From positions 1 through 47,057 of the forward strand of contig JAFRPY010000054.1 in assembly GCA_017428925.1 (NCBI GenBank): a stretch of 47,057 bases of DNA, in the 5' to 3' direction. The DNA comes from Prevotella sp. (lineage in GTDB: Bacteria > Bacteroidota > Bacteroidia > Bacteroidales > Bacteroidaceae). The notes below the pieces were generated by a model that did no database searches, had not been told where the DNA came from, and saw only the letters and a list, made by a program, of their open reading frames with translations. Positions within the stretch are counted from its first letter, which is position 1. Each line of letters begins with the position of its first letter. This document shows, piece by piece, positions 1 to 47,057 of the stretch. Made by a program: the position numbers and the translations under genes.

Positions 1-141
1 CAGACAAAAGAATCGCATCAATACAAGCTAAAATCAATGCAAGACCGAGAGAAAAACTAAATTTCCTCACACCAAATGAGGCATTTTTCAAACATTATGC
101 CTAACTTTGCAGCCTACTTGCACTTGCTGGTTGACTCTATA

Positions 142-175
142 CCCCGTCTGGCTGCGAAGCCGGGCGGGGATTTTT
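142..175 (+). terminator. Intrinsic terminator with GNRA loop
   Basis: Twelve-base arms at 142-153 and 158-169 pair fully (two or three G-T wobbles), closing a GCGA tetraloop, and are followed by ATTTTT. It would end a transcript entering from the left. It lies inside an open frame that extends upstream of the antitoxin gene, so that extension is not coding. A related hairpin sits at 1004-1031. Confidence 0.75.
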
Positions 176-186
176 GGTATGAAAAA

Positions 187-219
187 TTTGGAGGTTTAGG
201 AAACTTTGTTTATATTTGC
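187..219 (+). promoter_or_regulatory. Bacteroidota-type promoter for the mntA-like gene
   Basis: TTTG at 187-190, 20 bases, then TATATTTGC at 211-219, which is an exact match to the -33/-7 consensus of this phylum. Transcription would start near 225, so the gene downstream must start at 244 or 247. Confidence 0.8.
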
Positions 220-246
220 AGCGATGAAGTCATAAAAAAGGTGATG

Positions 247-540
247 ATGCTGAAAACGGAAGAATGCAAGAGAATGCTCTCAAGGTTCAAGGAAGAGCAC
301 CAGGAAGACTTAGGAATAAAGTCGATAGGCATTTTTGGCTCAGTTGCTCGCGGAGACAATGATGCCGAAAGTGACATTGATGTCTTTGTGGAACTTGACC
401 GCCCTGCTTTCTCTACCATGTTCACCATTCACCAGATGCTTGAAGAATTGTTTGGTTGCAAGGTTGACTTGGTGCGTAAGCGCGAGTCTCTCCGTCCGTT
501 ATTTAAACGTAATCTCGAAAAGGATGCCATATATGCGTGA
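247..540 (+). CDS. mntA: MntA-type minimal nucleotidyltransferase antitoxin (orphan)
   Basis: Protein of 97 residues with the minimal nucleotidyltransferase signature: GSVARGDNDAESDIDV holds the GSxAR motif and the two catalytic Asp. In MNT/HEPN modules such proteins neutralise a HEPN RNase (HepT), in known cases by adding AMP to it. The start at 247 (244 is the alternative) follows from the promoter at 187-219 and from a terminator inside the upstream open frame; the resulting length equals that of the second MntA in this window (45262-45555). The usual partner should follow directly, but only a broken hepT remains at 533-704, so this antitoxin has no intact toxin here. Family assignment is firm; continued function is not. 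Confidence 0.85.
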   Translation: MLKTEECKRMLSRFKEEHQEDLGIKSIGIFGSVARGDNDAESDIDVFVELDRPAFSTMFTIHQMLEELFGCKVDLVRKRESLRPLFKRNLEKDAIYA

Positions 541-704
541 ATTGAGCAAAGAGGATAATAGCCTGGCAGCAGGTATATGGTATGCGTAATTTCATTTCTC
601 ATGAGTATTCTCAGGTTGATGAAGATATTGTTTTTCAAGTAATTCAGGAAGACTTGTCTCCCTTGAAAGCAGCAGTCAAGGATATTCTTGAAAAGTTGCA
701 GTAA
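533..704 (+). pseudogene. hepT: Remnant of hepT (HEPN toxin), internally deleted
   Basis: An ATG at 533 overlaps the end of the antitoxin gene and opens with MRE, the usual first residues of HepT proteins, but this frame stops at 589. In another frame, 546-704 encodes the HepT C-terminus: an AWQQVYGMRNFISHEY segment carries the R-x4-6-H motif (R, then H five residues later), followed by the typical helix ending in ILEKLQ. The central ~90 residues are missing and the frames do not join, so this is a deletion derivative rather than a sequencing frameshift. The catalytic motif survives but no complete toxin can be made. Confidence 0.75.
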
Positions 705-819
705 CGAAAAAAATGTGGTGTGTTTTTGGTCGCTTCGCTCGAAAAAACGCACTGAAAAGGCGATTTTGCCATTTTACTATGGCTAATTTGACAAATTGCT
801 TAATCATAGCATGACAAAT

Positions 820-851
820 TTTGATTGTCGAGTTTTTCGCACTACCTTTGC
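820..851 (+). promoter_or_regulatory. Promoter without a recognisable gene
   Basis: TTTG at 820-823, 19 bases, then TACCTTTGC at 843-851 is a full consensus match. No convincing reading frame follows before about 1037, where a minus-strand relic ends. It may be left over from a deleted gene or may drive a short untranslated RNA. Confidence 0.5.
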
Positions 852-908
852 AATCGGATTAGTCAATGGTTAAACATGTAATAGCATTTCGTATTTTTTA
901 TATTGATC

Positions 909-1022
909 GTTTTTTCAAATTTATTTGTTCAGATACCTTATCTTGGCTGTGAAGTTGAGCGGAAAAAGAAAAGTAAATAGTTTTTTCAAATTAGTTTATT
1001 CATCCCTGTCAGGCTGTGAAGT
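909..1022. repeat. Two imperfect direct repeats (~45 bp)
   Basis: The copies at 909-955 and 980-1022 both begin GTTTTTTCAAATT and end GGCTGTGAAGT; the middle differs. The second copy runs into the hairpin at 1004-1031. The rest of the gene-free stretch 705-1214 holds only the orphan promoter and a probable gene relic. Confidence 0.5.
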
Positions 1023-1037
1023 CAGGCAGGGATTATT
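1004..1037 (+). terminator. Terminator-like hairpin related to the one at 142
   Basis: Arms at 1004-1015 and 1020-1031 enclose GTGA, again a GNRA loop, followed by ATTATTT. Compared with 142-169 several stem bases differ on both strands in a way that keeps the pairing (for instance CCCCG/CGGGG against CCCTG/CAGGG). Confidence 0.5.
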
Positions 1038-1160
1038 TATAGCAGGAACTCGTCGGCATTTTTCGGGGTTACGACCGTAAAGGGCACGCCGGGATAGGAG
1101 GTGGTGAAGGAAGTAATATAATTTGACAAATCCAAAAATCTTAAAGAATTTATGGAATGA
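1037..1160 (-). pseudogene. C-terminal gene relic, possibly a PIN-domain toxin
   Basis: On the minus strand a frame running to a TAA at 1037-1039 reads ...FLDLSNYITSFTTSYPGVP followed by FTVVTPKNADEFLL. It is coding-like but has no start. The 'YPGVPFTVVTP...EFL' ending resembles the last strand and helix of COG1569 PIN proteins. The match is weak and could be another family. Confidence 0.3.
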
Positions 1161-1214
1161 AATCCAAAAAACTTAAAATATTGGTAACGACTCAGCACCT
1201 ACTGACCTATGGAA

Positions 1215-2552
1215 TCAATAGGACGTAAGCATGAAAGCCATATAGAAAGGTATTGTGAGCAATGGGCCATTTCGCCCTACATTGTAGTCTCCTACCTTCA
1301 GTGCGTGGTATACATGGTAATGCTCCGGATGCTTCAAAACTGTCTGCAACGACTTGGCATTACCCGTCCGTGCCTTGCACTCCAAAGGCACACACTCCCC
1401 TTTGTAACGGATAAGGAAATCCAACTCAAGACCACCTTCTTTCTGGAAATAGAAGAGTTTGCGCCCCATCTTTGCCAAAATGTCTGCTGCAAGATTCTCG
1501 AAGATGGCACCCTTATATCCCAACATCTTGCCCTGCATGATATCCCAGGCCGTTCCCTCATCGAGCATACTGACAAGCAGCCCGATATCCGTCATATACA
1601 CCTTGAAGCTGTCTGGTATGGCGTTGCCGCTGAGTGGCAATTCTGTGATAGACGTGTTGAAACATCGCTGCACGATACCCGCATCTTCAATCCACTGCAG
1701 GCTTCCGCGATACTCACTCGAACGTGCCCCCTTGCGGATGACGGAGTACTGGAATTTCTTGTTGTCCTTTGCCAATTGTACTGGAATAGAATCGAAACAC
1801 TCACGGATGCGTGACTTATCCTCCTGACGCGCATATTTCAGCATATCAGACTTATAGGTGTCGACGATTCCATGCTGAACTTGCAAAACATCATTCATAT
1901 TGTTCGTTTTTAAGAATGTGGCCACGGCTTCCGGCATACCTCCTACTACAACGTAGCGTAACAACAGTTGTCGCAATCGCTGATGGAAAGCCTCATTGAC
2001 AGGCGTTTCCTGCTCCAGGCATTGGTTCAGATAATCAATGTGCTGCTGTTCGATACCATTTGCCCAAAGCCATTCCTCAAAATCCATAGGATACATATTG
2101 ACGATGTCTTCAAAGCCTACGGGAATGGAGGCGTTTTGCTCTTCTTCCTCCTCCTCTTTTGTCTTATATCCGTTCACGCCTAACAAAGAACCGGTACAAA
2201 TGACATCATAGCGACCGTCCAACTTGAAGAACTTCAATGAGGAACGGGCGTTGGGACAATCCTGAATCTCGTCAAGCACTAAACAGGTCTTGCCAGTTAC
2301 AAACCTGGCGTTTTTTATTCCCACCGATATGTTCAGTGTCAACGTCTCGACATCCAAGGCTCCTGCAAAGAATGCCTTGTATTCTTTGTGCTCATGAAAA
2401 TCCAGATATACGACATGTTCATAGTTCTGTTCAGCAAACTTGACGACAGAACTGGTCTTGCCACACTGACGGCAGCCTTTGATGACCAAAGGCTTGTGAC
2501 CTTCTTTCATTTTCCACAAGCGGAGAGTTTCTTCTATTTTTCTCTTATACAT
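1215..2552 (-). CDS. AAA ATPase with DUF4143 domain
   Basis: Protein of 445 residues in the AAA_14/DUF4143 family, which has many paralogues in Prevotella and Bacteroides and no settled role. Walker A is GCRQCGKTS (residues 26-34) and Walker B is CLVLDEIQD. The C-terminal DUF4143 half ends in a PD-(D/E)xK-like nuclease core (LELDFLIRYKGECVPLECKA). The open frame extends upstream to 2831, but a promoter at 2666-2697 and the family's usual N-terminus (MYKRKIEETLRLW) place the start at 2552. The extension would translate the 33-bp repeats of the leader into KVA... repeats and is taken as untranslated. No operon partner. Confidence 0.85.
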   Translation of the reverse strand: MYKRKIEETLRLWKMKEGHKPLVIKGCRQCGKTSSVVKFAEQNYEHVVYLDFHEHKEYKAFFAGALDVETLTLNISVGIKNARFVTGKTCLVLDEIQDCPNARSSLKFFKLDGRYDVICTGSLLGVNGYKTKEEEEEEQNASIPVGFEDIVNMYPMDFEEWLWANGIEQQHIDYLNQCLEQETPVNEAFHQRLRQLLLRYVVVGGMPEAVATFLKTNNMNDVLQVQHGIVDTYKSDMLKYARQEDKSRIRECFDSIPVQLAKDNKKFQYSVIRKGARSSEYRGSLQWIEDAGIVQRCFNTSITELPLSGNAIPDSFKVYMTDIGLLVSMLDEGTAWDIMQGKMLGYKGAIFENLAADILAKMGRKLFYFQKEGGLELDFLIRYKGECVPLECKARTGNAKSLQTVLKHPEHYHVYHALKVGDYNVGRNGPLLTIPFYMAFMLTSY

Positions 2553-2574
2553 AAAGCGTTTTTGTCGTTTTGTT

Positions 2575-2662
2575 ACACTTTTCCAGGCGACTTTTCTGTG
2601 TAAAGACACATTTTTCTGGGCGACTTTTGCACGGTACTTTACACTTTCCGGGGCGACTTTCG
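2575..2662 (-). repeat. 33-bp tandem repeat in the 5' leader of the DUF4143 gene
   Basis: On the plus strand, cores reading ACACTTTTCCAGGCGACTTT and close variants start at 2575, 2608 and 2641, exactly 33 bp apart. They lie between the predicted transcription start (about 2659) and the start codon at 2552, so they would be in the mRNA leader. Confidence 0.8.
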
Positions 2663-2665
2663 TCT

Positions 2666-2697
2666 GCAAAGGTATGTTTTTTCTTCGAAACTGCAAA
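2666..2697 (-). promoter_or_regulatory. Promoter of the DUF4143 ATPase gene
   Basis: Read on the minus strand: TTTG (2694-2697), 19 bases, TACCTTTGC (2666-2674), an exact consensus match. Its position shows that the upstream part of the open frame (to 2831) is not translated. Confidence 0.8.
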
Positions 2698-2858
2698 GAA
2701 TCAGCTAAATGCTTTTGACAAAAATCTACAAAAATCCCACTTAAAAATACTTTTTGAACCTTAAAGGGAATATTTGTGTCAGATTTTTGAGATTTTTGTT
2801 TAAGAAAGTGTGGGGAACCATTAAACTGCATTCTGAATGGATTTTATAGGCGGGCGAG

Positions 2859-2999
2859 TTGCCAATCTCGGCAATGCGAGTTGTAATTTCAATGAAATTG
2901 CAGAGTAATTTCAATGAAATTGCCGACCAATTTCAATTAAATTGCTGACCAATTTCAATGAAATTACAATCAAAAAGATGGAGTTTGGCAATCGGAACG
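2859..2999. repeat. Four-palindrome intergenic element, copy A
   Basis: The 15-bp near-palindrome AATTTCAATGAAATT starts at 2885, 2907, 2929 (one variant base) and 2951, exactly 22 bp apart, bounded by GT on the left and AC on the right. Flanking TTGCCAAT (left) and TTGGCAAT (right) make the whole element roughly palindromic. Copies B (20364) and C (40494) share the layout. Confidence 0.85.
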
Positions 3000-3069
3000 C
3001 CGATTTTTGGCATGATAAACGATGGGAGAAAGATGAAGGTTGAAAGATGAAGGATGAGGGACTGGCGGG

Positions 3070-3132
3070 GATGAAAGATGAAGGATGGTGGATGAAGGAT
3101 GAAGGATGGTGGATGAAGGATGAAGGATGAGG
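3070..3132. repeat. Heptanucleotide microsatellite
   Basis: Nine 7-base units based on GATGAAG, with GATGGTG as every third unit for two rounds, giving a 21-bp higher-order repeat. Degenerate units continue to the left to about 3030. It lies upstream of the VTC operon and could vary in length by slippage. Confidence 0.8.
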
Positions 3133-3200
3133 GATTAGAAGATTTGCTGAACGAAACGGGGGATTCGCTGAATAAATTTATATGATTTGTGTGTTGTTAT

Positions 3201-3209
3201 TATCTTTGC
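3201..3209 (+). promoter_or_regulatory. Probable promoter of the polyphosphate polymerase operon
   Basis: TATCTTTGC fits the -7 element; the -33 position carries TTTA (3177-3180) instead of TTTG, with 20 bases between. This gives a leader of about 45 nt before the ATG at 3261. Confidence 0.55.
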
Positions 3210-3260
3210 AGCGTAAATCAATGGTCAACAAGTCATCTGAATCCAAAACGAATCACTAAT

Positions 3261-4046
3261 ATGAAAGAATTACTGAACAATTTCGATCCCATCTCCCTTG
3301 AACAAATGACGGAAATCAGGCTGATGAACCGCACAGACACCAAGTTTGTCACCACTCTGCCAAAACTCGAGCAGCTGCTCTCGATGGCCAAGGACGACTA
3401 CTACGTACAGGAAATTGAGGGCGAACGCATTGCACCTTATTATACTCTTTATTTCGATACCGACGACTGTGCGATGTACAATGCCCACGAGTGTGGACAT
3501 GCCAATCGCCAGAAACTTCGTATACGCAGCTATGTGAACTCGGGGCTGAACTTCCTTGAGGTAAAGACGAAGAACAATCATGGGCGGACGAAGAAAAAGC
3601 GTGTGCTGGTGCACGAGTTCAACCCGATGAACCCCGATCGTGGCATCTGCTTCCATTGCCAGAACAAGGCATTTTGCGAGTATGACGAGTTCCTGCGCTC
3701 GAATCTGCAGTACAATCCGTTCTCGCTCAGCGAGCAGCTTGAGAATTGTTTCGACCGCATCACGCTGGTGAACAAGGGTATGACCGAACGGCTCACCATC
3801 GACACCAACCTGAGATTCCACAACATTGCCACGGGCAACTACCGTTTTATGGACAACCTCGTGATTATCGAACTGAAACGCGACGGCCGTCTGCCGTCGC
3901 CCATCCTCTCACTGTTGAACCAGCTGCGCATCAAGCCTCACGGTTTTTCGAAATACTGTATTGGCTCGGCCCTCACCAACAGCGACCTGCATTGCAACCG
4001 CCTGAAGCCTCGCCTGCACAGTATAGGGCGCATCACCGCAGCATAA
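3261..4046 (+). CDS. VTC-domain polyphosphate polymerase
   Basis: Protein of 261 residues of the VTC domain family (CYTH/triphosphate-tunnel fold), whose yeast founder Vtc4 makes polyphosphate from ATP in the cytosol. Tunnel residues are visible: K28 in NRTDTKFV, the basic strand RQKLRIRSY (83-91), E100-K102 in FLEVKTK, the run of Lys/Arg at 111-114, and E204/K206 in IIELKRDGR. The start is taken at 3261, matching the family N-terminus and the promoter; an upstream extension of 24 residues would overlap the promoter. It is followed after 40 bp by a DUF4956 membrane protein, the usual partner of bacterial VTC proteins. Polymerase activity is inferred from the family, and the product in this organism is unproven. 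Confidence 0.85.
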   Translation: MKELLNNFDPISLEQMTEIRLMNRTDTKFVTTLPKLEQLLSMAKDDYYVQEIEGERIAPYYTLYFDTDDCAMYNAHECGHANRQKLRIRSYVNSGLNFLEVKTKNNHGRTKKKRVLVHEFNPMNPDRGICFHCQNKAFCEYDEFLRSNLQYNPFSLSEQLENCFDRITLVNKGMTERLTIDTNLRFHNIATGNYRFMDNLVIIELKRDGRLPSPILSLLNQLRIKPHGFSKYCIGSALTNSDLHCNRLKPRLHSIGRITAA

Positions 4047-4086
4047 AGAAAAAAAATAATTCTAACCATCTAAATTCCCGAAAATC

Positions 4087-4743
4087 ATGGAACTGTTCCA
4101 ATTTACTGATACCTACCTGATGATGCTCGTCAGGTTTGCCATCAGCCTGTTCTTCATCTGGCTCATCATCGACCGCATGTATTATGCCAAGAGCCACCGC
4201 CGCGACTTCAGGTTCACGTTCATACTGATTTCTGTCGCCATTTATTTCATCGTCTTCTTCATGATTTTTGTCCTTGAAGACATGAAAGGCAAGACGTCGA
4301 TGGGCGTGGGCATCGGACTCTTCGGCATTTTCTCCATCATGCGCTATCGCACCGACACGATGCCCGTGCGCGAGATGACGTATCTCTTCATCACCATCGC
4401 CCTTTCGGTGGTCAATGCCGTTTCGGTGGAAGTTTCGCTCACCGAGGTCATTCTCACCAACCTTATCGTCACGGCAGCCGTATGGGTGTGCGAGAAACAG
4501 CTGAAGTCGAGTGCCACCAAACTGATACAATATGACCGCATTGAACTGATTACCCCCGAGCACCGGCAGGAACTGGTGGACGACCTTCAGCACCGGCTCG
4601 GACTGACCATCACCAAGGTGGAGGTAGGGGCCGTGGATTTTCTGAAAGACATGGCCATGCTCAAGGTTACATACGACGGAAATTCCGTCCAAGATACAGA
4701 CCACCTGCTGAAACTCAAGAACTCGCAACTCACAGATTTCTAA
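4087..4743 (+). CDS. DUF4956 membrane protein
   Basis: Protein of 218 residues with about four hydrophobic segments near the N-terminus (roughly 12-28, 43-62, 75-85 and 97-135) and a soluble C-terminal part (about 140-218). The loop GLFGIFSIMRYRTDTMPVRE is characteristic of DUF4956. These proteins are regularly encoded next to, or fused with, VTC-type polymerases, so an inner-membrane partner that anchors the polymerase or moves its product is likely, but no activity is known. It is the second gene of the 3261-7272 operon, 19 bp before the DUF2490 gene. Confidence 0.85.
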   Translation: MELFQFTDTYLMMLVRFAISLFFIWLIIDRMYYAKSHRRDFRFTFILISVAIYFIVFFMIFVLEDMKGKTSMGVGIGLFGIFSIMRYRTDTMPVREMTYLFITIALSVVNAVSVEVSLTEVILTNLIVTAAVWVCEKQLKSSATKLIQYDRIELITPEHRQELVDDLQHRLGLTITKVEVGAVDFLKDMAMLKVTYDGNSVQDTDHLLKLKNSQLTDF

Positions 4744-4762
4744 CATTTAAACTACGACAGAC

Positions 4763-5500
4763 ATGAAAAAGGCAATCATCATGCTCATGGTGCTCATTCC
4801 AATGGGTATTCATGCACAGAGCGACGAATTCGGCACTTGGACAGGTGTCACCCTCGATAAGAAAATCTCGAAGAAATTCTCCGTAGGAGCCGACCTGGAA
4901 CTGCGCACTGGCAACAACCTGAAGAATATCAACCGATGGAGCGCAGGCATCGGCGTCGACTACCGGCTGGCCAGCTGGCTCAAGGCCAGTGCCGGGTATA
5001 CATATCTCTACGACTATCATCCCGAGTCGTACACCTATCAAGACGACGGCGACCTGAACAAACGCACGATGACCTACTTCGGCTCGCGTCACCGTTTCAA
5101 CGCTTCGCTCACGGGAAGCAAGGATTTCGGCAAACTGAACATTTCGCTGCGCGAACGCTGGCAGTACACTTATCGCCCCGAACAGGAGAACATGCGGATG
5201 GACTACCAGCACGCCAGCCTCGGCTACAGCTATCCCGTAAAGGGAAAGGCCAAGCACGTGTGGCGTAACAGGCTACAACTGAAATACAAGACGGGCAGCC
5301 TGTTTCAGCCCTATCTCTACGGCGAAACCTACATCGGCGGCAGCGGTTTCGACAAATACCGCCTGTCGGTAGGCACCGACCTGAAACTCTCGGGCCAGAG
5401 CTCGCTGAACGTCGGCTATATCTTCCAAAAGTCTTACGACGACGATGACGACAAAGGCAACAGGCACGCGTTGAGCATCGGATATAAATACAAATTCTAA
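4763..5500 (+). CDS. DUF2490 outer-membrane beta-barrel protein
   Basis: Protein of 245 residues. A signal peptide (residues 1-19, ending IHAQ) is followed by alternating amphipathic strands rich in Trp/Tyr (WTGVTLDKKISKKFSVGAD, YRLASWLKASAGYTYLYDY) and a C-terminal strand ending in KYKF, as expected for an outer-membrane barrel inserted by BAM. The pattern fits DUF2490. It sits between the DUF4956 gene and a surface lipoprotein gene. If the four proteins cooperate, this one would be the outer-membrane component, which is an inference from gene order. Confidence 0.8.
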   Translation: MKKAIIMLMVLIPMGIHAQSDEFGTWTGVTLDKKISKKFSVGADLELRTGNNLKNINRWSAGIGVDYRLASWLKASAGYTYLYDYHPESYTYQDDGDLNKRTMTYFGSRHRFNASLTGSKDFGKLNISLRERWQYTYRPEQENMRMDYQHASLGYSYPVKGKAKHVWRNRLQLKYKTGSLFQPYLYGETYIGGSGFDKYRLSVGTDLKLSGQSSLNVGYIFQKSYDDDDDKGNRHALSIGYKYKF

Positions 5501-5514
5501 ATACAAACAGCAAT

Positions 5515-7272
5515 ATGAAAAAGTTGATGATTTTCCTGATGCTCATTGCATCTGTTACGGTTATAACGTGCTGCTCTGAAGACCCGTTTGAGGAGTACAG
5601 CATTAACAACAATGAAAATTGGAACAGCGGCAGCAGCACCTCTGGAGGCAGTTCTGCCATAACGGGCAAACTGTCGACGTTTGACGTCAGCCTCGACGAC
5701 GCAACGGCAGAACCCACCGACATCGCCAGCGAATATTTCCCCGAAGAGGAAGACGCACTGGAGAACAACGAGTTTACCACCGAAGTGGCCATCGACCTGT
5801 CGAATCCGGTGGCAAAGACCGAGAACGGCGTCGAGGTGACAGTCAACGGCGGTCATATCACGGCCAGCCACGGAGACACGAAGAAAGTGTGCTACAAACT
5901 GAGCGGTTCCACCAGCAACGGCTCGTTCACGGTGGTGGGCAACAAGAAATACGAAGTGGTGCTCAACGGTGTCAGCATCACCAATCCCGACTCGGCGGCA
6001 CTGAATCTGCTGAGCGGCAAGCGCGCGTATGTAGTGCTGGCCAACGGTACGACAAATACGCTGGCCGACGGTAGCGGCGGCAGCCATAAGGGAGCGCTCT
6101 ACTGCAAAGGGAAGCTGCTCTTCAACGGCAGTGGCTCGCTCAACGTTACGGGCAACACCAACAACGGCATTCACTCGGCCGACTATATCATTTTCCGCCA
6201 GGGCAACAAGGTCTATGTGAAGTCAACCGCCAATCACGGCATCAAGGCCAACGACGGCGTGTTCATCAACGGTGGTATACTCAATGTGGAGGTCTCGGCG
6301 GCTGCTGCCAAGGGCATCAACTGCGAGAGCAACATTGTGGTCAACGGAGGACGCACAACCGTAATGACCACAGGCGACGGCGTCTATGATACCGACGACA
6401 AAGAGGCCAAGGGTGCAGCCGGCATCAAGGCAGACACCACACTGACGGTCAACGGCGGAGAGCTTTGGCTGAAGAGCACCGGATCGGGCGGCAAGGGCAT
6501 CAATGTAGACTATGACGCCAACTTCAACGGCGGCAGCGTATATATCGTCACTACAGGCGGACAATTCAAGGCCAACAACGACACATCGTCGCCAAAGGGT
6601 ATCAAGGTTGACGGCAACATTAACATCACGGGCGGCAGAATATGGGTGCGCACTGGTGGATATAACGGCGAGGGCATTGAGTCGAAGAGTGCACTGAACA
6701 TCACGGGTGGCGAAGTGGCCTCGTACGCCTACGACGATGCCATCAACTCAAAGGGCGACATGACCATTAGCGGCGGATACGTCTATGCACAGGGACAGCA
6801 CAACGACGGACTGGATGCCAACGGCAACTGCTACATCAAGGGCGGCACCGTATATGCCATCTGCTCAGGCTCGCCCGAAGTGGCCATCGACGCCAACAGC
6901 GAGCAGCAGAAGAAACTGTACATAACGGGCGGAACTATTGTTGCCATAGGAGGTCTGGAGAGCGGTGCCAGCCTGTCGCAGTCGTGCTATCAGGCTTCAT
7001 CATGGACGCCCAACACATGGTATACGCTGACTGTCGGCTCGTCGACATTCTCGTTCCAGACACCTTCGAGCGGCGGTTCAGGACTTGTTGTCTCGGGTGC
7101 TTCAGAGCCCACGTTGCTGTCGGGTGTCAGCATCAGCGGCGGTACCACGTACTTCGGTGGCATTAGCATCGCCAACGGCAGTGTCAGCGGTGGATCCAGC
7201 GTCAATCTCTCGTCCTATTCCGGCGGCAGCGGCATGCCCACCCCCGGCAATGGCAACGGCAAATGGCGATAA
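5515..7272 (+). CDS. Cthe_2159-like carbohydrate-binding lipoprotein
   Basis: Protein of 585 residues. The signal peptide ends VTVITCC (Cys19/20), followed by acidic SEDPFEE, so it is a lipoprotein. The body carries many short repeats of the type NGGxxxV/TGGxV (ITGGEVAS, ISGGYVYA, IKGGTVYA), each a turn of a parallel beta-helix, as in the Cthe_2159 family, whose founder binds cellulose and polygalacturonate and binds calcium. Asp-rich turns are frequent. The tail (about 510-585) is Gly/Ser-rich and low in complexity. The family is commonly found beside VTC/DUF4956 genes. It is the last gene of the operon; the next gene is a secreted pectate-lyase-like protein. Confidence 0.8.
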   Translation: MKKLMIFLMLIASVTVITCCSEDPFEEYSINNNENWNSGSSTSGGSSAITGKLSTFDVSLDDATAEPTDIASEYFPEEEDALENNEFTTEVAIDLSNPVAKTENGVEVTVNGGHITASHGDTKKVCYKLSGSTSNGSFTVVGNKKYEVVLNGVSITNPDSAALNLLSGKRAYVVLANGTTNTLADGSGGSHKGALYCKGKLLFNGSGSLNVTGNTNNGIHSADYIIFRQGNKVYVKSTANHGIKANDGVFINGGILNVEVSAAAAKGINCESNIVVNGGRTTVMTTGDGVYDTDDKEAKGAAGIKADTTLTVNGGELWLKSTGSGGKGINVDYDANFNGGSVYIVTTGGQFKANNDTSSPKGIKVDGNINITGGRIWVRTGGYNGEGIESKSALNITGGEVASYAYDDAINSKGDMTISGGYVYAQGQHNDGLDANGNCYIKGGTVYAICSGSPEVAIDANSEQQKKLYITGGTIVAIGGLESGASLSQSCYQASSWTPNTWYTLTVGSSTFSFQTPSSGGSGLVVSGASEPTLLSGVSISGGTTYFGGISIANGSVSGGSSVNLSSYSGGSGMPTPGNGNGKWR

Positions 7273-7294
7273 AATTATTGGTTACAAAATAGGC

Positions 7295-7342
7295 GTTTCA
7301 TTGTCTTATTTCTGATGCTCATCAGAAATAAGACAATGAAAC
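7295..7342. promoter_or_regulatory. 23-bp perfect inverted repeat covering the start codon of the lyase gene
   Basis: The arms 7295-7317 and 7320-7342 are perfectly complementary over 23 bases, with only CT between them. The ATG at 7336-7338 lies in the right arm, so in RNA the start would be sequestered. It is too long and tight for a typical terminator and has no U-tract. It could be regulatory, or a fold-back artefact of amplification or assembly. Confidence 0.7.
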
Positions 7343-9999
7343 AGCTACTTTTAACTACCGCTATCGCGCTGATGACAATAACGTCATCGGCACAAAACAT
7401 CGATTTCGACCTGCCTGGAAAAACCGCTCCTGGAAAGGATACCGAAGTGAATTACATTTCGTGGGCCGTGCCCCGAACCCAAAGTGACACGAAGACTTTG
7501 GACAATGGTATGACCATTACCATCAGTGCCGGCGGCGCTGCATCGGCCGTGGGCAGCAATTGGAACAAGACCGATGTAGAGACCAACGGACTTCGCGTAA
7601 TTGCCGACGAGGTTCTGGCCACCAATCTGGAGAACGGCAACCTTACCCAGATAACGGAAGGTTCCACATCGCTCATCCTCACCATTACGGGCATGAGTGC
7701 CGGGCAACATTCGCTGAAGGCATACCATAACAATTCCGACAAGAATCAGGTGCAACCCGACATTGAGGTTAGTGTAGATGGCAACGTGGTGGCAACAGGG
7801 GTAAAGTTCACTTCGTCGGCGCAGAGCAATGCCGAGGCCGGCACATCGTTCATCACATTCAACGTCACCGAGGGGCAGCCCGTGGTTATCACCTATAGAA
7901 CCGTGCCAGAGGCCGGCAAAACCTATACCAATACTCGCGCGATGATTAACGGCCTGGAGTTTGATGTGGCTGCCATTGTGGCCACCGACCCGCAACCTGA
8001 GAACCACGACTTCCATGCCGGAACAGACGATGGTACGGTCAGTTTCTCATGGTCGGCTCCTGAAGGCGTCGTCAGTCACAAGATGATGCTGGGCACCGAT
8101 TCCACCGAGGTTGCCAATGCCACAGCATACGAATATGAAGGCACGGTTGCGGCGTTTGTGAAGAGTGGACTGTCGTCGATGCAGAAATACTGGTGGCGCA
8201 TTGACGAGGTGGATACAGAAGGTAATGTACATAAGGGCAAGGTGTGGACATTCCAGCCCCGTCATTTGGCCTTCCCCGATGCTGAGGGCTATGGACGCTA
8301 TGCTATTGGCGGACGCGGCGGTGTGGTCTATCATGTCACCAGTCTGAGCGGTGGCAAGGAACCCGGCACATTGCTCTACGGACTCGTAGAGATGGACGAA
8401 CCCCGCTATATCGTGTTCGACGTGAGTGGAATTATCGAACTCGACTTCTCGTCGCGCTTCACCAAACCCTACGCATACATTGCCGGACAGACGGCACCCG
8501 GCAAGGGCATCTGCATCAAGGCCTCGAACATCAACATCGGCTCTGATGTTATCTGCCGCCATATCCGCTTCAAGCGTGGCTTGGGCGTCTATGGCGAGAA
8601 CACGGGCAATGCGATGGGTATGTCGGGTGCTAACCACGCCATCGTTGACCATTGTACGGCTGCATGGGGCACCGACGAGACGGTCAGTGGCCGTGGTGCA
8701 TTGAACATCTCGTTCCAGTATAGTGTCATCAGTGAGGCTTTGGGTATTGCCGGCCACAAGAACTATGCCGACGGCAAGAACCACGGCTTTGCAGCCACCA
8801 TCGACGGACAGAAAGGTTCGTGGCACCACAATCTGCTGGTGAACTGCAACGGGCGCAACTGGTCGATGGGCGGCGGTATGGACGGACAGAACCGACCAAT
8901 TGGCGGATTAGACCTCTTTAACAACGTGGTATACAACTGGAACGGTCGTACTACTGACGGCAACTGCCACGAGGTGAATTTCGTGAACAACTATTATAAG
9001 ATGGGACCCGACACCAAACAGACAAAACTGATCACCCTACAGTTTGAGCTTGCTACTGATTTGGCTGACAACCGAACCAACACGGCATACGTTTCCGGCA
9101 ACATCCGCGAAAACAAGAATCATACGCAGACCTACGATAAGCTTAACGACACTTACAATGCAAACGGCTATGTCCCAACAGACTATCAGTACTTTGTCAA
9201 CCAACCGCTGTTCGAATCTTACGCCACCATCCACTCGGCTCAGGATGCCATGAAGATTGTCACCAGCTACAGTGGTGTGACAATGCCCATGCGCGACGAG
9301 CACCACCAGCGTAACGTCCGGGAGACACTCGAAGGCACATGGACCTACAAGGGCTCCAAATCGGGTATCAAGGGCGAAATAGACACTGAGGAAGACATCA
9401 CTGAGCATGCTGCTGGCAAGGGTTGGGAGGAATATCCCGAAGAGCATCGTGCCGACGACTTCGATGCCGACCAGGACGGCATGCCCGACTGGTGGGAGCA
9501 GTGCACAGGCAGCAACCCCAGCGAGGCCAACCAGAACGATGACCCTGACGGCGACGGCTGGACGCTGCTGGAAGACTATCTGGAGTTTATGGCACATCCA
9601 TATATCGTGATTGAGCCTAACGGACAGGGCACCATCGACCTTCGTGAGCACTTTGCCGGCTTCTTCGGACAGAATGGCAACAATGTCACGCCGACTTTCA
9701 CCTGCGATACGCAGACCGATAACGGCGTGAGCATCGACATCAACGGGACATCAATGACCGTTACCGTCGCTGGCTTTACCTCACCCACTGTACTTAGTTA
9801 TCCCATTACCGTCAACGATGGCGAAACCACCTTCACACAGCGCTTCGGTGTGGCTGTCAGTAGCGGCACTACCGGCATCGCCACCATTTGCACAGAGCAA
9901 AAAGCCGACGATGCAGTCTACAACCTCAGCGGTCAGCGACTTGCAGCTCCACGTCGAGGCCTCAACATCATTGGAGGGAAAAAGGTCGTGATACAATAA
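7336..9999 (+). CDS. Secreted pectate-lyase-like protein with C-terminal sorting tail
   Basis: Protein of 887 residues. Signal peptide 1-20 (ending SSAQ), an N-terminal beta-sandwich region (to ~220), an Fn3-like domain (~225-310, SFSWSAPEG...YWWRIDEVD), then a right-handed beta-helix of the pectate lyase superfamily (~315-640) containing AFPDAEGYGRYAIGGRGG, YIAGQTAPGKG and ANHAIVDHCTAAWGTDE. Next comes a DxDxDG-type calcium motif (DADQDGMPDWWE, DDPDGDGW). The C-terminus (VYNLSGQRLAAPRRGLNIIG...) is the tail usual in Prevotella secreted proteins, suggesting type IX export or anchoring. The start at 7336 gives a clean signal peptide; 7315 adds MLIRNKT. It probably degrades pectin-type polysaccharide outside the cell. 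Confidence 0.85.
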   Translation: MKQLLLTTAIALMTITSSAQNIDFDLPGKTAPGKDTEVNYISWAVPRTQSDTKTLDNGMTITISAGGAASAVGSNWNKTDVETNGLRVIADEVLATNLENGNLTQITEGSTSLILTITGMSAGQHSLKAYHNNSDKNQVQPDIEVSVDGNVVATGVKFTSSAQSNAEAGTSFITFNVTEGQPVVITYRTVPEAGKTYTNTRAMINGLEFDVAAIVATDPQPENHDFHAGTDDGTVSFSWSAPEGVVSHKMMLGTDSTEVANATAYEYEGTVAAFVKSGLSSMQKYWWRIDEVDTEGNVHKGKVWTFQPRHLAFPDAEGYGRYAIGGRGGVVYHVTSLSGGKEPGTLLYGLVEMDEPRYIVFDVSGIIELDFSSRFTKPYAYIAGQTAPGKGICIKASNINIGSDVICRHIRFKRGLGVYGENTGNAMGMSGANHAIVDHCTAAWGTDETVSGRGALNISFQYSVISEALGIAGHKNYADGKNHGFAATIDGQKGSWHHNLLVNCNGRNWSMGGGMDGQNRPIGGLDLFNNVVYNWNGRTTDGNCHEVNFVNNYYKMGPDTKQTKLITLQFELATDLADNRTNTAYVSGNIRENKNHTQTYDKLNDTYNANGYVPTDYQYFVNQPLFESYATIHSAQDAMKIVTSYSGVTMPMRDEHHQRNVRETLEGTWTYKGSKSGIKGEIDTEEDITEHAAGKGWEEYPEEHRADDFDADQDGMPDWWEQCTGSNPSEANQNDDPDGDGWTLLEDYLEFMAHPYIVIEPNGQGTIDLREHFAGFFGQNGNNVTPTFTCDTQTDNGVSIDINGTSMTVTVAGFTSPTVLSYPITVNDGETTFTQRFGVAVSSGTTGIATICTEQKADDAVYNLSGQRLAAPRRGLNIIGGKKVVIQ

Positions 10000-10014
10000 A
10001 CATTTACGCCATAC

Positions 10015-10059
10015 AATTAACAGTGCCAAGCCCCATTCCGAGGCTTGGCACTGTTAATT
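10015..10059. terminator. Bidirectional terminator hairpin, copy 1
   Basis: Arms of 18 bases (10015-10032 and 10042-10059), with core AACAGTGCCAAGCC and its complement, close a 9-base loop; TTT follows. It ends the lyase transcript. A nearly identical hairpin lies at 10883-10924, beyond the PIN module. Confidence 0.85.
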
Positions 10060-10088
10060 TCCTGTCAATGCAACTTTTCCCCGATTTT

Positions 10089-10121
10089 TTTGGAACTTTC
10101 ATAATAAATCCATAAATTTGC
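10089..10121 (+). promoter_or_regulatory. Promoter of the PIN toxin-antitoxin pair
   Basis: TTTG at 10089-10092, 20 bases, TAAATTTGC at 10113-10121: a full consensus match 26 bp before the first gene of the pair. Confidence 0.8.
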
Positions 10122-10146
10122 AGACAGCAATAAATATGATACGATT

Positions 10147-10365
10147 ATGGCAGCAACTGTATTAAATGATGCACAGCTTGAATTGTTGAGGATGATGTCT
10201 ATCTTCAACACCCCAGAAGCCGTTACAGACCTGAAGCAGGCTATTTCCAACTTCTTTGCTCAAAAGGCAGAAGAAGAAATAGACAAGTTGTGGGAGGACG
10301 GTATCCTGACAGATGCAAGAATTGAGAGCTTCCGTTCCCTGCATGAGCGTACAGAGTATAAGTAG
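10147..10365 (+). CDS. Small antitoxin-like protein upstream of PIN toxin
   Basis: Protein of 72 residues, mainly helical, with no DNA-binding motif that I recognise. An N-terminal helix (LNDAQLELLRMMSIF) is followed by a charged segment, EEEIDKLWEDGILTDARIE, of the type found in short antitoxin-like proteins next to PIN toxins in Bacteroidota. It has its own consensus promoter and lies 13 bp before the PIN gene. The role as antitoxin is inferred from size and position. Confidence 0.7.
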   Translation: MAATVLNDAQLELLRMMSIFNTPEAVTDLKQAISNFFAQKAEEEIDKLWEDGILTDARIESFRSLHERTEYK

Positions 10366-10378
10366 TCCTTTGGGAAGA

Positions 10379-10798
10379 ATGGACAATGTCGTCATCGATA
10401 CAAACAGCCTAATTATAGCCATATCATCGAGAAGTGCCTATCATAGAATTTGGCAGTCATTTCTTGCTGGCGACTATTGTCTTTGTGTTTCAAACGAAAT
10501 TCTTGAGGAATATGCAGAGGTAATCGCACGAAACATTAGCGTCAATGCAGCCCGCTATGTTGTTTATACCATCATGGAGCGTAAAAATGTCAGACAGATA
10601 ACGCCTTCATATAAGTGGAATCTCATTACCGCTGATCCAGATGACAACAAATTTGTAGATTGTGCCATTGCAGCCAACGCAAGATTCATTGTCACAGAAG
10701 ACCATCATTTCAATGTGCTCAAAGAGATCAACTTTCCATCCGTTGACGTGATAAATATTGATGACTTCCTAAAGGAGATTTTATCGAAATATTCATAA
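10379..10798 (+). CDS. PIN-domain toxin (COG1569 family)
   Basis: Protein of 139 residues. PIN acidic residues are in place: D7 in NVVIDTNSLI, E in SNEILEEYAEVI, D in ADPDDNKFVDCAIA and D in FIVTEDHHF, so a metal-dependent RNase activity is expected. The C-terminus (INFPSVDVINIDDFL) is typical of COG1569. An earlier ATG frame from 10313 would overlap the antitoxin gene; 10379 gives the family start MDNVVIDTN. Its stop codon overlaps an ATG (TAATG) that opens a stub reading MYNPQDRLR, also found after the HepT gene at 45937. Confidence 0.85.
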   Translation: MDNVVIDTNSLIIAISSRSAYHRIWQSFLAGDYCLCVSNEILEEYAEVIARNISVNAARYVVYTIMERKNVRQITPSYKWNLITADPDDNKFVDCAIAANARFIVTEDHHFNVLKEINFPSVDVINIDDFLKEILSKYS

Positions 10799-10833
10799 TG
10801 TATAACCCTCAAGATAGATTGCGTATGACATAG
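10798..10833 (+). pseudogene. Stub of a third gene behind the PIN toxin
   Basis: The ATG overlaps the PIN stop as TAATG and reads MYNPQDRLRMT, then stops. The 28 bases at 10796-10823 recur exactly at 45935-45962 behind HepT, again starting at the stop codon. It looks like the start of a lost, translationally coupled gene; the family is unknown. Confidence 0.55.
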
Positions 10834-10882
10834 CAATGACAAAAGACATATAGATAAGAAGCGTTAGCTTTTTCTACATACG

Positions 10883-10924
10883 ATTAACAGTGCCAAGCCC
10901 CATTCTGAGGCTTGGCACTGTTAT
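10883..10924. terminator. Terminator hairpin, copy 2
   Basis: The same 14-base arms as copy 1 (10886-10899 and 10909-10922) with one base changed in the loop. It lies between the convergent PIN and S41 protease transcripts. The two copies bracket the PIN module. Confidence 0.75.
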
Positions 10925-10943
10925 GAATGGTCGCTGGCCGAAA

Positions 10944-10975
10944 GGCTACGGGTAGGCGCGACAGTGGGAATAGGG
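10944..10975. repeat. GC-rich dispersed repeat, copy 1
   Basis: The segment beginning GGCTACGGGTAGGCGCG is repeated at 18839-18870 with three changes over 32 bases. Both copies are just past gene ends. Confidence 0.7.
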
Positions 10976-11007
10976 AAAGGCAATGGGTTAGGGTTGGTAT
11001 CTTTTAC

Positions 11008-12618
11008 TTACAACAGCTCCAACGCCCGTTGGACGATGGGGTTCTGCGTGTTCATAATCTGGTAGTATTCGTTCATTTCCCAAAGATCGCGGGCGATGAG
11101 CGCCTTCAGCTGAAGGCGCAGATAAGGCAACGTGCGCTGCAGCTCTTCGTCATCCTTTGGCTTTACGTTCTGCTTTTCGGCCTCGGCCAAAATCTGGTCG
11201 GTCACGCTCTTCGGAACCTCAAACTGGTTTTTGAAGGTTGCGAAGTCGGGATAAGTCTTCTTCAGCTGCTTGCGGTTATTGTCGATATAACGCAGGTTGG
11301 CATTGATGATGATGCTCTTGGCGGCCAACTGGCGGTGGAACCGGGTGTACTGCAAAGTGTCGAGTGGCACGAACTCGTCGGGCATGATGCCGCCACCACC
11401 ATAGACGGTGCGATGGCGGCGCAGGGTATAGCACTTCAGCGAGTCGTCGAAATGGATGCTGTCGCGGTTGGTCAGTTCACCATGCTTCAGGCGGTTCTCG
11501 AAGTCCATCTCATATTCTTTCAGTTCTCCTTTCTTATAAGGTTTCTGGATGCATCGCCCAGCTGGCGTGAAGTAATGGGCAACCGTCAGCCGTATCATGG
11601 AGCCGTCGGGAAGGTCGATGGGGCGCTGCACCAGTCCCTTGCCGAAGGTACGGCGTCCGACGATGATGCCGCGGTCTTGGTCTTGGATGGCTCCCGAGAC
11701 GATTTCGGCAGCCGAGGCCGTCAGTTCGTTGACGAGCACGACCACCTTACCCGAAAGCAGCTTGCCGCCACCATCAGCAGTATAGTTGGTGCGTTTCTGA
11801 GTTCTTCCCTCGGTATATACGATAAGGTCGCGCGACTGGAGGAACTCGTTGGCTATCTTGACGGCAGCCTGAAGATAACCGCCGCCATTGTCCTGTAGGT
11901 CTACTATCAGGCTGCTCATTCCCTGAGCCTGCAGTTTCTCCACGCCATCCATAAATTCCTTGTAGGTGTTGGCACCAAAGTTCCCCATGCGGATATAGCC
12001 CACACCGGGACGAATCATATAGACGGCATCGATGCTGTGGACGGGAATCTTGTCGCGCTTCACGGTGAAATAGAGCATATTCTTCACGCCTCGCCTTACA
12101 ACGCCGAGCTTCACTTTCGTTCCGCGGGGACCGCGAAGGCGTTTCATGATCTCTTCCTTCGACATCTTCACACCGGCGATGGCCGTATCGTTGACGTTCA
12201 CGATGCGGTCGCCAGCAATGATACCCACCTTCTCGGAAGGTCCGTTGACGACGGGCTGTATGACGATAAGCGTATCCTCGACCATATTGAACTGCACGCC
12301 AATGCCGTCGAAATTACCCTGAAGGGGTTCGTTCATCGTCTTCACCTCTTGGGCGGTAGCATAGGTGGAATGCGGGTCGAGTCCCTTGAGCATGCCCCGT
12401 ATGGCGTCTTCCACCAGTTTCTCATTGTTCACGGTATCGACATAATAATTGGATATGGCCATTTCGGCCATGTTCAGTTTCCTGAGCGGACTTCCACTAC
12501 CGATATTGAATCGGAATTGAGCGAAAGAAGTGAGGGGGAGGAGAAGCAACAAGAGACCCACCCCAGCCCTCCCTATAGGGAGGGAGCAATTACTTTTTAT
12601 ACGATAATTGAGTTTCAT
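11008..12618 (-). CDS. S41 family C-terminal processing protease
   Basis: Protein of 536 residues with a periplasmic signal peptide, an N-terminal helical region, a PDZ domain (about 90-180) and an S41 protease domain. The catalytic Ser is S302 in NELTASAAEI and the Lys is K327 in RRTFGKGLVQ, the dyad of CtpA/Prc proteases, which trim envelope proteins. The signal region is odd: residues [12 protein letters not shown] between the basic start and the hydrophobic core are encoded by a dispersed GC-rich repeat (12554-12589), so the repeat has become part of the export signal. Start at 12618; an ATG at 12627 would add MYK. It probably belongs to the minus-strand operon with parE. Confidence 0.85.
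   Translation of the reverse strand: MKLNYRIKSNCSLPIGRAGVGLLLLLLPLTSFAQFRFNIGSGSPLRKLNMAEMAISNYYVDTVNNEKLVEDAIRGMLKGLDPHSTYATAQEVKTMNEPLQGNFDGIGVQFNMVEDTLIVIQPVVNGPSEKVGIIAGDRIVNVNDTAIAGVKMSKEEIMKRLRGPRGTKVKLGVVRRGVKNMLYFTVKRDKIPVHSIDAVYMIRPGVGYIRMGNFGANTYKEFMDGVEKLQAQGMSSLIVDLQDNGGGYLQAAVKIANEFLQSRDLIVYTEGRTQKRTNYTADGGGKLLSGKVVVLVNELTASAAEIVSGAIQDQDRGIIVGRRTFGKGLVQRPIDLPDGSMIRLTVAHYFTPAGRCIQKPYKKGELKEYEMDFENRLKHGELTNRDSIHFDDSLKCYTLRRHRTVYGGGGIMPDEFVPLDTLQYTRFHRQLAAKSIIINANLRYIDNNRKQLKKTYPDFATFKNQFEVPKSVTDQILAEAEKQNVKPKDDEELQRTLPYLRLQLKALIARDLWEMNEYYQIMNTQNPIVQRALELL
12554..12589. repeat. CTATAG GC-rich palindromic repeat, copy 1 (inside the protease signal peptide)
   Basis: It contains the palindrome CCCTCCCTATAGGGAGGG, preceded by AGACCCACCCCAG. 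On the minus strand it encodes the [11 protein letters not shown] stretch of the S41 protease. Confidence 0.85.
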
Positions 12619-12619
12619 T

Positions 12620-12985
12620 TTATACAAAATAACTTTCTATTTCTTTTAATACGCTTTCTATATTTTGTAGGATTTCTTCGTTGGAAAACCTGATGACGCA
12701 ATATCCTTGGGACTCTAACCACGCTGCGCGCATTTCGTCACTATCCTGTTGAGTCCTCTCTGAATGATAACCGCCATCGGCTTCGATTATCAGTCCGTTG
12801 TCACGACACAAGAAATCCACGATGTAATCGCCAATAATATGTTGCCGCACGAACTTATGCCCCAGGTATCCCTGACGAATTTCTTCCCATAGCACCGACT
12901 CTGAAAGAGTCATGTTCTTTCTGTTCTCTCGAGCAAAAGCACGCAGTATTTCGTACCTGTCAGGATTAGCCGTTTTATATTCCAT
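12620..12985 (-). CDS. DUF559 endonuclease-like protein
   Basis: Protein of 121 residues of the DUF559 family, which shares the very-short-patch-repair endonuclease fold. Visible elements: LSESVLWEEIRQGYLGHKFVRQH, then IVDFLCRDNGLIIEADG with the Asp and Glu of the nuclease core, and the C-terminal strand CVIRFSNEEIL. The function is unknown; genome-defence or repair roles are only suggested. It sits between parE and the S41 protease gene, and its end overlaps a possible start of the protease gene. A GC-rich repeat separates it from parE. Confidence 0.85.
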   Translation of the reverse strand: MEYKTANPDRYEILRAFARENRKNMTLSESVLWEEIRQGYLGHKFVRQHIIGDYIVDFLCRDNGLIIEADGGYHSERTQQDSDEMRAAWLESQGYCVIRFSNEEILQNIESVLKEIESYFV

Positions 12986-13008
12986 GCAATTATCGACTCT
13001 AACATTTC

Positions 13009-13046
13009 ACTCCCTCCCTCATAGGGAGGGCGGGGGTGGGTCTCCC
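13009..13046. repeat. CTATAG-type repeat, copy 2
   Basis: CTCCCTCCCTCATAGGGAGGG followed by CGGGGGTGGGTCT, in the inverse orientation to copy 1. It fills the gap between parE and the DUF559 gene, ending 3 bp from the parE stop codon. Confidence 0.8.
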
Positions 13047-13048
13047 TT

Positions 13049-15070
13049 TTACTCCTCCGCCCTATCCTCTTCAATCACCAGATTGTCGATGATGAAGTTC
13101 TGGCGCTCCATGGTGTTCTTACCCATGTAATACTCTAAGAGTTTCTGCACCTGATCGGTCTTGTGGAGCGTGACCTGCTCAAGGCGAATGTCGGGACCGA
13201 TAAAGCCGGCAAATTCTTCGGGACTAATTTCGCCCAGTCCCTTGAAACGGGTGATTTCGGGATCGGGGCCCAACTCGCTGATGGCCTTCACGCGCTCTTC
13301 CTCGCTGTAGCAGTAACGGGTGATGAAGTCGCTCTTCTTGTTGTTGGACGTGTGCTGGGCTTCAGCAGACTGGCTTTCGGCCAGCACCTTCTTGTTTTTA
13401 ATCTTCGTCCGGCGGTTGCGCACTCGGAACAGAGGCGTCTGCAACACATAGACGTGACCTTTCTTGATAAGGTCGGGGAAGAACTGCAGGAAGAAAGTGA
13501 TGATGAGCAGGCGGATGTGCATGCCGTCGACATCAGCATCGGTAGCCACTATCACTTTATTATAACGTAGGGTATCGAGACCGTCTTCAATGTCGAGCGC
13601 CGCTTGCAGAAGATTGAACTCCTCATTCTCGTAAACCACTTTCTTGGTAAGTCCAAAGGAGTTGAGAGGCTTTCCGCGAAGCGAGAACACAGCCTGAGTG
13701 TTTACGTCGCGGCTCTTGGTGATGCTTCCACTGGCGGAGTCGCCCTCGGTGATGAAGATGCAGGATTCCTCCTTGCGCTCGTTCTTGACGTCGGAGTAAT
13801 GGATGCGGCAGTCACGCAATTTGCGGTTGTGCAGGTTGGCCTTCTTGGCGCGCTCGCGGGCCAGCTTGGTCACGCCGGCCATCGCCTTCCTTTCGCGCTC
13901 GCTGGAGGTAATCTTCTCGAGCATCGTATCGGCAATCTCAGGATTCTTGTGCATGAAGTTGTCCACTTCCTGCTTGATAAAGTCGCCCACGTATTTGTTT
14001 ACCGAAACCCCGCCGGGACTCATAGTGAGCGAACCGAGCTTGATTTTGGTCTGGCTCTCGAACATCGGCTCCTCCACGTTAACGGCGATGGCTGCAACAA
14101 TACCATTTCGGATGTCGCCATACTCGAAATTCTTGCCATAGAACTCTTTGATGGTCTTGGCAATATGCTCCTTGAAGGCACTCTGGTGGGTTCCGCCTTG
14201 GGTGGTGTGCTGCCCGTTCACGAACGAATGGTATTCTTCACCATACTGATTGGTATGGGTGAAGGCAATCTCGATATCCTCGCCCTTGACGTGAATGATG
14301 GGATAGATAGGATCGTTGGTCATCGCGTCGGTGAGCAAGTCTTTCAGTCCGTTGCGCGAGAGGATGCGCCGGCCATTGTACATAATGGCCAGACCTGTGT
14401 TCAGGTAAGTATAGTTGCGCAGCATGGTTTCCACGAACTCATCGTGGAACTTGTAGTTTTTGAAGAGAGTGTCGTCGGGTTCAAAGAAGATGTAGGTGCC
14501 GCGCTCGTCCTGAGTCGGCTCGGTGGTGTCGCTCACCAACTCGCCGCGCTCGAACTTGGCCGTGCGCACTTTGCCGTCGCGATAGGAACGCACCTCGAAA
14601 TGCGAACTGAGAAAGTTGACGGCCTTGATGCCCACGCCGTTCATGCCCACCGATTTCTTGAAGGCCTTGGAATCGTATTTGCCACCGGTATTGAGCTGGC
14701 TGACAGCCTCGATCATCTTCTCCTGCGGGATGCCGCGTCCATAGTCGCGGAGCGTCACGCGCAGATTGTCGTCGATGTCGATTTCTATGCGCTTGCCCTC
14801 GTTCATGCGGAACTCGTCGATAGAGTTATCGATAGCCTCCTTGAGTAGCACGTAGATACCGTCTTCCGTCTGCGACCCGTCGCCCAAACGGCCGATATAC
14901 ATACCGGGACGGGTACGGATGTGCTCAATGTCAGAAAGGTGGCGGATGCTGGAGGCGTCGTAGTCGACAGAAGACCCACCCCCAGCCGGAGACCCACCCC
15001 CACCCTCCCTATGAGGGAGGGAGTTATTACTATCTACCGTGTTTTGTTTTTCTATATCTTCTTTTGCCAT
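13049..15070 (-). CDS. parE: DNA topoisomerase IV subunit B
   Basis: Protein of 673 residues of the GyrB/ParE type. Visible motifs: the ATP-binding Asn in [15 protein letters not shown], the glycine-rich lid [12 protein letters not shown], the Toprim motifs EGDSASGS and [12 protein letters not shown], and a short C-terminus (ENE..., ending [11 protein letters not shown]). It decatenates and relaxes DNA together with ParC, which is not in the window. The start at 15070 ([10 protein letters not shown]) is chosen over 15124. Residues about 17-35 ([17 protein letters not shown]) are encoded by a GC-rich repeat, so this N-terminus is a recent addition before the conserved [24 protein letters not shown] start of the family. 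Confidence 0.92.
14972..15026. repeat. CTATAG-type repeat, copy 3 (inside parE)
   Basis: A double-length copy: AGACCCACCCCCAG, then the same motif again, then CCCTCCCTATGAGGGAGGG. It encodes the low-complexity N-terminal tail of ParE. Confidence 0.85.
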
Positions 15071-15155
15071 ATTCTTGTTTTCTGGTTTTTGGTTTCTTTT
15101 TTCTGCGGTACGACCGCAGAACACCTGACGACTCTCTTCCCTGTGGGGGAAGCAT

Positions 15156-15197
15156 TTTGCTCCCTCCCTATAGGGAGGGCGGGGGGAGGGTCTTCTT
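15156..15197. repeat. CTATAG-type repeat, copy 4 (supplies a stop codon)
   Basis: CTCCCTCCCTATAGGGAGGG followed by a G-rich arm. On the minus strand it encodes the last residues (TLPPPSL) and the TAG stop of the GNAT protein that ends at 15168. Confidence 0.85.
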
Positions 15198-16322
15198 ATA
15201 ACTCCTCAGCCTCCTGTGATAATTTGTTTCAAGATACTGCCATTGCCCCAGCATGTGCTCGTTGGTTTCCATCTGCGGCATGGCCTCAGCCCACTTGAAA
15301 CCGTAGCGGATATACTGCTGGATGAGGTCGGTGAAGATGAGCGCATTGGCACCCTTGCCCCGATATTCGGGCATCACGCCGATAAGCAACATATCTACGG
15401 TGTCGGCATGGTGCCACTTGATGGCATCAAGCATGCCTATCCATCCGAAGGGAAGCAGACGGCCGTTCTTCAGCTTGCGCTGCGCTTTGGAGAGCGAGGG
15501 GAAGGTGATGCCAAAGCCCACCATCTTGTTGTTCAGATTGGCATCGACGATGATACTCACCAAGTTCAGGTCGGCAATGCGGATATACTGGTCGACCAGC
15601 TGGTCGACCTTGCGCTCGCCCAGAGAGGAAAAGCCATAAAGATTTCCGTAGCAGACATTGAGCATCTGGAATATCTCGCGCCCATAGCCTTCTTTCATGA
15701 GTTCCCTGCGAGAGAGCTTATGCACCTTGAGGTTATAACGCCGGCCCACCATCTCGGCAATCTTCAAGAATTTTTCTGGCACGGCCTCAGGCACCTTTAC
15801 CTGGCACTGCACCCAGTCGTTGTCTTTCTCGAATCCACCCATCTGCTCCATGTGACGGGGATAGTAAGGGAAGTTATAGTTGGCGTAGGCCGTGGAATAC
15901 TCAGTGAATCCTTCGATGAGCATGCCCTCGCGGTCAGTATCGGCAAATCCCATCGGGCCTATTATCTTTTCCATGCCCCGCTCCTGTCCCCACTGGGCAA
16001 CGGTATCAAGCAGCGTTTTCGATACCTCAATGTCGTCGATAAAGTCGAACCATCCGAAGCGTACGGCATTGGTCTGCCATCGCTGGTTGGCCTTATGGTT
16101 GATGATGGCTGCCACACGCCCGACGGGCTTGCCGTCGCGGAAGGCCATGAAATAGTCGGCCTCACAGTCATCAAACGAAGCATTCTTGTCGCGGCGCAGG
16201 GTAAACTCCTCGTCGTTGAAGAGATAAGGAACATCATTAGGATCGTCACGATACAAATCGTAGCGGAACTGAATGAAATTCCGAAGTTCTTTCAAATTCT
16301 CTATCTTCTTAATCGTAATCAT
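15168..16322 (-). CDS. GNAT-like acetyltransferase, paralogue 1
   Basis: Protein of 384 residues; a GNAT-type fold is suggested by [17 protein letters not shown] and by the acetyl-CoA loop region [21 protein letters not shown] (R/Q-x-x-G-x-G/A type). The family is large in Bacteroidota and the substrate is unknown. It is closely similar to the gene immediately upstream (16343-17491): both open with ...[20 protein letters not shown] / LKRFINFHYDLYQGNAYDAP and share [15 protein letters not shown]. The last residues and stop come from a dispersed repeat, so the native C-terminus has been replaced. Probably co-transcribed with its paralogue and parE. Confidence 0.8.
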
Positions 16323-16342
16323 AGTCTTTGTCTGTTAATCGC

Positions 16343-17491
16343 TCAGTACTTGATTTCTTTTCGATAGCACCGGCGGCTTTTGTGATGGATGGGGTTCAGT
16401 GGTCCCCACTGGCTCTGCACTTTCTCGTTGGTCTTCATCTCAACCTGGCTCTCGCCCCATTTGATTCCGGCCTTGATGTAGCGCGGAATCAGGTCGGTAA
16501 ACATCAGCGCATTGGCTCCCTTCGAACGGTACTCGGGCTTGATGGCGATGAGCATCAGGTCGATAATGTCACTCTTTCCGAACTTCAATGCCCTGATGGC
16601 ATGCCACCATCCGAAGGGCAGCAGACGCCCGCGGTGGCACTTCTGCAGTGCCCTGGTCATCGATGGGATGGTGATGCCGATGCCCACCAGTTCGTTGTCT
16701 TTGTTGGCATCGACGATTCCCGTCACAAAATCGTAGTTCACCAATGGCAGCCACATTTTCAGGTATTGGATAATCTGCCGGTCGGTCATTTCGGAATAAC
16801 CATACAGATCCTTGAAACTTTCGTTGATGAGCTGGAACATCTTCAGGCCATAGCCTCCGTCGTAGACATCCTTCTTCCTGAACTTGATGATGCGCAGATT
16901 GTAGCGGCTTTCCACGACCTGGGCCACCTTGGCATATTTCTCGGGAATTTGGTCGGGCACAATCAGCTTGAATTCCACGTAGTCGTTGTCCGGCTCAAAA
17001 CCGCCCAGTTTCTCCATGTGCTCGGGATAGTAGGGATAGTTATAGATGGTGGCCATCGTACCCAACTGGTCGAAGCCCCAGGTGAGCATGCCCTCGGGAT
17101 CCATGTCGGTGAAACCCAACGGCCCCACAATCTCGGTCATGCCTTTCTGGCGGCCATAGTCCTCGACGGCCTTAAGCAGCGCTGCCGAAACCTCGATGTC
17201 GTCGATGAAGTCGATCCATCCGAAACGGACGCTCTTGCGTTGCCATTTCTCGTTGGCACGCTTGTTGATGATGGCTGCCACGCGTCCCACTACCTTGCCC
17301 TCTTTCAATGCCAGATAGTAGTCGGCCTCGCAAAACTCGAAAGCTGCGTTCTTGTCTTTTCTCAGGGTGTTCCAGTCGTCTAAAAAAAGCGAGGGTGCAT
17401 CATAGGCATTGCCTTGATACAGGTCGTAATGGAAATTGATAAACCGCTTCAGGTCTTTCTTTGTTTCCACCCGTTTGATTTCTACAGCCAT
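16343..17491 (-). CDS. GNAT-like acetyltransferase, paralogue 2
   Basis: Protein of 382 residues with the same architecture as the neighbour at 15168-16322, 20 bp apart, so the pair arose by tandem duplication. Shared marks include CEADYYLALKEGKVVGRVAAI, NYPYYPEHMEKLGGFEPDND and AIKPEYRSKGANALMFTDLIP, the last being the likely acetyl-CoA-binding turn. It retains an ordinary C-terminus (RCYRKEIKY), unlike its paralogue. It has a consensus promoter at 17523-17553 and is the first gene of the probable minus-strand operon reaching to the S41 protease. Substrate unknown. Confidence 0.8.
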   Translation of the reverse strand: MAVEIKRVETKKDLKRFINFHYDLYQGNAYDAPSLFLDDWNTLRKDKNAAFEFCEADYYLALKEGKVVGRVAAIINKRANEKWQRKSVRFGWIDFIDDIEVSAALLKAVEDYGRQKGMTEIVGPLGFTDMDPEGMLTWGFDQLGTMATIYNYPYYPEHMEKLGGFEPDNDYVEFKLIVPDQIPEKYAKVAQVVESRYNLRIIKFRKKDVYDGGYGLKMFQLINESFKDLYGYSEMTDRQIIQYLKMWLPLVNYDFVTGIVDANKDNELVGIGITIPSMTRALQKCHRGRLLPFGWWHAIRALKFGKSDIIDLMLIAIKPEYRSKGANALMFTDLIPRYIKAGIKWGESQVEMKTNEKVQSQWGPLNPIHHKSRRCYRKEIKY

Positions 17492-17522
17492 AGCGAAAAT
17501 TATTAATTCATTAACTTGTGGA

Positions 17523-17553
17523 CAAAATTACGAAAAATCGAGGGGAGAACAAA
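17523..17553 (-). promoter_or_regulatory. Promoter of the GNAT-parE operon
   Basis: Read on the minus strand: TTTG (17550-17553), 19 bases, TAATTTTG (17523-17530), 32 bp before the first start codon. Confidence 0.75.
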
Positions 17554-17595
17554 ATAAACATTTTATTTTTTATCCCGAGATAGAGTAATTTATCT

Positions 17596-17626
17596 AAAAT
17601 TACGAAAAATCGAGGGGAGAACAAAA
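17596..17626. repeat. Exact second copy of the operon promoter region
   Basis: Thirty-one bases (AAAATTACGAAAAATCGAGG and the next 11) match 17524-17554 exactly, 72 bp upstream. The last base of the -7 element is A instead of G, so this copy is probably weak or inactive. Confidence 0.85.
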
Positions 17627-17730
17627 GAATTTATTCTTTTTTATGACGCAACGGGTTAACTTCGCAATTTTTATTACCCAAATGTTACATTTCCATACAT
17701 GACGCGTCTTTATAATAAATTAAAGTGACA

Positions 17731-18816
17731 ATGAAAATGAACATGGACAACTGGATAAAAAAGATTATCCAGAAACATGACGTGGTGGCCATACCCGTGA
17801 TGACGCATCCGGGAATAGAACTAAACGGAAGAACTGTAACGGAAGCCGTCAGCGACGGGACGGTGCACTTCGAGGCGGTGATGACACTGGCGGAACGCTA
17901 TCCGGCGGCGGCAGCCTGTACGATTATGGACCTGACCGCAGAGGCAGAATGCTTCGGGGCAGAGATAGAGTTCTCCGACATTGCCGTGCCTGCCGTGCGC
18001 GGACGACTGCTGAACAACCTGGAAGAAATCGAACGGCTGAAAGTGCCGTCGCTGAACAGCGGGCGCATTCCGCAGTTCCTAAAAGCCAACCTGCTGGCCG
18101 CCGAACAAATCGACGACCGACCGCTTTTCGCCGGATGTATCGGTCCGTTCTCGCTGGCAGGCCGACTCTACGACATGAGCGACATCATGGTACTGATCTG
18201 CGAAGAACCCGACGCGGCCCACGAACTGCTCGCAAAATGCACGGAATTCATCTTGAAATACTGCATGGCACTGAAAGAAACGGGCGCCAACGGCGTACTG
18301 ATGGCCGAACCGGCGGCCGGACTGATGAGCAACGAACAGTGCATCGACTTCTCGTCACTCTACGTAAAATACATCGTCAGCAAAGTACAGACGCCCGAAT
18401 TTTCAGTGATTCTTCATAACTGCGGCAACACAGGCCACTGCACGAAAGCGATGGTGGAGACTGGAGCCGCCATGTATCATTTCGGAAACAAGTGTGCGAT
18501 GTGCGAGGTGATGGAAGACGTGCCGCCTACAGCCTTAGGCATGGGCAACATCGACCCGGTAAGTATCTTCAAGGATGCCCTGCCGTCGCAGATGAAACAG
18601 GCGGTGAAACACCTGTTGGAGCAAATGCGCCGTTTCCCCAATTTCGTACTTTCAAGCGGATGCGACACGCCGCCGCAAACGCCCCTGCATAATATTGACG
18701 CATTTTTTGAAACATTAGACGAATGGAAAAAAGAAGACCCACCCCAGCCCTCCAGACCCACCCCTACCCTCCCTATAGGGAGGGAGCAAATAGTTTTAAG
18801 GGGTATAAAGAAATAA
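17731..18816 (+). CDS. Uroporphyrinogen decarboxylase-family (MtaA-like) methyltransferase
   Basis: Protein of 361 residues of the UroD fold, closer to the corrinoid-dependent methyltransferases (MtaA/CmuA group) than to HemE. A zinc site is visible: HNC in VILHNCGNTGHC and the late Cys in LSSGCDTPPQTPLHN, the HxC...C pattern of methylcobamide:thiol methyltransferases. ATG 17731 is chosen over the GTG at 17725. The next gene is a MetH activation domain, which supports a role in corrinoid methyl transfer, perhaps in a short methionine synthase system; no corrinoid-binding protein is in the window. The last ~25 residues (EDPPQPSRPTPTLPIGREQ...) come from a dispersed repeat. Confidence 0.8.
   Translation: MKMNMDNWIKKIIQKHDVVAIPVMTHPGIELNGRTVTEAVSDGTVHFEAVMTLAERYPAAAACTIMDLTAEAECFGAEIEFSDIAVPAVRGRLLNNLEEIERLKVPSLNSGRIPQFLKANLLAAEQIDDRPLFAGCIGPFSLAGRLYDMSDIMVLICEEPDAAHELLAKCTEFILKYCMALKETGANGVLMAEPAAGLMSNEQCIDFSSLYVKYIVSKVQTPEFSVILHNCGNTGHCTKAMVETGAAMYHFGNKCAMCEVMEDVPPTALGMGNIDPVSIFKDALPSQMKQAVKHLLEQMRRFPNFVLSSGCDTPPQTPLHNIDAFFETLDEWKKEDPPQPSRPTPTLPIGREQIVLRGIKK
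18735..18789. repeat. CTATAG-type repeat, copy 5 (end of the methyltransferase)
   Basis: AGACCCACCCCAGCCCTCC, a second AGACCCACCCC, then ACCCTCCCTATAGGGAGGG. It is read through and forms the C-terminal tail of the UroD-like protein. Confidence 0.85.
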
Positions 18817-18838
18817 AAACTCCCATCCCTTCGGGAAT

Positions 18839-18870
18839 GGCTACGGGTAGGCGCGTCAGCGGGAATGGGG
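18839..18870. repeat. GC-rich dispersed repeat, copy 2
   Basis: Matches 10944-10975 (GGCTACGGGTAGGCGCG...). Just before it, CCCATCCCTTCGGGAATGG can form a hairpin. It lies 20 bp before the MetH-activation-domain gene. Confidence 0.7.
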
Positions 18871-18889
18871 TTGGGGGTGGACTTAGGTT

Positions 18890-19537
18890 ATGACGAAAAA
18901 AGGACTGAAATACGAGGATTTGCGCATCAGCTTTTCAGAACTCTATGAGCAGATGGGCTATGGGCAGACTATTCCCGATGCGGTCACACAGAAAGAGACG
19001 GAACGCATCACGGAAGAGGTGAGGGCTTTCCTAAAACCCCGCTTCTGCTTCTTCGTTCAGCGCGAAATGCCCGGATTCTCCATCGGAAAAATTATTGAAC
19101 GCCAGCTTCGGAGTGCCGAGGCATACGCCATGTTCATCTGTACGGCGGGAAAGGAATTCGAGGAATACCAGCACCGGCTGAAAGAAGAGGGCGACATGGT
19201 GCGCGTGTTCATTGCCGATGCACTGGGCAGCGTGATTGCCGAGAAAACGGCCGACCGCATGGAAGAAACGCTCCAGGAAAGCATCGGCAAGTTGGGATGG
19301 CATCATACGAACCGCTTCTCGCCCGGATATTGCGGATGGCACGTCAGTCAGCAGCAACAACTCTTCCCCCTTTTCAAGGGCGAAACCTGCGGTGTCAGCC
19401 TTACCGAGAGCAGTCTGATGGTACCCATCAAGAGCGTGAGCGGCATCATCGGACTGGGCAGTCGGGTGCGCCATCTCGACTACACCTGCGGCCTGTGCGA
19501 CCTCAAGGATTGCTTCCGCCGGCGGACGAAAAAATGA
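18890..19537 (+). CDS. Stand-alone methionine synthase (MetH) activation domain protein
   Basis: Protein of 215 residues corresponding to the C-terminal AdoMet-binding activation domain of MetH. RFSPGYCGWHVSQQQQLFPL contains the R-x-x-x-G-Y AdoMet motif, and SLTESSLMVPIKSVSGIIGLG is the conserved core. It lacks the homocysteine, folate and cobalamin domains, and ends with YTCGLCDLKDC, which could bind a metal or cluster. In full MetH this domain helps re-methylate oxidised cobalamin. With the UroD-like methyltransferase just upstream, it probably maintains a corrinoid enzyme that is encoded elsewhere. ATG at 18890. Confidence 0.85.
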   Translation: MTKKGLKYEDLRISFSELYEQMGYGQTIPDAVTQKETERITEEVRAFLKPRFCFFVQREMPGFSIGKIIERQLRSAEAYAMFICTAGKEFEEYQHRLKEEGDMVRVFIADALGSVIAEKTADRMEETLQESIGKLGWHHTNRFSPGYCGWHVSQQQQLFPLFKGETCGVSLTESSLMVPIKSVSGIIGLGSRVRHLDYTCGLCDLKDCFRRRTKK

Positions 19538-19651
19538 TTTCCAACACATTCAAATATCATTTTTTTAACTTCCGATTAATCTTTTTCGGAAATGTTGCGT
19601 CTAATTAACATCGACTATTTATTATAATAACATTTTAAAACCTAAAGAAAA

Positions 19652-20179
19652 ATGAAAAAAGTTATGATGATGTTGGCCATGCTGGCCATCCCGTTTGCTA
19701 TGCAGGCACAGACAAAGTTCCACGATGTTGAGTTGAACGAGGCTACCGGTCCCGTGAAATCTATCACCCAGGCAGGAATGATGGGCCAGGGCGAGCAGGT
19801 TGTCAACTTCACCCAGGAAGGCAAAATGCAGGCTGAGGGCCTCTCCGGCGTGGTCTACGACGACAACGGCTACATGAAGAAGGCCGAGCGACAAGTAGAC
19901 ACTCCACAGGGCAGCATGAAGATTACGACCACCTACAAGTGGGAGAACGGAAAAGTAGCGAGCCAGTCGATGGACTTCGGCCAGGGCAGCATGACTCAAG
20001 TGTTCAAGTACAACGAAAAGGGTGCTCCCGCATCAATGTCAATGGACATGATGGGGCAGCAGATGGAAATCCCCTACACCGACTATAAATATGACGATCA
20101 CGGCAACTGGATCAGCCGCAAGACCTCTATGATGGGCCGCGACATGGAGCAGACTCGCACCATTACCTATTACGAGTAA
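19652..20179 (+). CDS. Secreted protein with YD-type strand repeats
   Basis: Protein of 175 residues. Signal peptide 1-20 (MKKVMMMLAMLAIPFAMQAQ), then beta-strand repeats resembling RHS/YD units: VVYDDNGYMKKAERQ, TYKWENGKVASQSM, VFKYNEKGAPASMSM and YKYDDHGNWISRKT. Such small periplasmic or surface proteins are common in Bacteroidales and have no known activity. It is a monocistronic gene, followed by a terminator at 20261-20296. The protein at 20571-21479 has similar units. Confidence 0.7.
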   Translation: MKKVMMMLAMLAIPFAMQAQTKFHDVELNEATGPVKSITQAGMMGQGEQVVNFTQEGKMQAEGLSGVVYDDNGYMKKAERQVDTPQGSMKITTTYKWENGKVASQSMDFGQGSMTQVFKYNEKGAPASMSMDMMGQQMEIPYTDYKYDDHGNWISRKTSMMGRDMEQTRTITYYE

Positions 20180-20206
20180 TCACCCGGTTCCTCTCCTCAA
20201 TTATCA

Positions 20207-20254
20207 GGAATTCATACACGTAATAATAAAAAGGATTCATACACATAATAATAA
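20207..20254. repeat. Short tandem duplication
   Basis: Copies of ATTCATACACRTAATAATAA at about 20209-20229 and 20235-20254, just past the secreted-protein gene. Confidence 0.7.
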
Positions 20255-20260
20255 CATAGC

Positions 20261-20296
20261 AAAAGGCCTGTCCCACTTGATTAGGACGGGCCTTTT
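20261..20296 (+). terminator. Intrinsic terminator
   Basis: AAAAGGCCTGTCC and GGACGGGCCTTTT pair around a loop of about ten bases, followed by CCTTTT. It ends the transcript of the secreted-protein gene. Confidence 0.8.
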
Positions 20297-20363
20297 CCTT
20301 TTCTGATGCCGGGTGCCACCCGTAAAGGCCGAATATCTGCAAATTAAACCAACCCCGAAAAGT

Positions 20364-20444
20364 AATTTAGACTAAATTACAAAGTAAATTAGACTAAATT
20401 GAAAAGTAATTTAGACTAAATTGCTAAGTAAATTAGACTAAATT
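20364..20444. repeat. Four-palindrome intergenic element, copy B
   Basis: The 15-bp palindrome AATTTAGACTAAATT (or AAATTAGACTAAATT) starts at 20364, 20386, 20408 and 20430, exactly 22 bp apart, bounded by GT and AC. The palindrome sequence differs from copies A and C, but number, spacing and AT-rich arms are the same. Confidence 0.85.
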
Positions 20445-20536
20445 ACTTCTGCACTCCTAATCGTTTGATTTTTAAGCATATAAGAATTGGCTTATTCAAG
20501 AAATATAGATTTTATTTGCATTATGTGAATAATAAA

Positions 20537-20563
20537 ATGTGGAGGCCGCAATGGCCTCCACAT
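20537..20563 (-). terminator. Terminator of the 20571-21479 gene
   Basis: ATGTGGAGGCC and GGCCTCCACAT (11-bp arms, 5-base loop), followed on the minus strand by TTTATTATT. Confidence 0.75.
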
Positions 20564-20570
20564 GATTCCT

Positions 20571-21479
20571 TTACTTTACAATTACCTTCTTGCCGTTAAT
20601 TATATTCATTCCTTTCTGAGGGGATGTCAGTCGATGTCCTGACAAATCAAAAATAGAATTGACTTCGTCAGATCTGACTCTTATATTATCTATCGAACTT
20701 GTTGCATCTTCATAATGGAACACAAGTCTCTCGTAATCGAAATAACCTTCCCAAACTTCAAGTATTTGGACGATTTCAACAATATTGCCCTCAGCATCTA
20801 ATGTATATGAATAATTTATTCCCACGTCGTAATCCGATTTTGCAGATGCGGGAAGTTTTGCATGTCGTTTGCCAAATAGATTGCCGAAATGATACAAGGG
20901 ACTGGGCGTATCGAAAATGCCATATTCCGATCTTGGAGTATAAAAAAAAGGGAAAGAAGATGGATAGTCAATATCTGTAAATGCTGTAACTTCTGCAAAC
21001 CTATCCCCTCTAATCCGTTTAACCATGTTGCCATTCTCCCATATATTCTGATAGACAGTTTCGCCTCCCATCGACAAACCAGTCCATTCTCCTTGGGAAT
21101 TATAAGACAAATCATATGCGTATTCTTCTCCATAACCCGAGACTCCTGACACGTTTGTTATTCTGCCGCCAGCTATTGTTAAAACATATGTTCCTTTACA
21201 TTCATGTCCGCGATTAAAACCCGGCATTAATCCTTTTACAGTAATTTTTCCACTAATGTCATCATATTCAAAAACCAACTCTTGTTGATATTTGTTATAA
21301 TTTGCTTCATCATAAATTCTAATTAGTCTGCCGTTTACGTCGTAAACATATAAAAAACTTTCATATGGTGTGGACGAATTTTCTTCGTAGTAACGGTCAA
21401 TTTGCTTTACCCGTTTGCTTTGTGCTTGGCAGAAAGATGATACTGCCAAAGTCAAAATAATAAGTAGTATTCTAATCAT
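20571..21479 (-). CDS. Secreted protein with YD-type repeats and C-terminal sorting tail
   Basis: Protein of 302 residues. Signal peptide 1-20 (MIRILLIILTLAVSSFCQAQ); repeats such as FLYVYDVNGRLIRIYDE, LSYNSQGEWTGLSMGG and YSYTLDAEGNIVEIVQ resemble RHS/YD units. The C-terminus (SIFDLSGHRLTSPQKGMNI...) is the Prevotella-type tail also present on the lyase at 9999. The start at 21479 is the first codon able to give a clean signal peptide; it lies only 7 bases after a terminator-like U-tract (21486-21498), so expression may need readthrough of that terminator. Function unknown. Confidence 0.7.
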   Translation of the reverse strand: MIRILLIILTLAVSSFCQAQSKRVKQIDRYYEENSSTPYESFLYVYDVNGRLIRIYDEANYNKYQQELVFEYDDISGKITVKGLMPGFNRGHECKGTYVLTIAGGRITNVSGVSGYGEEYAYDLSYNSQGEWTGLSMGGETVYQNIWENGNMVKRIRGDRFAEVTAFTDIDYPSSFPFFYTPRSEYGIFDTPSPLYHFGNLFGKRHAKLPASAKSDYDVGINYSYTLDAEGNIVEIVQILEVWEGYFDYERLVFHYEDATSSIDNIRVRSDEVNSIFDLSGHRLTSPQKGMNIINGKKVIVK

Positions 21480-21485
21480 AATAAT

Positions 21486-21643
21486 AAAAATAAAAAAAGG
21501 CGGAACCGTTCGATGCTTATCTGAAGCTCGGTTACCGCCAAGTGACCTAAAACGAAACAAGCATAAACAGCCCACGCCTTACGACGTGAGACTTCTATCT
21601 GCTTGTCCTTTCGTTTTGAATGATTGGCGGTATTCAGCTTCAA
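21486..21643 (-). ncRNA. Structured leader or attenuator RNA with competing hairpins
   Basis: On the minus strand, structure 1 is a long rod: 21642-21636 pairs with 21528-21522, 21632-21624 with 21541-21533 (TACCGCCAA/TTGGCGGTA), 21617-21601 with 21562-21549 (14 pairs, one 3-base bulge), and CTCACG with CGTGGG at the tip. Structure 2 is a terminator: GGCGG (21539-21535) plus ACCG with CGGT plus CCGCC (21508-21499), followed by a 13-base U-rich tract. Both use GGCGGTA, so they exclude each other. No known ncRNA family is recognised. Confidence 0.6.
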
Positions 21644-21850
21644 AGAACAAGAGCAAAAGCTCAAATATCTATGTAATAAGTACGAACAGAAACGCTATTC
21701 TGTAAGTTAATAATTTGATTGTTATTAAATTCTCTCTGTGGCCTTGTGAGGCTGAGCCTCATCGTGCAGGCCGGTAGCGTTAGTTCTGTTTTCTACTTCA
21801 TTGGCATTTCGGTTTTTAGGGTTAAACATCATGTGAATTGTTTTCTGACT

Positions 21851-21883
21851 GCAAACTTACGAATAAAAACGGAAAGGAGCAAC
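21851..21883 (-). promoter_or_regulatory. Probable promoter of the structured leader
   Basis: Read on the minus strand: GTTG (one mismatch to TTTG), 20 bases, TAAGTTTGC (21851-21859). Transcription would start near 21845, giving about 365 nt before the start codon at 21479. Between them lie further hairpins (GGCCT/AGGCC enclosing GAGGCT/AGCCTC at about 21740-21775). Confidence 0.55.
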
Positions 21884-21949
21884 ATTTTGCCCAAAAGATT
21901 TGGAAAAACAGAAAAAAAACGAATTCAACCAAAAGACAATCCTTGCGAT

Positions 21950-23785
21950 TTACTGCTCTTGTTTTTTCAGAACTACTTTCTGGCCGTAGATGCCGCTGAC
22001 AGTCTTCATAAAATCTATGAATTGGGAATAGAGCGATTTGTCGTAGGTTCCTGACTTCATCAGCTGACTGTTCTGTATGCGTATCTCGCTGCCTTCACGT
22101 TTCATGGTGAACCGGAATGTGCCGAAGGGTTGCTCTATCGTGATGTCCTTGGGCCGGGCCTCAATGTCGTAGCCTTCCGGGATGGCGAGTGTTATCTCGT
22201 CCCTATCCATGTAGCCTGTCTCAAGAAAAATGTCCTCCTGACGGCTGGGAAATGGAGTTGGCGTGGCGTAACCGTTATGAATGGGACAAATGGGAACGAA
22301 GAGCCGCTGACCTGTTACGGTGGCATATCGCTGGCTTCTTACCTCTGCATCAATGTTGATTGTGGCACCGTTCTCACTGACATCCATACGCCCGATTTCT
22401 GCCTGTGTCACCCGTACCATTTGCTGCAAGGTTTTTTGTCGTTCTTTTTCATCCATTTTCAATATTGGGATGTTATGCTCATATTGCCAATTACGGAAGT
22501 CTTGCGACAATGAAACGTTTGCTGCCCCGTTCGGATCTATCCGGATGTGGATTTTGCTATGCATCAGGTTCATGCTGTCGGCATATTCAGGCAATCGTAC
22601 TAACCGACCTCCTGCCTGGCTTACCTCAATGGCATCATGGCCGGCGATGCCGTTATGCACATAGCCCATCGGAAGCTGCGGATTGGTACACTCTATCCAG
22701 AGGGTATCACTCTGAAGCGGTACTTGCAGGATGACGTGGTTCATCTGACCAACGCTGGCAAAATCTTTCAAAAGTCGGCGGTTGGTGGTGCTGATGGTAA
22801 TATAGTTCGAAGGGATTCCCACCTCTTTCAGCATAGCACGCATATAATTCGACAACCCCTTGCAGTCGCCGAACCCACTCTTGCAGACATCGGCGGCCGG
22901 AGCAGGCTTCTGTCCTCCGATGCCAAGAAGAATGGCCACATAGCGAGTGGTCTTCTCTAAATAATGATAGAGAACCGCTACCTTTTCGCGATCGGTCTTA
23001 AGTCTATCCGTCATCTGGTGGATTTCTTGCCGGATATCCTCAGGTAAAGTTTCACTTCCGTTGATGAGACTGTACTCCCACTTGCCATAGTCGGCCCAAC
23101 TGTTTAAACTGCCTTTTGTTCCATAATAGATAAAATCCGTAGGCGCAAAGTAGGCCATTGGCAACCGTTCTCGCAATGGTTTGGCGTATGGTTCATTTTT
23201 CAGGGCCGGCAAATTTTCAAGTTCGAGGATGAGTGTTTTCCCGTCATCTGAGGACGTCACTGCCTTGTCGATATTCAACAAGGCATGTCGAACGGCAATT
23301 TCTTTGGGGGCGGTCAACCGATAGACGGCTTTCTTTACGCTGACGTCATAGCCGGTCTGCGGACAGAACCGTGGAAACTCTATCAGGTTGTCGTGGCTCT
23401 CCATGGTCCACTCGTATGTGATGGTGACAGGATAGACGGGTGGTGTGTAGTCAAGATACATTTTATAGTCGTCAATGGCGAGATACGGGGAGTATTCCGT
23501 TTGTTTCAGTTCACTTTCCTTGAACTTGCGAATAACGCGCCCCGTGGCATCGGCCACTTGTCCCTTGAAACCCGTCAGTTTGTCGTTCTTGCTACATGAA
23601 CAGACGAATGTGGCATGACCTGCTCCATGCTCGTTGAGAATGGTTGTCACTTCCCTGAAATGGACGGTGGCTTGTGTAGGGCTGAAGCATTCGACATCGG
23701 TCAAAGACTCCTCCACTACAGCAATCTGCGCTGTGGAATATTGAATAGAAGTCAGCAGTAGTACGAGAAAAATTGTCTGTCTCAT
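21950..23785 (-). CDS. DUF3857 transglutaminase-like protein with intact Cys/His
   Basis: Protein of 611 residues: signal peptide 1-19, an N-terminal DUF3857 beta domain (~25-230), a transglutaminase-like core (~240-400) and a C-terminal DUF3858-type domain. The likely nucleophile is C308 in FGDCKGLSNYM and the His is H350 in QMNHVILQV, followed by WIECTNPQ, where E replaces the usual Asp, as in other Bacteroidota members. It is the last of three tandem family members (9-11 bp gaps) and the only one keeping Cys and His. Probably periplasmic; the substrate is unknown. Confidence 0.8.
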   Translation of the reverse strand: MRQTIFLVLLLTSIQYSTAQIAVVEESLTDVECFSPTQATVHFREVTTILNEHGAGHATFVCSCSKNDKLTGFKGQVADATGRVIRKFKESELKQTEYSPYLAIDDYKMYLDYTPPVYPVTITYEWTMESHDNLIEFPRFCPQTGYDVSVKKAVYRLTAPKEIAVRHALLNIDKAVTSSDDGKTLILELENLPALKNEPYAKPLRERLPMAYFAPTDFIYYGTKGSLNSWADYGKWEYSLINGSETLPEDIRQEIHQMTDRLKTDREKVAVLYHYLEKTTRYVAILLGIGGQKPAPAADVCKSGFGDCKGLSNYMRAMLKEVGIPSNYITISTTNRRLLKDFASVGQMNHVILQVPLQSDTLWIECTNPQLPMGYVHNGIAGHDAIEVSQAGGRLVRLPEYADSMNLMHSKIHIRIDPNGAANVSLSQDFRNWQYEHNIPILKMDEKERQKTLQQMVRVTQAEIGRMDVSENGATINIDAEVRSQRYATVTGQRLFVPICPIHNGYATPTPFPSRQEDIFLETGYMDRDEITLAIPEGYDIEARPKDITIEQPFGTFRFTMKREGSEIRIQNSQLMKSGTYDKSLYSQFIDFMKTVSGIYGQKVVLKKQEQ

Positions 23786-23794
23786 GTCGTTTAT

Positions 23795-25783
23795 TTAAAT
23801 CTTCTTGAGAACCAGCATGTCCTTGCTCCGATTAGAGAATAAGTCATATAGCTGACGAAGTGTATCATACCTGTCCTTGTAGTAGGTCACACTGTTTTGG
23901 CGGAACTGAACTTGAATAGACAACAGATGTTCGTCCGAGACTTCATACAGGATGTGACCGCTAATACTCTTGTCTTCAGTTGTAATCTTTGTATTCTTCG
24001 GCACGTCCTCCAACTTCCATCCTTCAGGCAGTACGAGGCGGACGGTCATACCGAAAGTCTGTTTGCAGGGAAACTCTACAGGCAACAGTCGTTCTGTCTC
24101 CAGGAAGGGATTATTATGAATGGGAAAGTCAATAAAGGGGTTGAAATAGATATGGTCGGAGGCGGTTTCACCCTGCTTGGTAAACTTCATTTCCTCCCTT
24201 ACATTTGCTGAGTAGTCACGGTGTCCTGTCATCTGACAACCGATTATCTCAATGCCGTAATCAGCTGACTTCTTGGCAATGAAGGCAGCACTGTCGCTGG
24301 CCTCACGAAACAGTCTCCGCTCATTATACGCGGCATTGCCAGAGTAGAGTACAGTTCGCTCACCGCTCATCACACCTTCTGGTGAAATTGAGCCGACAAC
24401 CGTTACCTGGCTTCCGGCCTCAGCAATGTTCTGCAGGTTCACCCATTGGCTGGACTTTCCTTTCTGAATAAGACGAGCGTGTTCAACATAAAGATTGGGA
24501 GACAACGTATTAACGTAGCCGTCAGCCGATGTTGCATCAAGGTACAGCCATGAGGTTCCATTGGGCACGGCGACGATGAAGGTGTTCAGTTTGTTCAGGC
24601 TTGGATAAGTCTGTGGCAAACGACCGTGGCGGCGAGTGCTCATGACAACGGGATATGCCTGTATGCCGACATCTCCGAGCATGTTGATGAGCATCATATT
24701 CAGGTCACCACTTGTGCCGCTTCCTTTTTTGATAACCTCCGATGCTGGATGAGCCAGCAACACATATTCTCCATTCCATGCCAACTTCTGGCGCAGTATC
24801 TTGAATGTTGCAGCCACCTTTTCCTTCAAGTCCGTCATCTCGGCAATTCCTGCGGCAGCAAGTTCATCGCGGAATTTGCTATGATCGTTTAGACGTAAAC
24901 CAAATTCTGAATGCTGAATGAGAATGTTGTCCACCTGCTCCCAATTCTTCTTCACGTCACGATAGTTTCCTCCTGACGAAGCGTAACTTTTCAGCTCTGC
25001 GGTCACTTTGGTAACATAGTCACGCTCGTTCCACACAAAGTCGTCTTTCTTCAGTGCCGGCAGATTACGCCCTGTACAAAGATATATATTTGTCTTGCAT
25101 GATGACGTTCTCGCCATCTGGCCAGTAGAAGTATTATAGTTGAGGTTACCAGTCGAATGAGAACTCTGAAGGATTTGAAGGCCGCTCGTTTCAACGTTGA
25201 AGATAAAAACAGAAGGAATCTCCAGCCTGTATTGTGCAAAAACGACAGGAATATCTTCCTGTGCATCCCAGTCGAAGATATGGAAGAAAACGTTGCTGTG
25301 GCGTGTAAATTCGTACTCGATTACTGTTCCAGCCCTTACCTGAGGAATAGCAACTTTTGCCATCATATAGTCTTCATCAATGCGCTCCGTGTGAATTTGC
25401 TCTTTGCCAATTCTCGTCTTCACCACCTTGCCATCCACTAAGTTATAGGCTGTTGCCTTGAAGTTCTCAATGGATTCCATGCCGTATTCTTCTTTTGTAT
25501 TGTAGATGTATGGAATACTGATGTTTGCACAGTCTTTTCCTTCGTCCTTCAGAATCTTGATACGTTTCTTGACCTGATAGTCCACCAAGTAATTATATAG
25601 ATTCATCGTATAGTTGACAGATGTCAGATGACAGAGCACCACGGCCTTGGCCTCTTTGTCGGCGGCATATTCCGTCATGTTAAGTTCTTCGTCTGTCGGC
25701 TTTCCCCATTTCAAGTTAGGCTCTGACGTCTGTGCCACAACTTTCAGTGTACAAAAGGCAAGGAGTAACAGATATTTTTTCAT
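23795..25783 (-). CDS. DUF3857 protein, predicted inactive transglutaminase fold
   Basis: Protein of 662 residues with a signal peptide (1-17, ending KVVAQ), DUF3857 domain and transglutaminase-like fold. At the nucleophile position it reads KGSGTSGDLNMMLINML, without Cys, and the His position is LNTFIVAV, while LDATSADGYVN keeps the Asp. So it is likely a non-catalytic member with a binding or structural role. It shares the N-terminus EPNLKWGKPTDEELNMTEYAADKEA with the next gene (25795-27771), showing recent duplication. Middle gene of the operon. Confidence 0.8.
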   Translation of the reverse strand: MKKYLLLLAFCTLKVVAQTSEPNLKWGKPTDEELNMTEYAADKEAKAVVLCHLTSVNYTMNLYNYLVDYQVKKRIKILKDEGKDCANISIPYIYNTKEEYGMESIENFKATAYNLVDGKVVKTRIGKEQIHTERIDEDYMMAKVAIPQVRAGTVIEYEFTRHSNVFFHIFDWDAQEDIPVVFAQYRLEIPSVFIFNVETSGLQILQSSHSTGNLNYNTSTGQMARTSSCKTNIYLCTGRNLPALKKDDFVWNERDYVTKVTAELKSYASSGGNYRDVKKNWEQVDNILIQHSEFGLRLNDHSKFRDELAAAGIAEMTDLKEKVAATFKILRQKLAWNGEYVLLAHPASEVIKKGSGTSGDLNMMLINMLGDVGIQAYPVVMSTRRHGRLPQTYPSLNKLNTFIVAVPNGTSWLYLDATSADGYVNTLSPNLYVEHARLIQKGKSSQWVNLQNIAEAGSQVTVVGSISPEGVMSGERTVLYSGNAAYNERRLFREASDSAAFIAKKSADYGIEIIGCQMTGHRDYSANVREEMKFTKQGETASDHIYFNPFIDFPIHNNPFLETERLLPVEFPCKQTFGMTVRLVLPEGWKLEDVPKNTKITTEDKSISGHILYEVSDEHLLSIQVQFRQNSVTYYKDRYDTLRQLYDLFSNRSKDMLVLKKI

Positions 25784-25794
25784 CCTTATTGTAT

Positions 25795-27771
25795 TTATGG
25801 TTTCTTCAGCGTTATGATTAGCTTATTGCTCTCAACCAATTTATCGAAAAAACCTTTCAGATTCTGATACTCCGTCGAAGCGAACAAGGTTTTGTCTATA
25901 CTCACCTTATACTGCATGTTCACCATATTGCCAAGTACTTTACAGGCGATGCTGGCCGTTGCACCGTCAAGCTTGATGACAATGGGCTTTGGCACCTCTT
26001 CCACCACATATCCTTCGGGCAGCGTAATCATCACATTCTGCATCTCCGACTGCTTATAGGGGAATTCTATAGGCAAAATGCGCTCTGTGGCGGTGAAGGG
26101 AGACTCGCGTTGCGGAATGAAAATCAACGGGTTAAGGTAAATCATGTCACCAGCAGCATCACATTGTTTGGTAAATGTCAGTTCTTCCTTAACAGTTGGC
26201 GAGAAGTCATAGCGTCCCTCTAAGCTATAGGACTGAATCTCTATTCCATCACGCTCCTGCATCTTATGAATCAACTCCACGCTGTCCTTAGCCAATCGCC
26301 ATTCGTGACGTTTTGCAGCGGCAGCTTCATCAAGAAAAATGCTCGACTTATTTCCCTTCAGCAGTCCATCGGTGCCAAGTTGGGCCTGAATGGAAGTCGT
26401 CTCACGGCTACGGGCATTGTCTTGCAGATTTACCCATAAATCCGCTCCGGTCTTCTGTAATACACGTGCCCTGGTGACCAAAAGCTTTGCGGGAAGCACG
26501 TTCAGATAGCCATCCTCGGCAGAGCCGTCCAGATAGACCATTCCCGTATCCGTCATCGGGATGCCAACCACAAAGGTGTTCAAGTATTTCAAACTTGAAT
26601 GGGAAAGCGGAAGGATACCGCTGTCACGTGTTCTCATGATGACAGGTGTTGACCCGATACCGGCATCTTTAAGCATATTAATCAGCAGAAAGTTGATATC
26701 GGCATTAGTTCCTGTACCCTCTTTCAGTACTTTTGAGGCCGATTCACCCCAAAGGGCATATTTGCCGTTCCAGCGCACTTTGCTCTTGAGTAGCTTCCAC
26801 ACGGCAGCTATCCGCTCCGTCTTATCGCTAATGCCAGGAATTCCTGCTGCTGTGATTTCATCCTTCAGCGGACTGCTTCTCTTCAAGCGTCCTCCAAAAT
26901 CCTCGTCATTCATCAGCTGGCCGTCAACATCATTCCATGTGGAGGTATAACTCTGGTAAACGGCACCTGGGACGAATATGTTGGCCAGCTCGGCGGTCAC
27001 TTTGTCACCATAATCAGCAGCATGCCATACGAAATCATCATCTTTCAAGGCAGGCAAGTTCCTGCCGACGAAAGTCTTTATGTTCGTAAGGATATTTTCT
27101 GTTCCTCCGCTGAAAAGCAATGTCATTGGCTCGCTGTACGCTTTCTTTTCCAAATGGTTCATACCAGTTTCCTCAATATTGAAACTGAACCATTCTGGAA
27201 TCGACAGTTCATAGCACGTATAGAGTACAGGAATGTCGTGCTGGGCATACCAGTCGCGAATGTTGCCATAGAAATCGCTTTCAATACGGTACTCATATTC
27301 TATGACCGTTCCCACTTTTACCTGGGGCACGCTGAATTTCAACACCATCTGGTTCTTGTCGAGACGCTCTTCGCTGGTCATCGACCGTTCCATCTTCGTC
27401 TTCACAGTTTTACCGTTCTCCAGATTATAGGCTGTTGCCTTCAGTCCTGCCACCAACTCATGGCGACTACGGTTGGTCACGCTTTCCATATAAACAATCT
27501 GTCCGTCAGCCACCCGCTTGCCCTCTGGCTTCAACACTTTCAAGCGAGTATTCACACGATAATACACCTTGAAGTCGTCGCCGATGAACTGATAACTCAC
27601 ATCGGTCTTATGGTATAGCACGACAGCGTCAGCATCTTTGTCGGCGGCATATTCTGTCATTTGCAGTTCCTGGTCTGTTGGCTTTCCCCATTTTAGGTTT
27701 GGCTCTATGCCTTGTGCGTTGGCTATTAGGTTGAAAGCCAGTAGCATTATGTAGGTAATTGTTCTTTTCAT
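25795..27771 (-). CDS. DUF3857 protein, predicted inactive transglutaminase fold (first of operon)
   Basis: Protein of 658 residues with signal peptide (1-19, ending LIANAQ), DUF3857 and transglutaminase-like domains. The nucleophile site reads EGTGTNADINFLLINML and the His site LNTFVVGI, so Cys and His are missing; LDGSAEDGYLN keeps an Asp. It is a paralogue of the 23795 gene. On the minus strand, TACTTTTGC at 27832-27840 is a possible -7 element, but no clear -33 is present. The upstream gene ends at 27854, so the unknown protein there may be co-transcribed. Confidence 0.8.
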   Translation of the reverse strand: MKRTITYIMLLAFNLIANAQGIEPNLKWGKPTDQELQMTEYAADKDADAVVLYHKTDVSYQFIGDDFKVYYRVNTRLKVLKPEGKRVADGQIVYMESVTNRSRHELVAGLKATAYNLENGKTVKTKMERSMTSEERLDKNQMVLKFSVPQVKVGTVIEYEYRIESDFYGNIRDWYAQHDIPVLYTCYELSIPEWFSFNIEETGMNHLEKKAYSEPMTLLFSGGTENILTNIKTFVGRNLPALKDDDFVWHAADYGDKVTAELANIFVPGAVYQSYTSTWNDVDGQLMNDEDFGGRLKRSSPLKDEITAAGIPGISDKTERIAAVWKLLKSKVRWNGKYALWGESASKVLKEGTGTNADINFLLINMLKDAGIGSTPVIMRTRDSGILPLSHSSLKYLNTFVVGIPMTDTGMVYLDGSAEDGYLNVLPAKLLVTRARVLQKTGADLWVNLQDNARSRETTSIQAQLGTDGLLKGNKSSIFLDEAAAAKRHEWRLAKDSVELIHKMQERDGIEIQSYSLEGRYDFSPTVKEELTFTKQCDAAGDMIYLNPLIFIPQRESPFTATERILPIEFPYKQSEMQNVMITLPEGYVVEEVPKPIVIKLDGATASIACKVLGNMVNMQYKVSIDKTLFASTEYQNLKGFFDKLVESNKLIITLKKP

Positions 27772-27853
27772 AAATTAATTATTTATATGATATCATTTGA
27801 ATAATTGTTTATTCATCATTACATTTGTGTGCAAAAGTAAATGGTTTTTGTGA

Positions 27854-28918
27854 TTATAACTCCTGCGAGCCTTCTTCGTTCGAGGTCTCATAAATGTTCC
27901 AGTGGCGCGAGGTCCATTCTATGAGATTCAGTTCTATATTCTTGGCTAAACCAAAATTGACTATCTTTTCCGTGTAGCAGAGTTTGGGCCAGCCGTTGTA
28001 GAAAAAGCCGTAGTATTCGTTTTGCGTCACGGAAACGTCCTGGTCTTTCATGACGGTCTTCATGGAGTCAATCAATTCACTTCTTTTATTATGAAGGCTG
28101 TCAGCCATATTTTCTTTCAGAAGAAGCGAGGCCGAATTGATTCCCAACTCCAGTGCATCCTCTGCGGGTATGGTGGTCACCGACTTGGTCATGACGGCAT
28201 AGTCGCCCTCAATGTCACCGTCTTCCTCTTGTTCGGTATAGCCCACCTTGGCGATAATATGCTGGGGATAACCGTTTTCTACATCATCGAACTCCTTTTG
28301 GCCGATATCAAAAGCCTTGCCATGCACGCAGAAGAGCAGGTCCAGTTCGTCGTAAGCCTCTCTTATCTTGTTTTCCGTAGAAAACTCCATGAGCAGCATG
28401 TTTTCATACTGTGGGCGCGAAATAATGCTGTCGGCGCCCGGTTTCATCTTATAGAACCGATCAACAGCCAGTGGAACGGCCTTCTTCATCAAGTCACGGA
28501 TTTCGCGCCAGTTCTCTATATGCTGCACCTGTCCCAACTCATCCGTAGTGAAAATGCAATGCACGTCTTTCGTCATTTCCCACAGTTCGGCAGCCACGCC
28601 ATTTATCAGCGAGTCGCTTTCCATTCCACACTTATAATTTAATGGGATGTATTCCATGCGGTAGCCTTTGCTTGTGGAGTCGGTCACTACGATCATAAAT
28701 TCCTCGGCTATGTCATAAGTCAGCGTGGTATCGTTGTTAATTATTTTCTGCTTTAGCTGGTGATTTCTGAAGGTCATGGTGTCGTTCTTGCAGAAATAAC
28801 CCACCACGTTGATTGTCGTGTCTGCCTCCTGTTCCAAAGTCATGCTTTGAGCATTCACCGTGAGTACGGCGAATAACATAGCAAAAAATATCCAAATTCT
28901 GGTATTAAAACTCATCAT
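27854..28918 (-). CDS. Unknown secreted protein
   Basis: Protein of 354 residues (353 from the second Met). Signal peptide 1-24 (ending LTVNAQ) and a mature part of mixed alpha/beta character with no motif that I recognise; EEFMIVVTDSTSKGYRMEY and ITNVNSASLLLKENM-like segments suggest a soluble periplasmic protein. It has the same orientation as, and lies 82 bp before, the DUF3857 genes. A bidirectional terminator separates it from the frd operon. Confidence 0.65.
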   Translation of the reverse strand: MMSFNTRIWIFFAMLFAVLTVNAQSMTLEQEADTTINVVGYFCKNDTMTFRNHQLKQKIINNDTTLTYDIAEEFMIVVTDSTSKGYRMEYIPLNYKCGMESDSLINGVAAELWEMTKDVHCIFTTDELGQVQHIENWREIRDLMKKAVPLAVDRFYKMKPGADSIISRPQYENMLLMEFSTENKIREAYDELDLLFCVHGKAFDIGQKEFDDVENGYPQHIIAKVGYTEQEEDGDIEGDYAVMTKSVTTIPAEDALELGINSASLLLKENMADSLHNKRSELIDSMKTVMKDQDVSVTQNEYYGFFYNGWPKLCYTEKIVNFGLAKNIELNLIEWTSRHWNIYETSNEEGSQEL

Positions 28919-28933
28919 TTCTTTATTATTTAT

Positions 28934-28963
28934 AAAAGGTGAGCCCCTTTGGACTCACCTTTT
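28934..28963. terminator. Terminator of the frdCAB operon
   Basis: AAAAGGTGAGCC and GACTCACCTTTTT pair around a short loop, with T-runs on both strands. It lies 21 bp past the frdB stop. Confidence 0.8.
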
Positions 28964-28984
28964 TATATTAAGACTTTTCGACAA

Positions 28985-29740
28985 TTAGTCGTTCAGTTTA
29001 GCCTTGATGAACTCGCGGTTCAGGCGGGCGATGTTGCTGATGCTCTCGTTCTTCGGGCACTCGGCCTCGCAAGCGCGGGTGTTGGTGCAGTTGCCAAAAC
29101 CGAGTTCTTCCATCTTCATCACCATGTTCTTGGCACGCTTTGCAGCCTCAGGACGACCCTGGGGAAGCAGAGCCAACTGGCTGACCTTCGATGAAACGAA
29201 GAGCATGGCAGAGCCGTTCTTACAAGCGGCTACGCAGCAACCGCAACCGATGCAACTGGCAGCGTCCATAGCCTCGTCGGCATTCTCCTTCGGGATGAGG
29301 ATGGCGTTGGCATCCTGAGCCTGACCGGTGCGGATGGTGTTGTAACCACCGGCAGCGATAATCTGGTCGAAGGCATTACGGTTCACCATGCAGTCCTTAA
29401 TCACGGGGAAGGCAGCGGAACGCCAAGGTTCAACGGTAATCACATCACCGTCGTTGAAACGGCGCATGTAGAGCTGACAGGTTGTAGCACCTGTAGCAGG
29501 CCCGTGAGGGTGACCGTTGATATAGAGCGAGCACATACCGCAGATACCCTCGCGGCAGTCGTGGTCGAAGACGAAAGGCTCCTTGCCTTCGTTGATGAGT
29601 TCCTCGTTGAGGATGTCAAGCATCTCCAGGAATGAGGTATCATCGGGGATGTCGTGCATCTCGCGTACGTCGAAGTGGCCCTTCTCGCGCGGACCGTTCT
29701 GACGCCAGTATTTCAATGTGAAACTTATATTTTTAGCCAT
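28985..29740 (-). CDS. frdB: Fumarate reductase / succinate dehydrogenase iron-sulfur subunit
   Basis: Protein of 251 residues carrying electrons between the membrane quinol site and the flavoprotein. The [2Fe-2S] site is C62, C67, C70 and C88 (CREGICGMC...TTC), the [4Fe-4S] site CIGCGCC...C (163-173) and the [3Fe-4S] region C218, C224 and C228 ([11 protein letters not shown]). It is the last gene of frdCAB, 6 bp after frdA. In Bacteroidales this complex mainly reduces fumarate to succinate during fermentation. Confidence 0.92.
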
Positions 29741-29746
29741 AATATT

Positions 29747-31729
<1,983 letters not shown>

Positions 31730-31762
31730 ATTTCCAAATATTTAAAATTATAAACCTAAAAA

Positions 31763-32482
31763 TTAGCAACAGCCGGCAGCAGCTTCACAGCAGGAAGCGC
31801 CATCGCAACAAAACGGAGCCAAACCAAAAGCAAATGCCAGCACCACAATGAGGAAGAGAGCCATCAGGATGGTCACGTAGATGATTCCAATGGTCTTCCA
31901 GCGCTTGAACCAGATTTTACCATTTACGCCAAGGGTCTGCATTGCACTCCAGAAACCATGAGAGAGGTGGAACCAGATGGCCACAATCCAGATAACGTAG
32001 AGCACAACGTAAACAGGCTGCGAGAACGTTTCCTTGATCCAGCCGAAACCGTCGGCAGGCCCATGAGCCAGTCCTTCAATGCCTACCAATTCGGCAAACA
32101 TCATGTTGTACCAAAAGTTGAACAGGTGGAGCAGCAAACCCAGCAGGATGATGATGCCAAGCACCAGCATGTTCTGAGAAGCCCATGACACTTCTGAACG
32201 ACGCTCAGTAACTGCATAGCGCTCGTTACCACGAGCCTTGCGGTTCTGCATCGTCAGCCAGAAAGCGAACACAATGTGACATACGGCCAGGAATGCCAAG
32301 CCAAGTGTTGCCACTACGGCATACCAGTTGGCACCCAGCAGTTCACAAATCGTATTGTAGGCCTTTCCTGAGAAAAGGGCTACGACGTTCATGCAGGCAT
32401 GAAACGTCAGGAAGAGAATGAGGCAGATGCCGGTTACCGACATCACCACTTTTCTACCAATCGGTGAATTGATTAACCACAT
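31763..32482 (-). CDS. frdC: Fumarate reductase cytochrome b subunit
   Basis: Protein of 239 residues with five membrane helices (about 12-35, 52-75, 100-125, 150-175 and 195-222), the single-anchor type-B design. Candidate haem ligands are His in FHACMN, CHIVFAFW, LHLFNFWYN and WFHLSHGFW. It anchors FrdAB and exchanges electrons with menaquinol. The C-terminus after the last helix is odd: APFCCDGASCCEAAAGCC has six Cys in the last 15 residues. Promoter at 32612-32643. Confidence 0.9.
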   Translation of the reverse strand: MWLINSPIGRKVVMSVTGICLILFLTFHACMNVVALFSGKAYNTICELLGANWYAVVATLGLAFLAVCHIVFAFWLTMQNRKARGNERYAVTERRSEVSWASQNMLVLGIIILLGLLLHLFNFWYNMMFAELVGIEGLAHGPADGFGWIKETFSQPVYVVLYVIWIVAIWFHLSHGFWSAMQTLGVNGKIWFKRWKTIGIIYVTILMALFLIVVLAFAFGLAPFCCDGASCCEAAAGCC

Positions 32483-32611
32483 AAATTGTTGATTTTAAAT
32501 TATTTAATTGTGAATAATTGTTTGTTTTCCATTCTAGGAACAGTTGACTTTTAAGCCTCGCTCGTACGAAGAAATACCTTGAATTAGGTATTTTCCGAAA
32601 CGTTTTAGGGT

Positions 32612-32643
32612 GCAAATATAACATTATTTAATGACAAATCAAA
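32612..32643 (-). promoter_or_regulatory. Promoter of frdCAB
   Basis: Read on the minus strand: TTTG (32640-32643), 19 bases, TATATTTGC (32612-32620), about 125 bp before the frdC start. The divergent gene at 32737 has its own TACCTTTGC at 32696-32704, without a clear -33. Confidence 0.75.
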
Positions 32644-32736
32644 GTTTTTCGACTAAAAAACATACCGAAATGAATAAAAAAAACAAAAAATTCCATACCT
32701 TTGCGGACGTATTCGCTCTGATAAAGCAAAATAAAA

Positions 32737-33834
32737 ATGAAAGAAATCAAAAGAATCGTTCTCACAGGCGGCCCTTGTGCCGGAAAGACAACTGCACTGG
32801 TCAGAGTTATCGAACATTTCTCAGGACTTGGATACAAGGTGTTCACCATCCCCGAAGTGCCAACCATGTTTACACAGGCGGGCATGAATTATCTCACGAA
32901 CAACCAGGACTTCTTCTACGAGGGAGAAAAGGCCACACTGGAAATCCAGCTGGCCCTCGAAGACAAATTCATGAAGATGGCACAGGCCTGCAAGGCTCCG
33001 GCTGTTATAGTTTGTGACCGTGGCACCATGGACATCTCTGCCTATATGAATCCTGAGACATGGCAAAAAATCACGAAAGCCGTGGGCACCGCTACGCCCC
33101 AGCTTCGTGCCCGCTACGATGCCGTGCTTCATCTGGTGAGTGCTGCCGACGGTGCCGAACAATTCTATACGACATCCAACAATGCCTCGCGCAATGAAAG
33201 TGCCGACGAAGAGGGGCTGCGCATCGCCCGCATGCTGGACAAAAAGGTTATCGAGGCATGGACGGGACATCCGCATCTGCGCGTCATCAACAATAATGTG
33301 GACTTCGACCGCAAACTGAACCGGGTACTTAAGGAGATTTCCAACGTGCTCGAACTGCCGCAGCCCATCGAGGAAGAGCGCAAATACATCGTTGAACTGA
33401 TTGGCGAAATGCCGGATAGCATCGAGAGCGAAATCACACAGACATACCTTGTGTCTGAACCCGAAAGCGAAGTGCGCATTAGAAGAAGAGGATGGGACGG
33501 CAAATTCGTCAACGTACATACGAACAAGAAGAAAGTTTCCGGATCGGAAGAAATTGTCACCGAGCGACAAGTCAGCAATGCCCTCTACGAATCTCTCCTT
33601 CAGCAAGCCGACCCTTACCGCCAGACTATCCGCAAACTGCGCAAGAGCTTTATCTGGAAAGGACAGTTCTTTGAACTCGACACCTACCACGGACACCTTG
33701 AGGGCTTGGTTATCCTCGAAACCAAAGGCATTGCCAACCACGAGGACGTGAAGTTCCCGCCCTTCCTCAAGGTCATCAAAGACATCACGGGCAATATGGA
33801 ATACTACAATTACAACCTGGCTTTAAGAAAATGA
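32737..33834 (+). CDS. P-loop ATPase with C-terminal CYTH domain
   Basis: Protein of 365 residues. The P-loop is GGPCAGKTT (11-19) in an AAA_28/NadR-kinase-like domain (to ~190); CDRGTMDISAYM may hold the second acidic residue. A CYTH-like tunnel domain follows (~210-360): RKYIVELIGEM, SEVRIRRRGWDGKFVNVHTNKKK and FELDTYHGHLEGLVILETK carry the alternating charged residues. The arrangement matches Ttd14-type proteins, which bind phosphoinositide and GTP in animals; the bacterial role is unknown. Its stop overlaps the mnmG start (ATGA), so the two are translationally coupled. Confidence 0.85.
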   Translation: MKEIKRIVLTGGPCAGKTTALVRVIEHFSGLGYKVFTIPEVPTMFTQAGMNYLTNNQDFFYEGEKATLEIQLALEDKFMKMAQACKAPAVIVCDRGTMDISAYMNPETWQKITKAVGTATPQLRARYDAVLHLVSAADGAEQFYTTSNNASRNESADEEGLRIARMLDKKVIEAWTGHPHLRVINNNVDFDRKLNRVLKEISNVLELPQPIEEERKYIVELIGEMPDSIESEITQTYLVSEPESEVRIRRRGWDGKFVNVHTNKKKVSGSEEIVTERQVSNALYESLLQQADPYRQTIRKLRKSFIWKGQFFELDTYHGHLEGLVILETKGIANHEDVKFPPFLKVIKDITGNMEYYNYNLALRK

Positions 33835-35795
33835 TACTTAAATACGATGTGCTGGTGATAGGAGGCGGGCATGCCGGATGCGAGGCAGCATGCGCTTCTG
33901 CCAACATGGGCGCAAAGACATGTCTGGTGACGATGGACATGAACAAGATTGCGCAGATGTCGTGTAACCCTGCCATCGGCGGCATTGCCAAAGGTCAGAT
34001 TGTCCGCGAGATTGATGCCATGGGCGGACAGATGGCATTGGTGTCCGATGCCACCGCCATCCAATTCCGCATGCTCAACCGCTCGAAAGGACCGGCCATG
34101 TGGAGTCCGCGCGCTCAGTGCGACCGAGGGAAATTCATCTGGGAGTGGCGAAAAAAACTCGATGAAACCGCAAATCTCGATATCTGGCAGGACCAGGCAG
34201 AAGAGCTGTTAGTGGAACCCAATAGTCAAGCATGTTGCCGTGCCACGGCAACAAAATCCGTCATCGGCGTACGCACCATCTGGGGCTGCGAGCTCCGGGC
34301 CAAAGCCGTCATCATCACCGCCGGGACATTCCTCAACGGACTCTTGCACATCGGCCGGAAAATGGTGCCCGGCGGACGCATAGCCGAGCCAGCCGTTCTC
34401 CATTTCACCGAGAGTATTACCCGTCATGGCATCACTACGGCACGGATGAAGACCGGCACGCCCGTTCGTATCGACAAACGGAGCGTCCATTTCGAAGACA
34501 CCGAAATACAACCCGGCGAGAACGATTTTCACCGTTTCTCCTATATGGGCAAACCGCGCCCCCTACCCCAGTTACCCTGCTGGACTTTCAACACCAATAA
34601 AGAATGCCATGAAGTCCTGATGAGCGGCATTGCCGACTCACCTTTATATAATGGCCAGATTCAATCCATTGGCCCGCGCTATTGTCCGTCGGTAGAAACA
34701 AAACTGATTACCTTCCCGGAACGCGAGAGTCATCCGCTGTTCCTCGAACCAGAAGGCGTTGACACGAATGAAATGTATCTGAACGGGTTCTCGTCAAGCA
34801 TGCCCATGGACGTACAGATAGAAGCCCTAAAGAAAATTCCGGCCCTGCGCGACTTGAAAGTCTATCGTCCAGGATATGCCATTGAGTACGATTTCTTTGA
34901 TCCCACACAACTGAAACACTCGCTGGAATCGAAGGTTATCAACGGTCTGTTCTTTGCTGGTCAGGTAAATGGCACAACTGGTTATGAAGAGGCAGGCGGA
35001 CAGGGTACCGTTGCGGGCATCAATGCCGCGCTCTATGCCGGTTCAGCAGGTTGCTGTGCCACAGCAACTATCGATAACGCATTTATCCTCCATCGCGACG
35101 AAGCATATATCGGCGTACTCATCGACGATTTGGTAACCAAAGGCGTTGACGAACCTTACCGCATGTTTACCTCTCGCGCTGAATACCGAATATTGCTCAG
35201 ACAAGACGATGCCGATGCGCGCCTGACGGAGAAATGCTACAAGCTCGGTCTGGCCAAACGCGAACGTTACGACTGGTGGATGGAAAAGAAAGAAGCCATC
35301 GACCGAATCATCGGATTTTGCGAAAACACTCCCGTTAAAATGAACGACATCAACGGAGCATTGGAAGCACTTGGCACTACTCCGCTTCGTGCAGGATGCA
35401 AGGCCATCGACCTGATTGGCCGACCGCAAATCAATCTCCAGAACCTTTCCGAATTGGTACCAGGACTAAAAGCCGTCATGGAAGATTGCAGAAACAGCAA
35501 AGGCGAAGAGGTGGAATCCCTGCGTATAAGAAAAGACGAAATCATCGAAGCCGCCGAGGTGAAGATGAAATACAAAGGATATATCGAACGCGAACGCATC
35601 GTGGCCGACAAAATGCACCGGCTGGAAAACATCAAAATAAAGGGGCGCTTCGACTACGATTCACTACAAAGCCTAAGCATTGAATGCCGCCAGAAACTGA
35701 ATCGCATCAATCCCGAAACACTTGCACAGGCAAGCAGAATCCCTGGAGTCTCACCAAGCGACATCAACGTACTGTTGGTTTTGCTTGGAAGATGA
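33831..35795 (+). CDS. mnmG: tRNA uridine-5-carboxymethylaminomethyl modification enzyme
   Basis: Protein of 654 residues, the FAD-binding partner of MnmE in making cmnm5U34 of certain tRNAs. Visible marks: GGGHAGCEAACASANMG (FAD fold), CNPAIGGIAKGQIVREIDAMGG, GPAMWSPRAQCDR, the MKTGTP motif, and the C-terminal helical domain ending in VLLVLLGR. Two loops contain unusual insertions, SQACCRATAT and AGCCATAT, each encoded by a small perfect palindrome (34233-34253 and 35050-35068). Length is at the long end of the family, partly for this reason. Location beside parS is common near bacterial origins. Confidence 0.95.
   Translation: MILKYDVLVIGGGHAGCEAACASANMGAKTCLVTMDMNKIAQMSCNPAIGGIAKGQIVREIDAMGGQMALVSDATAIQFRMLNRSKGPAMWSPRAQCDRGKFIWEWRKKLDETANLDIWQDQAEELLVEPNSQACCRATATKSVIGVRTIWGCELRAKAVIITAGTFLNGLLHIGRKMVPGGRIAEPAVLHFTESITRHGITTARMKTGTPVRIDKRSVHFEDTEIQPGENDFHRFSYMGKPRPLPQLPCWTFNTNKECHEVLMSGIADSPLYNGQIQSIGPRYCPSVETKLITFPERESHPLFLEPEGVDTNEMYLNGFSSSMPMDVQIEALKKIPALRDLKVYRPGYAIEYDFFDPTQLKHSLESKVINGLFFAGQVNGTTGYEEAGGQGTVAGINAALYAGSAGCCATATIDNAFILHRDEAYIGVLIDDLVTKGVDEPYRMFTSRAEYRILLRQDDADARLTEKCYKLGLAKRERYDWWMEKKEAIDRIIGFCENTPVKMNDINGALEALGTTPLRAGCKAIDLIGRPQINLQNLSELVPGLKAVMEDCRNSKGEEVESLRIRKDEIIEAAEVKMKYKGYIERERIVADKMHRLENIKIKGRFDYDSLQSLSIECRQKLNRINPETLAQASRIPGVSPSDINVLLVLLGR
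34233..34253. repeat. Mini-palindrome 1 inside mnmG
   Basis: TGTTGCCGTG, one C, then CACGGCAACA: perfect 10-bp arms. It encodes CCRAT in a loop between conserved MnmG segments. Confidence 0.8.
35050..35068. repeat. Mini-palindrome 2 inside mnmG
   Basis: GTTGCTGTG, one C, then CACAGCAAC: perfect 9-bp arms. It differs from copy 1 by a compensated pair (C-G to T-A) and encodes CCAT in a second loop. Confidence 0.8.
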
Positions 35796-35831
35796 CCGGC
35801 TTCTCCTGAAACGTCATCCATAACGGAAGAC

Positions 35832-35847
35832 TGTTTCACGTGAAACA
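35832..35847. promoter_or_regulatory. parS centromere site 1
   Basis: TGTTTCACGTGAAACA, a perfect 16-bp palindrome identical to the canonical ParB-binding parS sequence, between mnmG and apt. Confidence 0.9.
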
Positions 35848-35894
35848 ATTGCGCTTAAAAAAGACAAATAAATCAAACCAAAACCGATAAAAAC

Positions 35895-36428
35895 ATGAAA
35901 AAGAACAATCAAGTCTTGTTGGACAATCTTCGCAGTATTCCTGATTTTCCGAAAAAAGGTATCAACTTTCGTGATGTGACTACACTCTATAAAAGTGCGG
36001 AGTGCATGAAAATCATGGTCGATGAACTTTACGAGATCTACAAAGACAAGGGTATCACCAAAATTGTAGGTATCGAAAGCCGCGGTTTTATCATGGCAGC
36101 CGCTTTGGCCGTAAAGTTAGGTTGCGGCGTTGTTTTGGCCAGAAAACCGGGAAAGCTTCCCTACACGACCATCAAAGAATCGTTCTCCAAGGAATATGGC
36201 GTGGATACTGTTGAGATGCACATCGATTCCATTGATGAAAACGACATTGTGCTCATTCACGACGACTTGTTGGCTACGGGTGGAACCGCAAAGGCCGCCT
36301 ATAAACTCGTCCAACATTTCCACCCAAAGAAGACATACATCAACTTCATCATCGAGATTACCGACGAAGGTTTACATGGCCGCGAGGTGTTCGATGGTGT
36401 TGAGCTAACAACACTGCTGACCATTTAA
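35895..36428 (+). CDS. apt: Adenine phosphoribosyltransferase
   Basis: Protein of 177 residues, the family's normal length. It converts adenine and PRPP to AMP in purine salvage. The PRPP-binding motif is VLIHDDLLATGGTAKAA; N-terminal IPDFPKKGINFRDVT and the loop RKPGKLPYTTIKESFSKEYG are diagnostic. It lies between two parS sites, 99 bp after mnmG and 84 bp before the uvrC start. A plus-strand run from 32737 to deoC is possible, but dtd has its own promoter. Confidence 0.95.
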   Translation: MKKNNQVLLDNLRSIPDFPKKGINFRDVTTLYKSAECMKIMVDELYEIYKDKGITKIVGIESRGFIMAAALAVKLGCGVVLARKPGKLPYTTIKESFSKEYGVDTVEMHIDSIDENDIVLIHDDLLATGGTAKAAYKLVQHFHPKKTYINFIIEITDEGLHGREVFDGVELTTLLTI

Positions 36429-36457
36429 CGGTGTTGATACACAAACGAAGGAGTGAA

Positions 36458-36473
36458 TGTTTCACGTGAAACA
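36458..36473. promoter_or_regulatory. parS centromere site 2
   Basis: A second exact TGTTTCACGTGAAACA, 626 bp from site 1. It lies inside an upstream extension of the uvrC frame (would read VSRET), which supports the later uvrC start. Confidence 0.9.
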
Positions 36474-36512
36474 AATCGCACGCAATTACCTTTTAGTAAA
36501 CACTTTAACAGA

Positions 36513-38354
36513 ATGACGAAGGAAGAAAACGAGGCTCGTCTTGCCAAATTGCAGAACATCGTAAAGAACCTGCCCGAGAAACCGGGCAGCTATCAATACT
36601 ATGACAAGGAGCAAACCATAATTTATGTCGGCAAGGCAAAAAACCTAAAGGCCCGCGTTTCTTCCTATTTCCACAAGGAAGTGGATCGGTTCAAGACAAA
36701 AGTGCTGGTTTCCAAAATCTGGGACATCACCTACACGGTGGTGAATACCGAAGAGGACGCGCTGCTTTTAGAGAACGCCCTCATCAAAAAATACAATCCC
36801 CGATACAACGTATTGCTAAAAGACGGCAAGACGTACCCCTCCATCTGCATGACCAAAGAATATCTGCCGAGGATTTTCAAGACACGAACCATTAACAAAA
36901 AATGGGGACAATACTTTGGCCCTTATTCGCATATCGGGAGCATGTACGCCATGCTCGACATCATCAACAAGCTCTACAAGCCCCGAACCTGCCGTTTTCC
37001 AATAACAAAAGAAGGCATCGCGCAAGGCAAATACAAACCCTGTCTGGAATACTATATCCATAACTGTGGGGCGCCTTGCATTGGAAAACAGTCGTACGAG
37101 GACTATCAGGAGAACATGGAGCAGGCGCGTGAAATACTGAAAGGCCATACGAGAGAGCTCCAGCGGATGCTTTTCTACAAGATGCAACAGGCCGCTGAAG
37201 ACTTGAAATTCGAACAGGCACAGTCGCTGAAAATGCGTTATGAAGCACTGGAAAACTACGCCGCAAAGAGCGAAGTGGTCAGTCATACCATCAACGATGT
37301 GGACGTGTTTACGATTACGAGCGACGAGAAAAATGCCTTCATCAACTACATACATGTTGAGCAAGGGCAGGTCAACCAGAGTTTCACTTTCGAGTACAAG
37401 AAAAAACTGAACGAAAGCGACGAGGAATTGCTGCAGTTGGGCATCGTTGAGATGCGCGAAAGATTCAAAAGCACGGCAAAAGAGATAATCCTGGCCGAAG
37501 AACTGGACATACAATTAGACGGAATTACGCTGACCATTCCACAACGTGGCGACAAGCGAAAACTGCTCGATTTGTCCATCCAAAACGGCAAGCAATACAA
37601 ATTCGACCGCCTGAAACAGGCCGAGAAACTGAATCCTGAACAACGGGCTACCCGACTGATGAAAGAGCTTCAGACTGCGCTGAAACTCCCTAAAATGCCC
37701 TATCATATAGAGTGCTTCGACAACTCAAATATTTCGGGCACAGATGCCGTGGCGGGATGCGTGGTGTTCAAGGCCATGAAACCATCGAAAAAAGACTACC
37801 GCAAATACAATATAAAGACGGTGACCGGCCCCGACGACTACGCCTCGATGAAAGAGGTGGTGCATCGCCGATACACCCGTATGATGGAAGAAAACACCCC
37901 CCTACCCGACCTGATCATCACCGATGGCGGCATCGGACAAATGCACGTTGTCAGGGAGGTCGTGGTTGATGAACTGAAACTCGATATTCCGATTGCAGGA
38001 CTGGCCAAAGACGACCGCCACCGGACAAACGAATTGCTGGCCGGATGGCCCGCCCAGACCGTTGGCATCGACGTGAAAAGCGAGCTTTTCAGGGTGCTGA
38101 CGCAAATCCAGGACGAAGTACACCGCTATGCCATCAGCTTCCACCGCGACAAGCGTTCGAAGCACGCCCTGCACTCGGAACTGGAGAACATCCGCGGCAT
38201 TGGTCCCAAAACCCGCGAACAACTCCTAAATTCCTTAAAATCAGTGCGTAAGATAAAAGAAGCAGGGCTGGAAGAACTCATTTCGATAGCGGGTAAAGCC
38301 AAGGCGCAAATCGTCTACGACCACTTCCACGCATCCGAAGAAAACACGCCCTGA
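36513..38354 (+). CDS. uvrC: Excinuclease ABC subunit C
   Basis: Protein of 613 residues that makes both incisions in nucleotide excision repair with UvrAB. GIY-YIG nuclease domain (~20-100: PGSYQYYDKEQTIIYVGKAKN), Cys-containing region KPCLEYYIHNCGAPC, UVR helix (~205-240), RNase H-like nuclease (HIECFDNSNISGTDAVA; LIITDGGIGQMHV) and a C-terminal helix-hairpin-helix pair (IRGIGPKTREQLL). Start chosen at 36513 (MTKEENEARL), since the frame from 36453 would translate parS. Confidence 0.93.
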   Translation: MTKEENEARLAKLQNIVKNLPEKPGSYQYYDKEQTIIYVGKAKNLKARVSSYFHKEVDRFKTKVLVSKIWDITYTVVNTEEDALLLENALIKKYNPRYNVLLKDGKTYPSICMTKEYLPRIFKTRTINKKWGQYFGPYSHIGSMYAMLDIINKLYKPRTCRFPITKEGIAQGKYKPCLEYYIHNCGAPCIGKQSYEDYQENMEQAREILKGHTRELQRMLFYKMQQAAEDLKFEQAQSLKMRYEALENYAAKSEVVSHTINDVDVFTITSDEKNAFINYIHVEQGQVNQSFTFEYKKKLNESDEELLQLGIVEMRERFKSTAKEIILAEELDIQLDGITLTIPQRGDKRKLLDLSIQNGKQYKFDRLKQAEKLNPEQRATRLMKELQTALKLPKMPYHIECFDNSNISGTDAVAGCVVFKAMKPSKKDYRKYNIKTVTGPDDYASMKEVVHRRYTRMMEENTPLPDLIITDGGIGQMHVVREVVVDELKLDIPIAGLAKDDRHRTNELLAGWPAQTVGIDVKSELFRVLTQIQDEVHRYAISFHRDKRSKHALHSELENIRGIGPKTREQLLNSLKSVRKIKEAGLEELISIAGKAKAQIVYDHFHASEENTP

Positions 38355-38383
38355 ACTTTTTCCAGACAACAAGTCCGCTAACA

Positions 38384-38416
38384 TTTGGTAGAATAAAAAA
38401 AATAATATATCTTTGC
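38384..38416 (+). promoter_or_regulatory. Promoter of the dtd gene group
   Basis: TTTG at 38384-38387, 20 bases, TATCTTTGC at 38408-38416: an exact consensus match, 37 bp before dtd. Confidence 0.85.
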
Positions 38417-38453
38417 AAAAGAAATCACCAAGAATCAAAAATCCTGTCAAACT

Positions 38454-38906
38454 ATGAGAGCAGTCATCCAGCGCGTCCAACATGCCAGCGTCACCATCGA
38501 CGGCAAAACGAAGTCGGCCATCGGGCCGGGCTTCCTTATCCTATTGGGCGTATGCGAGGAAGACACCAGCGAAGACGCTGAATGGCTTGCCAAAAAGATT
38601 TCCGGACTACGCGTCTTCGACGATGAAAACGGAGTGATGAACGTCGACATTCACGGCATCGGCGGCGATGCGCTTGTGGTATCGCAATTCACGCTGTTTG
38701 CGAGCTACAAGAAGGGCAATCGCCCCTCGTGGTTCAGGGCAGCCCGCCACGAGATTTCCGTGCCGCTGTACGAAGAATTTTGCGCCCTGCTCAGCGACGC
38801 ATTGGGCAAGCCCGTAGGCACTGGCGAATTTGGCGCAGAAATGAAAGTAGAACTGATTAATGACGGACCAGTAACCATTTGTATGGATACTAAAAACAAA
38901 GAATAA
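38454..38906 (+). CDS. dtd: D-aminoacyl-tRNA deacylase
   Basis: Protein of 150 residues that removes D-amino acids from mischarged tRNAs. The conserved VSQFTLFASYKKGNRPSW holds the catalytic-site SQFTL motif, and the second signature (usually 'NxGPVT') reads INDGPVTICMDT near the C-terminus. N-terminal MRAVIQRVQHASVTIDG is typical. First gene of a tight group with the membrane protein (1 bp gap), MazG-like protein and deoC. Confidence 0.94.
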   Translation: MRAVIQRVQHASVTIDGKTKSAIGPGFLILLGVCEEDTSEDAEWLAKKISGLRVFDDENGVMNVDIHGIGGDALVVSQFTLFASYKKGNRPSWFRAARHEISVPLYEEFCALLSDALGKPVGTGEFGAEMKVELINDGPVTICMDTKNKE

Positions 38907-38907
38907 T

Positions 38908-39153
38908 ATGGAAAAGAAAAAATTAACTGATCTTACCTTAACCGCAGGTGTCATCGCAGTCATCGGCATGCTGCTTGGTAATTTTATTTGGGTGCCTTAT
39001 CTCAGAATCATCTTTTGTGCCATTGTGGTCTTAATCACCTTGTTCAACCTGACACAATTGAAGAATCTTAGGAAAATGGATCTGCTGTTGAACGTGCTCT
39101 GGTTCCTGTGGGCAGGATGGAGTATTATCTATCTGGTAATGAACAGGTTATGA
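38908..39153 (+). CDS. Small membrane protein
   Basis: Protein of 81 residues with three hydrophobic segments (about 10-27, 31-48 and 58-77) and short charged linkers (QLKNLRKMDL). No family recognised. It is coupled to its neighbours: 1 bp after dtd, and its stop overlaps the MazG-like start (ATGA). Confidence 0.75.
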   Translation: MEKKKLTDLTLTAGVIAVIGMLLGNFIWVPYLRIIFCAIVVLITLFNLTQLKNLRKMDLLLNVLWFLWAGWSIIYLVMNRL

Positions 39154-39497
39154 CCTTAAAGGAAGCACAGGAGGCTGTCGATATCTGGATCAAGGAATAC
39201 GGGGTGCGCTACTTCTCGGAACTGACGAACATGGCTTGTCTTACCGAGGAAGTCGGCGAACTGGCGCGCGTCATCAGCCGCCGATACGGCGACCAGTCGT
39301 GGAAATCCACCGATTCACGTGCCAAAGACAATGGAAAGAAAGCACTTGGCGAAGAAATGGCCGACGTGCTCTGGGTGCTCCTCTGCCTGGCCAACCAGAC
39401 GGGCGTAGACCTCACCGACGAGCTCATCAAGAGCATCGAAAAGAAAACTTTCCGTGACCGCAGCCGTCATTTAGACAATCCGAAACTCAAAACATAA
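39150..39497 (+). CDS. MazG-like nucleotide pyrophosphohydrolase
   Basis: Protein of 115 residues, single MazG domain. The metal-binding acidic residues are visible in CLTEEVGELARVISRR (EExxE) and LGEEMADVLWVLLCLA (ExxD). Single-domain members hydrolyse non-canonical NTPs to monophosphates. The start at 39150 overlaps the stop of the upstream membrane protein; an earlier frame from 39108 would overlap that gene by 46 bp. Pairing with dtd and deoC suggests a quality-control and salvage group. Confidence 0.85.
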   Translation: MTLKEAQEAVDIWIKEYGVRYFSELTNMACLTEEVGELARVISRRYGDQSWKSTDSRAKDNGKKALGEEMADVLWVLLCLANQTGVDLTDELIKSIEKKTFRDRSRHLDNPKLKT

Positions 39498-39508
39498 CAT
39501 TTAATACT

Positions 39509-40402
39509 ATGGCAGAATTAAGCAAATACGAACAGGCGCTCGCAAAATACAACTGCGAGCTTGACGACCAGCAAGTGGCCGAGGCCGTGAAGAAAATCAT
39601 TGCCGAAAAAGTACCCGAAAATGATAATCTCGAAGTGAAAAAATTCCTCTTCGGCAGTATCGAGTTGACAACACTAAAGACCACCGACTCCGACGAGAGC
39701 GTAATGGCCTTTACCGAGCGCGTAAACCAATTCGACCAACAATACGCCGACCTGCCCCATGTGGCAACCATCTGCGTGTATCCGTGCTTTGCCAAGGTGG
39801 TTCACGACACCCTTGAGGTGGATGGTGTCGAAATTGCCTGCGTTAGCGGAAGTTTCCCCTCGTCGCAGGCACTCATCGAAGTGAAGGTGGCCGAGACCGC
39901 CCTGGCCGTCAAGGATGGTGCTACAGAAATCGATATCGTGATGCCCGTGGGCAAATTCCTCAGCGGCGACTATGAGACCATGTGCGAGGATATCCACGAA
40001 CTGAAAGAGGTTTGTGGCGAAGAAGTTGCCATGAAAGTCATTCTCGAAACAGGATGCCTCATGACCGCTTCCAACATCAAGAAAGCATCGATTTTATCGA
40101 TGTATGCGGGGGGCGACTATATCAAGACTTCCACCGGCAAGGAGAAAATCTCGGCCACACCCGAAGCCGCCTACGTGATGTGCCAGGCCATCAAGGAATA
40201 TTACGATGAGACCGGCATTCAGATTGGCTTCAAGCCCGCTGGCGGAATCAACACCGTGATGGATGCCATGATCTACTACACCATCGTGAAAGAGGTTCTG
40301 GGCGAAAAATGGCTCACCAACAAATGGTTCCGTCTTGGCACGTCGAGACTGGCCAACCTCCTGCTGAGCGAAATAGAAGGGCGTGAAACCAAATTCTTCT
40401 AA
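39509..40402 (+). CDS. deoC: Deoxyribose-phosphate aldolase
   Basis: Protein of 297 residues, longer than the ~220-250 of many DeoC, as usual for Bacteroidota. It splits deoxyribose 5-phosphate into glyceraldehyde 3-phosphate and acetaldehyde. The Schiff-base Lys is in DYIKTSTGKE, with ILETGCL and the later IGFKPAGGI strand also diagnostic. It follows the MazG-like gene by 11 bp and is followed by a terminator. Confidence 0.93.
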   Translation: MAELSKYEQALAKYNCELDDQQVAEAVKKIIAEKVPENDNLEVKKFLFGSIELTTLKTTDSDESVMAFTERVNQFDQQYADLPHVATICVYPCFAKVVHDTLEVDGVEIACVSGSFPSSQALIEVKVAETALAVKDGATEIDIVMPVGKFLSGDYETMCEDIHELKEVCGEEVAMKVILETGCLMTASNIKKASILSMYAGGDYIKTSTGKEKISATPEAAYVMCQAIKEYYDETGIQIGFKPAGGINTVMDAMIYYTIVKEVLGEKWLTNKWFRLGTSRLANLLLSEIEGRETKFF

Positions 40403-40441
40403 GAAAAAGAAAGCCCCTACCCCATCGCTGTCAATCCGATT

Positions 40442-40475
40442 TAGCCGTTCCACACCGCCTGGAACGGCTATTTTA
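40442..40475 (+). terminator. Terminator after deoC
   Basis: TAGCCGTTCC and GGAACGGCTA (10-bp arms, 9-base loop), followed by TTTTATTT. Confidence 0.85.
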
Positions 40476-40493
40476 TTTGCCCGTAACGATGAT

Positions 40494-40657
40494 TCGGATT
40501 GCCAAAAAGCATCGTCCGAGTTGTAATTTCAATGAAATTGCAAAGCAAAATCAATGAAATTGCTCAGCAATTTCAATTAAATTGGTCGGCAATTTCATTG
40601 AAATTACAACTCGAATCATACGCTTTGGCAATTCGAACGATGATAATTGGCAAGAAA
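40494..40657. repeat. Four-palindrome intergenic element, copy C
   Basis: Fifteen-base palindromes (AATTTCAATGAAATT and variants) start at 40525, 40547, 40569 and 40591, exactly 22 bp apart. The array is bracketed by CGAGTTGTAATTTC on the left and its complement GAAATTACAACTCG on the right, and further out by GATTGCCAA and TTGGCAATTC. The left half reads almost the same as copy A. Confidence 0.88.
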
Positions 40658-40663
40658 AATAAA

Positions 40664-40695
40664 GGCAGCCGGCCAGCGATACGCTGACGGCTGCC
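40664..40695 (-). terminator. Terminator of the polyprenyl synthase gene
   Basis: GGCAGCCG and CGGCTGCC with inner CAGCG/CGCTG pairing; on the minus strand it is followed by TTTATTTTT. Confidence 0.75.
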
Positions 40696-40725
40696 GTGTG
40701 AATACATGGTAATGATTTTTATTTT

Positions 40726-41706
40726 CTAACTGTTCCGCTGGACGACGAAATCCAGATAAGCCTGAAATGCAGCGGCAACTTCCGGATCCACCACTTCGCT
40801 CACGATGAACTGCTGCGCCTCGGCGTGCAATGCCAGCATGCTCTGCTCGGCATATTCGATGCCGCCGTTCTGCTTCGTGAAATTCACTAAACGCGTGATT
40901 TCATCGGCATTTATCGTGCGTGCTTTCACCTTCCGCGCCAGCTCTTTCATCTCTTCGTTGTCCGTCGAATTGATGGCATAAATGGCGGGTAGCGTCAGTT
41001 TTCCTTCAGCCATATCGTTACCCGTGGGCTTGCCGATTTCCTTCGAGTCGAAATAGTCGAAGATATCGTCGCGGATTTGGAAAATAATGCCCACGTTTTG
41101 TCCGAATTTTATCGCGGCATACAACTCGTCGTCAGACTTCCCCGCTGATATGGCACCAATCGAACAGCAAGCCTCGAAAAGTGCTGCCGTCTTCTGTTCA
41201 ATTACCTGATAGTAAATATCTTCCGAAAGTCCGTCGCAAGAAGTGTTCGTCAGCTGAAGTATTTCACCGTTTGAGAGCGTCTGCCCGAGTTGGGCCAGTC
41301 GTCGTACGATTTTTTCATTATGTGTCAAGCTCACGCTGAGCAATGCCGTCGAGAGGATATAGTCGCCCACCAGTACGGCAACCTTATTATCGTATGTGGC
41401 ATTCACCGACTGCTGCCCCCTGCGCTCCGCGCTTTCATCCACCACGTCGTCATGAACCAACGAGGCCGTATGGAGCAGCTCCAGTCCGACGGCGGCATTC
41501 AGCGTGGCCTCGGTGATGCCACCATAGTTTTTGGCCATGAGCAGCATCAGCATCGGGCGCATTCGCTTGCCGCCACGGTTGCGGATGTGTGAAAGCGCCG
41601 ACTCCAACAGACCGTCGGTATAGGAAAGACTCTGGTTGAACAGAGCGATGAAATCGTTCAATTCTGTCTCAATCGGTTGCTTTATCAGTGAAAGATAATC
41701 CATCAA
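40726..41706 (-). CDS. Polyprenyl diphosphate synthase
   Basis: Protein of 326 residues of the trans-prenyltransferase family. Both aspartate-rich motifs are present: LVHDDVVDE (the usual DDxxD region) and QIRDDIFDYF (DDxxD), plus GGKRMRP for isopentenyl diphosphate. Residues before the first motif are LELLHTA, so the product is probably long-chain, such as the menaquinone side chain, which would serve the fumarate reductase quinone pool. Start at 41706 or the next Met. It is divergent from polA. Confidence 0.88.
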   Translation of the reverse strand: MMDYLSLIKQPIETELNDFIALFNQSLSYTDGLLESALSHIRNRGGKRMRPMLMLLMAKNYGGITEATLNAAVGLELLHTASLVHDDVVDESAERRGQQSVNATYDNKVAVLVGDYILSTALLSVSLTHNEKIVRRLAQLGQTLSNGEILQLTNTSCDGLSEDIYYQVIEQKTAALFEACCSIGAISAGKSDDELYAAIKFGQNVGIIFQIRDDIFDYFDSKEIGKPTGNDMAEGKLTLPAIYAINSTDNEEMKELARKVKARTINADEITRLVNFTKQNGGIEYAEQSMLALHAEAQQFIVSEVVDPEVAAAFQAYLDFVVQRNS

Positions 41707-41722
41707 GTCTTGAATTTTGTTA

Positions 41723-41770
41723 CAAAATTAATGTTTTTATCTGATTAATGAAAAACTTTTTGTAATTTTG
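41723..41770. promoter_or_regulatory. Divergent promoter region, polyprenyl synthase / polA
   Basis: TAATTTTG at 41763-41770 on the plus strand faces polA, and the complement of CAAAATTA at 41723-41730 faces the synthase gene. Neither has an exact TTTG at the usual spacing. Confidence 0.5.
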
Positions 41771-41790
41771 AACAGAAAATTTTGATTATT

Positions 41791-44556
41791 ATGGACAAAC
41801 TCTTTCTTTTAGACGCTTACGCACTGATTTATCGCTCTTACTATGCGTTCATCAAAAACCCGCGCATCAACTCGAAAGGTCAGAACACATCGGCCATCAT
41901 GGGTTTCTGCAATACACTTAACGAAGTACTTGAAAAAGAAAGGCCCACCCACATTGGCGTTGCCTTCGACCCACACGGTCCGACATTCCGCAACGAGGCC
42001 TATCCGGCCTACAAGGCACAGCGCGAGGAAACACCCGAGGACATCCGCATGAGCGTACCTATTATAAAAGATATCCTGCGGGCCTACCGCATCCCCATCC
42101 TTCAGGTTGATGGTTACGAAGCCGACGACGTGATTGGAACGCTCGCCACGAAAGCCGGCAATGCCGGAATTGAGACCTACATGCTCACGCCCGACAAGGA
42201 TTATGGCCAGCTGGTCAAGAAGAATGTGTTCATTTTCCGTCCGCGTCACGGGGGTGGCTACGAAACCATGTCGCCCGAGACGGTACTCGAAAAATACGCC
42301 ATTTCATCGACCAGTCAGGTCATCGACCTGTTGGCACTGATGGGCGACTCGGCCGACAATTTTCCGGGTTGCCCAGGTGTAGGTGAAAAGACGGCTGCAA
42401 AACTCATCGAACAGTTTGGTACGGTTGAAAACATGCTCAGCCATACCGATCAGATAAAAGGCAAGCTGCGCGAAAAAGTGGAGGCCGCCGTGGAAGACAT
42501 CAAGATGTCGAAATTCCTGGCCACCATCAAAACCGATGTTCCCATCGAACTGAATCTCGACGAACTGAAGTTGGTGGAACCCGACGAGGAAGGACTGCAG
42601 AAAATTTTCGCCGAACTGGAGTTTAAATCCTTTGCGGAGCGAATTCTTAAGAAAAGCAAACAACCGCAAAAAAACATTGAATCACAACCCGATTTATTTG
42701 GATTTTTTGCGACCGACGGGGCGGTTGATTCAAAATATTCGAGTTTTGAGACGGTAAAAACGACTTCTCACGACTACAAACTCATTGAAAATGAGGAAGA
42801 TGCGAGGAAACTTTGTGATTTTCTTTTGACAAATGAAATTTTAAGTTTAGACACGGAAACCACTTCAACCAATCCGATTGATGCAGAATTGGTGGGTTTG
42901 AGCTTCGCGGTGAAGGAAAAAGAGGCCTGGTATGTAGCCGTTCCTGCCAATCGTGAAGAAGCGTTGCGAATTGTTAACATCTTTAAACCGCTCTATGAAA
43001 ACCCCTCAATCTTGAAAATCGGACAAAACATCAAGTACGACCTGGAGGTGTTGGCCAACTATGGCATCGAGTTGAAGGGTGAACTATGGGACACGATGAT
43101 TGCCCACTATCTCATCCAGCCCGAGTTGCACCACGGCATGGACTATATGGCAGAGGTGTATCTGAACTACCAAACCATACACATCGATGAACTCATCGGC
43201 CCGAAAGGAAAGAAGCAGGGCTCCATGCGCGACCTCTCCCCTACTGAGGTTTATGAGTATGCCGCCGAAGATGCCGACATCACTCTGCGCCTGAAGAATT
43301 GTCTGGAACCCAAACTTAAAAAGGCCGGGGTGGAAGATTTGTTCTATCAGATCGAGATGCCATTGGTCAGAGTGCTGGCAGAAATGGAGATGAATGGCGT
43401 GCTCATAGATACGGATTCGCTGAAAGAAACGTCAGAACTTTTCACAAAACGACTGCAAGAGTTGGAACGTCGTATCTACGAACTGGCAGGGCAGGAATTT
43501 AATATCGCGTCGCCCAAGCAGGTTGGTGAAATCCTGTTCGGAAAACTTCGGATTATTGAAAAACCGAAGAAGACCAAGACCGGGCAGTTCGTCACGAACG
43601 AAGAGACGCTTCAGACGCTCCGACATAAACACGAAATCGTGGAAAAGATTCTGGAACACAGGGGGTTGAAGAAACTAATGGGTACATACGTGGACGCCCT
43701 TCCAAAACTCATCAACAAGCGGACGGGCCATATCCACACCTCGTTCAACCAAACTATTACAGCCACGGGGCGCCTCTCATCGAGTGACCCCAACCTGCAG
43801 AACATTCCTATCCGCGGAGAAGACGGAAAGGAAATCCGCAAAGCATTTATTCCCGAACCCAACTGTCTGTTTTTTTCAGCAGACTATTCACAGATAGAAC
43901 TGCGCGTGATGGCCCATCTTTCGGCCGACGAAAACATGGTCCAGGTATTCCGCGACGGCAAGGACCTGCATGCCGCCACCGCCGCTACAATTTATAAAAA
44001 GGATATTTCGGAGGTGTCGCGCGATGAACGTACGAAGTCGAAACGGGCCAACTTCGGCATCATCTATGGCATCACCGTCTTCGGACTGGCCGAGCGGCTG
44101 GAGATTGAGCGCAGTGAGGCCCGTCAGCTGATTGACGGTTTTTTCCAGACCTTCCCCCAGGTGCACGACTATATGGAGCGTTCCAAAGAGATTGTCCGCG
44201 AGAAAGGCTATGCCGAGACCGTGTTCCATCGCCGCCGCTATCTGCCCGACATCCATTCCCACAATGCCACCGTGCGCGGTTTTGCCGAGCGCAATGCCAT
44301 CAACGCCCCCATACAAGGTTCTGCCGCCGATATCATCAAGGTGGCGATGGTGCGCATCTACAACCGTATGAAGGCCGAGGGACTGAAGAGCAAGATGATT
44401 CTGCAGGTGCACGACGAACTCAACTTCTCGGTTCTTCCAGAAGAGAAAGAGCGCATGGAGCGTCTGGTAATTGAGGAAATGCAAGGCGCCTTCCCCCTGC
44501 GTGTTCCCCTGGTTGCCGATGCAGGATGGGGCGACAATTGGTTGGAAGCACATTAA
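41791..44556 (+). CDS. polA: DNA polymerase I
   Basis: Protein of 921 residues with three active domains. 5'-3' exonuclease (~1-290: VDGYEADDVIG, LTPDKDYGQLV, LMGDSADNFPGCPGVG); 3'-5' proofreading (~330-510: SLDTETT, GQNIKYDLEVL, YAAEDADITLRL, all acidic residues kept); polymerase (~540-921: TATGRLSSSDPNLQNIP, motif A DYSQIELR, finger helix RTKSKRANFGIIYGI, motif C QVHDELNF). The linker between the first two domains (about 42650-42760) is AT-rich and variable. Start at ATG 41791. Confidence 0.95.
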   Translation: MDKLFLLDAYALIYRSYYAFIKNPRINSKGQNTSAIMGFCNTLNEVLEKERPTHIGVAFDPHGPTFRNEAYPAYKAQREETPEDIRMSVPIIKDILRAYRIPILQVDGYEADDVIGTLATKAGNAGIETYMLTPDKDYGQLVKKNVFIFRPRHGGGYETMSPETVLEKYAISSTSQVIDLLALMGDSADNFPGCPGVGEKTAAKLIEQFGTVENMLSHTDQIKGKLREKVEAAVEDIKMSKFLATIKTDVPIELNLDELKLVEPDEEGLQKIFAELEFKSFAERILKKSKQPQKNIESQPDLFGFFATDGAVDSKYSSFETVKTTSHDYKLIENEEDARKLCDFLLTNEILSLDTETTSTNPIDAELVGLSFAVKEKEAWYVAVPANREEALRIVNIFKPLYENPSILKIGQNIKYDLEVLANYGIELKGELWDTMIAHYLIQPELHHGMDYMAEVYLNYQTIHIDELIGPKGKKQGSMRDLSPTEVYEYAAEDADITLRLKNCLEPKLKKAGVEDLFYQIEMPLVRVLAEMEMNGVLIDTDSLKETSELFTKRLQELERRIYELAGQEFNIASPKQVGEILFGKLRIIEKPKKTKTGQFVTNEETLQTLRHKHEIVEKILEHRGLKKLMGTYVDALPKLINKRTGHIHTSFNQTITATGRLSSSDPNLQNIPIRGEDGKEIRKAFIPEPNCLFFSADYSQIELRVMAHLSADENMVQVFRDGKDLHAATAATIYKKDISEVSRDERTKSKRANFGIIYGITVFGLAERLEIERSEARQLIDGFFQTFPQVHDYMERSKEIVREKGYAETVFHRRRYLPDIHSHNATVRGFAERNAINAPIQGSAADIIKVAMVRIYNRMKAEGLKSKMILQVHDELNFSVLPEEKERMERLVIEEMQGAFPLRVPLVADAGWGDNWLEAH

Positions 44557-44601
44557 TAACTAAACATGAATGGGAGGCGGTTTCCTTTTTACGTTTAATC
44601 T

Positions 44602-44934
44602 ATGGCAAATTGGATTGTTACAGAAATAGAAATATCTGGCGATAGGCTTTTTCTAGAAAAATTAGAACAAATCATTAATGATTGCAATGATACACCCATG
44701 CATGATGATGGATCTGAAAGCAACTGGGTTGGACACATTCTCAGTGCATTGGGAGTCAATGCGAAGAAATTTAGTGAACGTGCTTTTTGGTCTTATGCCC
44801 ATTTCAACAAATATGGACATCTGCTATTCAGAGAAGAAAGTTCTTGGAAAAGAAGTAATTGCGTAGAAGTGCTTAAACAGCACTTTCAACAAGAAATAAA
44901 TGGCATAAACTATAAACATATTGGATGGTTCTGA
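44602..44934 (+). CDS. Small orphan protein, possibly Api92/YubB-like ferredoxin-fold
   Basis: Protein of 110 residues, AT-rich compared with neighbours. N-terminus MANWIVTEIEISGDRLFLEKLEQII resembles the 'ANW...ISG' start of Api92/YubB (DUF1281) proteins found on plasmids and phages; the later WSYAHFNKYGHLLFREES is compatible, but I cannot confirm it. It starts the accessory stretch after polA, and a hairpin with 10-bp arms follows. Probably horizontally acquired. Confidence 0.55.
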   Translation: MANWIVTEIEISGDRLFLEKLEQIINDCNDTPMHDDGSESNWVGHILSALGVNAKKFSERAFWSYAHFNKYGHLLFREESSWKRSNCVEVLKQHFQQEINGINYKHIGWF

Positions 44935-44958
44935 AAATCTTGCTCACAGTTACCTGTT

Positions 44959-44981
44959 CAAGCGAATTTGCAATTCGCTTG
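44959..44981. terminator. Hairpin after the small orphan gene
   Basis: CAAGCGAATT, TGC, AATTCGCTTG: perfect 10-bp arms, no T-run. The rest of the gap 44935-45261 is AT-rich and holds only a promoter and a 14-codon frame (45207-45251) that is probably not a gene. Confidence 0.5.
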
Positions 44982-45171
44982 TCATAAATATAAGAATCTG
45001 TGACTCGATAAATCATTTAGAGTGATACGATAATCGCTTTATGAACAAGGGACTCCGTTCACATAACCTTTTCACGTCCAAAAATCAATGGGTAACTTCA
45101 TTCCCATAGCCCATAAATCCACAAAAGCCTAATCTTTTTTCTCTTTTCTTTCTTTATTGGAATCTTTTTCG

Positions 45172-45180
45172 TATATTTGC
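45172..45180 (+). promoter_or_regulatory. Probable promoter of the intact MntA/HepT module
   Basis: TATATTTGC matches the -7 element; the upstream -33 is not exact. The leader to 45262 would be about 75 nt. Confidence 0.5.
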
Positions 45181-45261
45181 GCCGTGAAATATGCAATAGT
45201 CAGACAATGAGTACACAGACGATGACGCAACAGATAGCCGAATATAAATAGTTTTTCGTTT

Positions 45262-45555
45262 ATGCTTGACAGGACACAGACCATAGAAAAGTTGAAGAGC
45301 ACCCGCCAGTACCTTGGCGAGCACTATGGCGTACATTCTATGATGCTCTTCGGCTCTCTGGCCCGCAATGAACAGCGAGAAGACAGCGATGTGGACATTT
45401 GTGTAGAGATGGTTCCTAATCTGTTTAACCGCGCCGGTGTGAAGATCTATTTGCAGGAACTCCTTGGATGCGACGTCGATGTGGTGCGAATGCGCGAGAA
45501 CATGAACCCCTTGTTTAAACAGCAAATCTTGAAATATGGAATTCGAGTCTACTGA
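45262..45555 (+). CDS. mntA: MntA-type antitoxin (nucleotidyltransferase)
   Basis: Protein of 97 residues with LFGSLARNEQREDSDVDICVEM, the GSxAR...DxD signature; a third acidic residue is in GCDVDVVRMRE. Expected to AMPylate and silence the HEPN toxin encoded by the next gene, with which it overlaps by 20 bp. Same length as, and about one-third identical by eye to, the orphan antitoxin at 247-540, so the two loci are related but not recent copies. Confidence 0.88.
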   Translation: MLDRTQTIEKLKSTRQYLGEHYGVHSMMLFGSLARNEQREDSDVDICVEMVPNLFNRAGVKIYLQELLGCDVDVVRMRENMNPLFKQQILKYGIRVY

Positions 45556-45937
45556 AAAACTTCAGATGGTCTATGAGACCTTAAAGAATATTGAAACGGC
45601 CATCACCCGACTACAGGAGCGGACAGTGCAGATTCACACTGCCGACGATTTCCTTCTTTCACCCTTTGGCATGGAGAAACTCGATGCGGCCTGTATGGTG
45701 CTCATTGCTTTGGGCGAAGCTGTAAAAACGCTCGACAAACTCACCAACAAGGAATTACTTCCTACATATCCCTCTGTAGAATGGAAGAAAGTAATGGGGG
45801 CAAGAGACATCATGGCCCATCACTATTTTGAGGTTGATGCCGATGAAGTGTTCAACATCATAAAGAACGACCTGGAACCCTTGAAGAAAGCTATCGACTA
45901 TTTCAAGCAAGAGTTGTTTAGTAATAACAATCAGTAA
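45536..45937 (+). CDS. hepT: HepT-type HEPN toxin (RNase)
   Basis: Protein of 133 residues, all-helical DUF86/HEPN fold. The catalytic Rx4-6H motif is in KKVMGARDIMAHHYFEVD (R, then H five residues later, followed by HY). HEPN RNases of this type act on tRNA or mRNA until AMPylated by MntA. Overlap with mntA indicates coupled translation. The stop codon TAA overlaps an ATG that opens a partly degraded third frame, whose first 28 bases are identical to the sequence behind the PIN toxin at 10796. Confidence 0.87.
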   Translation: MEFESTEKLQMVYETLKNIETAITRLQERTVQIHTADDFLLSPFGMEKLDAACMVLIALGEAVKTLDKLTNKELLPTYPSVEWKKVMGARDIMAHHYFEVDADEVFNIIKNDLEPLKKAIDYFKQELFSNNNQ

Positions 45938-46125
45938 TGTATAACCCTCAAGATAGATTGCGCGTGAACACAGAGTCCCCCGTTCATCTCGAATACATTA
46001 CTTTACAAATTAATACAATTTATCATACTCACTTGATTCTTTCTTTTCTCTATTTTCTGATTCGTAATTTACATTTTCTCCTAGTATATCTGCCAGTTGA
46101 TTATAAAAATCTTCACTTATTTTAA
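45937..46125 (+). pseudogene. Stub of a third gene behind HepT
   Basis: Overlaps the hepT stop (TAATG) and reads MYNPQDRLRVNTESPVHLEY, after which (from about 46005) it becomes AT-rich and runs antisense into the next gene. The first nine residues, and all 28 bases at 45935-45962, match the stub at 10796-10833. Probably the start of a lost coupled gene cut off by the insertion of the AT-rich segment. Confidence 0.55.
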
Positions 46126-46654
46126 CTTCAGAATCTTGAATAACTTTTGACTTCATAGGCAGTGCTTCTTTTCCGGAACCGTCTCGTAATAAGTACTTTG
46201 TCTTTCTTAATTCCATACCCACAACATAATATTCTTTTTTATTTGCAACCGAACCATTTAGTTTATTAACCTTTAAATTTACTGCTCTAAGACTTTTTAT
46301 GACAAGCCTATAATTTCCTTCAAGAGTTATTGGAACATCTTCACCGTTAATTTTTTTATTTATATTAGCCTTGTTTTCATATTCTATAACAGCCATTTTT
46401 TTATCAGGAGAATTTACAATTTCCAAGAAACAGGAAGTATATGGTACTATAGCATCTTTATACAATGTTCTTGTCTTAGGAGATTGTTGAGTTTCCTGAA
46501 CATATACTATTGTGTTTGGCTCATAAGCTTTTACTTCAATGTTATTCATATTTATCGGGCTCATTGCCAGCAAAACAGCCAAAGGAACTGATGAGCAGGA
46601 GACTCTGCGTTCAATCGGCTGATTTTCCGGTATTTTTCTCACAATGTCATTCAT
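46010..46654 (-). CDS. Unknown AT-rich gene, likely foreign
   Basis: Protein of 214 residues with no family I recognise. A short hydrophobic segment near the N-terminus (SVPLAVLLAMSPIN, ~22-36) is followed by a beta-rich region (TLEGNYRLVIKSLRAVNLKV; EYYVVGMELRKTKYLL) and a charged Lys/Glu tail. Base composition is much richer in A+T than the neighbours. It has a full Shine-Dalgarno sequence, AAGGAGGT, 7 bases before the ATG, which is unusual in Bacteroidota, where SD sites are rare. Both points suggest transfer from a distant donor such as a Bacillota or other SD-using gut bacterium. Confidence 0.6.
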   Translation of the reverse strand: MNDIVRKIPENQPIERRVSCSSVPLAVLLAMSPINMNNIEVKAYEPNTIVYVQETQQSPKTRTLYKDAIVPYTSCFLEIVNSPDKKMAVIEYENKANINKKINGEDVPITLEGNYRLVIKSLRAVNLKVNKLNGSVANKKEYYVVGMELRKTKYLLRDGSGKEALPMKSKVIQDSEVKISEDFYNQLADILGENVNYESENREKKESSEYDKLY

Positions 46655-46764
46655 ATCATTGACCTCCTTGATTATTTATTTTATGGAACTTCAAATTTTA
46701 TCATTTTTCACGCAACCCTCCGAACTTACCAAAGTCGGCTAAGTAATATTCGCCGGATTTCACA

Positions 46765-46773
46765 GCAAAATTA
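46765..46773 (-). promoter_or_regulatory. Possible -7 element before the AT-rich gene
   Basis: On the minus strand it reads TAATTTTGC, about 110 bp upstream of the gene, with no clear -33. A short coding-like frame (VKSGEYYLADFGKFGGLREK) follows on the same strand and may be a fragment of an older gene. Confidence 0.35.
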
Positions 46774-46870
46774 CACAATTTTTTCTGAATATCCATTATT
46801 TTATTATTTTATTATTACTGTCCGCTAAACCTTGATTCCCTCGCGCACGTATGGGCATGAAGAAAAATCA

Positions 46871-46896
46871 GGCTGACTCTCGCACGAGAATCAGCC
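46871..46896 (+). terminator. Hairpin ahead of the transposase gene
   Basis: GGCTGA-CTCTCG and CGAGAA-TCAGCC pair (one mismatch), followed by CTTTT. Such hairpins at IS ends commonly block transcription entering from outside. Confidence 0.6.
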
Positions 46897-46904
46897 CTTT
46901 TGGC

Positions 46905-46913
46905 TATCTTTGC
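46905..46913 (+). promoter_or_regulatory. Promoter element of the transposase gene
   Basis: TATCTTTGC, 29 bp before the ATG. No TTTG at the expected place. Confidence 0.5.
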
Positions 46914-46942
46914 AGCTTCCAAACTCAAACGATAACCAAATC

Positions 46943-47057
46943 ATGGGCAAAAGTACACATTTTCTCGGACAGCCGATACTGGGTCAGCTGTTAAATTACC
47001 TGAACAAGGCAAAAATTCTTCAGATCAGTCGCGATGGCGGCGGTGAGAAGTACGTGA
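46943..47057 (+). mobile_element. IS4-type transposase, N-terminal part (DUF4372), cut by the window end
   Basis: The first 38 codons read MGKSTHFLGQPILGQLLNYL and continue NKAKILQISRDGGGEKYV, matching the DUF4372 domain at the start of IS4-family transposases common in Bacteroides and Prevotella. The reading frame is open to the end of the window. The left IS end probably lies between 46820 and 46870, but no terminal repeat can be defined without the other end. It marks the boundary of an accessory segment that begins after polA. Confidence 0.75.

Follow-up and report, generated by a model that had tools for sequence, protein, structure and literature searches.

Palindrome arrays on a fixed 22-bp lattice in Prevotella and related Bacteroidales as predicted binding sites of HU-HIG proteins

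Several chromosome-organising proteins, including ParB (with parS), MatP (with matS), SlmA and Noc, have dispersed sites on the chromosome, while the REP, BIME and REPIN elements, which go with RAYT, consist of longer palindromes that are usually rich in GC and associated with a tyrosine transposase. HU-type proteins are low-specificity DNA binders, and the known HU relatives of the HU-HIG family act as dimers. The expansion of HU-HIG and the HU superfamily in Bacteroidetes is reportedly treated by Burroughs et al. in 2017, with roles predicted from domain context, and we know of no cognate DNA sites given there. The intergenic palindrome arrays described here resemble the ParB-parS, MatP-matS, SlmA and Noc systems in their palindromic, dispersed sites and in a dedicated DNA-binding protein, here a putative one. 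They differ in their HU-type partner, in a strict multi-unit lattice of 22 bp, in predicted paralogue-specific codes and in that the promoter of the protein itself carries the same array. With the REP, BIME and REPIN elements they share the clustering of dispersed intergenic palindromes, but those elements have no strict 22-bp lattice.

Closer relatives by position and taxonomy have been described in the Bacteroidales. BrickBuilt, a MITE of Porphyromonas gingivalis, is made of 23-nt head-to-tail repeats without spacers and, like the arrays, is intergenic, multi-copy and built on an internal short tandem repeat, whereas it has a leader and a tail with inverted ends, and its abstract mentions no HU-HIG link (PMC4596501). 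The arrays, with a period of 22 and palindromic units separated by spacers, do not belong to BrickBuilt. PINSR, a 188-bp repeat of Prevotella intermedia present in 177 copies in one strain and 184 in another, is likewise intergenic and non-coding, with positions largely conserved between strains, and differs, going by its description, in being reported without terminal inverted repeats (PMC4755523). The P. gingivalis HU protein PG0121, studied for its binding to a 77-bp inverted repeat at the capsule locus, is also a case of a Bacteroidales HU protein and a large inverted repeat; going by its description, it is however a canonical HU acting at one locus with broad, structure-tolerant binding and with neither lattice nor paralogue code (PMC3969353). 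In the open-licence literature, no account was found of HU-HIG binding sites or operators, or of a 22-bp palindrome layout. That a protein may have dispersed sites is in itself nothing new; a fixed 22-bp palindrome lattice with paralogue codes for an HU-type family has, as far as we found, not been described, and would be new provided that the proteins bind it.

The window, that is, the whole 47,057-nt stretch of Prevotella sp. DNA that was analysed, belongs to an 85%-complete assembly (hereafter G000). All three arrays that the original prediction had placed in it (A, B and C; Table 1) are present, each with four 15-bp units 22 bp apart, and all of them sit between ORFs and overlap no gene, as had been proposed. 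Some of the units are imperfect palindromes, AATTTCAATTAAATT being unit 3 in both A and C and AAAATCAATGAAATT being unit 2 of C, and the left arms in array B alternate between AATTT and AAATT. The 7-bp spacers are variable, mostly with a purine first and a pyrimidine last, and a C or T precedes the palindrome in 93% (type I, 51 units) and 98% (type II, 62 units) of symmetrised positions. The outer flanks of A and C consist of further 22-bp units with a TTGNCAA-type junction, inverted in orientation between the two sides, which extend the lattice past the limits first given to these elements. The whole-element palindrome that had been proposed for both is clear for C; A, though its flanks are like those of C, was not listed as a self-palindrome. 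A generic, sequence-agnostic detector (at least three units, at least 6 of 7 pairs) found two lattices in the window against none in 100 first-order Markov simulations, array C falling below its cut-off because of its unit 2; the window arrays are not due to chance. Array A lies between divergent genes, for an AAA_14/DUF4143 ATPase and a VTC-domain protein, and C between convergent genes, for a DeoC/LacD aldolase and a polyprenyl synthetase (Pfam), while B lies between two convergent genes, neither of which matches a Pfam family. No transposase was found by Pfam among the tested flanking genes, in line with what had been claimed. A CRISPR array, which would have identical repeats and unique spacers beside cas genes, was considered and rejected: the 7-bp spacers are semi-conserved, and no cas family was found among the eight window genes scanned.

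Table 1. Positions of array and repeat features in the window.
Feature	Position	Strand	Details
Array A (type I)	2885..2965	.	units start 2885/2907/2929/2951
Array B (type II)	20364..20444	.	four AAWTTAGACTAAATT units, starts 20364/20386/20408/20430
Array C (type I)	40525..40605	.	units start 40525/40547/40569/40591
A, right outer units	2966..3009	.	22-bp period kept (ACAATC..., GCAATC...; TTGGCAA junction); sequence reading
A, left outer unit	2863..2884	.	inverted relative to right side; sequence reading
C, right outer 22-bp units (two)	40606..40649	.	TTGGCAA junction; sequence reading
C, left outer 22-bp units (two)	40481..40524	.	inverted; sequence reading
Whole type I element C, single 193-bp imperfect palindrome	40469..40661	.	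arms 40469-40564 / 40566-40661, 96 nt, 76% complementary
CCCTCCCTATAGGGAGGG/AGACCCACCCC repeat	12554-12597, 13009-13045, 14988-15033, 15156-15185, 18754-18797		both orientations

Other repeats were also observed in the window. The sequence TGTTTCACGTGAAACA, presumably a ParB parS site by its appearance, occurs in two copies (35829-35848 and 36455-36474) that flank the start of a uvrC-like gene. A second dispersed repeat is formed by a GC-rich palindrome of the CCCTCCCTATAGGGAGGG type adjoining AGACCCACCCC (Table 1). Near-identical hairpins, TTAACAGTGCCAAGCCCC...GGCTTGGCACTGTTA, stand at 10018-10058 and 10883-10923 on either side of an ORF region, and two 94% identical copies of TAATGTATAACCCTCAAGATAGATTGCG lie 35 kb apart (10796-10828 and 45935-45967).

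Two dispersed families were found in G000, type I, to which A and C belong (13 arrays), and type II, to which B belongs (16 examined, with weaker type II pieces also present). The window arrays are therefore not isolated copies, and multiple conserved dispersed sites were observed, with 29 arrays in G000 and at least 40 in Prevotella koreensis. Twelve type I arrays have four units and one has five, while the type II arrays have three (6 arrays), four (3), five (6) or seven (1) units. Exactly four units at 22 bp had been proposed; the period is fixed and four is the usual number, but unit number ranges from 3 to 9 across families. By a crude gene call, 28 of the 29 arrays overlap no ORF, the exception being L040 near a contig end, and the gaps that hold them are convergent (4), divergent (4), tandem (3) or of unresolved type (2) for type I, and convergent (4), divergent (4), tandem (7) or unresolved (1) for type II. 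Type I cores were found in no other of the 398 genus genomes sampled, the two other hits having different cores. In a separate observation, the three-unit type II arrays L063 and L062 (G000:C16 14178-14249 and 18744-18815) are separated by 4.6 kb; their flanks are near-identical and their neighbour genes paralogous, and they represent a duplicated segment.

The lattice was also observed widely outside this genome. A three-unit pattern with AATTT/AAATT arms matched nine of 200 same-genus genomes, G000 included, and P. koreensis KCOM 3155 (G061) carries its arrays, with a different core, across the main contig (40 of 137 candidates were scored); among 26 examined there, 17 have four units, 4 have three and 5 fall below the finder. 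A scan of named genomes gave at least 109 stretches, and among the matches listed 64 of 80 are from Prevotella or Prevotellaceae; their cores are of many kinds, but the lattice is the same. The retained loci hold 97 arrays, 26 with three units, 44 with four and 27 with five to nine; ten Campylobacter-labelled MAGs and six further loci, 16 of the listed 80, were dropped from these counts and from the motif counts of dispersed arrays given below, and 29 stretches outside the listed titles (L238-L266) were retained. Two of the dropped loci, L159 (labelled Clostridiales) and L185 (a Bacteroidia MAG), nevertheless resemble real lattices. The array searches fixed the palindrome arms, and therefore arrays with other arms were missed. 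When 20 other genomes of the genus were sampled over 337 kb in total (four stretches being shorter than 20 kb), the generic detector found no lattice, so the arrays are sparse; G006, G028 and G032, blank in this sample, later proved to carry HU-HIG arrays. Other periods are nearly absent, with one 24-bp lattice (in 200 kb of G028) and one 23-bp lattice (L443).

Some repeats met in these searches are of another kind. Four stretches of viral contigs were set aside by eye as AT-rich tandem repeats, and the hits of the reverse-pattern control in G049, G063, G027 and part of G173 are 11-bp direct tandem repeats of the TTAAAGGGGAG type. These many-copy repeats (L094-L097 and L102-L105, from G173, G027, G049 and G063, with 87 pattern matches in G049) have half of the 22-bp period and carry TTAA in place of AATT. 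The Campylobacter-labelled MAGs (L158, L177, L186, L188, L194, L209, L211, L225, L227 and L237) contain AAATTTGATTAAATTT-like motifs in clusters, which do not seem to follow a strict lattice.

A conserved DNA-binding protein that co-occurs with the arrays had been envisaged in the original prediction, which named no protein family and thereby missed the link to HU-HIG. When 191 array-adjoining ORFs were clustered by similarity, the largest cluster comprised six members of a ~150-residue protein, and in every one of them the array lies 5' of the gene. The three members scanned are HU-HIG proteins (PF18291; 70.9, 80.7 and 86.4 bits against a cut-off of 26.2). This DNA-binding family is HU/IHF-like, and a Prevotella genome has several paralogues of it. 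The remaining neighbours differ among the HU-HIG loci L168, L174, L236, L257 and L260, and the smaller clusters are duplicate or orthologous loci, pairs and one lipoprotein-like trio (L056, L242 and L262), in which L242 and L262 have alike flanks. In G000, a HU-HIG gene (G000:C93:33576-33914(-)) has a type II array upstream, followed by decaying AGACTAA units, and is the candidate partner of array B. No type I partner was found in the 85%-complete assembly, and a HU-HIG partner of A and C with AATTTCAATKAAATT units upstream is predicted in its missing part. Profile matches of the HU-HIG proteins to solved HU chains were weak (E 0.0018-0.0077), and AlphaFold on five HU-HIG sequences gave a model too poor for use (pLDDT 47). 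A protein search of phages gave no HU-HIG hit, and one of plasmid records gave a single distant hit, on a 1.77-Mb Prevotella replicon, without a lattice there.

An alignment of eleven array-linked HU-HIG proteins (A1) was searched in 200 genus genomes and gave 16 genes in 15 genomes at ≥200 bits, the next score being 158; for this subfamily, 0/295 was obtained outside the genus, in the wider order, at E 1e-28. With one gene at a contig edge left out (G153), 15 top genes were evaluable. The detector found an upstream 22-bp lattice at 11 of the 15 top loci and at 4 of the 15 next loci, with none at the other periods from 17 to 29. The relaxed finder added lattices at G129 and at the second G162 gene, while G136 has three upstream units just below its cut-off, and at the P. 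koreensis gene the array lies beyond an IS-like insertion adjoining the start codon (25-26-bp perfect inverted repeats; L321 2471-3560, G061:C1 about 2317970-2319059). Arrays are present at 15/15 evaluable top genes, one being weak (G136) and one displaced (P. koreensis), and six of the seven evaluable close relatives outside the seeds were positive by detector or finder, the seventh (G136) being weak.

Among 82 HU-HIG genes preceded by 200 bp or more of available sequence, the detector found the upstream palindrome lattice at 24, with 58 lacking it, a rate that is not a genus-wide frequency because 59 of the genes come from genomes picked for arrays and 23 from A1 hits. None was found at periods 16-21 and 23-30, or in 411 control windows of the same loci (Fisher p 8e-21, over three sets of genes, two of them drawn from array-selected genomes, and with non-independent orthologues). 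The relaxed finder gave 26/82 genes and 2/411 control windows, again with none at other periods, and in five of the 24 positive cases the distance between array and start codon exceeds 250 bp. A sample of the order was also inspected, comprising 41 genomes chosen regardless of arrays, 12 of which, G000 included, had HU-HIG hits. Nine of the 25 new loci were excluded (six weak hits that have in-frame stops, one N-masked, two with unclear starts). The best repeat lag was 22 in 9/16 inspected upstream regions (from four genomes), and no other lag was found in more than two of them (23 at L443). Their units differ completely, as in GCTGTCAGCTGACAGC, CCACTGGAGTGG and ATGATGCGCATCAT, and number often four, sometimes four plus four.

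The upstream arrays also keep a register with the promoter. TAnnTTTG is the -7 element motif, and the last palindrome lies 35-36 or 57-59 bp before it in 19 of the 20 distinct promoters with the motif, two distance classes that are one 22-bp lattice step apart; the sole exception is the P5-50 promoter. The nominal p value of the register overstates independence, since there are many orthologues among these genes. Three of 29 entries were unevaluable, a duplicate (L174, the same as G032) was removed afterwards, and for G149 the motif used is the one at 58 rather than another at -1. The motif is missing downstream of the array in five promoters (G134, UBA4268b, G186, the second G028 gene and the C93 gene of G000). 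At the dispersed arrays, 78 such motifs were counted near 434 array ends, and one near 42 type I ends, some ends being counted twice and the five HU-HIG loci named above being left out. The register there is weak (22/78 motifs in three phases, p 6e-4), and the dispersed copies are not simply promoters.

Related HU-HIG proteins have related cores: the distances between proteins correlate with those between cores (Mantel r 0.525, 0/5000 permutations, 28 pairs, 3 of 31 HU/array pairs having been dropped beforehand as distant or doubtful). Moreover, the promoter core is also the dispersed core in UBA4268 (L399), RUG178 (L415), RGIG3786 (L401), G162 (L294 with the AATTTAGATTAAATT arrays), G184 and, for both of its cores, G044, and in G000 the dispersed type II core is that of the array at the HU-HIG gene on C93. 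In 200 kb of one G028 contig, known beforehand to contain HU-HIG hits, four arrays have the HU-HIG promoter core and four have AATGTTATTAACTTT, with one of the latter directly before a second HU-HIG gene. In 200 kb of G186, its promoter core AAAACAAGTTGTTTT was seen in 2 of 10 detections, others being different. Composite arrays, a layout missed in the original prediction, were observed as well. The outer units of those in RUG178 (GAGCATTGCTC type) match the array upstream of the second HU-HIG paralogue, and in G595 quartets of two cores stand in one register (L454) or a gap apart (L449 and L453), the arrays L446, L448, L449, L453 and L454 combining CAATG and CAAATTG types as four plus four or four plus three. 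Other genomes do not match. In G035 the promoter core AAATCAAATTGATTT is related to, but different from, the dispersed core AATTTAAATTAAATT; the dispersed CATTG core of P5-50 matches no lattice at five HU-HIG loci, where the sole promoter array is of the CAAATTG type; and RUG12994 has AGACT arrays, yet no lattice at five fetched HU-HIG loci. G136 and these non-matching genomes weigh against a universal rule.

The same lattice might instead be bound by another regulator, one that controls HU-HIG genes together with other loci. The HU-HIG link is one of association, type I and P5-50 arrays are without a matched HU-HIG promoter, and in RUG178 the cores next to two 86%-identical HU-HIG proteins are unrelated, the arrays lying ~300-350 bp away from the start, all of which would suit such a regulator. 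We nevertheless regard it as unlikely, because core sequence tracks the HU-HIG paralogue, paralogues of one genome differ in core (G028, G162 and RUG178) and further families of the order show the HU-HIG link too, so that a separate regulator would need to diversify in step. Each HU-HIG protein probably has a private binding code.

Mobility in trans was considered for the dispersed copies, that is, that they are non-autonomous MITE-like elements moved by a transposase, the HU-HIG promoter being carried or co-moved. The intergenic copies are dispersed, type I is a long inverted repeat, and array B has a 100% identical 91-bp copy at G000:C97:21639-21729 with the flanks of the two loci unrelated, all of which would suit such movement. 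At their ends, type I is symmetric as a whole and type II has only borders of the GT...AC type. However, no obvious target-site duplication was seen by eye at the type II borders. Orthologous arrays persist between species (L224/L232/L200 and L181/L182), and where they were seen to differ, the change is in the central base, in the spacer or at an A/T position of an arm. No recurrent transposase family was found among the 191 clustered array-flanking ORFs, not all of which were named by Pfam, and this speaks against the REPIN or MITE alternative of the original prediction, and mobility explains neither why unrelated palindromes keep to one fixed 22-bp lattice nor the -7 register; we judge it quite improbable. 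Least credible by far is the alternative that the arrays function as RNA, either as hairpins, which had been raised originally, or as terminators. In its favour are the long near-palindrome of type I and the positions of B and C, each in a convergent gap and preceded by terminator-like hairpins. Against it, an Rfam search of the window gave 0 matches at gathering scores, arrays occupy convergent, divergent and tandem gaps alike, and in 18/24 HU-HIG upstream regions the array comes before the -7 motif, which places the array outside the transcript.

We therefore consider it likely that the arrays are HU-HIG binding lattices, paralogue-specific, autoregulatory at the protein's own gene and probably architectural elsewhere. 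Each HU-HIG paralogue would read its own short palindrome, and a single palindrome would hold one dimer. Since steps of 22 bp are about two helical turns, successive dimers, most often four, would come to lie on the same face of the DNA and may pack together. The line-up of dimers on one face had been suggested originally, and gains indirect support from the upstream association with HU-HIG, the -7 register and the paralogue-dependent palindromes. At the promoter of a HU-HIG gene, the array, held in its fixed register with the -7 element, would set the level of the protein itself. For the dispersed copies a role in architecture or in titrating the protein is favoured; they may anchor or soak up HU-HIG at intergenic sites, most simply as sites of nucleoid architecture, and composite arrays would bring units of two codes onto one lattice. 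A more far-reaching reading, which we put forward tentatively and as somewhat less than an even chance, is that the Bacteroidales possess a multi-channel address system, in which private quartet codes of the paralogues, all on a common 22-bp lattice, mark their own promoter and dozens of further sites, and mixed HU-like filaments form in register.

If the binding reading is true, the entire HU-HIG family would have sequence-specific operators that can be read from genomes alone, and a class of dispersed intergenic repeats would be explained. The many natural pairs of protein and code would also serve for learning how the HU fold reads sequence, and chromosome organisation in dominant gut and rumen bacteria would become testable by binding assays and ChIP-seq.
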